Shown here: positions 1 through 64,000 of the stretch, piece by piece
Numbering within the stretch: the stretch's first letter is position 1
Layout of the letters: the number at the start of each line of letters is the position of its first letter
Origin: Hydra vulgaris
Taxonomy: Eukaryota; Cnidaria; Hydrozoa; Anthoathecata; Hydridae
DNA: 64,000 nucleotides
Direction: 5' to 3'
NCBI RefSeq assembly: GCF_038396675.1
Contig: NC_088926.1
Span: 28,736,001-28,800,000 of the forward strand
Made by a program: the position numbers and the translations under genes
Notes under the pieces: model-generated
What the model was told of the DNA's origin: nothing
Databases searched by the model: none
The model's input: only the letters and a program-made list of their open reading frames with translations

Positions 1-421
1 GGTTTTTTTCCGTAACATAGCTACGGAAAAAGTCTAAATACAACGCAGATTTTTTACAGTGTATAATTGTTACATAAAATGCGATTTGGAATTTGAGGTG
101 ATTCAAGTTTAGTCACAGTTGATTTGTTTTTATCGTGATCAATAAAAAATTAAATTATTTTCCACATTTCATTTAACTCTTCTCATAAGAAGTTCTTCAT
201 TAAAGATTGATATACTGATCTCTATCATTTTTAGATTTATTTCAGCATTCATAGATTTATTTCAGCATCCATAGATGATAAGATCATCTTGAAATAATTC
301 TGTAGTATTGTTATAATCATTTTTGTTAAGACTACCAACAACTTTAGAAGATTCTTTTCCATCTTTCGTTGAACAACTTAAAATGTTTTTCGAGACAAGA
401 CATAAAAGAAAATTGCCAACT
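1..421. other. Outer end of left arm, no gene seen
   Basis: AT-rich sequence with no recognisable gene. A short repeated phrase about a 'catagatttatttcagcat' motif occurs twice near 240-275. The open reading frame overlapping 369-716 is antisense to the hAT relic and is not treated as a gene. Confidence 0.5.
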
Positions 422-1630
422 AGAGTCATACCGAGCCAACTTTGCGCTTCCGAAAAGCGCCTTACCCACCCCCTCCAACAAAAAAGGTAAAATTAAAAAA
501 AGATATATTGATCACAAAATTTATCACATCAAGTGTAAAGTACAATTTGTCATGATTATTGCACAAACTTCAGTTCACAAAAACAAGGTTCAGTTTTCTG
601 GCTTTTTAACTGATTTTGATGACATCATTAGTGATTTTGTCCTTTATAATTTGAAGCAAATTTCCCAAATTATATCAGCAAAACTCAATGGTATTGACGA
701 CTTCATGTTTGATTAAAACTGAAACCAGACAAGACAAACATTCTTGACTCAGAGTTAAACTCGTGTAGTTTTTTATGAGTCTCGATTTACTGAAACTTCT
801 TTCACACATAGCAACTTTGTCTAGTATGGTGAGGGAAATGCGAATAGCGATTGCCTAGTTTGCGCTGCTTTTTTATTGCAAAACCACCTTAATTCTATTC
901 TGGTTGGCTGTTTCTATAGCATCTATGACGAAGTTGATCACTCTAACATCTCTTAAGTTATAATTACAAACTGTGACAGCATTTGTCATGGATTGTAGAT
1001 AATGGATTCGGAAACTTGAAGAATATCTTTGATTTGTCTGTGCAATGGTTTGATTTCTTCTTTTTTGTCAGACCACTTTATGTCACTGTTTCCCTTGAAC
1101 AAGAATGTCAATATTTTCAGTTTTTTTCCATCTTGATAAAGAACTTAAAGAAAAGTTAAAAAAAAAAACGGTTTGAACTTTTCTATAAAACATAATCATG
1201 GGGATAAACTTTTCTAAAAAACATGTCATGGACCTCTTTTTTAAATATTTTTACATTATTAAAATACTTTAACGCTATTTTCTGATGATGGAACTGTTTA
1301 CATAGTCTCGAAGTTATAAAAAAAAAAAAAAACTGGTATTAAATATTCTTCATTAAAAGAAGATCATTTTATAAAAACATATTCAGTGCGTTATTGTTAA
1401 AGAGCGCCAACTAAAAAAATTAAATTAATTAAAGAGCAGTAAATGAGCGGTTGATTCCAGTGAGCAAATCCAGTTTTCGCAATTTTAATTAGTTTTTTTT
1501 ATCAACGAGACGCCATAAAATTTCATTTTCTTCTTATAACTTTTTTATTTATTTATTTTTTGGAAATTTTGCGCCCTCCTAAGTTTGGCGTCTGGGGCCG
1601 CGGCCCGGCTCCACCTTTAGTACGGCCCTG
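422..1630 (-). mobile_element. Internally deleted hAT (ZMYM-like) element, left arm copy
   Basis: On the minus strand the element starts at 1630 with CAGGGCCGTACT followed by a GC-rich subterminal stretch, and ends near 422 with a degenerate inverted version (CGGTATGACTCTAG against CGGTACGGCCCTG). Such GC-rich CAGGG ends are typical of hAT elements. Inside, the minus strand encodes broken pieces of a hAT transposase: a segment reading like KWSDKKEEIKPLH and, nearer 800-700, the dimerisation-domain signature MCERSFSK followed by RLIKNY and LSQECLS. Stops and frameshifts interrupt it, and the N-terminal zinc finger and most of the catalytic core are missing. It is a dead 1.2-kb derivative. Confidence 0.72.
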
Positions 1631-2337
1631 TTCCAACATCTACTTTCTCAACTTTGCTTTTAAAATGTTTAGTTAATTCAAAAGTATGCTTTTAGTTTCT
1701 TTCGTTTTTGAATTCGGAAGATAACATATTTAAAAAAGCTTACATGTTCATAATTAGACTTCACAAAATTCATAAAGGAAACTCTCAAAATCACTAAAAT
1801 AGTTTAATGATTCAGTTAAAATAATGTTATCCATATCTTGTGACAAAACATCCGCCATCTTTATATCTCTCCACACGATATTTATAATCACGATGTCCGT
1901 ACGACTATCTTTCCATAACTCATCACTATGCTGTTTTACTCTAGTCAATTTTTAAGAGATCTACTAATTATCTCTGCCAGTCAAAAATTTGCTTAACAGA
2001 TAATCACTTTTTGCTTGTGCTTTAATACTATCAAGTACTTTTTCATTCAGTTTTATGCGTTTTTATGCTTTTTACGCCTTTTTTTGCATTTTAAAAATTT
2101 TGACAAAATAAAAAGAAAATTTGCGGCTACAATTTTTCACTTAAATAATAAAATTTTTCTCACTGTTTTTTATATGAACCAACAGGTTAAGTTATATTTA
2201 TTATATTGTTTAAGAAATTTTGGCCTTATCATAAATAGATATGTTGCCATATATATGTTTTATGTTCACATGTAAAATAATCGATGAAAACACTCAAATG
2301 CACCCAGTTGCATCAGTTTTTTATTTCTATTAGGGAT
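1631..2337. other. Intergenic stretch between hAT element and U1 fragment
   Basis: AT-rich, with two short unrecognised reading frames (1754-1948 minus and 2015-2275 plus) that are both conserved in the other arm but resemble no family I know. The 85 bp next to 2338 is the conserved U1 3' flank shared by all U1 copies here. Confidence 0.4.
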
Positions 2338-2472
2338 GGAAGCGAGCGTGAACGCAGGATTCCCCTACCAGAAATTATACTGTCGAGTTACCGACGTTAG
2401 CGGTAATCGCAGATGTCAGCCGGTGCGAAGTGCAATGCACAAGCCTCACTCTGGAAGAAGCCCCTTGTGGAT
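2338..2472 (-). pseudogene. U1: U1 snRNA 3' part (nt 29-164), copy A, left arm
   Basis: On the minus strand this matches the other U1 copies from nucleotide 29 onward, beginning ATCCACAAGGGG. It keeps stem-loops II-III, the Sm site (ATAATTTCTGGTAG) and stem-loop IV with its GCGTTCGCGC-like loop, here GCGTTCACGC. The first 28 nucleotides, including the 5' splice-site recognition sequence, are absent and are replaced by two hairpins and a LINE. The missing 5' piece lies at 8111-8134, on the far side of the LINE. The conserved U1 3' flank follows at lower coordinates. It cannot make a functional U1. Confidence 0.88.
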
Positions 2473-2587
2473 GATATTGTGTTTATATTTTCATTAGTCC
2501 GCCAGCTAATTGGGCGGACTAATGAAAATATAAACACAATATTCTTGTCAAGTAGTCCACAAGCCTTGTGGACTACTTGACAAGAAT
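2473..2587. repeat. Two abutting near-perfect hairpins
   Basis: Hairpin 1 (2541-2587) has arms of 23 nt with a 1-nt centre. Hairpin 2 (2474-2542) has 30-nt arms around a 9-nt loop, and its arms contain ATTAGTCCGCC. They share the bases around 2541. The apex of hairpin 1 contains TCCACAAG, the same word that begins U1 nucleotide 30, which suggests it arose by fold-back copying at the LINE/U1 junction. Confidence 0.85.
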
Positions 2588-2756
2588 AACATAGAAATAT
2601 TTACAAAGTTTTTCCTATGCTTTTCAAGTCGAGAAACGGAGCGCATCAAGAATAAGCGAGTTTAGAAAAGTAAGAAAAAAGTAAAAAGAAAAGGCGAAAA
2701 TTTAAAATAAAAAAATAAAAAGTTTGGGTCTTTCAAAAAGTATAAGGTTTTTTTAT

Positions 2757-5700
2757 TTAATTTAAAAATTGGTTTAACTTATTTTCTAGTTTTATATTTC
2801 CGTTTGTATCTCTTATTTCTTTAGTTTCATTTAAAAAAGAGTGTAATTGGTTGTTTTCTTTAGCAATGTCGTGTTCGATCTGAAGTATTTTTTTAATTTT
2901 AGATATATATGCTCTTAGAAGGCTTATTCATGCGCTCATACTACTCTCATGATAAGCTCTCATTCTTATAGAATAGACATAATATAAAAGCTCGTCAAGC
3001 AATAAATTACCAATTTCAATTTTTGGCGCGTTTTCAATAAAACCAAAAAGATAAAAATTAAAAGTGTTTTTAAAAGGTTAACTGTCTTATAAGTCTTATT
3101 TAGCAAATATATTGTGTATTTGATAATAAAGGTTGTTTTTTTTCGCAGCTATATATCATGTGAGACTCTATCTTTCATACACTGGGGACAAAGGTCACCT
3201 GATGACCTTTGTGGATGGAGTTTGTGGGTAGCGCAAAGTGAATGGCTTTATATTTTATTTTTTTGCTTTGTTGTTATTATTTCTTTTGAAAATGTTTTGA
3301 GAGAGGAGCGATCATTCCTTTGAGGATGTGCCCGTCATGCTCTTTTCAAAAACAGAGTTCCACCTAGTAAACAGGGTTGTTACACCCAAACTGTATTTCT
3401 TTTTCATAAGAAAATCGTAAATTGGTTTTGATGTTAGGTCGGTTATCAAAACCGGTTTTAGGGGGTGTATTAAGTTTCTTAGGGTGAAATTTGATTTGCT
3501 ATGGTAATAAGATTGATCTTCCTTTTTAATTTTTGTTTTCCAAACACGTGGAATGGAGTTTTTAATTTTTTTAAATGTTGTTTGTTTAAGACCGGTTAAC
3601 TGGTAATCCAAGAAACCAGGTTCAAAAACCTTTGCAAGATCAGATATTTTGGATATTTGGTTCAAAGTAGTTTCTTTTTTAGGTTTTATAGTCTGGTGGT
3701 TTTTGTCTCTAATAAAATAGTTATAAAAAGTGTGCTGGTCGAGGATTTCCTCAATACACATATTTTTTATGTCGCTCTCACCGTTAAAAATCTGACTCCT
3801 GTTTTTAATTAGTTGCTGGTAGAACACAGGGAGAGTATCAATTGCACTGCTTGAGTGGGTTGTGATAAATATATTTTCTCCTTGATTAGTTTTTCTATAA
3901 CTATTGAAAATATGCGTCGCAGCGTCTTTCCATGCGCCTGTTAGGGTGTGATTAAAATTTTTTGCCACCCCAGTCAGCTGGATGGATTTTAGTTTTTTGC
4001 CTATATCTTTAATGATTAAACCTCCTCGGCTGAAAGGAAGTTTAGAAACTTTTTGGTTTGTTTTAATTGAGCTGTTGCTCCAGAGAAAATTTTCAACAAT
4101 TTTTTCGATAAATTTGATAATTCTATCGTTAGGTATTGGCAACGTAAAAGCTAAGTGCCAAAGGTTAATTAAGAGTATTTGATTAATTACTATTCTTTTT
4201 CCTTTAAAGGATAAGTTCAACATTTGCCAGCGTTTAATTTTCTTTTGAATAGTGGCAATGCTTTCGTTCCATTTCTTATTGTTAACTAAACAATCTCTAT
4301 TGGAAAAGTAAATACCCAAGCTTTTAAGGGTGTTTTCTTCCCAGTTAAAGTTTAGAAAATTTTGTTTGTTTTTTGTTTTATTATTTCCAAGCCACAAGCC
4401 TTGGCATAATTGCTGGATTTTAGTTTCTTTTTGGTTTATTGTTATTCCTTTTATGTTTTTGTTTGCTCTTATGTATCCTGAGAAAATTTCGGCTTGTATG
4501 ATATATAGAATTATCGAAAGAGGACAACCCTGCCTTATTCTTCTGCGATTTTCAACTTTTTCAGATAAAAGTCCGTTTATTTTTATTTGCGCGCTTATGT
4601 CGTAATATATTGTTTTAATAAAATTTATAAATACGGTATTAAAACCAAAAAAAGATAAAATGTCATATAGATAGTTTCTATCAACTCTATCAAATGCCTT
4701 GACCTGGTCAATGGATATAATAGACGCATCAAATTGGTTTTTGTTAGATATTCTTATAATATCTTTGGTGTAGCATAAATTGTAATATATGGTTCTCCGA
4801 GGGACGCATGCTGTTTGATTTTCGTTTATAATCAAAGGTAGAACATTTTTTAGTCTATTTGCAATTATCTTAGTTATGATTTTATAGTCTCTATTCAAAA
4901 GGGAGATAGGACGCCAATTGTTAATATCTGTCTTATCTCCTTTTTTAAACAAACATATGATTATTACTTTTTTTTGGCTTTCGCACATTTCACTGCTGCT
5001 AAACGTTTCGTTTATAGCTGCGGCCAGCAATTCCCCAAACAAATAAATATTTTGCTTGTAGAATTCGATGGTGAGGCCGTCGCTTCCAGGTGATTTGTTA
5101 TTTTGCATCGTTTTCAGCGCCCTTTTAATTTCTATAATTGATATTAGCATTTCTAGTTCTTTACTTAAAGTTTTGGGTACTCTTTGAATAGGGGATGTTT
5201 TAGAAAAAAGAAAGTTTTGACTTTTTTCGTTGCATTTTTCGCTTGCATAGAGTTCTCTATAATAATTTTTGAACTCTTTGAGGATTTCATCTTTTTCTGA
5301 TTTAATGTTGTTGTTCTTATCCTTTATTTTTGTTGTTACTTGTTTTGCTGGTTTTAGCTTTTCTAATTGAAAAAACGAGCGACTGCATTTTTCGCCTTCA
5401 AGTCGCCATTTAATTTTTGCTCTTATTGACGCGCCATGCGCTCTATTTGTTTCAAAAATTTTAAGTTTGTTTTTGATGTCAGCTCTCAAAATCTGCATGC
5501 GTGGGTTCAGGTGCGCTTTTTTAACTGCGTTTTAAATATTTTTTTAGTTTATATTCTTTAATCCTGTTATTTTTTGCCTGTTGTTTACATAATTTTTTTG
5601 CGTGTTCTTTTAGTTTACTTTAAAGATTTTCCCACGTTTCTTTTTTAGATTCTACGTTTTCGGATGTTTTATTGCTAATAATTGCTTCAATTTGATTTAA

Positions 5701-6498
5701 ATAGTTTTTATTTTTTAAGTGTTTATTATTAAAAATCCACAGACTTTTACCCATCTCTATTTTGTCAAGGGTAATGGAGGCAACGCACGCGTTATAGTGG
5801 TCAGAATGCGCCATCGGTTCGTGTTTTATCTCCACATTTTGTCTCGTTTTTTTACTTGAATAGATTCTATCGAGTCGAGAATAAGAAATATTGTTTGTGG
5901 CTTTACAAGTGAATTCTTGTTTATTTGGATTAAAAAGACGAAAAAAGTGTCCTCTACTTCGAGTTTATTACTTAATTTTTTAAGTTTCTCCGTCGAGGAG
6001 CATTTTTCCGGTAAATTTATGGATGCCTATCAATTTCGTTTAAAATCATATTAAAATCTCCAACCAAGACTACTAAAACGTTTTCTAAATTTATATGTTT
6101 AATTTTGTTTTCGATTAATTCAAACAATTTTTCTCTGTGTTTAGAAAAATCTTGTCGGAGAGAGCGTATACGTTTAGCTAAAGAATGTTTTGTTTGTTTA
6201 ATTTTGTTAATATGTAATTAAAAACTCCATTTTTGTCATCGAATTTTTCGTATCGTTTTAGCACGTGTTCGGTTTAGCACTTGTTTGCTGTCCCATCTGT
6301 GCGGGTCCTACCGGCAGAGGTAAAAACGCTGCCTTTCCAGTTTTTTGATAACTCATCGTTTTGTAACTTATTTAAATGAGTGTCTTGTAATAAATAAAAA
6401 TCGTAATTTAGTTTTTCGAAACTATTAAAAACTGCATCTCGTTTTTGCTTATTTATTAGACCAGCAACGTTGACTGAGAAAATGCTTATTATATCCAT
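2757..6498 (-). pseudogene. LINE ORF2: APE endonuclease and reverse transcriptase, left arm
   Basis: The start at 6498 (MDIISIFSVNVAGL) is an L1-type APE endonuclease N-terminus with LLQDTHL. Later frames give GDFNM, SRLDRIYSS and AHSDHYNACV, the remaining endonuclease motifs, separated by frameshifts. From 5498 to 3312 a 728-codon frame is open. It has the palm motifs NKSPGSDGL, NWRPISLL, DQVKAFDRV and RQGCPLS, then passes directly from ETKIQQ to GLWLGNN. The expected F/YADD box and roughly 60 surrounding residues are missing, so one catalytic aspartate pair is lost. A C-terminal cysteine segment near 3190 (CPQCMKD-like) is frameshifted. The other arm shares the deletion but has more frameshifts. 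Confidence 0.88.
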
Positions 6499-6518
6499 TT
6501 ATCAATGTCTAGGCATTT

Positions 6519-7254
6519 TCTATCCCTAAGTAGGAGATCCGTAATTAAGAATATGCTTATAAGCACATTCTTATTTGGAATGCCAACTTCTGGTGGTTTA
6601 GAGTTAATTAGTTTCGTGTTGAAATATTCGTATAAAAGTAAACTTGTTTTAAAAAAACCGTTTATAAAAATTAAGGAAAAACTAAAAAATAAGAAAAACT
6701 TTTTTCAGCATGCTGCTTTGATCGCTTGTTCCCATTCTTTTTTTCAATCATTTTTGTGTGGAGTCGGTGGTGGTGCACTGCGTTTTGTTTGTCACGTGTT
6801 GTCTTCGTCCATTTTTTCTCAACCTTTTTCGTTCGCTTCTTCCGCTCGCTTACTTTCTTCGGCGTCTTTCGAGTGATTCTCCTCTTCTTCTGCTTCTTTG
6901 TTCGTCGGCTTTTCGAAGCAGTATTCTTTTCTAATTTGTTTCGAGTGTCTTCCGTTGTTCTTCTCTAGCCTTTTCGTGTTGAGCATCGTTCTTATTCTGT
7001 TTTGTTGCTTGTTTCTTCTCTTCTTCTTCTTCATTAGTTTGTTCTTCTTCGTTTTCAAATACGATGTTTTTTTTTTTTTTGTAACGGTTGGTTTATTTAT
7101 GTTTTCATCATTTGTTACTTTAGATGGATTTTCTTCGGTTTTTGAGTTGCTTGTTTCAAGTTCACATGTTGGTTGTTGATGGGTTAGTGTAGGTGAAGTT
7201 TCGTTTTTTGAGTCGCGAGGTTGTCTTTTTTCTGTGTGGTTGTGTATTTTCTAA
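6519..7254 (-). other. Highly charged ORF1/ORF2 junction region of the LINE
   Basis: Minus-strand frames encode a lysine/glutamate-rich low-complexity stretch, such as EEEQTNEEEEEKKQ and many KR runs, probably the frameshifted C-terminal tail of ORF1. Opposite-strand frames in this stretch are Phe/Leu-rich shadows. Confidence 0.5.
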
Positions 7255-8027
7255 CCGTTGTGCCTAGTTCGTATTTTATAGCCTACGATGTTTAGGGAGG
7301 CTGGATTTGGCTTTGGCATGTCTTCCATGAAAGCAACCAGGGTACCGGAGTAGTTGGGCGTGCCTTTTCCTGGCGTTGTCCTCATTACCGGTTTTGTGTA
7401 GACACGTCTACCGTATCCTATTTCTTCAAAAAAAACTTCCAATCTTAAATTGTTATGCTTCAATTGGAAGGCCAAATACTGATACGTGTGTTTGGTTTAA
7501 GCGTTTTCTTTCTAATTTTGGCCTTCGATTTATATTAGATATTTTGAAAGCATGCTGGTAATTGTTAATTTTTAAACCATTTTCTAATAATTTTATTCTG
7601 GCTTCGTTGGTTTTCATAACAATTTCGGTAGCTGTGTTTCGTCGTAAAATTGCACGCCTTCAAGTTCTTCGTCTAGGTTTTCTTTTTCTACCGCTTTTAA
7701 GAAGTCGTTTTGAGTGAAATGATCTTCTATTTCGCAAATAAGTAATTTTGGTAAGTTTCGTTTCTTTATTTCTGCTTTTGCTGCTTCAACATAGTTTCTT
7801 GGTTGTTTTTTAATTTTTTGTTGATTTTCGCATTCATCATCCGAAGCTTCATCGCTACTATAATAGATTTCAACTTGTTCGTTCGATTTACCAGCAGAAG
7901 CTTTCGCCATTTTTTCAAGTAGAATTAATGATATTTCTTCGGTTTGTTGATTTTCCGTAAAAGGTAATTGAGTATCATCATCAGTTTTGAAAAAAACTGT
8001 TTCTCGTTGCTTTGTAAAGCACGCCAT
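7255..8027 (-). pseudogene. LINE ORF1 (nucleic-acid-binding protein), left arm
   Basis: An open frame of 137 codons starts at 8027 (MACFTKQRETVFF). It has an acidic middle (YYSSDEASDDE) and a region like LEGVQFYDETQLP. Reading then continues in other frames through ARIKLLENGLKIN, THVSVFGLPIEA and a conserved block with EIGYGRRVYTKPV and YSGTLVAFMEDMP, ending near 7255. Position just upstream of ORF2 and the charged composition mark it as LINE ORF1. The second block could be an RRM-like domain, but I cannot prove this by eye. A diverged copy of the same protein lies at 14050-14612. At least two frameshifts make it a pseudogene. Confidence 0.7.
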
Positions 8028-8110
8028 TTAAAAGATTAATCCAATTTCAAATTAAAACATTTACCAAAAACTGAAAATACTTAGTGACTAAAGAAGCAGC
8101 TCCATGACCC

Positions 8111-8134
8111 GACTTAACTTCCCAGTCAGGTTAA
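8111..8134 (-). pseudogene. U1: U1 snRNA 5' fragment (nt about 5-28), left arm
   Basis: On the minus strand it reads TTAACCTGACTGGGAAGT then TAAGTCG, against U1 TTACCTGACTGGGAAGTAAG. The match ends at U1 nt 28 with three single-base indels. It abuts the LINE 5' end. Together with 2338-2472 (nt 29-164) it makes up nearly a whole U1. Confidence 0.75.
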
Positions 8135-8209
8135 TTTAAATATGTTCACGTGGAAAATAGTTGCTAGTAACACCCACCCAGTTACTTCAGTTTTCTATTG
8201 TACAAAGAA

Positions 8210-8372
8210 GGAAGCGAGCGCGAACGCAGGCTTCCGCTATCAGAAATTATACTGTCGAGTTACCGACGTTAGCGGTAATCGCAGAGGTCAGCCGGTGCGA
8301 AGTGCAATGCACAAGCCTCACTCTGGAAGAAGCCCCTTGTGGATCGAACTTACTTCCCAGTCAGGTAAGTAT
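8210..8372 (-). ncRNA. U1: U1 spliceosomal snRNA gene, copy B, left arm
   Basis: A full-length 163-nt U1 on the minus strand. The 5' end ATACTTACCTG is the splice-donor recognition sequence. It is followed by the stem-loop I region, the GCATTGCACTTCGC stem-loop II, stem-loop III, the Sm site ATAATTTCTGATAG, and stem-loop IV closed by the GCG-TTCG-CGC tetraloop. U1 snRNA pairs with 5' splice sites and carries the U1-70K, U1A, U1C and Sm proteins in the nucleus. The upstream block is shared with copy C, so it was probably a transcribed gene. Protein-like frames through it are artefacts. Confidence 0.93.
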
Positions 8373-8435
8373 GTTAACAAGACAAATTTTAGGACAGATT
8401 CAAATCGTTACACAGTTCTGCTTGTGGGTTCATTT
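8373..8435 (-). promoter_or_regulatory. Conserved U1 upstream (PSE-like) promoter, copy B
   Basis: About 60 bp immediately upstream of the U1 start are nearly the same as those of copy C, including the word ACTGTGTAACGATTTGAA preceded by CCCACAAGC at about -30 to -57. The surrounding sequence is not conserved. This is the place and size expected for the proximal sequence element of a metazoan RNA polymerase II snRNA promoter. No enhancer was identified. Confidence 0.7.
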
Positions 8436-9130
8436 TTCAAAAATTTATTCAAACACATCAAAAAAAATAATGAAACAAGCAAAAAAACACAAAATAAGCG
8501 ACAACATCTAATGCTTCAAACAGTTTAAATTACTTCAATTTGTTATTACCCGGTATTTAGAAACGAGAAAAGATTTTCAATAGGGAAGTAAAGATCAGTA
8601 ACACTGTCTAGCAAAAAATTTTCAAAAATTTTTTATAAATCGCTTTTTAATTTTTCCATAAACTAAATTTAAATTAAAGCTTCAAGTTTTCAGTTATTTA
8701 AATTTTATTTACACGACAATGTTAGTAAATAATTCACTGATAAACAAGAAAGACTTTTTTTCCAATTAAGTACTAATTTATTCCAATTAAGTAATTTTTA
8801 CCAATTAAGCCCATATAGTCGGAAACATTTTGATTTGGCTGTGACATTACCTACTGCAGTATATTGTTTTAAAAAACAAAACCTAAAATCGGAATAAAAA
8901 ATAGGTATGAAAAAACCTTTTTTTCGGCACAGACAAAAACACCGATGGTGTAATTGTAACCTACACCAAGTTGTTGCGTAATTAATTTGATGAAATTGCG
9001 AGAAGTCACAAAACATACGCCTAACGCACGGCCATTTCAACGCCTTTAATCCAAGATCTCAAACTTTTTTGTCTTCTCGGTGATAACAAACATATTTTTT
9101 TTCCGGTCTGCAACATTTGTTTATAAACAA
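8436..9130. other. AT-rich stretch without recognised gene
   Basis: An 80-codon frame (8798-9040 minus) is identical in both arms but resembles nothing I know, and no start or splice context supports it. The rest is AT-rich. Confidence 0.4.
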
Positions 9131-9146
9131 TAAATGTTAAGTTTTA

Positions 9147-9207
9147 AAAGATATGTTAAGTTTAAACAATATCTATATATATTGTTTAAAACTCAACATA
9201 TCTTTTG
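9147..9207. repeat. Hairpin of about 25-bp arms
   Basis: An AAAAGATATGTTAAG arm pairs with CTCAACATATCTTTT across an AT-rich centre. The right arm has it at about 27434-27494. A second hairpin lies near 9387-9432 with AGACTTTTAAA / TTTAAAAGTCT arms. The bases from 9208 to 9849 hold nothing else recognisable. Confidence 0.7.
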
Positions 9208-9849
9208 CGATGGAGTAAGAAAATATGTATACATATTTTTTACAAAAAAAATAAAAATATATATATATTCAAATAAAATATATATATTAATATATGGTAA
9301 TTTAAAGACCGGAATTTTAGATAAATAGTTTTATGGCATTATAAAATAGGGGTGGTTCACATCACAGTAATGTTTAAATTTTGAGCTTAGACTTTTAAAT
9401 AAACCTTAAAAGGTTTAACTTTAAAAGTCTAATTAGCCGTATGTCAATTTGTGTGTTCTTCACACTTATATTAATAAAAACTTTCATATAAAATGGAAAA
9501 AACAGATTTTAAACTTGAAATTTTTTTCGACCTTTAATATGTTTGCAGACATATGACTGGAAATTAAACATATAACTTAAAACTTGTTTGAAAAACTTGT
9601 TTTCTCAATTTAATGTATTATCTTCATTGAGAGCAGTACCATTTTATATTTTAAAATATGGCTCATCAACTATAAAGCAAAAATGTATTTCTAAACTTAA
9701 GTAATTTAAAAAAAATTTAACTTTGTTTGATTTTAGACAAACCAAAGCGCAAGGAGAAAAAAAAAAATTAAAAAAAGTAAATTATTCGGGTTAAAAAAAT
9801 GCAGTGAAACATAACCTTTTTATAAAAACGCAAAATTCGTGTATTTTCC

Positions 9850-9908
9850 AGTACATGCATTAACGGCGCGCCGTGAATGCATGTACTCTACGCCGCGGCG
9901 TAGAGTAC
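9850..9908. repeat. Two overlapping GC-cored palindromes at the P-element end
   Basis: A 38-bp imperfect palindrome (9850-9887) is centred on GGCGCGCC. It overlaps by 5 bp a perfect 26-bp palindrome (9883-9908) centred on CCGCGG. They directly precede the TTAATAACA end motif of the P element. The mirror copies are at about 26737-26796. Confidence 0.9.
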
Positions 9909-10019
9909 TTAATAACAGGCCTGAAAGACGCGCGCAAAAAAAAACAACTGTTGGCAAATGTTTGTAAAAAAAAAAAAAGGAGTTTTGTGTTTTTTTTAGT
10001 GTTTATATATATTGTTAGC

Positions 10020-10166
<147 letters not shown>

Positions 10167-10301
10167 ATTCAGTTATGTATGCAGATATAATGCAGTAATG
10201 TATTTACATAATATGATATACTATACAATATATATTTAATATCAATTGCTTATAGTTATTTGAAAAAAATTACTATATCATGCCTTGTTCTTGTTTATAA
10301 A

Positions 10302-12780
10302 TGTTTTGTAACTGGTTGTAGAGGAAACTATGATAAAAAACATAAAGTTAAACTCTTTCGATTACCAAACAAAAACCGTTAACCTCTAGAAAGAGAAAGA
10401 TAGATTAGATCTATTCCAATAGAAAACATTCCAAATAGTCCAAATACATTCATTTGTGAAAATCATGGGCCAGTTAATAATGAAACTTGTCACATTCATG
10501 GGAAAATTCGTCCCTTAAATCCACCAACTATTTTCATCTGTGTATTTCAAAGTCAAATTCCTACACCTCCACCAACAAAAAGAACAACAACAAAATCACT
10601 ACCATCTACGCGTAACATGAAACTTGATGAAATTTCAGCTCACTCGTTTTGTATGAAATTAGTTGTTTTGATGATCTTTGCCTAAAAGTAAACAAAGAAG
10701 TTATTCCATTTCCAGTAATATCTTTTCGGTGGATGATGGTTTAATAATCGAATGCAAGGATTATATTGATACCTCTGCTGTTCTACAGTTTCTTTTAAAA
10801 GTTAAAATTGATTTGCGCTTTGAAGGTTTTCATTTTGGATCTAGATGCTCTATTATACCACTGTGCAGTAATCGAAAACATAAAATTACAATTTACTTAC
10901 AAATTTTAGAAGCTGTTAGATATTTACGTTCCGTTGAAATGAATCATAAAAAAAACATTATCCTACAACAATTTGTTAGCATGCATGCATTAACATTTTT
11001 TGGTAATATAAAATTTTTCCAGAAATTCTAAGTGGGGCTTTTGAGTATTTTTCAATTTCAAGATCTCTTTACAGTCGTATTAGAGATGGCTATGAAATGC
11101 CAAATATTGTAACACTTGGTAAACTTATATCTAAGGTTAATAAGCTAGAGGATTTTGTTTTCCTCAACAAATATTTTATGCAACTAAAAGATCCTCATCA
11201 AAAAAATGTAATTATTATAATCGATGAAGTTTAGGTAAAACCACAACTAACGTATCAACGGGGTATCTTATTTGGAAAAGCAGTAAAAACCCCAGAACAT
11301 TTTGCAACCACTGTTTTAGGTTTTATGATTTGCTCATTATTAGGAGGAAAAAGGTTTTTGTACAAAGCACTGCCAGTGTATCGTTTAAGTGCTGATTTTC
11401 AATATGAACAAGTTGTTGATATGTTAAATTTTATTCGTTCATGTAATGGCATTACTGTTGCAATTTTATGTGATATTAATAGAGTAAATCAATCATTCTT
11501 TAAAAAATTCAATTTGATTTCTCCATGGCGCACAACTGAAAACATTTTTTTGCTCTATGATTATGTACATCTAATCAAATCTATCAAAAACAATTGGTTA
11601 ACTGAAAAAAATGCAAGAGTTGAAGTATTCTGACTGCTGCCTTGAAAAAACTGCAAAGTGAGTTGACTTGAAGAAGCTGGTTGAGTTAGAAAATAACTCT
11701 ATTGTGAAACTATCAAAGCCTAATGAAGTTTCTATCTTTTCACAACCTATAAAACGACAGAATGTTGCTTTATGTCTTAAGATTTTTTGTGTTGAAACGT
11801 TAACTGCACTAAAAATTCATCCAGAAATGCAGGATTCAGGTGGAACTGTTGATTTTATAGAAAAAATTGTAAACTTTTTCAAAATCCTAAATGTAAAAAG
11901 TCAGTTCGAAGACGTTAAAACTAAAGACTTAAAAAGGGCTGTCTTTGATAACCCTAACAATCCGCGATTAGAATTTTTACTTGATATAGCAAGTATGTTT
12001 GAAAAAATGGTTCCTAAAAAACAAGGACAACGAGTAAAACAACTTACCGAAGATACTGCTCTTGCATACACGAGTAGAGGACTGGTTGAGTTAACTAAGC
12101 ATCTCCTCAGCACTTCACACGAATATGTATGTCTAGGAAATTTTTCTAGTGATCCCATTGAAAAAATGTTTAGTAAGCTACGTCAAGGTTTTGGTGGAAC
12201 ATATTTTAATAATGTTCAACAAGTTTTACAAAAAGTTAACATTAAGAAAACAAAGCTTCTCCTTGATTTAAACACAGATTTTGATGGAATTCAAACAAGT
12301 TGTGAACATGCTTGTTTGAAATGTTGATTTTTGCTAAATGATGACAATACCTTCAATGTGTTTCATAATCTTTCAAATATGGAGTTAGCCTTGTCTAAGC
12401 CTGTAAAAATGGCTTTAGTTTATATTGCAGGATACATCAGTAGAAATGATGAAGATGAATATGATACACAGTTCTATTATGACGAATTTGGAGAATTTAC
12501 TAAAGAAATCAATAGAGGAGGCTTGAAGATACCTGGAGACAATATGTGTCAATGGGTGATTTATTGCTATGTATTTTTTCATCACATCATGTCATGTGTT
12601 TGTAGGACAAGTTTTATAAATATAACAAAGATGATAGCAGAATTTTACGGATTTGAAAACATAGATAAGTTTCATGGAAAAATACTATCTAACATATTAT
12701 TTAACAATTATAGCAAGCTTTACTCACCTCGATCGACAAAAGAGCCAGCTTTAAAAGTACTTAAATTGTCACAAAAATGA
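10302..12780 (+). pseudogene. THAP9-like P-element transposase pseudogene, left arm
   Basis: The N-terminus is a C2CH THAP zinc finger (10302-10466): CFVTGC, then KLFRLPN, then FICENH. Two in-frame stops lie inside it, one a TAG where the family has its conserved tryptophan (RER-stop-IRS). Later segments include a coil-like linker, the first catalytic Asp in IIIIDEV with a TAG in place of Tyr, TYQRGILFG, the CDINRVNQSFF motif, YDYVHLIKSIKNNW, and the C-terminal DPIEKMFSKLRQGFGGTYF block carrying the expected acidic residue. Longest frames: 10678-11031, 11325-11633, 11668-12327 and 12331-12780, separated mostly by point stops. It is the best preserved P transposase here but is not functional as written. 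Confidence 0.9.
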
Positions 12781-13262
12781 TCATAGCGAAGCAGAAATAT
12801 AAATGTATGTAAAATATGTTTTGTGAAGTTGTAGGGTTTGTGAAATTTGAAAAGAAATCATTTATATAAGAAAATTAATAAAGAAAAGTGTTTTTTTTTT
12901 ATTTAATCGATTAAAAAATGTTATCTTATTGTAAAAGGTTATTAAAATAAACAGTTCTCAAAAATTGTAAACAAGCAATTTAGCAGCTAGTATAGCGAAT
13001 TTTAAATTTTAACTCAACTTATTTGTTCACAAAACTGTTTAAATCGACATATTTGTTTAAAATTATCCGCCTACAGTTTGTTTTTTTTTTGTTTTTTTTG
13101 CGCGCGTCTTTCAGGCGTGTTATTAAGTAGACCGTGGCCTAACGTTAACTAACATATTTTGAATAATTTCAAGTTTTCAAGAAAAAATATTTAATATTGG
13201 AGTGAATCGGAACAGTGTGGGTTGTTGTTGTTTTTTCCTAGAACTCAGAAAAATAGCGGAAG

Positions 13263-13470
13263 TGTAACCGTGGCGCAGTGGTTATAGTGCTGCCTTATAA
13301 CAAAGAGTTTCGAGGTTAAACGCCGGCTTTTGCCTAATAAGCAACATTTGCAAGGAAGTAAGCATTAACTTCGTAGTTAAATGCTCTTTTGCGATGCTCT
13401 GTGACAAGACCGTAAAGACTTCTGGGAGCATCTTAAGAACCACAACAGCAACAACAAAAACAACAACAAA
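13263..13470 (+). mobile_element. tRNA-derived SINE, left arm copy
   Basis: The head reads GTGGCGCAGTGGTTATAG (A box) and GAGGTTAAACGCC (decayed B box), as in a tRNA-derived pol III promoter. The body contains GCTCTGTGACAAGACCGT and a CTTCTGGGAGCA stretch also found in the SINE at 40495-40700, so they are one family. It ends in a CAACAACAAAAA tail. It is too decayed to be a working tRNA gene. Confidence 0.8.
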
Positions 13471-14049
13471 TCTTGGCTGAGTTAATGTTTTGTACTCGGA
13501 AGAATGTCTTTCGAACAGAACATTTCTGCGTCCAGCAAAATACTGGGATGGATCTCGCGTTGTTTTACCTAAATTTGAAAAAAAATTACACTTCAGCTAT
13601 CCTCAAATAACAGAATATACAAATCAACAACTCTTGAATCTTGGAAATGTTTTGAAATTCAATGTAGACTCTAATAAAATGGTGACATTCCAGCCTTGTT
13701 AATACCATGAAAAGTTGTACCCGTACCAACCTTTTTTTTTTTAATTTTATTTAAAAATATACTGCTCTTGAATTTTATTTTATTCTCATTTGAAATAACA
13801 ACGCATTAAAATACAGTGCTCTTTTTTTCTACTTTTACAATTTAGTTTGTACGACAAATTTTTATTGTTAACTAGTGTTCTTTAGGTGCGACTGTATCCC
13901 ATTTATTTTTTACATACTACAGCCATAATACATTCTGTAACTTTGATGATCAGAACATTTTAATTACTGTTGTAGTAAAAACTTTAGTAATACTTTGTTG
14001 TTTTATAGTTGTGTGCCTATTGTGCATCCTGGTTAGTGTTGAATGCTAC
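13471..14049. other. AT-rich stretch between SINE and LINE fragment
   Basis: A 70-codon frame at 13490-13702 (ending SNKMVTFQPC) is partly preserved in the other arm but is unrecognised. Nothing else is seen. Confidence 0.4.
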
Positions 14050-14612
14050 CAGTGCACTTTAGGTACCCACGCCCATTTTTAAAAAACTTTAACAGTGAAC
14101 TCAAATTCACTATTGATGAATATATAATTGCCGTTACCTGTTGCTTTGACGTAGTTTCCGATTCGAAATTTTTTTTTGCATCAATTGAAAGAGCAAACAC
14201 CGAAATGTGAGTTTGGTTTAGTTGAACTTTTCTGTTTTGGCCTTTTAGTTTTTCGGTTTTTGTTTGACAATTTGAAAATAAGCTTGTTGTTATTAACGTT
14301 TAGTCCGTTTTTTTTAAAAACGTTTGCTTGGTCAAACTTTATGACGATTTCAATCGCATTACTTTTTCTCAAAAAATGAATGCCTTCAAGTTTTTAGTCA
14401 AGGTTTTCGTTTTTGAATGCGTTTAACATCTCGTTTATTCATCGCTACTATAATTTAATAATACATCTTCAATTAGCTCTGCAACAGATGCTCGTGCCAT
14501 TATTTCGAGCAAAATGGCGGATATTTCTTTGGCTTGTTGAATACTTGTTGTTTGATGTTCTTGGTTAGTTTTAAAAAAAAACTGTTTCTTTTTCGTTTTA
14601 CAAAAGCTGATC
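14050..14612 (-). pseudogene. Diverged LINE ORF1 fragment (second Tx1-like copy), left arm
   Basis: The minus strand encodes pieces that align with the ORF1 at 7255-8027. KNENLD-KLEGIHF matches ENLDEELEGVQF. A frame at 14181-14372 (AIEIVIKFDQANVFKKNGL) matches the ARIKLLENGLKIN region. An LLNYSSDE-like segment matches the acidic stretch. The 5' part ETVFF is recognisable near 14590. No ORF2 follows. It is a truncated, older relative of the LINE. Confidence 0.7.
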
Positions 14613-15729
14613 TTTTATTTAAAGTTAGAAATTTACATATTTAATTTAAAATATTTTTTGATAAAATGAAAATCCTCGACGTATACATACTAAGTATATA
14701 GAAAAGTTTGTATTTTGCTTATTTGTGGAAGCATGATTTATCTCCATTAATTTTTAAAGACCTTTTTATTTTGAAACCATTAAGCAAGAGAAATAATAGT
14801 TATGTGAATGAGCCAATCTGTCGAACGAAATTCAATTAATTTCGTGACACTTATTGTGCAGCTCATTTTTGTAACAAAATTGTTTTGCCTAATTTTGACC
14901 ATTAATTACTACTATCTTATTCTGTTTGTTAAAAAAAATTAAAAGATTTCATTCTTTCTATTGAAAATATCTTAGAGTACTTTTAATTAATTTATCTTGT
15001 GACGAAAAAATGTTTTATTATTTTGAGTTATGTATGTTCAGTTTTTATTTTATACTTGAGTACAATTTATATTAATATATTTAAGAATGATTTATTGCTT
15101 TCACGTTATTTTACGTACTCTTAGTAAAAAGGTGCTTTTATATTATTTTACGTTCTCTCTCTTGTAAAAGCTTTCTGAAAATAAGATCATTGTGTTCTTG
15201 TTTTAGAAGCCTTATTCGTATTAGTAAAATATGCAGTATATATACATTACGTCAAATGTAAACAAAACGTACTTAAAAAAAAAACAAATAGTAATAAATT
15301 CTCCGCTTTAATTTTTTAATTAAAGTATTTAATAATTTTTCCTAAGGAATCGTCCAAAAATTATGTAACACAAACTTTCACAATAAACAAAAAAAAAAAG
15401 ATCAAAAGTTTTTCCTCGCAGAGCCTTAATTTAAATAAAAAGTCAAAATAGCCCATTAAAGTTTAATGAAAATCGCCGCTTAAAAGAAACTAATGTCTCC
15501 AACTTCTGTTTTTAAAATTGTTTCTGTTTTTAAAATAAATATTGCGTTGCGTAATTTTTAAACGATCCTTTTTTAACTATAAAATTACCAGCAAAAATCA
15601 TAAAATTGTTTCACAAATTCTTGCCTGGGTTACTGCCATAATATCCGAAAAAAAATTTAGATATGTTCAAGCGCAAAATAATTGCTTGTAACACTCGCCC
15701 AGATACTGCAGTTTTCTATTGTACAGAGA
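14613..15729. other. AT-rich stretch downstream of U1 copy C
   Basis: No gene recognised. The 85 bp next to 15729 is the conserved U1 3' flank, including an AATAGAAAACTG-like 3'-box candidate. Confidence 0.45.
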
Positions 15730-15893
15730 AGGAAGCGAGCGCGAACGCAGGCTTCCGCTATCAGAAATTATACTGTCGAGTTACCGACGTTAGCGGTAAT
15801 CGCAGAGGTCAGCCGGTGCGAAGTGCAATGCACAAGCCTCACTCTGGAAGAAGCCCCTTGTGGATCGAACTTACTTCCCAGTCAGGTAAGTAT
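15730..15893 (-). ncRNA. U1: U1 spliceosomal snRNA gene, copy C, left arm
   Basis: An intact 164-nt U1 on the minus strand with ATACTTACCTG at the 5' end, the GCATTGCACTTCGC stem-loop II, an ACTCGACAGTATAATTTCTG Sm region and a complete TTCG-capped stem-loop IV. It has the same upstream block as copy B and looks the most intact of the three in this arm. It is identical to its mirror at 21000-21163. Confidence 0.94.
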
Positions 15894-15955
15894 GTTAAAA
15901 CGTCAAATTTTTGGACACGTTCAAATCGTTACACAGTTTTGCTTGTGGGTTTATT
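15894..15955 (-). promoter_or_regulatory. Conserved U1 upstream (PSE-like) promoter, copy C
   Basis: The block CCCACAAGCAAAACTGTG plus TAACGATTTGAA sits at about -57 to -27 relative to U1 nt 1 and is shared with copy B. Conservation stops beyond about -65. Confidence 0.7.
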
Positions 15956-16261
15956 TTAAAAAATATATTTAATTTTCAAAATATATTCAATATATATCCA
16001 ATGAAAAAAAATTAAACGAGCAACGAAAAAAAACGAAAAAAAAAAAAAAGAATAACAACATAAAATGCTTCAAAACGTTTAAAACACGTCTACTTCATAT
16101 TATTCGGCATTTAGAACCGAGGAGATATTTTTTAAAGGGGGAGTGAAGATCAGTAACATTGTCGTGTGAAAAGTTTATTGATTTTTATTTTTACAATTAT
16201 TTAAATTCAAGAAAAAATGAAATAAGTTTACCATTTTTCTATTACTTTTATTTATTTATTT

Positions 16262-16502
16262 TATACCTTTTTATGTTTTTTGATTTTATATTTTTTGTCT
16301 TTTTTGATTTTATACTTTTTTGTATCTTTGATTTTTTTTTTTTGTGTGTTTTTTTATTTTATATTTTTTTGTCTTTTTTGATTTTATATTTTTTTGTATC
16401 TTTGATTTTATATTTTTTTGTATCCTTTGATTTTATATTTTTTTGTATCTTTGATTATATATTTTTTTGTATCCTTTGATTTTATATTTTTTTGTATATT
16501 TT
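16262..16502. repeat. Degenerate AT-rich tandem repeat
   Basis: Eight or more copies of a 22-27-bp unit (TTGATTTTATATTTTTTTGT with a TATCT variant end). The Phe/Leu-rich reading frame across it is an artefact. The mirror copy is at 20391-20631. Confidence 0.85.
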
Positions 16503-18378
16503 GTTTTTTTTATTTCTGAGACGTTGGGCGAAAAGAAATCGAGAAATTAGATATGGTTTTAGAAGAAGATGTTCAAAATGAGTTATTGGTTTTTTTTAAA
16601 GAAAAAAAAAATTTGTTAACGGAAATAAAAAATTGCAGGACTTTTACACAAACACTACGTTACAAACGCTACAGATAACACTTATATGTTGAAATTATAT
16701 ATCATAAAATAAGGGCTGGCAGTGATTGTCTAATCATAAACAACAGTAATTTTGTTGTATAAAAGAAAAGAAAAATATTAGCAGAGAAGTGGAAATCTTT
16801 ACTAAACATGCAGATCTTACTTTGAGCCGTTGTTTTATTTTAGTTCATGTATTTAGTTTTAGACTCCTATTCTCTACTTGAAAAAAAAAAAACGTTCTTA
16901 ATACAAAAAAGTTGACAGAAAATGCCCGCAGTGTTTCTACGGACATGATAACTATATTTTAAAGTAATAATATTTCTGATGTTCCTGATTAATCCCCTGA
17001 TCACTTCCATTGGGTCAACATTTGGTGGCATCTGCTGTTCCATATTGCACTCATGATGGTTTGAATGAGTGTCAACAGCAGCTGCAAAGTAGAGTTTTTC
17101 TCCGATAGATTCGCTGTTTCGATCGAGAAAATTGAATTTATCGGAGTAAAAATGTTCTGGGATGTCAAGGAGTTATATACATGTTTAAAACACTTCCATA
17201 TCTGAAAAAATAGTGAATTATTTTATGCCCATAGAACTAATCGGAGGATAAATTTTTGATTCATGGTATTGTGGTTTATCCTCCTCCAGCTAATTGCCAT
17301 AAGGAGACCACATTACCAAGGCTTGCAAAGACAAACTCAGCTCTTCAAGGAGTGTCATAACCTGCTCTAGGGACCAAGAGTAAAGTGAGTTTGGGAAGAA
17401 CAAAGATATATAATAGTGAAAGACAGATAGCATAGAGAAAGCGGACAGGAACTGAACGCGATATTTGAAAGTGTAATAAATAATAATAAATAATTAATTT
17501 TTGATTCTTTTTTTTTTTTTGTATTATAATTTATTCCGTCTTCCGGGTAATTGCCATACTGACGTCCTCATAATATATGCAAGGTTTAATCGTAGAGAAA
17601 AAAATGAAAAACAAAAAATAAATAATTTTACAAAGATGTCCATTGGACCCGTATATAATAATACAAACACCATAAAAATATAAATAAAGAACAAAAAGAA
17701 ACAAACAAAAATAGAAAAAAAAAAATTGAAAGTTATACAAAACAGTCATGAACATCTACTATCAAATTTATTTTCATTCATTATTTTCATATTTACACTT
17801 CCATTTTTAAAAATATTTCTAACTTCCTCTTTGGGTTTGTCTTGTTTGCTGTGTTAAGATAAGTAACTCATTTGTAAATAGTTTTTCATTTTTGATTCAT
17901 TGTTTAGAGTAGTAAAAGCAGTTTCGACATCAATTTTACACCTTGCGGCAGGTAGAAGTGTCTTTGAGTCCATTAGCCGCTAAAAGGTTAAAGTTCACAC
18001 AGAAACTGAAGATTTAAAGACCGTGGCAGAAATTGGCGAATTTACCAACCGTATTGAAATTGAAGATCGTAACATGGAAACAAAAATATCAAGAAGGAAA
18101 AGATCAAAAACCAAAGCAGAAAACGGCTTCAAACCACAAAAGAGCAGCAACGAGAACTCCACAGGAGAGAATACAGAATTTTTTAAATAAAGAAAACGTA
18201 GTAGTAGTTGGCACTTCAACATCTGAGCGCGTAATATGAATAATCGATAAAACACGGCTAAAAAAAAGAAATCTGAGGTTTTATGCCGACAAAATTGTTT
18301 AAGGTGTATGTTCTTCCATCGTCCAAGCGATGGCTTAAAATACAATTACTTTTTATTTGTTTATTTTAAAAAAAAGAA
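16503..18378. other. Innermost left arm, no recognised gene
   Basis: Contains two diverged copies of a short segment sharing TAATTGCCATA (about 17275-17335 and 17520-17590) and an unrecognised 68-codon lysine-rich frame at 18033-18239. On the minus strand at 17160-16980 a fragment reads like IQTIMSAIWNSRCHQ, which might be a LINE ORF2 remnant, but this is too short to assert. Confidence 0.4.
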
Positions 18379-18514
18379 TTGGTCGTAGGTTATTCATGAC
18401 ACGATATTAAAGGCCTTTACAAGTTTTTGTAGTAAATAAACAAAATTTGAATCAAATTATCTCTAAAAATAAAAATTTTAAAAAAATATTTTCGGTACAT
18501 TTGTCAAGCTGCGG
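18379..18514. other. Unique spacer at the centre of the palindrome
   Basis: 136 bp of AT-rich sequence with no partner in either arm. The left arm stops matching after AAAAAAAAGAA (18378) and the right arm begins with its complement at 18515. There is no coding potential. Confidence 0.9.
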
Positions 18515-20390
18515 TTCTTTTTTTTAAAATAAACAAATAAAAAGTAATTGTATTTTAAGCCATCGCTTGGACGATGGAAGAACATACACCTTAAACAATT
18601 TTGTCGGCATAAAACCTCAGATTTCTTTTTTTTAGCCGTGTTTTATCGATTATTCATATTACGCGCTCAGATGTTGAAGTGCCAACTACTACTACGTTTT
18701 CTTTATTTAAAAAATTCTGTATTCTCTCCTGTGGAGTTCTCGTTGCTGCTCTTTTGTGGTTTGAAGCCGTTTTCTGCTTTGGTTTTTGATCTTTTCCTTC
18801 TTGATATTTTTGTTTCCATGTTACGATCTTCAATTTCAATACGGTTGGTAAATTCGCCAATTTCTGCCACGGTCTTTAAATCTTCAGTTTCTGTGTGAAC
18901 TTTAACCTTTTAGCGGCTAATGGACTCAAAGACACTTCTACCTGCCGCAAGGTGTAAAATTGATGTCGAAACTGCTTTTACTACTCTAAACAATGAATCA
19001 AAAATGAAAAACTATTTACAAATGAGTTACTTATCTTAACACAGCAAACAAGACAAACCCAAAGAGGAAGTTAGAAATATTTTTAAAAATGGAAGTGTAA
19101 ATATGAAAATAATGAATGAAAATAAATTTGATAGTAGATGTTCATGACTGTTTTGTATAACTTTCAATTTTTTTTTTTCTATTTTTGTTTGTTTCTTTTT
19201 GTTCTTTATTTATATTTTTATGGTGTTTGTATTATTATATACGGGTCCAATGGACATCTTTGTAAAATTATTTATTTTTTGTTTTTCATTTTTTTCTCTA
19301 CGATTAAACCTTGCATATATTATGAGGACGTCAGTATGGCAATTACCCGGAAGACGGAATAAATTATAATACAAAAAAAAAAAAAGAATCAAAAATTAAT
19401 TATTTATTATTATTTATTACACTTTCAAATATCGCGTTCAGTTCCTGTCCGCTTTCTCTATGCTATCTGTCTTTCACTATTATATATCTTTGTTCTTCCC
19501 AAACTCACTTTACTCTTGGTCCCTAGAGCAGGTTATGACACTCCTTGAAGAGCTGAGTTTGTCTTTGCAAGCCTTGGTAATGTGGTCTCCTTATGGCAAT
19601 TAGCTGGAGGAGGATAAACCACAATACCATGAATCAAAAATTTATCCTCCGATTAGTTCTATGGGCATAAAATAATTCACTATTTTTTCAGATATGGAAG
19701 TGTTTTAAACATGTATATAACTCCTTGACATCCCAGAACATTTTTACTCCGATAAATTCAATTTTCTCGATCGAAACAGCGAATCTATCGGAGAAAAACT
19801 CTACTTTGCAGCTGCTGTTGACACTCATTCAAACCATCATGAGTGCAATATGGAACAGCAGATGCCACCAAATGTTGACCCAATGGAAGTGATCAGGGGA
19901 TTAATCAGGAACATCAGAAATATTATTACTTTAAAATATAGTTATCATGTCCGTAGAAACACTGCGGGCATTTTCTGTCAACTTTTTTGTATTAAGAACG
20001 TTTTTTTTTTTTCAAGTAGAGAATAGGAGTCTAAAACTAAATACATGAACTAAAATAAAACAACGGCTCAAAGTAAGATCTGCATGTTTAGTAAAGATTT
20101 CCACTTCTCTGCTAATATTTTTCTTTTCTTTTATACAACAAAATTACTGTTGTTTATGATTAGACAATCACTGCCAGCCCTTATTTTATGATATATAATT
20201 TCAACATATAAGTGTTATCTGTAGCGTTTGTAACGTAGTGTTTGTGTAAAAGTCCTGCAATTTTTTATTTCCGTTAACAAATTTTTTTTTTCTTTAAAAA
20301 AAACCAATAACTCATTTTGAACATCTTCTTCTAAAACCATATCTAATTTCTCGATTTCTTTTCGCCCAACGTCTCAGAAATAAAAAAAAC
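18515..20390. other. Innermost right arm, mirror of 16503-18378
   Basis: All reading frames are exact mirrors of the left arm (coordinate sum 36893). No recognised gene. Confidence 0.5.
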
Positions 20391-20631
20391 AAAATATACA
20401 AAAAAATATAAAATCAAAGGATACAAAAAAATATATAATCAAAGATACAAAAAAATATAAAATCAAAGGATACAAAAAAATATAAAATCAAAGATACAAA
20501 AAAATATAAAATCAAAAAAGACAAAAAAATATAAAATAAAAAAACACACAAAAAAAAAAAATCAAAGATACAAAAAAGTATAAAATCAAAAAAGACAAAA
20601 AATATAAAATCAAAAAACATAAAAAGGTATA
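20391..20631. repeat. Degenerate AT-rich tandem repeat, right arm
   Basis: Mirror of 16262-16502: an ATACAAAAAAATATAAAATC unit in tandem. Confidence 0.85.
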
Positions 20632-20937
20632 AAATAAATAAATAAAAGTAATAGAAAAATGGTAAACTTATTTCATTTTTTCTTGAATTTAAATAATTGT
20701 AAAAATAAAAATCAATAAACTTTTCACACGACAATGTTACTGATCTTCACTCCCCCTTTAAAAAATATCTCCTCGGTTCTAAATGCCGAATAATATGAAG
20801 TAGACGTGTTTTAAACGTTTTGAAGCATTTTATGTTGTTATTCTTTTTTTTTTTTTTCGTTTTTTTTCGTTGCTCGTTTAATTTTTTTTCATTGGATATA
20901 TATTGAATATATTTTGAAAATTAAATATATTTTTTAA

Positions 20938-20999
20938 AATAAACCCACAAGCAAAACTGTGTAACGATTTGAACGTGTCCAAAAATTTGACGTTTTAAC
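20938..20999 (+). promoter_or_regulatory. U1 copy C promoter (PSE-like), right arm
   Basis: Mirror of 15894-15955. CCCACAAGCAAAACTGTG is followed by TAACGATTTGAA, ending about 27 bp before the U1 start. Confidence 0.7.
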
Positions 21000-21163
21000 A
21001 TACTTACCTGACTGGGAAGTAAGTTCGATCCACAAGGGGCTTCTTCCAGAGTGAGGCTTGTGCATTGCACTTCGCACCGGCTGACCTCTGCGATTACCGC
21101 TAACGTCGGTAACTCGACAGTATAATTTCTGATAGCGGAAGCCTGCGTTCGCGCTCGCTTCCT
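21000..21163 (+). ncRNA. U1: U1 spliceosomal snRNA gene, copy C, right arm
   Basis: Identical to the left-arm copy C. It reads in the plus direction from ATACTTACCTGACTGGGAAG to the stem-loop IV end CGCTCGCTTCC. Splice-donor pairing region, stem-loops and Sm site (TATAATTTCTGATAG) are all present. The two copies C point away from the palindrome centre, 5.1 kb apart. Confidence 0.94.
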
Positions 21164-22262
21164 TCTCTGTACAATAGAAAACTGCAGTATCTGGGCGAGT
21201 GTTACAAGCAATTATTTTGCGCTTGAACATATCTAAATTTTTTTTCGGATATTATGGCAGTAACCCAGGCAAGAATTTGTGAAACAATTTTATGATTTTT
21301 GCTGGTAATTTTATAGTTAAAAAAGGATCGTTTAAAAATTACGCAACGCAATATTTATTTTAAAAACAGAAACAATTTTAAAAACAGAAGTTGGAGACAT
21401 TAGTTTCTTTTAAGCGGCGATTTTCATTAAACTTTAATGGGCTATTTTGACTTTTTATTTAAATTAAGGCTCTGCGAGGAAAAACTTTTGATCTTTTTTT
21501 TTTTGTTTATTGTGAAAGTTTGTGTTACATAATTTTTGGACGATTCCTTAGGAAAAATTATTAAATACTTTAATTAAAAAATTAAAGCGGAGAATTTATT
21601 ACTATTTGTTTTTTTTTTAAGTACGTTTTGTTTACATTTGACGTAATGTATATATACTGCATATTTTACTAATACGAATAAGGCTTCTAAAACAAGAACA
21701 CAATGATCTTATTTTCAGAAAGCTTTTACAAGAGAGAGAACGTAAAATAATATTTTTTACTAAGAGTACGTAAAATAACGTGAAAGCAATAAATAATTCT
21801 AGATCTATTAATATAAATTGTACTCAACATATAAAATAAAAACTGAACATACATAACTCAAAATAATAAAACATTTTTTCGTCACAAGATAAATTAATTA
21901 AAAGTACTCTAAGATATTTTCAATAGAAAGAATGAAATCTTTTAATTTTTTTTAACAAACGGAATTAGATCTAGTAGTAATTAATGGTCAAAATTAGGCA
22001 AAACAATTTTGTTACAAAAATGAGCTGCACAATGAGTGTTCACGAAATTAATTGAATTTCGTTCGAGCAGATTGGCTCATTCACATAACTATTATTTCTC
22101 TTGCTTAATGGTTTCAAAATAAAAAGGTCTTTAAAAATTAATGGAGATAAATCATGCTTCCACAAATAAGCAAAATACAAACTTTTCTATATACTTAGTA
22201 TGTATACGTCGAGGATTTTCATTTTATCAAAAAATATTTTAAATTAAATATGTAAATTTCTA
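21164..22262. other. AT-rich stretch, mirror of 14613-15729
   Basis: No gene. From about 21750 on, single-base and small indel differences from the left arm appear, for example around 21797-21815, 21959-21975 and 22035-22065. Confidence 0.45.
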
Positions 22263-22830
22263 ACTTTAAATAAAAGATCAGCTTTTTTGTAAAACGAAAA
22301 AGAAACAGTTTTTTTTTAAAACTAACCAAGAACATCAAACAACAAGTATTCAACAAGCCAAAGAAATATCCGCTCGAAATAATGGCACGACCGTCTGTTT
22401 GCAGAGCTAATTGAAGATGTATTATTAAATTATAGTAGCGATGAATAAACGAGATGTTAAACGCATTCAAAAACGAAAACCTTGACTAAAAACTTGAAGG
22501 CATTCATTTTTTGAGAAAAAAGTAATGCGATTGAAATCGTCATAAAGTTTGACCAAGCAAACGTTTTTAAAAAAAAAACGGACTAAACATAATAACAACA
22601 AGCTTATTTTCAAATTGTCAAACAAAAACCGAAAAACTAAAAGGCCAAAACAGAAAAGTTGGTAAAAACCGAAACCCACATTTCAGGTGTTTGCTCTTTC
22701 AATTGATGCAAAAAAAAATTTCGAATCGGAAACTACGTCAAAGCAACAGGTGACGGCAATTCATATCCTCGTCTAGTTCACTGTTAAAGTTTTTAAAAAT
22801 GGGCGTGGGTACCTAAAGTGCACTGGTAGC
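22263..22830 (+). pseudogene. Diverged LINE ORF1 fragment, right arm
   Basis: Mirror of 14050-14612. The same ORF1 relic reads plus, but with extra indels; the left arm's 63-codon frame is interrupted here by small changes around 22590 and 22665. Confidence 0.65.
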
Positions 22831-23349
22831 ATTCAACACTCACAATAGGATAAGAACTATAAAACAACAAAGTATTACTAAAGTTTTTACTACAACAGTA
22901 ATTAAAATGTTCTGATCATCAAAGTTACAGAATGTATTATGGCTGTGCATATGTGAAAAAATAAATGGGATACATCGGCCCCTAAAGAAATTCCAAAACT
23001 ATAGTAAAGTATAAAAAAAAGAGCACTGTATTTTAATGCGTTGTTATTTCAAATGAGAATAAAATAAAATTCAAGAGCAGTATATTTTTAAATAAAATTA
23101 AAAAAAAAGGTTGGTACGGGTACAACTTTTCATGGTATTAACAAGGCTGGAATGTCACCGTTTTTATTAGAGTCTACATTGAATTTCAAAACATTTCCAA
23201 GATTCAAGAGTTGTTGATTTGTATATTCTGTTATTTGAGGATAGCTGAAGTGTACGCAAATTTAGGTAAACAACGCGAGATCCATCCAGACTTTGTCGGA
23301 CGCAGAAATGTTCTGTTGCGACAGATTTCGAGTACAAAACATTAACTCA
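22831..23349. other. AT-rich stretch, mirror of 13471-14049
   Basis: No gene recognised. It is the counterpart of the region with the unrecognised SNKMVTFQPC frame, which is broken here. Confidence 0.4.
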
Positions 23350-23558
23350 GCCAAGATTTGTTGTTGTTTTTGTTGTTGCTGTTGTGGTTGATGTTCCCAG
23401 AAGTCTTTACGGTCTTGTCACAGAGCATGGCAAAAGAGCATTTAACTACGAAGTTAATGCTTACTCCTTGCAAATGTTGCTTATTAGGCAAAAGCCGGCG
23501 TTTAACCTCGAAACTCTTTGTTATAAGGCAGCACTATAACCACTGCGCCACGGTTACA
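23350..23558 (-). mobile_element. tRNA-derived SINE, right arm copy
   Basis: Mirror of 13263-13470. CACTGCGCCACGG (A box complement) is near 23541 and ACGGTCTTGTCACAGAGC in the body, with a TTGTTGTTTTTGTTG tail at the left side. Confidence 0.8.
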
Positions 23559-24011
23559 CTTCGCTATTTTTCTGAGTTCTAGGAAAAAACAACGACGACT
23601 GTTCGATTCACTCCAATATTAAATATTTTTTCTTGAAAACTTGAAATTATTCAAAATATGTTAGTTAACGTTAGGCCACGGTCTAATAACACACTGAAAG
23701 ACGCGCGCAAAAAAAAACAAAAAAAACAAACTGTAGGCGGATAATTTTAAACAAATATGTCGATTTAAACAGTTTTGTGAACAAATAAGTTGAGTTAAAA
23801 TTTAAAATTCGCTATACTAGCTGCTAAATTGCTTGTTTACAATTTTTGAGAACTGTTTATTTTAATAACCTTTTACAATAAATAACATTTTTTAATCGAT
23901 TAAATAAAAAAAAAACACTTTTCTTTATTAATTTTCTTATATAAATGATTTCTTTTTGCTAAATTTCACAAACCCTACAACTTCACAAAACATATTTTAC
24001 ATACATTTATT

Positions 24012-26330
24012 TCGCTATGATCATTTTTGTGACAATTTAAGTACTTTTTGAGAAGCTTGGCTCTTTTGTCGATCGAGGTGAGTAAAGCTTGCTATAATTG
24101 TTAAATAATATGTTAGATAGTATTTTTCCCATGAAACTTATCTATGTTTTCAAATCCGTAAAATTCTGCTATCATCTTTGTTATTTTTATAAACTTGTCC
24201 TACAAACACATGACATGATGTGATGAAAAAATACATCAAAATCACCCATTGAGCACATTCTCCAGGTCTCAAGCCTCCTCTATTGATTTCTTTAGTAAAT
24301 TCTAAAAAAATCATCATGATGAAACTGTGTATCATATTCATCTTCATCATTTCTACTGATGTATCCTGCAATATAAACTAAAGCCATTTTTACAGGCTTA
24401 GACAAGGCTAACTCCATATTTGAAAGATTATGAAAATAAAGGTATTGTCATCATTTAGCAAAATTCAACATTTCAAACAAGCATGTTACAACTGTTTGAA
24501 TTCCAGTCAAAATCTGTGTTTAAATCAAGGAGAAGCTTTGTTTTCTTAATGTTAACTTTTTGTAAAACTTGTTAAACATCTAAAATATGTTCCACCAAAA
24601 CCTTGACGTAGCTTACTAAACATTTTCAATGGGATCACTAGAAAAATTTCCTAGACATACATATTCGTGTGAAGTGCTGAGAGGAGATGCTTAGTTAACT
24701 CAACCAGTCCTCTACTCAGTGTATGCAAGAGCAGTATCTTCGGTAAGTTGTTTTACTCGTTGTCCTTGTTTTTTAGGAACCATTTTTTCAAACATACTTG
24801 CTATATCAAGTAAAAGTATTGTTAGGGTTATCAAAGACAGCCCTTTTTAAGTCTTTAGTTTTAACGTCTTCGAACTGACTTTACATTTAGGATTTTGAAA
24901 AAGTTTACAATTTTTTCTATAAAATCAACAGTTGAATCCTGCATTTCTGGATGAATTTTTAGTGCAGTTAACGTTTCAACACAAAAAATCTTAAGACATA
25001 GCAAACGTATGTCGTTTTATGAGTTTTATGAAAAGATCAAAATTTCCATTAGGCTTTGATAGTTTCACAATAGAGTTATTTTCTAACTCAACCAGCTTCT
25101 TCAAGTCAACTCACTTTGCAGTTTTTTCAAGGCAGCAGTATCAGAATCTTCAACTCTTACCATTTTTTTCAGTTAACCAATTGTTTTTGATAGATTTGAT
25201 TAGATGTACATAATCATAGAGCAAAAAAATGTTTTCAGTTGTGCGCCATGGAGAAATCAAATTGAATTTTTTAAAGAATGATTGATTTACTCTATTAATA
25301 TCACATAAAATTGCAACAGGTTAATGCCATTACATGAACGAATGAAGAATATCAACAACTTGTTCATATTGAAAATCAGCACTTAAAGTGGCAGTGCTTG
25401 TTGAAAAACCTTTTTCTAATAATGAGCAAATCGTAAATAGTGGTTGCAAAATGTTCTGGGGTTTTTATTGCTTTTCCAATATGCATTATACGTTAGTTGT
25501 AGTTTATCCTAAACTTCATCGATTATAATAATTACATTTTTTTGATGAGGATCTTTTAGTTGCATAAAATATTTGTTGAGGAAAACAAAATCCTCTAGCT
25601 TATTAACCTTAGATATAAGTTTACCAAGTGTTACAATATTTGGCATTTCATAGCCATCTCTAATACGACTGTAAAGATGTTGAAATTGAAAAATACTAAA
25701 TGGATTAGAAATTTCTGGAAAAATTTTATATTACCAAAAAATGTTAATGCATGCATGCTAACAAATTGTTGTAGGATAATGTTTTTTTTATGTTTTTTTT
25801 TCTAAAAATTTGTAAGTAAACTTATGTTTTCGATTACTGGCGGTAGTAATAGAGCATCTCAGATCCAAAATGAAAACCTTCAAAGCGCAAATCAATTTTA
25901 ACTTTTGAAAACTGTAGAACAGCAGAGGTATCAATATAATCCTTGCATTCGGTAGTTAAACCATCATCCGCCGAAAAGATATTACTGGAAATCAATTTCT
26001 TTGTTTACTTTTAGGCAAAGATCATCGGACAACAAGTTCATACAAAACGAGTGAGCTGAAATAAGATAGACGCGTAGATGGTAGTGATTTTGTTGTTGTT
26101 CTTTTTGTTGGTGGAGGTGTAAACTAACTTGGATCCAGTCAAAATAGTTGGTGGATTTCAACTTTTCATCAAATGACAAAGTTTCATTCTAACTGGCCAG
26201 TGACTTCACAAATGAATGTATTTGGATTATTTGGAATGTTTTCTATTGAAATAATCTAATATTATTCTTCTCTTAGAGGTTAACGGTTTTTGTTTGGTAA
26301 TAGGAAAGAATTTGGTTTTGTTTTTATAAT
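24012..26330 (-). pseudogene. THAP9-like P-element transposase pseudogene, right arm
   Basis: The same gene as 10302-12780 but much more broken. The longest remaining frames are under 75 codons. Compared with the left arm, short deletions occur near 24240-24270, 24810-24830, 24880-24890 and 24930-24945, and clustered base changes near 25000-25025. The pattern is mainly indels, which suggests either rapid decay or poorly polished long-read sequence. Confidence 0.8.
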
Positions 26331-26491
26331 AATTTCCTCTCTACAACCAGTTACAAAACGTTTTAGACAGAACAAGGCATAATAGTAATTTTTTTCAAAT
26401 AACTATAAGCAATTGATATTAAATATATATTGTATAGTATATCATATTATGTAAATACATTACTGCATTATATCTGCATACATAACTGAAT

Positions 26492-26626
<135 letters not shown>

Positions 26627-26736
26627 GCTAACAATATATATAAACACTAAAAAAAACACAAAACTCCTTTTTTTTTTTACAAACATTTGCCAACAGTTGT
26701 TTTTTTTTGCGCGCGTCTTTTCAGGCCTGTTATTAA

Positions 26737-26796
26737 GTACTCTACGCCGCGGCGTAGAGTACATGCATTCACGGCGCGCCGTTAATGCATGTACTG
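26737..26796. repeat. GC-cored double palindrome, right arm
   Basis: Mirror of 9850-9908 with CCGCGG and GGCGCGCC cores intact. Confidence 0.9.
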
Positions 26797-28206
26797 GAAA
26801 ATACACGAATTTTGCGTTTTTAAAAAGGTTATGTTTCGCTGCATTTTTTTAACCCGAATAATTTACTTTTTTTAATTTTTTTTTTCTCCTTGCGCTTTGG
26901 TTTGTCTAAAATCAAACAAAGTTAAATTTTTTTTAAATTACTTAAGTTTAGAAATACATTTTTGCTTTATAGTTGATGAGCCATATTTTAAAATATAAAA
27001 TGGTACTGCTCTCAATGAAGATAATACATTAATTGAGAAAACAAGTTTTTCAAACAAGTTTTAAGTTATATGTTTAATTTCCAGTCATATGTCTGCAAAC
27101 ATATTAAAGGTCGAAAAAAATTTCAAGTTTAAAATCTGTTTTTTCCATTTTATATGAAAGTTTTTATTAATATAAGTGTGAAGAACACACAAATTGACAT
27201 ACGGCTAATTAGACTTTTAAAGTTAAACCTTTTAAGGTTTATTTAAAAGTCTAAGCTCAAAATTTAAACATTACTGTGATGTGAACCACCCCTATTTTAT
27301 AATGCCATAAAACTATTTATCTAAAATTCCGGTCTTTAAATTACCATATATTAATATATATATTTTATTTGAATATATATATATTTTTATTTTTTTTGTA
27401 AAAAATATGTATACATATTTTCTTACTCCATCGCAAAAGATATGTTGAGTTTTAAACAATATATATAGATATTGTTTAAACTTAACATATCTTTTAAAAC
27501 TTAACATTTATTGTTTATAAACAAATGTTGCAGACCGGAAAAAAAATATGTTTGTTATCACCGAGAAGACAAAAAAGTTTGAGATCTTGGATTAAAGGCG
27601 TTGAAATGGCCGTGCGTTAGGCGTATGTTTTGTGACTTCTCGCAATTTCATCAAATTAATTACGCAACAACTTGGTGTAGGTTACAATTACACCATCGGT
27701 GTTTTTGTCTGTGCCGAAAAAAAGGTTTTTTCATACCTATTTTTTATTCCGATTTTAGGTTTTGTTTTTTAAAACAATATACTGCAGTAGGTAATGTCAC
27801 AGCCAAATCAAAATGTTTCCGACTATATGGGCTTAATTGGTAAAAATTACTTAATTGGAATAAATTAGTACTTAATTGGGAAAAAAAGTCTTTCTTGTTT
27901 ATCAGTGAATTATTTACTAACATTGTCGTGTAAATAAAATTTAAATAACTGAAAACTTGAAGCTTTAATTTAAATTTAGTTTATGGAAAAATTAAAAAGC
28001 GATTTATAAAAAATTTTTGAAAATTTTTTGCTAGACAGTGTTACTGATCTTTACTTCCCTATTGAAAATCTTTTCTCGTTTCTAAATACCGGGTAATAAC
28101 AAATTGAAGTAATTTAAACTGTTTGAAGCATTAGATGTTGTCGCTTATTTTGTGTTTTTTTGCTTGTTTCATTATTTTTTTTGATGTGTTTGAATAAATT
28201 TTTGAA
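26797..28206. other. AT-rich stretch with hairpins, right arm
   Basis: Mirror of 8436-9849. The two hairpins near 27210-27255 and 27434-27494 are preserved. No gene. Confidence 0.45.
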
Positions 28207-28269
28207 AAATGAACCCACAAGCAGAACTGTGTAACGATTTGAATCTGTCCTAAAATTTGTCTTGTTAAC
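28207..28269 (+). promoter_or_regulatory. U1 copy B promoter (PSE-like), right arm
   Basis: CCCACAAGCAGAACTGTG followed by TAACGATTTGAA directly upstream of U1 copy B, as in copy C. Confidence 0.7.
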
Positions 28270-28425
28270 ATACTTACCTGACTGGGAAGTAAGTTCGATC
28301 CACAAGGGGCTTCTTCCAGAGTGAGGCTTGTGCATTGCACTTCGCACCGGCTGACCTCTGCGATTACCGCTAACGTCGGTAACTCGACAGTATAATTTCT
28401 GATAGCGGAAGCCTGCATCGCTTCC
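28270..28425 (+). ncRNA. U1: U1 snRNA gene, copy B, right arm, with stem-loop IV deletion
   Basis: Same as left-arm copy B except for a 7-nt loss in the 3' stem-loop: GCCTGCATCGCTTCC replaces GCCTGCGTTCGCGCTCGCTTCC. This removes the TTCG tetraloop and one side of its stem. The 5' splice-site sequence, stem-loops I-III and Sm site are intact. Stem-loop IV stabilises U1, so this copy is probably impaired if the deletion is real. Confidence 0.88.
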
Positions 28426-28504
28426 TTCTTTGTACAATAGAAAACTGAAGTAACTGGGTGGGTGTTACTAGCAACTATTTTCCACGTGAACATATTTAAA
28501 TTAA

Positions 28505-28528
28505 CCTGACTGGGAAGTTAAGTCGGGT
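28505..28528 (+). pseudogene. U1: U1 snRNA 5' fragment (nt about 5-28), right arm
   Basis: Mirror of 8111-8134, about 80 bp after the end of U1 copy B. The sequence before it is the 3' flank of copy B, not a U1 promoter. The LINE follows at once. Confidence 0.72.
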
Positions 28529-28607
28529 CATGGAGCTGCTTCTTTAGTCACTAAGTATTTTCAGTTTTTGGTAAATGTTTTAATTTGAAATTGGATTAAT
28601 CTTTTAA

Positions 28608-29385
28608 ATGGCGTGCTTTACAAAGCAACGAGAAACAGTTTTTTTCAAAACTGATGATGATACTCAATTACCTTTTACGGAAAATCAACAAACCGAAGAA
28701 ATATCATTAATTCTACTTGAAAAAATGGCGAAAGCTTCTGCTGGTAAATCGAACGAACAAGTTGAAATCTATTATAGTAGCGATGAAGCTTCGGATGATG
28801 AATGCGAAAATCAACAAAAAATTAAAAAACAACCAAGAAACTATGTTGAAGCAGCAAAAGCAGAAATAAAGAAACGAAACTTACCAAAATTACTTATTTG
28901 CGAAATAGAAGATCATTTCACTCAAAACGACTTCTTAAAAGCGGTAGAAAAAGAAAACCTAGACGAAGAACTTGAAGGCGTGCAATTTTACGACGAAACA
29001 CAGCTACCGAAATTGTTATGAAAACCAACGAAGCCAGAATAAAATTATTAGAAAATGGTTTAAAAATTAACAATTGCCGGCGTGCTTTCAAAATATCTAA
29101 TATAAATCGAAGGCCAAAATTAGAAAGAAAACGCTTAAACCAAACACACGTATCAGTATTTGGCCTTCCAATTGAAGCATAACAATTTAAGATTGGAAGT
29201 TTTTTTTGAAGAAATAGGATACGGTAGACGTGTCTACACAAAACCGGTAATGAGGACAACGCCAGGAAAAGGCACGCCCAACTACTCCGGTACCCTGGTT
29301 GCTTTCATGGAAGACATGCCAAAGCCAAATCCAGCCTCCCTAAACATCGTAGGCTATAAAATACGAACTAGGCACAACGGTTAGA
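28608..29385 (+). pseudogene. LINE ORF1, right arm
   Basis: The N-terminal 137 codons (28608-29021) are identical to the left arm. A second frame from 29160 contains the GRRVYTKPV and TLVAFMEDMP block. Between them a 3-5-bp difference from the left arm occurs near 29078. It carries the same frameshifts as the left arm and is not functional. Confidence 0.7.
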
Positions 29386-30141
29386 AAATACACAACCACA
29401 CAGAAAAAAGACAACCTCGCGACTCAAAAAACGAAACTTCACCTACACTAACCCATCAACAACCAACATGTGAACTTGAAACAAGCAACTCAAAAACCGA
29501 AGAAAATCCATCTAAAGTAACAAATGCGTTGAAAACATAAATAAACCAACCGTTACAAAAAAAAAAAAAAACATCGTATTTGAAAACGAAGAAGAACAAA
29601 CTAATGAAGAAGAAGAAGAGAAGAAACAAGCAACAAAACAGAATAAGAACGATGCTCAACACGAAAAGGCTAGAGAAGAACAACGGAAGACACTCGAAAC
29701 AAATTAGAAAAGAATACTGCTTCGAAAAGCCGACGAACAAAGAAGCAGAAGAAGAGGAGAATCACTCGAAAGACGCCGAAGAAAGTAAGCGAGCGGAAGA
29801 AGCGAACTAAAAAGGTTGAGAAAAAATGGACGAAGACAACACGTGACAAACAAAACGCAGTGCACCACCACCGACTCCACACAAAAATGATTGAAAAAAA
29901 GAATGGGAACAAGCGATCAAAGCAGCATGCTGAAAAAAGTTTTCTTATTTTTTAGTTTTTCCTTAATTTTTATAAACAGTTTTTATTTTAAAACAAGTTT
30001 ACTTTTATACGAATATTTCAACACGAAACTAATTAACTCTAAACCACCAGAAGTTGGCATTCCAAATAAGAATGTGCTTATAAGCATATTCTTAATTACG
30101 GATCTCCTACTTAGGGATAGAAAATGCCTAGACATTGATAA

Positions 30142-33100
30142 ATGGATATAATAAGCATTTTCTCAGTCAACGTTGCTGGTCTAATAAATAAGCCAACGAG
30201 ATGCAGTTTTTAATAGTTTCGAAAAACTAAATTACGATTTTTATTTATTACAAGACACTCATTTAAATAAGTTACAAAACGATGAGTTATCAAAAAACTG
30301 GAAAGGCAGCGTTTTTACCTCTGCCGGTAGGACCCGCACAGATGGGACAGCAAACAAGTGCTAAACCGAACACGTATAAAACAATACGAAAAATTCGATG
30401 ACAAAAATGGAGTTTTTAATTACATATTAACAAAATTAAACAAACAAAACATTCTTTAGCTAAACGTATACGCTCTCTCCGACAAGATTTTTCTAAACAC
30501 AGAGAAAAATTGTTTGAATTAATCGAAAACAAAATTAAACATATAAATTTAGAAAACGTTTTAGTAGTCTTGGTTGGAGATTTTAATATGATTTTAAACG
30601 AAATTGATAGGCATCCATAAATTTACCGGAAAAATGCTCCTCGACGGAGAAACTTAAAAAATTAAGTAATAAACTCGAAGTAGAGGACACTTTTTTTCAT
30701 CTTTTAATCCAAATAAACAAGAATTCACTTGTAAAGCCACAAACAATATTTCTTATTCTCGACTCGATAGAATCTATTCAAGTAAAAAAACGAGACAAAA
30801 TGTGGAGATAAAACACGAACCGATGGCGCATTCTGACCACTATAACGCGTGCGTTGCCTCCATTACCCTTGACAAAATAGAGATGGGTAAAAGTCTGTGG
30901 ATTTTTAATAATAAACACTTAAAAAATAAAAACTATTTAAATCAAATTGAAGCAATTATTAGCAATAAAACATCCGAAAACGTAGAATCTAAAAAAGAAA
31001 CGTGGGAAAATCTTTAAAGTAAACTAAAAGAACACGCAAAAAAATTATGTAAACAACAGGCAAAAAATAACAGGATTAAAGAATATAAACTAAAAAAATA
31101 TTTAAAACGCAGTTAAAAAAGCGCACCTGAACCCACGCATGCAGATTTTGAGAGCTGACATCAAAAACAAACTTAAAATTTTTGAAACAAATAGAGCGCA
31201 TGGCGCGTCAATAAGAGCAAAAATTAAATGGCGACTTGAAGGCGAAAAATGCAGTCGCTCGTTTTTTCAATTAGAAAAGCTAAAACCAGCAAAACAAGTA
31301 ACAACAAAAATAAAGGATAAGAACAACAACATTAAATCAGAAAAAGATGAAATCCTCAAAGAGTTCAAAAATTATTATAGAGAACTCTATGCAAGCGAAA
31401 AATGCAACGAAAAAAGTCAAAACTTTCTTTTTTCTAAAACATCCCCTATTCAAAGAGTACCCAAAACTTTAAGTAAAGAACTAGAAATGCTAATATCAAT
31501 TATAGAAATTAAAAGGGCGCTGAAAACGATGCAAAATAACAAATCACCTGGAAGCGACGGCCTCACCATCGAATTCTACAAGCAAAATATTTATTTGTTT
31601 GGGGAATTGCTGGCCGCAGCTATAAACGAAACGTTTAGCAGCAGTGAAATGTGCGAAAGCCAAAAAAAAGTAATAATCATATGTTTGTTTAAAAAAGGAG
31701 ATAAGACAGATATTAACAATTGGCGTCCTATCTCCCTTTTGAATAGAGACTATAAAATCATAACTAAGATAATTGCAAATAGACTAAAAAATGTTCTACC
31801 TTTGATTATAAACGAAAATCAAACAGCATGCGTCCCTCGGAGAACCATATATTACAATTTTGTATTTACACCAAAGATATTATAAGAATATCTAACAAAA
31901 ACCAATTTGATGCGTCTATTATATCCATTGACCAGGTCAAGGCATTTGATAGAGTTGATAGAAACTATCTATATGACATTTTATCTTTTTTTGGTTTTAA
32001 TACCGTATTTATAAATTTTATTAAAACAATATATTACGACATAAGCGCGCAAATAAAAATAAACGGACTTTTATCTGAAAAAGTTGAAAATCGCAGAAGA
32101 ATAAGGCAGGGTTGTCCTCTTTCGATAATTCTATATATCATACAAGCCGAAATTTTCTAGGATACATAAGAGCAAACAAAAACATAAAAGGAATAACAAT
32201 AAACCAAAAAGAAACTAAAATCCAGCAATTATGCCAAGGCTTGTGGCTTGGAAATAATAAAACAAAAAACAAACAAAATTTTCTAAACTTTAACTGGGAA
32301 GAAAACACCCTTAAAAGTTTGGGTATTTACTTTTCCAATAGAGATTGTTTAGTTAACAATAAGAAATGGAACAGAAAACATTTTCCACTATTCAAAAGAA
32401 AACCTAAAACCTGGCAAATGTTGAACTTATCCTTTAAAGGAAAAAGAATAGTAATTAATCAAATACTCTTAATTAACCTTTGGCACTTAGCTTTTACGTT
32501 GCCAATACCTAACGATAGAATTATCAAATTTATCAAAAAATTGTTGAAAATTTTCTCTGGAGCAACAGCTCAATTAAAACAAACCAAAAAGTTTCTAAAC
32601 TTCCTTTCAGCCGAGGTTTAATCATTAAAGATATAGGCAAAAAACTAAAATCCATCCAGCTGACTGGGGTGGCAAAAAATTTTAATCACACCCTAACAGG
32701 CGCATGGAAAGACGCTGCGACGCATATTTTCAATAGTTATAGAAAAACTAATCAAGGAGAAAATATATTTATCACAACCCACTCAAGCAGTGCAATTGAT
32801 ACTCTCCCTGTGTTCTACCAGCAACCAGTTCAAAACAGGAGTCAGATTTTTAACGGTGAGAGCAACATAAAAAATATGTGTATTGAGGAAATCCTCGACC
32901 AGCACACTTTTTATAACTATTTTATTTAGAGACAAAAACCACCAGACTATAAAACCTAAAAAAGAAACTACTTTGAACCAAATATCCAAAATATCTGATC
33001 TTGCAAAGGTTTTTGAACCTGGTTTCTTGGATTACCAGTTAACCGGTCTTAAACAAACAACATTTAAAAAAATTAAAAACTCCATTCCACGTGTTTGGAA

Positions 33101-33881
33101 AACAAAAATTAAAAAGGAAGATCAATCTTATTACCATAGCAAATCAAATTTCACCCTAAGAAACTTAATACACCCCCTAAAACCGGTTTTGATAACCGAC
33201 CTAACATCAAAACCAATTTACGATTTTCTTATGAAAAAGAAATACAGTTTGGGTGTAACAACCCTGTTTACTAGGTGGAACTCTGTTTTTTGAAAAGAGC
33301 ATGACGGGCACATCCTCAAAGGAATGATCGCTCCTCTCTCAAAACATTTTCAAAAGAAATAATAACAACAAAGCAAAAAAATAAAATATAAAGCCATTCA
33401 CTTTGCGCTACCCACAAACTCCATCCACAAAGGTCATCAGGTGACCTTTGTCCCAGTGTATGAAAGATAGAGTCTCACATGATATATAGCTGCGAAAAAA
33501 AACAACCTTTATTATCAAATACACAATATATTTGCTAAATAAGACTTATAAGACAGTTAACCTTTTAAAAACACTTTTAATTTTTATCTTTTTGGTTTTA
33601 TTGAAAACGCGCCAAAAATTGAAATTGGTAATTTATTGCTTGACGAGCTTTTATATTATGTCTATTCTATAAGAATGAGAGCTTATCATGAGAGTAGTAT
33701 GAGCGCATGAATAAGCCTTCTAAGAGCATATATATCTAAAATTAAAAAAATACTTCAGATCGAACACGACATTGCTAAAGAAAACAACCAATTACACTCT
33801 TTTTTAAATGAAACTAAAGAAATAAGAGATACAAACGGAAATATAAAACTAGAAAATAAGTTAAACCAATTTTTAAATTAA
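30142..33881 (+). pseudogene. LINE ORF2 (EN-RT), right arm
   Basis: The reverse transcriptase is split into frames at 31139-31885, 31828-32160, 32112-32621, 32669-32929 and 32883-33293, where the left arm has a single 728-codon frame. Frameshift sites include about 31860, 32157, 32385 and 32925. The endonuclease start has a short deletion near 30190. Palm motifs SPGSDGL, NWRPISLL, KAFDRVD and RQGCPLS are present. The same YADD-region deletion as in the left arm is found after ETKIQQ, so it predates the arm divergence. Confidence 0.85.
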
Positions 33882-34050
33882 ATAAAAAAACCTTATACTT
33901 TTTGAAAGACCCAAACTTTTTATTTTTTTATTTTAAATTTTCGCCTTTTCTTTTTACTTTTTTCTTACTTTTCTAAACTCGCTTATTCTTGATGCGCTCC
34001 GTTTCTCGACTTGAAAAGCATAGGAAAAACTTTGTAAATATTTCTATGTT

Positions 34051-34163
34051 ATTCTTGTCAAGTAGTCCACAAGGCTTGTGGACTACTTGACAAGAATATT
34101 GTGTTTATATTTTCATTAGTCCGCCCAATTAGCTGGCGGACTAATAAAATATAAACGCAATAT
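34051..34163. repeat. Two abutting hairpins, right arm
   Basis: Mirror of 2473-2587. The first hairpin (34051-34097) is still nearly perfect. The second (about 34096-34163) has gained mismatches: one A lost in the TGAAAATATAAAC arm and ACGC for ACAC. Confidence 0.8.
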
Positions 34164-34165
34164 AA

Positions 34166-34298
34166 CCACAAGGGGCTTCTTCCAGAGTGAGGCTTGTGCA
34201 TTGCACTTCGCACCGGCTGACATCTGCGATTACCGCTAACGTCGGTAACTCGACAGTATAATTTCTGGTAGGGGAATCCTGCGTTCACGCTCGCTTCC
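34166..34298 (+). pseudogene. U1: U1 snRNA 3' part, copy A, right arm
   Basis: Starts at CCACAAGGGGCTTC (U1 nt about 31-32) and continues to the stem-loop IV end. It has the Sm site ATAATTTCTGGTAG and a full stem-loop IV. The 5' end is missing, as in the left arm, with two or three bases of the junction changed. Confidence 0.86.
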
Positions 34299-35005
34299 AT
34301 CCCTAATAGAAATAAAAAACTGATGCAACTGGGTGCATTTGAGTGTTTTCATCGATTATTTTACATGTGAACATAAAACATATATATGGCAACATATCTA
34401 TTTATGATAAGGCCAAAATTTCTTAAACAATATAATAAATATAACTTAACCTGTTGGTTCATATAAAAAACAGTGAGAAAAATTTTATTATTTAAGTGAA
34501 AAATTGTAGCCGCAAATTTTCTTTTTATTTTGTCAAAATTTTTAAAATGCAAAAAAAGGCGTAAAAAGCATAAAAACGCATAAAACTGAATGAAAAAGTA
34601 CTTGATAGTATTAAAGCACAAGCAAAAAGTGATTATCTGTTAAGCAAATTTTTGACTGGCAGAGATAATTAGTAGATCTCTTAAAAATTGACTAGAGTAA
34701 AACAGCATAGTGATGAGTTATGGAAAGATAGTCGTACGGACATCGTGATTATAAATATCGTGTGGAGAGATATAAAGATGGCGGATGTTTTGTCACAAGA
34801 TATGGATAACATTATTTTAACTGAATCATTAAACTATTTTAGTGATTTTGAGAGTTTCCTTTATGAATTTTGTGAAGTCTAATTATGAACATGTAAGCTT
34901 TTTTAAATATGTTATCTTCCGAATTCAAAAACGAAAGAAACTAAAAGCATACTTTTGAATTAACTAAACATTTTAAAAGCAAAGTTGAGAAAGTAGATGT
35001 TGGAA
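34299..35005. other. Stretch between U1 fragment and hAT, right arm
   Basis: Mirror of 1631-2337: U1 3' flank, then AT-rich sequence with unrecognised short frames. Confidence 0.4.
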
Positions 35006-36213
35006 CAGGGCCGTACTAAAGGTGGAGCCGGGCCGCGAGCACCAGACGCCAAACTTAGGAGGGCGCAAAATTTCCAAAAAATAAATAAATAAAAAAGTTA
35101 TAAGAAGAAAATGAAATTTTATGGCGTCTCGTTGATAAAAAAAACTAATTAAAATTGCGAAAACTGGATTAGCTCACTGGAATCAACCGCTCATTTACTG
35201 CTCTTTAATTAATTTAATTTTTTTAGTTGGCGCTCTTTAACAATAACGCACTGAATATGTTTTTATAAAATGATCTTCTTTTAATGAAGAATATTTAATA
35301 CCAGTTTTTTTTTTTTTTATAACTTCGAGACTATGTAAACAGTTCCATCATCAGAAAATAGCGTTAAAGTATTTTAATAATGTAAAAATATTTAAAAAAG
35401 AGGTCCATGACATGTTTTTTAGAAAAGTTTATCCCCATGATTATGTTTTATAGAAAAGTTCAAACCGTTTTTTTTTTTAACTTTTCTTTAAGTTCTTTAT
35501 CAAGATGGAAAAAAACTGAAAATATTGACATTCTTGTTCAAGGGAAACAGTGACATAAAGTGGTCTGACAAAAAAGAAGAAATCAAACCATTGCACAGAC
35601 AAATCAAAGATATTCTTCAAGTTTCCGAATCCATTATCTACAATCCATGACAAATGCTGTCACAGTTTGTAATTATAACTTAAGAGATGTTAGAGTGATC
35701 AACTTCGTCATAGATGCTATAGAAACAGCCAACCAGAATAAATTAAGGTGGTTTTGCAATAAAAAAGCAGCGCAAACTAGGCAATCGCTATTCGCATTTC
35801 CCTCACCATACTAGACAAAGTTGCTATGTGTGAAAGAAGTTTTCGTAAATCGAGACTCATAAAAAACTACACGAGTTTAACTCTGAGTCAAGAATGTTTG
35901 TCTTGTCTGGTTTCAGTTTTAATCAAACATGAAGTCGTCAATACCATTGAGTTTTGCTGATATAACTTGGGAAATTTGCTTCAAATTATAAAGGACAAAA
36001 TCACTAATGATGTCATCAAAATCAGTTAAAAAGCCAGAAAACTGAACCTTGTTTTTGTGAACTGAAGTTTGTGCAATAATCATGACAAATTGTACTTTAC
36101 ACTTGATGTGATAAATTTTGTGATCGATATTCTTTTTAATTTTACCTTTTTTGTTGGAGGGGGTGGGTAAGGCGCTTTTCGGAAGCGCAAAGTTGGCTCG
36201 GTATGACTCTAGT
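35006..36213 (+). mobile_element. Internally deleted hAT (ZMYM-like) element, right arm copy
   Basis: Mirror of 422-1630. CAGGGCCGTACT starts at 35006 and the GCGCAAAGTTGGCTCGG end is near 36185-36213. The dimerisation-domain piece MCERSF lies near 35825. The GC-rich terminus differs by several bases from the left arm (GCGAGCACCAGACGCC against GCGGCCCCAGACGCC). Confidence 0.72.
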
Positions 36214-36631
36214 TGGCAATTTTCTTTTATGTCTTGTCTCGAAAAACATTTTAAGTTGTTCAACGAAAGATGGAAAAGAATCTTCTAAAGTTGTTGGTAG
36301 TCTTAACAAAAATGATTATAACAATACTACAGAATTATTTCAAGATGATCTTATCATCTATGGATGCTGAAATAAATCTATGAATGCTGAAATAAATCTA
36401 AAAATGATAGAGATCAGTATATCAATCTTTAATGAAGAACTTCTTATGAGAAGAGTTAAATGAAATGTGGAAAATAATTTAATTTTTTATTGATCACGAT
36501 AAAAACAAATCAACTGTGACTAAACTTGAATCACCTCAAATTCCAAATCGCATTTTATGTAACAATTATACACTGTAAAAAATCTGCGTTGTATTTAGAC
36601 TTTTTCCGTAGCTATGTTACGGAAAAAAACC
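36214..36631. other. Outer end of right arm
   Basis: Mirror of 1-421. Pairing with base 1 ends at 36631 only because the window ends there. Confidence 0.5.
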
Positions 36632-38868
36632 GTTTTCAATAAATTACGGTCTTTTACCTATACTTTTGAGACTTTTAAAATAATCACATCATTTTTTATG
36701 ATTTTGTCCGTATTTATGATAGGAGAAGTTCCGTTACTTTGCATTACAGACTTTAACCGCTCATTTTAGTATAATTTAGTATAGTCTATAATTTACAGAG
36801 CGCCATACTTCTTATATTTCTTTTTCGCGAGGAGAAATTATATACGTATATAATTTCAAGTTAGAGATTTTGATATATATAGTTTTACTGGAACTAAAGT
36901 GCTATATGTTGTTAATGAAGTGCATTCGCAAAAAATTCTCATTATTTTAGATAAAGGATGATGTTATAAATAGATATAGATATTTATTAGACTAAGACTA
37001 GCAGAAAGCAACCCGTAAATCGGGTTATGGTCGATCTGTTACAAAATTAATTTATAGTGACCGTTTTCCACAATTTAAAGTTGCGAACCCTTAACTAATA
37101 CCCTTTTAGAAAAATGCCTTTAAATTGAAAAAATAAAACAAATTGTCATTTAAAATAAATTATACAATATTCGTATGACTTTAAAAAAATACATATTTCA
37201 GCTAGGAGATGTTTCAAAAAATAATTTCTTAGCAAATAATAATAAAAAAAACATAAAAAACTTGCAATTCTAATGATTCCAAAATATTTATAGCAAAATC
37301 ATGCAATTAACAGCGCTAAAGACAAAAAGTCAAATTGAGATAAAACAAATTGTATATATGGCAAAATAATTTGTCATGGCTATTAGTGAAGGATTAAAAG
37401 CAGTGATTTTTAATAATAAAATTACCTATTTATCATTTTTAACAATAGACACCAACGTGAAGGTAAGCCAAATGTCTATCAACTCAAAATATAACAAAAA
37501 AACAACATCACAGCAACAACACTCAACAATAGCACACACCATAAGTTAATATAGTATGCATATAACATAACTTAAGTAACATAACATTCATATATAACAG
37601 AACATAAGTAACAACATTACGCAAAATTTTATTAAAATACATTATTATGTACTTTATGAATAATTAATAATAAAGGCTTGAAAACACCTAGACCTAAAGC
37701 AGTAACAGTTTGACACTAAACACTGTCGCGTAACCCTCTGTTATAAGTGTCTTGGCTGGCAAGGTTGACAAACCTTACTCAACACGTTTATTAAGTCACA
37801 ACACTTTGAAAAGATGGAAACAACATAATATAAACATATGCACCAACTATAAACACAATATATATTTAACCTTATATACATATTTAAAAACATTTGTAAA
37901 ACAATTATATAACACATATTAACACATACACAAACAATAAAAAAACACTTTACATTATTATAAATAATAAAAACACATTGATAAAAACACATTGATAAAA
38001 CAACTATAAAGCACATATTACCACATACACATACTTATCAAAAAAGCATATATACAAACAATAAACATGTGCAAAACAAAAATTTTAAAGATGATGCAAG
38101 AAAATTTAAAAAGTTTCAAAGTAAACAAAATATATATATATACAAATAATACTCTTTATCTTCATTTTTTTTTTCTTCATAAGAACTGTAATCCTCATAA
38201 CAAAATTCAACCTTTATATACAATAACATGTGACATGTCATGCCAGTGTTCGCACAAAATTATAATTTATTTTTCTAAATTTTCTAAAAAAGAACAAAAA
38301 TAGTTAATAGTATCACAAAAATTTCAAAGTAGTAATAACCAATTTTATGGAAATAACATTAGTATAACTTTTTTGTTGCATAAAAAATAATTAGGCTTCA
38401 TCCATACCCCTATTCCCCTATTTTCCTTCTAAAAAATCAAAACAAAACTGCTAAAAAAAAATGAAGTTAAAAGAAAAACTAAAAAAAACAAAATATAAAC
38501 GATTTAAAAAACTAAAAGGAGTGATCGTTTCTACTTTATATCTAATAAAAATGTTATATATAATTATTTTCTATACTTTCTTCAATTATAATATGATCTT
38601 AACGAAGATTATTTATCTTAATATGATTCTTTATGTAATATTTCTAAAGTAATAAATAATAATTAAATTCCAAAAGGTAAAAAGTTTTAACTCGCTTAAG
38701 ATATTCTCCAATGATCGCGTGCATTTTAAGAACACGCTCTTTCAAAGCCTAGTAACTAATGAAACGACGTTAAACGTTACTGTAGCAGTTATATTATAGA
38801 TAAGTACTTCTAAAAATTAGTTTCCTATATTATATAGGATTTATATGCTATGAAAACCACTTCTTATG
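36632..38868. other. AT-rich non-repeated stretch
   Basis: No gene recognised. Around 37890-38040 a roughly 95-bp unit with CACATATTA and CACATACAC words is imperfectly duplicated. Short frames here are low-complexity. Confidence 0.45.
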
Positions 38869-38931
38869 TTCATATTATTTAGTGTTACGTTTTTATAGTA
38901 TATAAAAGAACCACTAAACAATATGAACTCG
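38869..38931. repeat. Short inverted repeat
   Basis: GTTCATATTATTTAGTG pairs with CACTAAACAATATGAAC (one mismatch) across about 28 nt. Possibly a MITE remnant. Confidence 0.6.
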
Positions 38932-39089
38932 GGGCACAACAGAAGTAATCGGTCAACACAACCGTGGAATTTTTCTGAACTTGATTGATCTGATAAGTCA
39001 TTATTATCCTTTAGTGGCTAAAAAAACTGTATCAGTTAAAGCAATGAAAACCGTCCTAATTTTTTCCTCAAATTTAAAATGAGCTAATT

Positions 39090-39740
39090 GAGTTATTGAG
39101 TTGGCAGGAAACTAAAAATGTTCTCAAACAACAAAGAAACTAAATGCTACTTTTTTTGTTTGACTGCACTACAGATGCCTCCCTCAAGAAGCAGATAACA
39201 CGAATAATAAGGTATGCCTACATCAATTATGTAACCTGTACAACTCAGAAAAGGTTTGTGAACTTCATTAAGTCTCACAAAAATCAGAGAAAATTTTGAA
39301 ACAGAGACCAATGAAAAATTAGAGAAAGATGTCTAAAGATTTACGACAATTTAGCCAATAAATCTGGAAAGTCAATGGCGTCCAAGCTCATATCCGTTCC
39401 CTTTGTGATTGAATAAGATTTGTACCATGTGCCGCTCACATATCGAATTTTGTTGGTGTCCGTGCTGGTGATATTTTCCCATGATAACATTTTTTGGAAA
39501 AGTTCAAATCATTTTTTTTTTTGCCTAACTTTTTTTCAAGCTCTACATCAAGATGGAAAAAACTGAAAATATTAACATCTCTAAATCAGAGCAGTGTCAC
39601 AAGGTGGTCTGCAAAAAAAGAACCAATCAAACCATTGCACAGTGGGCCAGAGATGAGCAAAACCCTTCGAACCCAACTTTTATATTGGAGTAAAATCTTC
39701 TTGTAAATGTAATCTAGAGATTCCCAGCATTCTAAAACTG
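39090..39740 (+). pseudogene. hAT (ZMYM/DUF4371-like) transposase relic
   Basis: Plus-strand pieces in shifting frames give FVCLTALQMPPSRSR-type remnants, then VNGVQAHIR, CAAHISNFVGV and, from 39494, FSSSTSRWKKLK...SVTRWSAKKEPIKPLH. These match the middle of the hAT transposases related to ZMYM-type proteins: the GVQA.I, C..H.LNLV and FSSS..RW...TRW motifs. There are many stops. Neither the N-terminal zinc finger nor the C-terminal dimerisation domain is here. It is related to, but distinct from, the hAT relics at the palindrome ends and at 60.3 kb. Confidence 0.7.
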
Positions 39741-40111
39741 ATATAACTTTTTCCCTACTGTGATTTTTAAGCTCAGTATATCAACTTTACCACAAAAATG
39801 GCAATATTTTGTTTTTCAAATATTAATGAAAATGTAAAAGTTAATAGAAAAATGAAATATGAGGCCAGCAAGGCCATTTCACAACATTTTAATTTCTTAA
39901 GGGTTTTTATTAGCCAATTGACATTATATATTAAAATAAAAAGAAGAAATATAAAATTTTTTATTTTATGCTTGCTATTTTTCAAAGTGTTTTTAAATAA
40001 AACCACATTAAAATGAGCAACATTTTTTATACTTATTACACAGGCAGAAAAAAAGTCGCAAAAATTTTCTACTTTAAATTACACTCTCATTATTGCCTTT
40101 TTATTATAAAT
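39741..40111. other. AT-rich gap before the DDE-type element
   Basis: No gene recognised; frames on both strands are short and lysine/phenylalanine-rich. Confidence 0.4.
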
Positions 40112-40853
40112 GGGCAATTCCACATCAAATCACCCAGTCCATTGAACCATGTGTCTTCCTTTTGTGTTATATTTTGACACATTATTCCTAATTATAAAAA
40201 AATATTGCATGCAAAATTTCGGGCTACAAAAAAGTTTAGCGGTTTACAAGATATTGCAATTTTAATACTGACCTGGTTTCCCAAAATGACCCGGTTTTCA
40301 TAACACTCTGAAAAAACATTTTCCTTAAAATAATAAGAAATAAAAATGGCAAAAACATGAAATTGAACATATATAATGTTTTTTTGATGCTGAATTCAAT
40401 AAATGTACTTAAAATGCTCAAATAGAAAAAAGAACATGCATAAAAATTAATAAAACAACTAGTTTCTATAAACCAACTTTGGGGCCCAATATCTTATTAT
40501 TTATTTATTTTTATTTTATATTTTAGGTGCCCCAAGAAGTCCTAACGGTCTTGTCACAGAGCACCGCGGAAATGCATTTAACCAGGAAGTTCACGCCTCC
40601 TTCCTAACCGTGACGCGAAAATATGTCCAGAGGTCGTTTCGAACCTCGATCTCCTGCTTCTAAAGCAAGCGTTCTAACCACTGCGCCACGGCCGCACGAT
40701 CTCAATATCACAATATCTCAAAACACCACCATCAAAAAATTTTTTTTTTTGCTGTTAATATTTTCAGCTGTTTATAATCTTACTAGGCACAAAAAATATA
40801 ACTGGAAAAACAACAAAAAACATACGGAACTTTAATTTCAAAGATGTCTTCTT
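40112..40853 (+). repeat. Left terminal inverted repeat (interrupted by SINE)
   Basis: Pairs with 43786-44305. Pairing resumes exactly after the SINE: ATATCTCAAAACACC on the left matches GGTGTTTTGAGATAT on the right. Confidence 0.8.
40495..40700 (-). mobile_element. tRNA-derived SINE inserted in the transposon repeat
   Basis: On the minus strand it starts GTGCGGCCGTGGCGCAGTGG (tRNA A box), with a well preserved B box GAGGTTCGAAAC, a GCTCTGTGACAAGACCGT body shared with the palindrome SINE, and an AAATAAAAATAAATAAATAA tail. The 8-bp word CAATATCT occurs at 40487-40494 and 40711-40718 and is single in the partner repeat, so it is the target duplication. The head is closer to a real tRNA than that of the older SINE at 13263. 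Confidence 0.88.
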
Positions 40854-40981
40854 TTTTAAGAAACTCCCAAAAAATATTTGTAAATAAAATAAAGTTAATC
40901 GTAATTTTAAAAGTTACTTAAATATACAAGATTTGTAAAGGTATCAAAGATGAAAGTTATTTTGACTGTGTTTGTAATAGT

Positions 40982-43087
40982 TTAAAATATTGCTCCCATT
41001 TTTACTTGTACTTCCTCTATTTCAGCATTTTCAAACACATAGTTTCTACCAGAACTAGAGCAAGCTTGTGAAACAGATAGTTTTTTCAATATGTTGGTGT
41101 TTGGAATAAAACACTAGTCGTCTCTTTCAGGCCAGTTAAAACAGATTGATGGACCATTTGGATGAAGAAACTTAATTTTAGCATCAATTTCTTCTAAGTT
41201 GGTTTTAGTTACAATGCCGATCCACCACTTATCATCACAGACTACAGCGACATAACAACCTAAAGTGACAGTATCAAGTTGAGATATGTCTTGTTTCTTT
41301 TTAAGATTGTGGATTATTGTATAATTAGTGTCTGTACTACACCTCTTTGCCCCAACCTTGTTATCTCCAAAGATGTATAAACTGATGAAAGCTACCAGGT
41401 ACCAGGTAGAGTTGTTACACCAGTGTGCCTTTTCTTTTTGCTCTTAGCACGTTGCAATTGTAAGTCCAATCCCTTTATGTAAAATGAAGTTAACAACTTT
41501 GATTTTATCAATACAAAATTCATACATAGCTTCTGATGTGAGAATTTGGTTTCTGTACGGTCGTTTTAAACTTTCTTGTGCTGTTAATCTTTTTACAGTA
41601 CCACCAATCCCATCGCATGGTGACTTTCCGTGGGACGTGGCAAAAAAGTTCCATTCAGTTTTAAGGCAAAATTCGCTATCTAGTTGACATAGATTGTAAA
41701 AGCTTTTACAATTTTTGTACTGTCCTGCGCAACCATCAGTGAATAAATGTAATTTGGACAGATTGGAAAATTTTATTTTTAATATTGGTATGATTAGTTG
41801 GAATATTTTGTACACATAAGTTACATCATGTAGAATGTCATCTGATATAAAACAGTAAGAAATATGTTTCAGTTCACCTCTATCATCTTTATAGTATATT
41901 ACTAATGGATGTAAAGAACATTGTTGGGTGTTCCAATGATTGCTCTGTATTTCATCTTGGACAACAAAAGCATAATTTTCAGCAAAGTCGCCAATAATGA
42001 TAATGTTTGATTGATCCATATATTGTTTCAGTTGGTTAAGGTACTGTGATTGAGAGTGAGCAATAAAAGAATGAGCTTGTAGCTTTTCAAAACAAGATGC
42101 TAATAGTTCAACAAACGTTGAACATCAGCTGTTAGAACTTAATAGTGTTGCACAGGTCAGTCGTTTGCCATTGCTTGTAGTGCTATATCCCAAAATCATC
42201 TTCGTCTCTCCAAAAATCTCATACAAATATTTGGTGAGGGGTTCTTTACCAGGACAATCATCAAACTGTGCATGCATGCATTCTTTGTTTTCTACTGAGA
42301 AAACGGTTTTTGAAAGTAAGTCCTTATACTTTAGTCCAATATTTAAAGCATCTACTAGCAATATGGCATTTTGGTGATAACAACAAACACAAACAGAATG
42401 TGTACCACTTGCACCTGGCAAAATGCACCACTTTGGTCTAAGTGAAGCAAATTTTGAGTGACTTATTTGTATTTCTGGATTGTTTTCTTTGTATAATAAA
42501 TATAGTTCCTTTAAATTACACAAAAGCAGTTTTTTTTGTTTATGGACGTTCTTTTGAATGCTAACATAATCTTTTTTTCCAGGCGTAGTTCTACATAAAT
42601 CACTTGAATCATAAAAAAGTTTAACAGAATCTTCTATTTCTTTTTGTAAGATTTTCCCTTTTTATACAAAGGTGAGATAGCCAACAATCCTTTTTTATTA
42701 AAAAGTTTCTAGCCTTTGCTTAGTATTCTGTAACTGCAAAGTTATTTTGTACTTCTAATATTGACCAACTTTGGGGGTGCCAGTGTTAAAGTTGAACATA
42801 CATTTTGTCAGAACATAGAATTTTTTCTTTATCAAGCTCATAATTTCATCAAAGTTTTCAGCCTTCTTTTTAATTTCATTTGGTTCATAACACAGTTTTG
42901 AGGGAACATTGAATTGACTTTCAGTTTTTCTAGTAAGTTTACTTACATGTTTTTCACATAATGTTGTTAAGTTTGATAGTTCAATGTTACAGCGTAATGA
43001 TATAGCTATTTTTTCTCGTTGCTTAAAGTTCCAATAACATCTTGTTGGCCTTTGCATGCATTTGATGTCATTAACCAAATAGAACAC
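40982..43087 (-). pseudogene. Transposase-like protein of the 4.2-kb element
   Basis: Frames 43087-42755, 42523-42125 and 42019-41444, plus an unlabelled tail to 40982, form one decayed protein of about 650-700 residues. Features in order: a basic N-terminal part with CEKHVSKLTRKTE; RPKWCILPGASGTHSVCVCC with YHQN (likely zinc-binding); MHAQFDDCPGKEPL; an Asp-rich core with IIIIGDFAENYAF, HPLVIYYKDD, LFTDGCAGQYKNCKSF and ATSHGKSPCDGIGGTVKRL; and a C-terminal module with WWIGIV and HPNGPSICFNWPERDD. The spaced Asp residues (GDF, TDG, CDG) look like a DDD/E catalytic triad. I do not recognise the superfamily. At least two frameshifts and one stop (after ERDD) break it. Confidence 0.7.
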
Positions 43088-43639
43088 ATCTTTATAATAA
43101 ACTACTTTGTATAAATGTATTTCTTAAAAAAAAGAGAATTCTCCTACTTAATTAAAAGAATTCTCATACTTAAATAAAAGAATTATACTACTTAATTTTT
43201 AGTAAAAAAAAAATTTAATATATAAATAATCAAAACTTTTCAGAATCCCACTGTTGTATAATTTTTTAGACTGATAGATATTGTTAATTTTCTTTATAGA
43301 TATATTTATATATATATACAATTTATATATATCAAATTGTTAATTTGTTAAAATTTAAATAAAATTTACGAATGCTGTTTTTTAACTGAACTTTTTATAA
43401 ACTAGTTATTATTAACTTTTACAAAAGTTGTCAAAATTTTAAAAACAAATGCACATCCATATCACACTAATTCAATTTTTATATAAAACAAAACAGGATG
43501 TTTTTTTCAGTTGTTAAGTTCAAACAACTAAGTTATCATATAATTAAGACTTCCTTAAATATAACAAAATTGTTTTGTTTTTTTTAAGGAGTCTTTTAAC
43601 TAAATATAATATTTTACAGAATTCTATTTGAAAGTCTTG

Positions 43640-44280
43640 TCAGACCTCTCAACATTTTTAGCTAAAATTTTATATGTTAACTTTTCTTTTAAGATGCAAC
43701 AGCCAAAGAGGTTTTTAAAAAATTTGAAGACCCATGGTTCAAAATTTTCTAAATTGTTTTTTAAAAAAGCTTATTGAAAATTTGATACATCTTTGAAATT
43801 AAATTTCCGTATGTTTCAGTCGTTTTTCCAGTTAGATTTTTTGTGCCTAGTAAGATTATAAACAGCTGAAAAATATTAACAGCAAAAAAAATTTTTTTTT
43901 AATGGGGTGTTTTGAGATATTTGGCCCCAAAGTTGTTTTATAGAAACTAGTTGTTTTATTAATTTTTAAGCATGTTCCTTTTATATTTTAGCATTTTAGA
44001 ATTGCGTTTTTATTGAATTCAGCATCAAAAAAACATTATATTTGTTTATTTTCATGTATGCCATTTTTATTTCTTATTATTTTAAGAAAAATGTTTTTTC
44101 AGAGTGTTATGAAAACCGGGTCATTTTCAGGAAACCAGGTCAGTATTAAAATTGCAGTATCTTGTCAACCTCTCAACATTTTTAGCTAAAATTTTATATG
44201 TTAACTTTTCTTTTTAAACCAAGCGCCCAAAGAGGTTTTTAAAAAATTTGAAGACCCATGGTTCAAAATTTTCTAAATTT
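43640..44280. repeat. Direct duplication of a 120-bp segment
   Basis: CCTCTCAACATTTTTAGCTA to GGTTCAAAATTTTCTAAATT occurs at about 43646-43757 and 44169-44280, nearly identical. The inner copy is outside the symmetric repeat, so it was added to this side only. Confidence 0.85.
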
Positions 44281-44305
44281 TGGGTAATTTAATGCGGAAA
44301 TACCC
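43786..44305 (-). repeat. Right terminal inverted repeat
   Basis: Partner of 40112-40853. It contains GAAACCAGGTCAGTATTAAA, the complement of the left repeat around 40260. Confidence 0.8.
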
Positions 44306-44456
44306 AAATGATATCCTATCGTAGATTTTGCTTTAAAAACAAAGAAGGCGCATAAAAAACAGTTTTAATCATTTAAATTTTATTTAATACTTTTAATAGC
44401 ACTTTTAATGTTCTTTGTGAAAATTTATGGAACATTTTCTAAAAAGAGTAGGGAAC

Positions 44457-44857
44457 AAATAAGGATTTGGAGGCTGGGAAAAAGTAAACTCAAAAACTTG
44501 ATCCTCCTTTACCCCTAACATGAGGGCAACAAGTTGATAAAATATTTTTTGTACTTTTTTTAACTTTCAGCTTTATAGTATTATCTCTCAGTGTTCAAAA
44601 ATTATGACCACATAAAATTTGTAAGCCCCTCAAATTGAGGGGGCTTAAACTTTATATGGTCATAATTTTTGAACACTGAGAGATAATACTTTGAAACTTA
44701 AAGTTTATTGATGAATATAAGTCTAGCTGAAAATAGTACAAAAAATATTTTATCAAATTGATGCCTTTACGCTCGGATTGAGTAGAGGGAGGGGATGGAG
44801 TTGTGTTGAGGTTGACAAAATTTTGGGGCTTATTAGTTCCCAGCCTCAAATCATCGC
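44457..44857. mobile_element. Fold-back (MITE-like) element of about 400 bp
   Basis: The two halves pair around 44637. The inner arms (TATTATCTCTCAGTGTTCAA with its complement) are nearly perfect for about 45 bp. The outer arms pair imperfectly to GGATTTGGAGGCTGGGA / TCCCAGCCTCAAATC. No coding sequence. Confidence 0.8.
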
Positions 44858-45663
44858 AATTTTTTGCAAAGCATCGTTATTTTACAAAAGTATAAACCTT
44901 ACGAACGTTTGGAGTTTGCTTCATGTCTAAAAGTTTGCTCAAATACCAAAAAATGCTGAATATTTTTATTATTTTCATTTATGTATACAAATATATTATT
45001 ATTTGTATTTATGCAAGCAAAAAGTTTTTATTTATGTAAAAAAAAGAATTTAGTTTAGTAAGAAATTAGTTTGTTTTTCGAGGAAAAAAGTTTTTTAATT
45101 TCTCGTTGTGTTGAAAGCCAGAAAAACTAAATCATTTAGTACTTTTAGTTTTAATGTCGACTAAATAACTTTTCTAAAATGCCGTTTTCATCTAGAAAAT
45201 TATACTTTAAATATGTCAAATATGTTTTGTTCTTTAAATAACACCCATAAAATTGAAAAAGAGTCATTTAATTGTGGAAAATAGTCATTTTATACACCCT
45301 AATATTAATGTTTTATACACCCTAATTTAATGTTTTATACACCCTAATATTAATGTTTTAGACTAAAACAACAGAGAAGCACTTCACAATGAAATTTTCC
45401 AGGCCTCAACAAATTATGATCTAATGATGAAAATGCTTTGCAGCTAACAACATCACTAAGGTGTCCGGAATAAGGAGGAGTCAGGGAAAAGTAAAAGACT
45501 CAGACCAACCAGAGGAGGCGAAGGGGCTCTTGATGTACTAATGTGTGATCTATGTCAGCGCCTATAATCTAGGTACGTGCGTACATGGGTTTTTACAGCA
45601 CCGATTTTAAAGACAAAAACTGTGACCTTTTTTTTACAGCGTACTCGAAGTTGGTGTGGGAAG
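44858..45663. other. Non-coding stretch with a small tandem repeat
   Basis: At 45291-45360 a 23-26-bp unit (TTTTATACACCCTAATATTA) is repeated three times. Elsewhere AT-rich, with a GA-rich patch near 45470-45530. No gene. Confidence 0.5.
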
Positions 45664-45840
45664 TAGGGCTGTAATTCCTGGTTCCTGTTCGTGAATGGCT
45701 CGGTGATCGGCTCGACAAGCGCTCGTTCATGTTCGGCTCTAATGGATAACGAGCCGGGCTTGAACAAAAAATTAGGCTCGTTTATTAAACAAGCGAGCTT
45801 GAACATCATTGGCTCGTTCATATAGGCTCGAATAAAGCTC

Positions 45841-45906
<66 letters not shown>

Positions 45907-46431
45907 CCAATGCAATGAGACCAAGACTTACATTTGTGAAAAGGTAATTTGAACTATTAGAGTGCAGTGTTTAATAGGAATTATTATGCTTGTGAGAGTT
46001 TACATTATGTTTGAACTTTGAACATTAAGTTTATACATTGAACTATTAGTTTTAACTTTTATTTTGAACTATTAGATTTGTGGGATCTTATTTCATTATG
46101 TTGTTTATTTGCATGTTTAATAGACTGTAGGATTGTTTATGTTGTTTGTTGATTCGGACTTGCATTATTTACAGGCGAGCCTTTAACGAACAATTTTTTT
46201 TACTAAACGAGCTTTAAACTAACAGGTAATTATTTCGAGTTTTAAACCAGTCGAGCTCGAGCAACATGTAAAACAAGCAAGTTTACAAACAATACTAATC
46301 CCTAACGGGCCGAGCTCGTTCAAAGAATCTCATCTTGAACAACCTCGGCCCGAGCCTGAACACTTCTAAATGTGAACAAGCAAGCCGAGCCCTGGCAAGC
46401 TTGGGCATTTTCGGCTCGATTTACAGGTCTA
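45664..46431. mobile_element. hAT-like nonautonomous element rich in GAGCTCG/GGCTCG words
   Basis: The left end TAGGGCTGTAATTC and right end (complement) TAGACCTGTAAATC form short inverted repeats. Both subterminal regions (45690-45840 and 46190-46420) carry many copies of GGCTCG, GAGCTCG and GAGCTTGAAC on both strands, the dense subterminal motif typical of some hAT families. The middle has a 59-bp (TA)n tract (45844-45902) and no coding potential. Flanks GTGGGAAG / GTATTAAG match at 5 of 8 bases, a possible eroded 8-bp target duplication. Confidence 0.62.
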
Positions 46432-46752
46432 GTATTAAGGATGTATTTATTTGTCTTTTTTTTTAGAATTTTATATCAGCTTAGACTTTATTATAAAAGT
46501 AGAATTTTTTGTGTTGAATAAATCATGGTTTTTTTTACGTGTAATAAGTTTTTTAGTTTTTTTATTGTTATTTAAAATTTCGCTCCTGTTCTTGAACTGC
46601 ATTCGATATTGAAAGCATGTTGGTACATAATTGAAATTTCTCAGTCAACTGTATAGGTCTATATGCCTGGCAAATTTCATTAAAAAATATTCCTGACCAC
46701 ATACCCTATTGTTCCGCGCAGTGGAGGTATGTATTTCCACTTTCGTTACATA

Positions 46753-46985
46753 AGGTCGGGTCAATAAAAACAAGCAATTGTATTTACTCAGTAGTTGGTT
46801 AGCTTTACATGAACAAAAATTGTAGCGATTTTTTAAGTTTAATTCACGTAAAGCTGAGCAAATACTTGAATAATTTGCTCAACTTTACGTAAATAAAAGT
46901 TTATGAAAAATTAATTAAGTTTTTATTCACGTAAAATTGATCAATTACTAAGTAAAAGCAATTGCTTTTTTTAATTCACCCGGCC
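46753..46985. mobile_element. 233-bp MITE with TA target duplication
   Basis: Ends AGGTCGGGTCAATAAAAA and (complement) GGCCGGGTGAATTAAAAA, each flanked by TA, as in Tc1/mariner-type nonautonomous elements. The inverted repeats run about 65 bp. The centre has a second hairpin with TTTACGT words. Confidence 0.72.
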
Positions 46986-46987
46986 TA

Positions 46988-47704
46988 TAGTGTTAGTGGG
47001 AGGGGCGGTTTTTGACAGTATATACTTATTTATTTATCCATTTACATTTAACAGTAAAGTATCGTTCAGTATGTATTTAAAAAAGATCGCTATTTTAAAA
47101 GTAAAAATTTTTACATTTAAAAAAGAAATCAATTTAAATACGAAATAAATAATAAATATTAAAAATATAATCATTAAAAACTCGTTTGTTTTTATTAATT
47201 TTAAATATGCATAAAAAAGTTTTACTATTTAAAATTAAAGACGCGTCATCTCAAAGCCAACGATACCGAGAAATCACTTTTAATTAAAGTAAAAATTGTT
47301 TTTAGATGATGCCAACCATCTTAAAAACTCTTAACTCTGTTGTGCGATAATAACAACCAGGTCACTTCACTTGTGTGCAACCAATAGTTTTAAACACACA
47401 GTTCTATGCACAATAACTTACGAATGGATGGCCTTCCATAAAAAAACAAGGTTATGAAGCGCATTTGCAATCCGCTGCGAAATCTACCTCAATTTAGCTG
47501 AACTGATAAATTACTTTGCACCTAGAATTTTTGGTTATTGGTATTTGATAATTAAAATATAACATTTTCAGGATATAATTTGATGAGCATTTGCAGCAAA
47601 CAAAAATGCATTTATAATAAAAGTGAAACATATAACTTTTGAATGAGAACTTTTGAAATTCGACTTTTTTATAGTATGAACTTTATATATTTTTTATATT
47701 GCAG
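46988..47704. other. AT-rich, upstream of the candidate exon
   Basis: No gene. The last bases form a pyrimidine-rich TTTTTTATATTGCAG splice acceptor. Confidence 0.4.
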
Positions 47705-47890
47705 CATTGCTGCTGCAAATAATTAGAGCAACAGTGCTACCGGCTTATTTATGGCCGCTAGCTTACATTTATAACAATACCATTCCAGTAACACCTCCCT
47801 TAGCAGTCCAGGGTGGTGTTGTCCAAGGTACAGACCAGTCACTAGATATTGACGGAAAAACAGGGTGGATTGACGCAGGAGATTTTACTG
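47705..47890 (+). CDS. Probable internal exon of an unidentified gene (secreted/LamG-like?)
   Basis: A 186-bp open stretch between a good acceptor (TTGCAG at 47704) and a donor (GTAATA at 47891). Read in the frame from 47707 it gives a non-repetitive protein segment including LPAYLWPLAYIYNNTIPV, LAVQGGVVQGTDQSLDIDG and KTGWIDAGDF. Both boundaries fall after the first base of a codon, so it is a symmetric class 1-1 exon, a type common in extracellular mosaic proteins. The VQG...QSLDIDGKTGWIDAG pattern resembles the strand pattern of LamG/concanavalin-like domains, but this is inference. No neighbouring exons were found in the window. Confidence 0.5.
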
Positions 47891-49004
47891 GTAATACTTT
47901 TTGTCCTATTTCAAATATATTCTTGTTTATATATTTATGTACATATAAATATTTCAAGACAATATTGATAAACGTCTCAGGGCAAAAAACGCACTGAGGT
48001 TGTACAATACTTGACATTTAGCTTACAGAAACGTAAAGAAAAGGTACCGGAAATAGTTCCTTGAACTTCTGTTCCTTCTAACCCTAACCCTGAAATGTTT
48101 CTTAAAAATTAGGACGTTTGCTTTGCTGTTAAAGTTGAAAGAGACTTTCTTAAAATCTCATTTTACTCCTTTTTTGCAAAACATTATTAATCGAAATTAA
48201 ATTAAACTAAATCTATAATTAAAGTATATTAATAAAATTATTTCTAAACGCAAACTTCTAGTTCTTAGTATTTATTTGTTTTATTTTTATGACTTATTTT
48301 ATTGATTTACTTACAAATTATTGAATTATATGACTTATTTTAGTATTATAATTCAAGTGACAAGTATTTAAAAGGTGATTTTATTTTTAATTTTAACCTT
48401 GCAAAAGCTTGTATATTTTTTGAGACCTGTCTGTTTGTATGGTTAAATTTTTTAATTTTAATTTTTTTTGAGAGAGTTTGTTTCTTTATTATAAAGGAGA
48501 GCGGAGAAAACTGGGGCAGATACCCAAAACAAATAAAAATCTGTTAAAATTGAACACTGAGGCACATGTAATCAGAGTCTAATGTGAATTTAATCGATAA
48601 CTTTAAATTTCCGCTGCTCCAACTTTTGACCGAGAGTCTTCAATTCTCTGAACACATTATCAATTTAGAGACTTCTAAATTTAAAATATTTAAAAGGTTT
48701 TCTAAACAATTTTAAAGGTAAATAATAATCAGTAAAAAAATCTTGTATCGCCACGAGTTTTAAAAAAAATCTGTTTATGCCGAAAACAACGCTAAATAGT
48801 TTTATAAACTCAGGTGCAAATGAAAAGCTAGCATTTTGTATATGCGTACACTAAACTGAGATTTTGGTTGACGCTGCTTCTCGTTTACGTTAGTGTTTTA
48901 AAAAATGACGCAAATAAGCCCTCGATTTTTTGTTAGTTTTTTTATTTGCGCTTACGTTAAGTACTTTATGATGTTTGCAAGTTTGCGCTTATACCGAGTG
49001 GCTG
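47891..49004. other. AT-rich stretch after the exon, no further exon seen
   Basis: Probably intron or intergenic. No recognisable coding sequence. Confidence 0.4.
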
Positions 49005-49042
49005 CTTCGTCAGTATTTTTAATGCGGCTTATGCCGCATTAA

Positions 49043-49056
<14 letters not shown>
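49005..49056. repeat. Perfect 24-bp-arm hairpin
   Basis: CTTCGTCAGTATTTTTAATG plus CGGC pairs perfectly with its complement around a TTAT loop. Its outer half continues into the inverted repeat of the next element. Confidence 0.95.
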
Positions 49057-49918
<862 letters not shown>

Positions 49919-50165
49919 CAGTTATTTTATATCAGTTAATTTATAATTTTTTATTTTTCATCTTAAAATTTTACAAAATTGACTTGACTCTTCCTAAAAG
50001 GAAGATCTGTTAATGATGAGAGAAGTTTCAGTTGACTAAAGATAAAAAATTATCTGTGATCAACAATATCAAAATAATGTCTTTTTGGATTGACAATAAC
50101 TTTATTTAAATGGAGCTTGCCGAGAGCATTAACTTTGAATTATTAATAAGCCATTTTGTTTCAGC

Positions 50166-50267
50166 CCAGCGGGCACAGATGTCCGTAAGGCATCTACATC
50201 TTCATATATACGTCACAAGTCCGTATGATGTTCTTAAGACGTCCAACGAACGTTCTGCACCCGCTGG
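50166..50267. mobile_element. 102-bp MITE with CCAGCGGG ends
   Basis: Ends CCAGCGGGCAC and (complement) CCAGCGGGTGC. The inside has paired GACGTCC/ACGTC words. It is non-coding and the family is not assigned. Confidence 0.6.
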
Positions 50268-50608
50268 AAATAAAATTTAGGCAGAAAATTTTTTATAAAC
50301 TAGCATAAAAGTAAATTTCTTTCTTAATGCTTGCTTAGAGTAACTGTATTTTTAAATAACTAAACCATTGCAATAATATCAAATGTTTCTTTTTTTATTT
50401 ATTTTTTTAACGATAATTGTTAAGCTTAGAAAACTTAAACTTTAGATTGTTTAGTGTCTTAGGCGCACTTGATAGTTATGATAAAAGACACATCAATAAA
50501 TATATTTTTCATAAGTGTGTTTTTCGAAAAAAATGTTTCAAGGGTTATTATTCCACTCCGAATCCTTGTCGTCCCTACTTACTCCCTACCCCCCTCTCAC
50601 GACGCTAA
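50268..50608. other. AT-rich gap
   Basis: Nothing recognised. Confidence 0.4.
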
Positions 50609-50629
50609 CCCAGTGAAAAAGCGCACATG

Positions 50630-50870
50630 GGATACGCGTGGATTTTTTCCATATGTAACCCATGTGGGGATTATTATTTTGTCCCATGTGGGTTTCATAT
50701 GGTAAATCCCACATGGATTCCATATGGTAAATCCCATATGGGATACGCGCGGGTTTTTACCATATGTAACCCATATGGGGATTATTATTTTGTCCCATGT
50801 GGGTTTCATATGGTAAATCCCACATGGGTTTTATGTGGTAAATCCTACATGGGATATAGGTGGAAAATAC
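50630..50870. repeat. Tandem repeat of about 111 bp with CATATGG/CATGTGGG words
   Basis: GGGATACGCG[T/C]G...CATATGTAACCC...GATTATTATTTTGTCCCATG occurs at about 50630-50715 and 50741-50828. An inverted piece of its inner end (TTTTCCACCTATAACCTACG) is at 51115-51152. Confidence 0.85.
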
Positions 50871-51152
50871 TACATGTTATAGATCTTAAATGCCACATAT
50901 TTTAATCCAAATCGTATAAAAGTAGTCAATACTAGACAAATGAAAGTCCGAATGCTTCTATGATTTTTAAAAACCTTTTAATTTAAAAATAACTTAAATA
51001 GTAATTTAAAATTAATCATCGAAGCTTTCAGAGAGGCTTAACTTATTCTGGTATTTGCTACTTTATCCCATTTGGTATTCAAAATGTGCAGCATTTTTGA
51101 TCTTTTACATGAGATGTTTTCCACCTATAACCTACGTGGGATTTACCTTTAA

Positions 51153-51415
51153 ACTATTATGACGAAATTTTATAAAATTAAAAAACATGTTGCAAAATGA
51201 ATTTATTTTAAAATAAATGCTATTAATCAATACATCCAAAATGAATATTAAAAATATTATTTTTTCTTTTGCGATTTACACGCCGTTTTTTGTCGATTGA
51301 ATTAATTAAATCGCTTCGGCTTGCATAATACCAAGGTTTTTAGTATCTTCTAACTTTATTCAAACATTTTCTAAAAAAAAAATACAAATATATATAAATA
51401 TATATATATATTTAT

Positions 51416-51473
<58 letters not shown>

Positions 51474-51778
51474 TTTAATAAGGAACCTATTCATGAGCAA
51501 TTTTAATTATTAGCCAGGTTGAAGTCATTAATGACTACAATATTTCACAAATAATTATTTCCTAATTTATTACTTACAATAGCTAACGTATTATGGGTAA
51601 TTGAACACATATTATGCGTAATGAGCTTGAACCCATGAGGAGAATCCTGAAAAAAAGTGATCAATTAGGATAAGTAGTTAAACAAAAATACAAAAACAAA
51701 AATGTAAAAACCTACTTTTACAATGATGTAGACGTTGGGTGCAATAGCCACTGGATGCAAAAGTATCTTTACTTTTTC
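51153..51778. other. AT-rich with GA microsatellite
   Basis: (GA)n at 51420-51471; otherwise nothing recognised. Confidence 0.5.
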
Positions 51779-51786
51779 GTCACACA

Positions 51787-54183
51787 CACGGCCTTCTATA
51801 ATAACAGGCCTTGACATCGCGCAAAATGCTGTAAAAACTGAAGGCCGATTAAACTTTTACTTTTACTTATATTGATATATTTTTATATTAGGTAGGGTGT
51901 AATGGTTTCTAATAATAATCTTTAGTTAAGACGGAAATATAAAAAGAAACCATAAATTGTTAAAAGATAATCATATTTTCGTATTTCAAATTTCATTAAG
52001 AATATTTATGTAATATTAAATAGTATCAATAACAAGCCAAGCATAACAAAGTATATATATATATTAGAAAGATAACTGTATTTTTAATTTTTTTTTCTAA
52101 AAATGGTAACAATAAAAATCACCAACATGCGCTATTGCATTGCTAGTATCTAGCGTAAGCTGTTTTTCACGCTTACCTGTAGGTTTCATAAAATTTGACA
52201 GTTCAACAATATCTCGTAGCAGTTGTAACTGTTGATAACCAACTGAGTGGATTTCTCCGCATAATTCATTTCTAAACCGAATGCCAGCACCAGGTGCTTT
52301 GACATTAACAACATTTGAAAAAAAATTATTTTTTCAATAAATACAGCAGTACCTTCAAATGCTATATTTTCAATCTCTGGATGCGTTCTTAATGCAGCTG
52401 TTTCTTCACAAAAAACAGACAAACAAAACTTTACAGATTTTCTCTCTATTGGTTTTGGATAAACTGATTTAGCTGTAAGTTTAGAGAGTTTAAAAAGACT
52501 ATTACACTCAGTTTTATATAAACTTTCTAAATCACTCCACTTAGCCAAAGCTGAGTTCTTTATTGTTCAAAAATTGAAGTTCGCCAGTCTTTTTTGTCAA
52601 CCAATTGTTTTGTATAGATTTTAAGAGATGCACATAATCATACAATAAATATATACCTGATGTTGTTAACCATGGTTTACTATCAACTGTTTTAAACATT
52701 CCAAAAAATCTTTGATTTACACGGTTACCATCAATAATTATTACCTTGTGTCTTACTATTTTCAATATTATTTATCGTATCAACAATTTGTTGACATTGA
52801 GCAAACTGAAATTCAGAGGAAAGATTTGCAACAGGTTGAGCTCTACATATAAATTCTGGACCTCCAAAAAGACATTTAATCATAAATGGTAAAATTGTTT
52901 TAGCTAACTTAGGGTAGTTTACTGTTTGACCAAACAAAGCACCTCTTTGGTAAAGTAATGAAGCTTTGACATAGACCTTATCAATTAGTAGTATGAAAGT
53001 TATTTTCAATGGATTTAAATTCATAAAAATACTATTTATGAAACTTAGGTCCTCCATTGAGCTTATTTTTGAAGTCAATCGTGTTAAAGTCCTTATACAA
53101 ACAATCATCTAAAACTCGTCGCATAGCAAAATACTCATATGCTCTACATATAATATCTGAAGTATATAAAACTTTACCAACACTAACTTTTCTCATAGCA
53201 TTAAGGTGTTCGAATAGAATATTTGACTAAAGCGAACTTTCTTTATTTTTTTAAAATCTAACTGCTTCAATTAAAGCTGATTTTGTTTTTATTAACTTTA
53301 ATTTGTTTAAAGCTAAAGATGAAATATTACAAGGTGTGCCATTATGGTTAGCTACAAATGAATAATCCTTGAACATTACTAAAATAAATAATGGAACACC
53401 AAGTTTGTACATTTTGATTGTATGTGCAAATTTTTTTTATTAAGCTGGAAAACAATAACATTGTTATTATCACTTAACAAAGATTGAATATCGTCAAATA
53501 TAAGTTCATCCTCTTTTAGAAAATCAATTAACTTATCTGGTAAAATTCTTCGAAAACCGCTTGAAGTTACAGTTTTTCTAACTTTACTTGCTGGTGTGGC
53601 TAAACAACTAGGCAGAATATTTTTAATAACAGATGGTGGGTTTAAAGGTCGTTGCTTCCCATATTTGCTTTCAAAAGTTGCTTCATTTGGCCAATGCAGT
53701 TGACATACTGCTGTATAGTCTGTAACAATAAAACCAGTTCTTGGGATAGCTTCACTACATCTTTTTCTCTCTAGATTCTTCGGGAATTTATAAATTGGGA
53801 ATTTATAAATTTATAAATATTTTTGTTGTGGTTGAGTATTGATAATTTTGTTGTAGTTGTAATTAATATTGTAGTTGTAGTTGTATAAATTGTATAAGAG
53901 ATACACAGCATTTTAAAGGCATTTTAATTATTAAAAAAACTTATCGTTTGTTTGACAATATTATTACCTTACAATGTTAACGCCTTGAACCTAACAACGT
54001 AATCGTCTTGAAGTTGCGCTATCTACTTTATAAACCAATCAAATTTTAAAGATTTATTAAAAAAGCGTGAACACAAACTTTCGTCTAATGTTAAAAGATG
54101 AAAATGTAAACACAGTATTAGGAATTGGCCTTCAGTTTAACAACTTTGTTGTGCAATGTCAAGGCCTGTTATTATAGACCGCG
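51787..54183 (-). mobile_element. P-superfamily DNA transposon, second family member
   Basis: 2,397 bp flanked by a perfect 8-bp duplication GTCACACA (51779-51786 and 54184-54191), the size expected for P elements. Inverted ends share TATAATAACAGGCCTTGACA and, about 20 bp further in, ACTGAAGGCC. The end motif is related to that of the P element in the palindrome. The interior has one minus-strand transposase pseudogene. Confidence 0.88.
52115..53775 (-). pseudogene. THAP/P-element transposase pseudogene, C-terminally truncated
   Basis: On the minus strand it begins inside a THAP finger (FIVTDYTAVCQLHWPN, the second half of C2CH) followed by RPLNPPSVIKN. Then come LLIDKVYVKASLLYQRGALFG (first catalytic Asp), VIIIDGNRVNQRFF, LLYDYVHLLKSIQNNW and a region matching the palindrome copy (RTHPEIENIAFEGTAVFIEK). 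The last recognisable residues are KREKQLTLDTSNAI near 52130. About 200 C-terminal residues, including the DPIEK-type block with the last acidic residue, and the first half of the THAP finger are missing. Several frameshifts. It is clearly diverged from the 10302-12780 copy. Confidence 0.82.
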
Positions 54184-54352
54184 GTCACACATAATATAAT
54201 ATTCTGAAACTAATAAACAAACATCTAAATTTCTATAAGTAAATTTATTCTTTGATGATTGCCTTTATATCCTATCTTATTTTCATATCATAATCTATTA
54301 TGGTATTATTTATATAACATGTCACAACAATATTATTAAATTTATGATATTC

Positions 54353-54394
54353 AAATATCATATGAACATTCTCTAACATGTTCATATGATATTT
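54353..54394. repeat. Short perfect hairpin
   Basis: AAATATCATATGAACAT pairs with ATGTTCATATGATATTT around an 8-nt loop. Confidence 0.85.
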
Positions 54395-54577
54395 CAATAT
54401 AGTTCTTGAGTATATTATCTGCTAACAATTGACTGATGCAAGTTCAAATGTTATTAAAAACTAAGCATGCATGCATGGGACACTGCAGTGTCCCACAAAG
54501 AAATGCTGGTTTGAAAGTCAAATTTTCTTTATTAAAAAAAAATAATAAAATAGGGGGGAAATAGGGAGGTTTCTGTC

Positions 54578-54692
<115 letters not shown>

Positions 54693-55676
54693 AGTATTTA
54701 GGCTATGGGAACATCCATAAATGATGCCAGTAGATAGAAGGGCAGTGTGAGTTTAACAATAATTGACAATGGGGAGGGGATGTTGAAACCAAAATAATGT
54801 CAATTAAAAAATTGAATTAAAAAAAAAAGTAAAATATTTTATTTAAAAAAAAAGTAAAACAATTTATGCTAGCTATGAGCAGGTTTTAGAGGTATTTACA
54901 CCAATAGTGTGGTCTAAAAACTTTTTGCTTTTGTTGGTTAAAACTGTAGAGGATCATAGGAAAAACAATTTAAATTCAGAAATTAGCTTACTTATTTGAA
55001 AGAACAATTTATGTTTGTTTTTTTTTACTTTTAGTACTGTTAGAATAAATGTATAATTGAACCAGAAAAAAATTGATGGTATATGCATTTTTTATATTAT
55101 ATTAACAATTCAGATACACCATCATAATATGATAACAAAAACTGACATCATTTTCAATGGGAGATGGCATAAAATTGACTGAGTTTGATAAAGGGTGAAG
55201 GTGTTCAATAAACCGGGTAGTCACTCAGCATCATTATGCATAGATGACCCTATAATTTAGGTAAAATAAATAATTAATTTGCCATTTTTCTCTTTATAAA
55301 GTGTAAGAAAAAAGCATTGTTATGCTGAGACCTACCTATTAAGCAAGCTTTGACCACCTATTTTATAAATTTGAGAGACAGAAGTGGAAGTGCGAATCGC
55401 AAAAAAACTAATAACAATGCTCTAAAATTGATTTTAACTTTGTAGACTAACATTAATATAGTATTTAGAAATAATAAATGAAGTTTACATGATTTTTATA
55501 ATTTGTATTTATTTCCATTAATTATCAGTTATCAGTCTCTATTTTATAAAATGAATTAAAAAACAATTTATTTATAGTATAATAATAATACATAAATACT
55601 AGTTTCCTAATGCTATTATCATCACAATGTTAATGGTATTCGTTTTAAAGTGAAATTTTGTATCGATTTTATTGTT

Positions 55677-55808
<132 letters not shown>

Positions 55809-56904
55809 ATATAAATATATATATATATTTTCTTTTACTTTATTTACAACACCATTTGATATACTACAAACCCTTACAAAGCTTACAATAATTCAGTTAA
55901 AATTCAATCTGAGTTATTGAAACGTAATAAATTTAACATCAAAGAAAAGTAAAGCTGTCATCATTTAAAATGTAAAGGGTGTTGTCAAAATATGTTGAAA
56001 GTAAAATTAAGTTACTAATAAAATCACGTTCAACAATGATTAATATTCTTACTGTAGTAAGAATTAGTACTAACTGATAAATTTGAACAAATAAATATAA
56101 AATTAACAAAACCAATGAATAAATAAGAACTTTAACTTGAATTAAATCTTGAATTTGAATTAATTGGTACTAATTTGTTCAAGCATAACCTTAAAAAATA
56201 AGTTTTTATAACAATTTATATGTATAACTAGTTATACATATAGTTAACTATCAGGAGTTATATGTATAACTCTATGCATTTTAAAGCATATTATTTTATT
56301 TAAACATTACTTTAGATCAAATTACTTTGAAAACTGGACCCAGAGACTTTATTCCCAATTACACTGTGGTACTCCAGATTAAAAATTGAAAAGTTTCTGT
56401 AAATATCCTGTTTTTGTTCCTCAATGTACCTCGTAAGTCCCTTAAGTCTTAAGGACCTTATTATATCTAAAGTTAAAAGTTTTGGAGCATAAAAAAAGTT
56501 ACAGAAACCCATCTCCATCCTATTTTTTTCTTTTTTTAATAAAGATAATTGGGAATTCTTTGACTTTCAAACCTGCATTTCTTTGTGCATTTCTTTATGC
56601 ATGCAAGATTGGTTTTTGACAACATTGCAACTTGCATCAGTTAATTGTTTGCAAATAATTTACTCAAGATTTATATTCAAATAACTATTATATCATCCTA
56701 ATAATACGTCTATTTGCACAAATCTTAATCTTATTTCTATAAAGAAACATAAACATTATTCGTGGTACTTACATACTTGCTTGCCATTCTTTATGTAATA
56801 TAAAATATTTTCACACAATATAAACGTAACGCAATGCTATGTCGATTTAAAAATTTTTTTTAGTTTTTTTTTTAAAAGTTTTTAGTTTCCGGCTTTCAAA
56901 TTAA

Positions 56905-57125
56905 TTCCCATGTAAATCCCACAGGAAACCCACGTGGGATTTCCCATGTGTGTAAATACCATATGGTTCCCACATGTAACCCATATGGGATTACCCACAT
57001 GGGTTTAAGGTGACACATTTCCATACGGATACCACATTGGGAAAATCCGTCCCACCTAAATCCCATCAATCCCACACGGAACCCACGCGTAACCCATGTG
57101 GGACGCGGTTTTATTTTTCACTGGG
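56905..57125. repeat. Right-end CATGTGGG-type repeat region
   Basis: Inverted counterpart of 50609-50870: repeated CCCACGTGGGAT, CCATATGG, ACCCATATGGGATTACCC and ACCCATGTGGGACGCGG words ending in CACTGGG. Confidence 0.75.
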
Positions 57126-57479
57126 AAACATCATTTTTATATTAAAGCAAAATTCTATTAAACGAAGATTCTGTGCAACAGTTGGAACCACATTTGTACT
57201 TAAAATTCAATAATTTTTTAGAAGTTTAACATCAAATAATTGCACATGAGTGTAACTCTCTGCTGTTTTTTATAAAAGCATGGTACGCGACGTTAAGCTT
57301 TATTAAGAAATAGTATGAATCTATTAATTCCTAAAATCTCCTTCACAGTATCGCTTAGTAATAAATCAAGTCTATAATAAGCACATTGTCACACCACAAA
57401 AAAACTTTTTTTAGTAATTAACGGCACTTTAGCACCCTAACATTACTGCTGCACCATCGCATGCTATAGAAACTAAACA
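57126..57479. other. AT-rich gap
   Basis: Nothing recognised. Confidence 0.4.
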
Positions 57480-58635
57480 ATTTTTCAAGTATTTTTCTTT
57501 CCTTCCATAAAAATGAAGCTATTCAAGCAAACCATGAAAAGTTACAGTGGTATTCACATATAAATAGTATTGAAAAAAAAATCTCAAAAAATATTGCAAT
57601 GATGTTTAGGGCTAAACCTTTTCTAAATATATCATCCCTGAAAAAATTGTATTTTGCCTTTATCCATGGTTATTTGTCTTATTGTAATATTGTGTGGGGT
57701 AGTACTAACCATACAAAGCTAAAGAAACTCTACAACAAACAAAAACATGCGTGCTAAATAGTATTTGGAGCCGACAGAAGTGTTCCTTGCGAACCACTTC
57801 TACGTGTGCTCGTTGTTTTAAATGTGTATAAACTTAATTTACACCAAGTTTTATAATTTATTTTTAAAACAAAAAATGGATTATCTCCAAAATTATTTCA
57901 ATCTAATTTTAATAAAATTAAACATAAATACTCAACAAAGTTTTCTGATAACAATTTTGTTGTTCCAAAATATAAACTAAAATTAACTTCTTATTCAATT
58001 AAATACAGCGGACATAATCTGTGGAAAAAGTTTCCAGATATTGTAACAATAAACAGACTACATTAGAGCAATTTAAGGACGAATCAAAACGATTATTATT
58101 ATTCATGGATATATCCAGCTTTAAATGTTTATTTTAAACTAAAAACAATCATATAAAAAATAGATTTAATTGTATCAGTGATTAATATTAATGAATACAA
58201 AATATTTAAAATAAAAAAAAATATATATAAAATATCACTGATGATGCTAATAATTTATCTAGTGATTATATTAATTATGAAATTTCATTTCTTGTTGTCT
58301 TTTATCCTCAAGAAATTTTATTTTTTTGACTTTTTTATTTTTATTAATATATTCGTTAAGCATTTTAGCAATTGTTTTCAACACTTCTTTAAAAAAAATT
58401 TCTATTTATATTAGTTATTTATATCGGTTTTCATTTCTATTTGTTATTTTATATATATTTTTAAGTTACGGTAATGTAGAATTTATCGCTATTATTTTTT
58501 TTAAATGGGGCTCGGCGATAAGGCTCAACACGCCTTCTTCTCGCTCCAGCCAATGGTTTATATAAATGTATTTGCAATGTAAACATTTTTAAACAGCAAA
58601 TAAATAGCTACAGAAAAAAAAAAAAAAAAAAAAAG
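57480..58635 (+). mobile_element. 5'-truncated CR1/Jockey-like LINE (ORF2 tail, 3' UTR and poly(A))
   Basis: Plus-strand frames give LQWYSHINSIEKKISKNIAM, FAFIHGYLSYCNIVWGST, KLKKLYNKQKHA, VPCEPLLRVL and YSGHNLWKKFPD, the region after the RT fingers/palm typical of CR1/Jockey/Rex-type ORF2 proteins. Stops and frameshifts are present. The 3' UTR contains GGCGATAAGGCTCAACACGC and CTTCTTCTCGCTCCAGCC, and a poly(A) tract ends the element (58613-58635). This is a typical dead-on-arrival insertion, unrelated to the Tx1-like LINE. Confidence 0.75.
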
Positions 58636-60299
58636 AACTACTAAATCTTAAAAAATAGTCGGAATCCGGAGTCCCTGATCTACCGAAGTCCGTTATGCTT
58701 AGATACAAATTTTTACACACTCAAACATGCGTTGATGTCAAAGTTTATTTATTTTTGAGTGACAAAGGGCCAAAGTGTATATGTATATGATACTATATAT
58801 AATATATAACATTGGCTGAAATAACATTCTCAAGTTATTTCAAGCCTTAAACTAAATTTACATGATTTAATGATTAAATTGAATTAAAAAAATAAATATT
58901 CATAGAATGGAACATTTTTTGGCTGAGGGGGCCACTTTAATCGAGGAGGATACTCATAATGGTTACAATCTTCTTTCAACTCTTTAACTCTGAAACACGA
59001 ACCTCGACTAAACAAAGCCTATGCGCGGAGAAACGAATTGAGCGCAGTAATCGAACTCGAAACTTACCGTAACTTCATCACTATCGCATGTAAATTCAAA
59101 GTTAGCAAATCCGTTATCTAAAATATATTAGTAAAAATACCTTCAATCTTAAAGAAACAGTTGTTTTTGAGCATAGAAATGAAATTAATATTAAGAAAAA
59201 AAATTTTTAAGTAAAACTTAAACTTTATTTAATCAACTCAAGCATTTCAGGGACTATTTTATCCCTAAAAACTCCGGTTAGTTGACTCAAAAAAATTTTA
59301 AAACTTCTGCAATCATTTTTTCCTCTTTTCACTACCTTTGTAGTTGACAATATAATAATAATGTAGTTTGCGAGCATGCGTTTCTAGAATAAAGAATGCA
59401 ACTCATTTCAACTCGCTCATAACGTGTAGTTTAATTTCAAAGTTATTAAATGACAAATTTCTTTTGTAACTTTATATGCAGTTTGCAAAATGTTTGTTGT
59501 CACGGTTTTCTCACGCGTTCCCGACTTTAAAATATTGTTATCAAGAATCACGTTTTTTTTTGCGGCGAACTCAGCTATACTTTCTATCTTCGCCATAATG
59601 AGTTACTTCATTATTGACCAATTATTTAGTCATTTTAGTTCTAGTCTTTGGTTTCTACGTCAAGTGTTTCAATATTTCAGCAGGTTTTGTTGAAAAAAGC
59701 TTGTTTTATCGAAAGCAGAACCACTCGTTTTTGGAAAAAAAAAAGTGTTTTTTGTTCTAACGTCCGGTAGCTTGGCCAGTTGTCAGCGATGTAATCGTTT
59801 GCAGAAGATAAACACGACTTAAAATTTTGATTTGTTCTGTACTTGATTAACCGAAAAACAGGCCGAGTAGAAACTGGTGACTTTTCTATTTTAGTTTTGG
59901 GTTAATTTGTTTATCAATATTTATATAATTTTAAAAATATATGAATTAAATTAGCATTAAACTGTGAATTTATAACGCAGATAAAGTGAAATGCATTATT
60001 GATATGATAATATTTATTGTTGCGAATTTAGAAAATTAGTTTCACGTAAATGCCTATTAACGCGATTATAGTATTTACTGGGCAAAAAAAAAAAAGAAAA
60101 AAAAGAAATTATATTGACAGTGTACTATAAGCTATATTTAATGAATTTGGCCTGTTTATTCCATTAGAACTAAACCAAAAATTAGGATCTATAAAAATAC
60201 TGTCTTGATAATAGTAAAAGACACTTAAAGACTGTCTTAATGATAAGATAAAATTAAAGAAAAGTTTTCAAGATTAAAAAGAAAATATATTTAATAGCA
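58636..60299. other. AT-rich stretch without recognised gene
   Basis: A 67-codon hydrophobic frame (59490-59693) resembles a membrane segment by composition but is unsupported. A GC-richer patch at 58920-59080 has no recognised identity. Confidence 0.4.
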
Positions 60300-60950
60300 T
60301 TAGTAACTTAAAAATAAATCTTAATTGACATTTTCGGATTTTTTCCAAAGTAAACTTTCAATGACATCACTCATTTTGCTAAATTATTTTCAATATATAA
60401 TATGGCAAGATGATTTAAGCGATCTTGACATGTTGTGCTTCTTTGACTTGATTTCAATTTAATTGCCAGTTTGCTAATCTTTCTGCTGATGACACAGTTA
60501 CTGAAATTGTACAAAACACTTTAATTGTCAGAGAGATGTTGGTAAAAATGCCTAGAAGTTGTTTTTCATAAATTGAATTCAGAAGATGAAGGGGAAAACT
60601 TTCAATACTAAAAACTGTTTTGTAAATACTTTTTCAGATAAAGTATTTCACTAATTAAGTCTTCTGACGGATCTTCTTTGTATGCATTTTCAAGTTTGGG
60701 CGCTTTTAATTTTAGGTCTGCATACTCATATTTCTGCAAATTTAAAATGGGTAAGATTAAATCACATATTGCATTAAATATAAAATACAGCTCTGGGTAA
60801 AATACAGAAGTTTTGATATCTTGATCTGGTTCAATAAAAGAATTTCTTTTTGTAGAAAACTGAATTTGTATTCTAATCCATTCTATAACAACTTTTGCCT
60901 CTTAAACAATACTTTCCCATGAGTCACGTATGTGAGTTATCTCCTTGTTA
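60300..60950 (-). pseudogene. hAT (ZMYM-like) transposase C-terminal relic
   Basis: The minus strand reads PELYFIFNAICDLILPILNL, EDLISEILYLKKYLQ, then in another frame LLGIFTNISLTIKVF, VTVSSAER, and RLNHLAILYIENNLAK. This is the hAT dimerisation domain pattern (V..SSAERSFSKL ... RL..LAIL.IEN). There are stops and frameshifts, and no catalytic core or termini. It covers the region lacking in the relic at 39.1 kb, though they are far apart and in opposite orientation. Confidence 0.72.
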
Positions 60951-61516
60951 GCTACTTGTTAACTTTAATGACAAATAACTTATGTTTCATAACGAAAATG
61001 AGCTTAGCTTAGGAATCGCTCAAAAAAATCAGCGTAAAAAAACGGTAATATAATGAAATAATTAAAAAAACAAGAAGGTTACCTGAATTGTTGAAATGTC
61101 TGTTTGTTTTTACTTTTTAATTTTAGACAATGTGTTTAGTTAAAAAGTTTTTCTTTTTTTTTCACATTTATTTTTTATTTAAAACAATCATCTATCTATT
61201 TTCCCGGTTACTACCGCCGGAGTATCTTTACCTCCAGCCCCAAGTGCTACAGTACCGCTCATCCCCCCCCCCTCCCTCTTGACCAAAATATACGGAATAT
61301 TAAAAAATAATAATAAAAAAGGTAAAAATAAAATAATAAAGAAACCAAAGTGTTATCGCAGAGCATCAGTCTTCGAAACGTCCTAATGATGATAGTCATA
61401 ATGTGATTAAAGTGAGATTTAAACACTCACTCAGTTTATGAAGCATGAACTAAAAATTTCGAATAGGTTTCGCATGTTTTAGTGTAATGTCAGTTAAATA
61501 GTGCTATTAATTTAAA
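60951..61516. other. Upstream region of the METTL22-like gene
   Basis: AT-rich, with a GC-richer, C-run-containing patch at 61200-61290. The pyrimidine-rich CATGTTTTAG near 61470-61482 could be a trans-splice or intron acceptor for the gene that follows; this is speculative. Confidence 0.35.
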
Positions 61517-62486
61517 ATGAACCACGATATTTTTGTTTTATCTGAAGTTCACTTATGCAAAACTAAAAACAAGATTTCTAGTGAAAAATATATAACTCGG
61601 TTTTGTATCAAATGTTCGACACATATAGAACCAAAGTCAATTCCTTTAACCGAAAACACGATCGACTACGATAGTGATGGAGATTTAAATACTAACAGAA
61701 CTGAGTTTGATAATAACGCTATAACACTAACGATTATTCATTGTAATAGTACTCATTTAAATAATGTTGGTAAGCAAGTGTGGGCAGCATCTCTGTTGAT
61801 GGCGGATTATATTATATACAGTGACGTATTTAAAGATTGTTATTGCATTGAACTTGGTGCTGGAGTTGGAATTTGTTCTATTCTTGCTTCATTTAAAGCT
61901 TCTCATGTATTTTCTACTGATAAAGAAAATGACATTTTGTGTTTAAATCAAGAAAACTATGAATTAAATTGTTTTATGAGATATTATTTTCAATAGTATT
62001 CCACAAAAAAACAGATCAAGACCTAAATGTATCTTTCAGAAAATTAAACTGGTTTAATGTTGAAAAACAACATAATGAAGTAAGTTTAAATCATTTTCTT
62101 TTAGATTTAAATTTACAAGATAGCAACTCTGAATTTTCTTGGATAGATAAAGACTGCTTGGTAATAGAAAAAACAAATATAATTATAGCTGCTGATTGCA
62201 TATATGATGAAGAGCTTACTGATCAACTTTTTCATGTGATATTTACATTTTCTCAAATATCAAATTTTGATGTTATTGTGTTTTTTTCCATAGAAAACGA
62301 CTGAATTTTTCTATAGAAGAATTAGATGTTTCTTCTCCTTCTTATGAACATTTCCGTAATTTGCTACATTGTTATAGTAGTTCCAATAACATATCTATAA
62401 CAAACATTCCACTTGATTTTCCGATTTTTGTTGATTATGAACGATCAAGTTATCTTGAATTATGGAGAATTGATATTTTCAAATAA
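61517..62486 (+). CDS. METTL22: METTL22-like lysine methyltransferase (two apparent frameshifts)
   Basis: A family-16-type S-adenosylmethionine-dependent methyltransferase. In mammals METTL22 trimethylates a lysine of the nuclear protein KIN17. Seen here: VLSEVHL near the start, DGDLN (res 55-59), NVGKQVWAASLLMADYI (83-99), motif I IELGAGVG (111-118), the acidic STDKE (133-137), KLNWF, the post-motif DCIYDEELTD, RLNFSIEELDV and the C-terminal YERSSYLELWRI. The frame shifts near 61970-62000 (next frame 61969-62304) and again near 62295, where an A run appears one base short. About 323 codons, against roughly 400 in vertebrates, the N-terminus being shorter. It is intronless across the whole domain. 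It may be a real single-exon gene with sequencing errors, or a retrocopy decaying into a pseudogene. Confidence 0.82.
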
Positions 62487-64000
62487 AATTCTTTGTAAAA
62501 GTAGTTTCTTTGTAAAAGTATTATAACTTTACTAGTATATATTGTAAATTAAAATGAATTTTCAGTCATCATCATTGTCGTCATCATCATCATCGCAATT
62601 TTCATTGTTGTTGTCATCATTACAGTTTTTCTACTCTTGGAAAGTAATAACTAAACAAATTATGCAATTTTTTTAACTCTTTTTTTTCCAGAAACTATGG
62701 TGTGATATGCTAAATTTAGTCATTTTAAGTTCGCATTTTTACATTAAAAGTGATCGTTTTTAAGAAATTATTTTTTTTAGCAAGACTGTCTCTTCAAGCC
62801 TTGTGATCTCAAAACCACAAAATAGATAATTTAGGCATAGTGCTTGTGTGGTGTTAAATTAATCTCACTTATAGAAAAAATGAATTAACTTTAAAGATGT
62901 TGCACACAAGTTCAGTTCTTTAAAATAACTTAAACAGGTTTTCTAGATCACTTAAAAAATTTAAATGCAACATTAAATAGAGCAATATGAACTTTTATTA
63001 AAATAGCTTCTGACCTATCATTATCAACATATCGATCTCTTTAAACCTTGTTGGACAAAGTTGTTAAAATCAATATTAGTTTCAAAAAGTGACCCAGACA
63101 ATTCATCTGTATGTTGTGTTGACAATAGCCTTATTCCAATCACTTCTATTCAAGCAATTTGTCTATTTGTTAAACAACTAGTTTTGCTTCTTATCAACAT
63201 CCTCAATAAAGCTATTTTTTTAAATTAAAATTTACTTAATTTAAAAAAAAAACCATTTTATCTAGCTCTTACATGCATGTCTTATATAGATAAAAAAAAA
63301 ATGACATTTACTCTTTAAAACCAAATTATTGAATACAAAAATTTAAGGTTATTTTTCTTACAGTTATGTTGAAACATTCAAATACTTTTTATATGATTGT
63401 ATTAAAAATATATTACAATACCTAGCATATATTGTTACTGTTTTTAACATTGCTATAAGTTCCCATGATGTTAAATTAATTCTGTATTGGAACAAGTAAG
63501 GTCCTTTAGCTTTAGTAAAGGCAAACTTTTTTTTTCTACTGTATTTACTTCCCCAAGGCAGTAACTACTACATTCAAAGTGGCTATTTTTTTTATTTATT
63601 AACTTTTTCTCAACCATATAGCTCTGAAACACAATCTTTGACAAAAATGAATAGGAAAAATTAATTTATTTAAGATGGTAATAAGGAAAAAAAAGCAGAT
63701 CTAAAATCTCAAATTTATTTGTGGATAAGAAAAAGCTGTTAACCTAGGGTTGTAATTTTCTTAGTGATAGAATCACAACAAAAATTCTCAGCCCTGGTCA
63801 GGTTAACACCATGAAAGAGGTTTGGTGGTAAAATATTGTTAACCCTTTCAGTCCTAGACAAAATACAGTAAAATAATTGCAAGTGAAATTTTATCATCGG
63901 TTTAAAAGCTTTAAAACAAAAAAATATTTGCCAGAATTTCACAAATAAGACCTTGTTTTGTTAGTCAGAAAAATGGTTGTCAAACTAATTTTTTAAGTCT
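62487..64000. other. Downstream AT-rich stretch
   Basis: A degenerate (TCA)n patch at 62565-62600; otherwise no gene recognised. The short minus frame at 63739-63942 has no support. Confidence 0.45.

What the first reader, a model, noticed from the sequence alone, without database searches (positions are those of the whole stretch)
28505..34298. A U1 snRNA gene split at nt 28/29 by a Tx1-like LINE
A U1 5' piece (nt about 5-28) abuts the LINE 5' end, and U1 nt 29-164 plus the U1 3' flank follows the LINE 3' end. The two pieces add up to nearly one U1 with no overlap. Both arms show it (8111-8134 and 2338-2472 on the left). Tx1-clade LINEs include site-specific families, such as Keno in U2 snRNA genes, so a U1-targeting family is plausible. 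I do not know of a described U1-specific one. A U1-headed LINE transcript (readthrough from the U1 promoter) would also explain the 5' piece.
Basis: partly seen in the sequence, partly recalled or inferred. Interest (0 to 1): 0.85.

Follow-up and report, generated by a model that had tools for sequence, protein, structure and literature searches.

The report
U1 gene–targeting retrotransposon with U1 head
A self-copying DNA element, and a short partner that shares its tail, repeatedly insert at one exact base inside the genes for the splicing RNA U1, and both carry the first bases of U1 as their own front end, so landing in a U1 gene appears to hand a new copy a ready-made promoter.

Summary
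The 3' junction is real and not chance. Of 39 scored U1 matches in this genome (probably Hydra, inferred), 13 are interrupted by this LINE or by a SINE sharing its 3' tail. U1 resumes at nt 29 in 12 of 13 (10 loci). One truncated insertion has a perfect 17-bp target duplication (nt 29-45). Six occupied/empty sister pairs show clean insertion.

The 5' piece is not the split gene's other half. It is the element's own head, U1 nt 1-45, of another U1 type than the window's genes. Copies outside U1 carry the same head, starting at U1 nt 1-5. So the RNA most likely starts at the U1 start site. In the two sister pairs where target and head differ, the head replaced the target's 5' end beneath an unchanged promoter: homology-guided 5' joining.

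Targeting is a preference: at least 12 LINE and 16 SINE sites lie elsewhere, mostly before AT or ATC, as in U1. The three copies found with full-length open ORF2 all run into U1.

The window copies are old, broken and lack a U1 promoter upstream. My paper searches found no U1-targeting LINE. Closest known: Keno, Utopia, Dada-U1 and (recalled) SINEU.

The parts
28270..28430 (+). uninterrupted U1 gene just upstream of the right-arm LINE (3' stem-loop slightly altered)
   Evidence: Rfam RF00003 126.3 bits
28431..28503 (+). 3' flank of that U1 gene; with U1 nt 29-164 it is repeated behind the LINE (about 206 bp on each side)
   Evidence: BLAST of the five U1 segments of the window
28504..28542 (+). 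element-borne U1 head, about nt 7-45, 'type a' sequence
   Evidence: aligned 5' ends of nine copies; window genes are another type
28543..28607 (+). LINE 5' UTR; its first ~18 nt are near-complementary to U1 nt 1-20 (fold-back), decayed in the window copy
28608..29955 (+). ORF1 remnant (broken into several frames; 437 aa and open in L018 and L019)
   Evidence: the ORF listing
30142..33881 (+). ORF2 remnant (APE endonuclease, RT, zf-RVT in the open copies), broken in the window
34050..34163 (+). LINE 3' end with hairpins; inverted duplication peculiar to the chromosome-7 copies
   Evidence: one search hit pattern
34164..34299 (+). U1 from about nt 31 to 164, host gene part behind the LINE
   Evidence: Rfam 77.9 bits; junction
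8209..8372 (-). uninterrupted U1 gene, left arm
   Evidence: Rfam 143.8 bits
8093..8131 (-). element-borne U1 head, left arm
   Evidence: arms compared
2473..8092 (-). LINE, left arm
2337..2472 (-). U1 nt 29-164 behind the left-arm LINE
   Evidence: Rfam 77.8 bits; junction exactly at nt 29
15730..15893 (-). uninterrupted U1 gene whose 3' flank shows the unoccupied state
21000..21163 (+). uninterrupted U1 gene whose 3' flank shows the unoccupied state

Best explanation
An APE-type LINE and a SINE with the same 3' tail prefer one site in U1 snRNA genes. SHOWN: the element's 3' end is joined to U1 at nt 28|29; one truncated insertion has a 17-bp target duplication (U1 nt 29-45); the element carries U1 nt 1-45 as a permanent head. 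INFERRED: the endonuclease nicks the bottom strand of U1 before ATC, the element RNA is copied there by target-primed reverse transcription, and the RNA itself starts at the U1 transcription start because a copy in U1 is read from the U1 promoter. When the cDNA reaches the U1 head, the head pairs with the target gene's own 5' end, so the new copy is joined precisely beneath a complete U1 promoter and can be transcribed again. Copies that land elsewhere keep the head but have no promoter, and so should be dead ends. The window's two LINEs are old, broken members of this family in one duplicated locus, with an atypical 5' junction in the 3' flank of an intact U1 gene.
For: 3' junctions: of 39 scored U1 matches, 13 are interrupted by this family, U1 resuming at nt 29 in 12 of 13. 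Target duplication: L056, 17 bp ATCCTTAAGGGGTTTCT on both sides of a ~43-bp tail fragment. Empty sites: six occupied/empty sister pairs; upstream identity 120/120, 114/114, 37/37, 120/120, 120/120, the sixth (L056/L061) nearly identical near the gene. Head travels with the element: 14 of 14 off-U1 SINE regions with a head begin at U1 nt 1-5; LINE L031 begins at nt 1-2 between copies of ATCAATCAAA. Homology-guided 5' joint: in both pairs where target and head differ (L019/L081, L055/L062) the occupied allele has the head's letters at nt 22 and 28 and the target's promoter unchanged. Youth at U1: L018 and L019, on different chromosomes and both in U1 with promoter, differ at 5 of 5720 sites; the three scored copies with an open 1287-aa ORF2 of this family (L018, L019, L020) all run into U1. 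Off-U1 sites resemble the U1 site: the flank begins AT in 11 of 12 LINE and 13 of 16 SINE sites, ATC in 10 and 7, against a 1.3% ATC background.
Against: Of the five U1 loci with a full-length LINE, two (the window's chromosome-7 set; L017/L020 on C12) have no U1 promoter directly before the head, although L020 has an open ORF2, so the promoter-restoring step is not universal. For L017/L020 the ~2.4 kb before the head matches the right flank only in its first ~300 bp. The LINE and especially the SINE often sit outside U1. No transcript data: transcription from the U1 promoter is inferred from 5' ends. Gene conversion between sister genes could in part mimic the head replacement. The ATC after the element might partly be element-derived (U1 read-through) where no target duplication is visible.
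Confidence: 0.8

Rival explanations
1. One U1 gene was split by a strictly U1-specific LINE; the 5' and 3' U1 pieces in the window are the two halves of that gene.
For: 3' junction at nt 29; 5' piece abuts the LINE.
Against: The 5' piece is of another U1 type than all four window genes and overlaps the 3' piece at nt 29-45; no U1 promoter precedes it; off-U1 copies carry the same piece.
Confidence: 0.05
2. The U1 head is added again and again by template switching from element RNA onto U1 snRNA, as recalled for SINEU, and there is no transcription from the U1 promoter.
For: U1-headed SINEs are known (paper not held; recalled); one locus (L073/L074) has stray ACCTGA-like filler before the head.
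Against: In the nine LINE 5' ends aligned the head ends at the same place, nt 45, before the same LINE-specific sequence, so it is inherited; nt 45 is also the edge of the target duplication in L056, as expected if the head came from an insertion in a U1 gene.
Confidence: 0.12
3. U1 loci are merely safe places: insertion is random and copies survive there because U1 is multicopy, or the copies were spread with U1 by segmental duplication.
For: U1 genes lie in palindromes, and some occupied loci are duplicates of one another; chromosome 8 shows that copies can be amplified with their flanks.
Against: The same nucleotide is hit in loci with different U1 types, different flanks and different inserts (LINE, SINE, 43-bp tail).
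Confidence: 0.03

Closest known systems
Keno (APE-type LINE in U2 snRNA genes)
   Same: Site-specific APE LINE in an snRNA gene; reported from animals including hydra (passages of PMC4640811).
   Different: Target is U2, not U1. I have no Keno sequence, so relatedness was not tested; whether Keno carries a U2 head was not seen in the passages read.
Utopia (RLE-type LINE in U2 snRNA genes)
   Same: snRNA-gene target with families of strong and weak specificity; disrupted U2 genes next to the element's 3' UTR (passages of PMC4640811).
   Different: Restriction-like endonuclease and U2 target; here APE endonuclease and U1.
Dada-U1 (DNA transposon, zebrafish)
   Same: Inserts at one site in U1 genes (passages of PMC3706591 and PMC8869645).
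   Different: DNA transposon with 6-bp duplications at another U1 site (GCGAAT/C); no reverse transcriptase.
SINEU and Tx1-Mar (crocodilians; recalled, paper PMC4494074 not held)
   Same: SINE heads from U1 or U2, thought to be moved by Tx1-type LINEs (recalled).
   Different: As recalled their preferred target is a Mariner transposon, not a U1 gene; here LINE and SINE both have the head and both insert in U1.
R2 in 28S rDNA
   Same: Works like R2 in part: RNA co-transcribed with the host gene (passages of PMC12203849); 5' joining can be helped by homologous recombination (title of Fujimoto 2004 seen in that reference list only).
   Different: R2 trims the host leader with a ribozyme (same passages) and has an RLE endonuclease (recalled); here the host leader is kept as a permanent head and the endonuclease is APE-type.

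Membership tests
Non-LTR retrotransposon (LINE), APE type | ORF2 with AP-like endonuclease and reverse transcriptase | tested here: met
   Pfam PF03372 E 7.7e-13, PF00078 E 7.2e-30, zf-RVT E 5.6e-7 in L019 ORF2; best solved relative human L1 ORF2p E 2.3e-73, R2 8.9e-17
Non-LTR retrotransposon (LINE), APE type | target duplications and 5'-truncated copies | tested here: met
   L056 17 bp; L031; 5'-truncated copies
Tx1 clade | RT phylogenetic placement with Tx1 elements | not testable with these tools
   no Tx1 or Keno reference sequences available
Keno | insertion in U2 snRNA genes at the Keno site | tested here: not met
   13 of 13 snRNA-gene junctions are in U1; one SINE lies just upstream of a U2-like piece, not in U2
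Utopia | restriction-like endonuclease | tested here: not met
   APE endonuclease at the N-terminus
Strictly site-specific LINE | insertions confined to the target | tested here: not met
   12 LINE sites outside U1
snRNA-headed SINE (SINEU kind) | 5' head from an snRNA gene and a LINE-derived 3' tail | tested here: met
   head U1 nt 1 onward; tail loop CACAAGGCAATTAGCTGGC shared with the LINE
SINEU of crocodilians | sequence homology of body and tail | not tested
   no SINEU sequence available

The most novel reading that the evidence does not exclude
A LINE/SINE pair that regenerates its promoter at every proper insertion. Its RNA begins at U1 nt 1, the U1 head is used as a homology arm that joins the new copy precisely under an intact snRNA promoter, and the head is held in a fold-back with a segment of the element complementary to U1 nt 1-20, which may hide or mimic the 5'-splice-site-pairing end of U1. 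Copies in U1 are the only self-renewing ones.
Probability: 0.4. Interest if true: 0.85.

Novelty: new variant of a known kind. Interest (0 to 1): 0.72.

Why it matters
LINEs must keep a promoter although they often lose their 5' end. This family suggests one answer: aim at a strong, multicopy Pol II snRNA gene, start the RNA at its first base, and use that leader to be joined back under the same promoter. It would add U1 to the host genes used by LINEs, link a site-specific LINE to a SINE with the same host-gene head, and make 5' joining (still poorly understood for LINEs) testable with natural occupied/empty pairs. It also means that about a third of the U1 matches scored here are interrupted.

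Tried and rejected
Rejected: the 5' piece as the other half of the split gene; strict U1 specificity; other snRNA targets for the off-U1 copies: Rfam on 16 loci found only one U2-like piece, beside the SINE in L066. The chromosome-8 copies looked like many off-target insertions, but 12 fetched loci share flanks on both sides in two groups, so I counted them as two sites. A sister-family control: two copies of a family with 54% ORF2 identity have no U1 at their 3' ends; only two of at least twenty were looked at. Fold-back of the head: stable in some copies (z -3.0 L019, -2.2 L018, -2.1 L005, -1.8 L020, -1.7 L031, -1.2 L008) but not in the window, L006 or L047 (-0.1, -0.4, +0.5), and the pairing score 31 only just beats 500 shuffles (maximum 30) though it beats 740 other windows of the LINE (maximum 26). 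The 3' end of copy L008 was not recovered. L037's copy is 5'-truncated or interrupted, so its 5' junction says nothing.

Rows dropped before counts: in the off-U1 site table L074 was merged with L073, two of four L070 copies and L076 (no 3' end) were left out, and each chromosome-8 group counted once. In one search the chromosome-7 copies and duplicate search loci were left out.
Full report
WHAT IS THERE. The window lies on contig C7 of a 911.5-Mb, 15-contig genome; size and contig number suggest Hydra, which is my inference. It holds four uninterrupted U1 genes and two interrupted ones in an 18.4-kb palindrome. Each arm has one LINE of about 5.6 kb, broken in many frames and about 7.8% diverged from the youngest copies.

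THE 3' JUNCTION. A genome search with the U1 model scored 42 of 8500 candidates and reported 39 matches, 36 above the cut-off; these are lower bounds. Twenty-five are uninterrupted (18 of them seen as letters or BLAST matches; seven known only from the model score), 13 are interrupted by this family, and one (L060, C3) lacks the 5' part without a recognised element. In the 13 U1 resumes at nt 29 in 12; the window's right arm resumes at about nt 31. The three C7 records are one duplicated locus and L017/L020 one tandem, leaving ten loci: LINE directly joined at C7, C12:10.57, C15:7.35, C12:72.85 and C12:84.94 Mb; SINE joined at C12:84.92, C14:8.19, C12:72.83 and C12:85.81 Mb (there with a LINE in front); and a ~43-bp tail fragment at C1:23.72 Mb.

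TARGET DUPLICATION AND EMPTY SITES. The C1 fragment (L056) stands between two perfect copies of 17 bp, U1 nt 29-45. Six occupied genes have an uninterrupted sister gene nearby; upstream sequence is identical over 120, 114, 37, 120 and 120 bp in five pairs and nearly so close to the gene in the sixth.

THE HEAD. The nine LINE 5' ends aligned contain U1 up to nt 45 followed by the same LINE-specific sequence. The SINE has the U1 head too, with a 14-nt insertion that looks like a trace of an older insertion at the same site (inference). In 14 of 17 off-U1 SINE regions examined, the copy begins at U1 nt 1-5; the other three lack the head. Direct repeats of 8-17 bp flank 11 of these 14; in L069, L073, L074 and L077 several extra bases stand between repeat and head, and L068 and L079 are less clear. 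LINE L031 starts at nt 1-2 between copies of ATCAATCAAA; L005 and L038, which I take as the two ends of one copy, share ATCATGT. So the head is part of the mobile unit and its first base is the U1 start.

THE 5' JUNCTION AT U1. In the two sister pairs where the target differs from the head (L019/L081, L055/L062) the occupied gene has the head's letters at nt 22 and 28 under the target's unchanged promoter. The joint therefore lies at or before nt 21. I read this as pairing of the cDNA's head with the target's own 5' end; later gene conversion is not excluded. Of five U1 loci with a full-length LINE, three (L018, L019, and L047/L021) have the U1 promoter directly upstream; two (the window set and L017/L020) do not. 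In the window, U1 nt 29-164 plus flank, about 206 bp, lies on both sides of the LINE, as if the second cut had been made about 200 bp downstream. For L017/L020 only the first ~300 bp of the 2.4 kb before the head is found again behind, so that locus is not understood.

ACTIVITY. L018 (C15) and L019 (C12) differ at 5 of 5720 positions and L018 and L020 at 17. Of 36 scored candidates (of 18,984) in a search with ORF2, three of this family have an uninterrupted 1287-aa frame, and these are L018, L019 and L020, all running into U1. Measured against L019 over its last ~1.86 kb, the other U1 copies outside C7 differ by 0-2.3%, the C7 copies by 5.4-6.1%, and the 15 off-U1 loci by 4.7-8.1%, except L033 with 2.35% over only 469 bp. 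This fits copies outside U1 being dead ends, but is not a proof.

OFF-TARGET SITES. Counting the chromosome-8 groups once each, 12 LINE and 16 SINE sites outside U1 were tabulated: AT follows the element in 11 and 13, ATC in 10 and 7, background ATC 1.3%. Where a duplication is visible, the AT(C) belongs to the target. U1 has ATC at this place, so the endonuclease or primer annealing may need only this much, and the rest of the U1 preference may come from homology or closeness; this is inference. A SINE search gave 61 matches with 40 of 1235 candidates scored; seven lie in or next to U1. Tandem SINE units at two U1 loci join at nt 29 of the SINE's own head, as if the head serves as a target.

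RNA STRUCTURE. Just after the head the LINE has a stretch complementary to U1 nt 1-20 (score 31; other windows at most 26; shuffles at most 30), folding stably in six of nine copies and not in three. The SINE has an unlike sequence in the same place with the same pairing score. The 3' tail loop CACAAGGCAATTAGCTGGC is shared by LINE and SINE between stems that differ on both sides (AGTCC/GGACT, TCTCC/GGAGA, CCTCC/GGAGG; 39 distinct tails of 59), suggesting a conserved recognition hairpin.

PROTEINS. ORF1 (437 aa) has no Pfam match; ORF2 has APE endonuclease, RT and zf-RVT, nearest in the PDB to human L1 ORF2p. Families with 45-56% ORF2 identity are present; two copies examined do not end at U1.

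KNOWN RELATIVES. Passages of PMC4640811 state that for snRNA genes only Keno and Utopia (U2), Dada-U1 and Dada-U6 had been reported by 2015, and that Keno occurs in hydra. Passages of PMC3706591 and PMC8869645 describe Dada-U1. My searches listed no paper on a U1-targeting LINE; the library lacks most subscription journals, the SINEU paper is not held, and Repbase could not be searched. SINEU and Tx1-Mar details are recalled.

VERDICT. A real, recently active, U1-preferring LINE with a SINE partner and a permanent U1 head; a new variant of the snRNA-targeting LINE kind.

Noticed in passing
coordinates on C7, C12, C11, C8, C14, C1, C15; window 1-36631: Many U1 genes lie as inverted pairs roughly 4-10 kb apart, often with near-identical flanks; the window's U1 genes lie in an 18.4-kb palindrome.
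   Followed up: partly
L086 (C1:22240000-22241500) 420-898: A SINE copy with a 13-bp target duplication sits about 30 bp upstream of a U2-like start; U2 nt 1 to about 50-60 then runs into a LINE whose ORF1 is 37% identical to this LINE's ORF1, so a U2-headed relative may exist. A second LINE follows in L089.
   Followed up: partly
L048, L049 (C8:35310200, C14:11949150): A stretch like this LINE's ORF1 start lies about 250 bp downstream of an uninterrupted U1 gene, in inverted pairs, without a split U1.
   Followed up: no
C8:50.2-57.3 Mb (L022-L025, L027-L030, L032, L034-L036): LINE copies amplified together with their flanks across 7 Mb of chromosome 8, in two flank groups.
   Followed up: partly
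C2:20.92-21.30 Mb: U2 gene array with 366-bp period and irregular gaps of several kb, possibly element insertions.
   Followed up: no
L070 (C8:19860580-19862250): Four SINE copies in a row, three of them sharing a repeated flank of about 55 bp.
   Followed up: no
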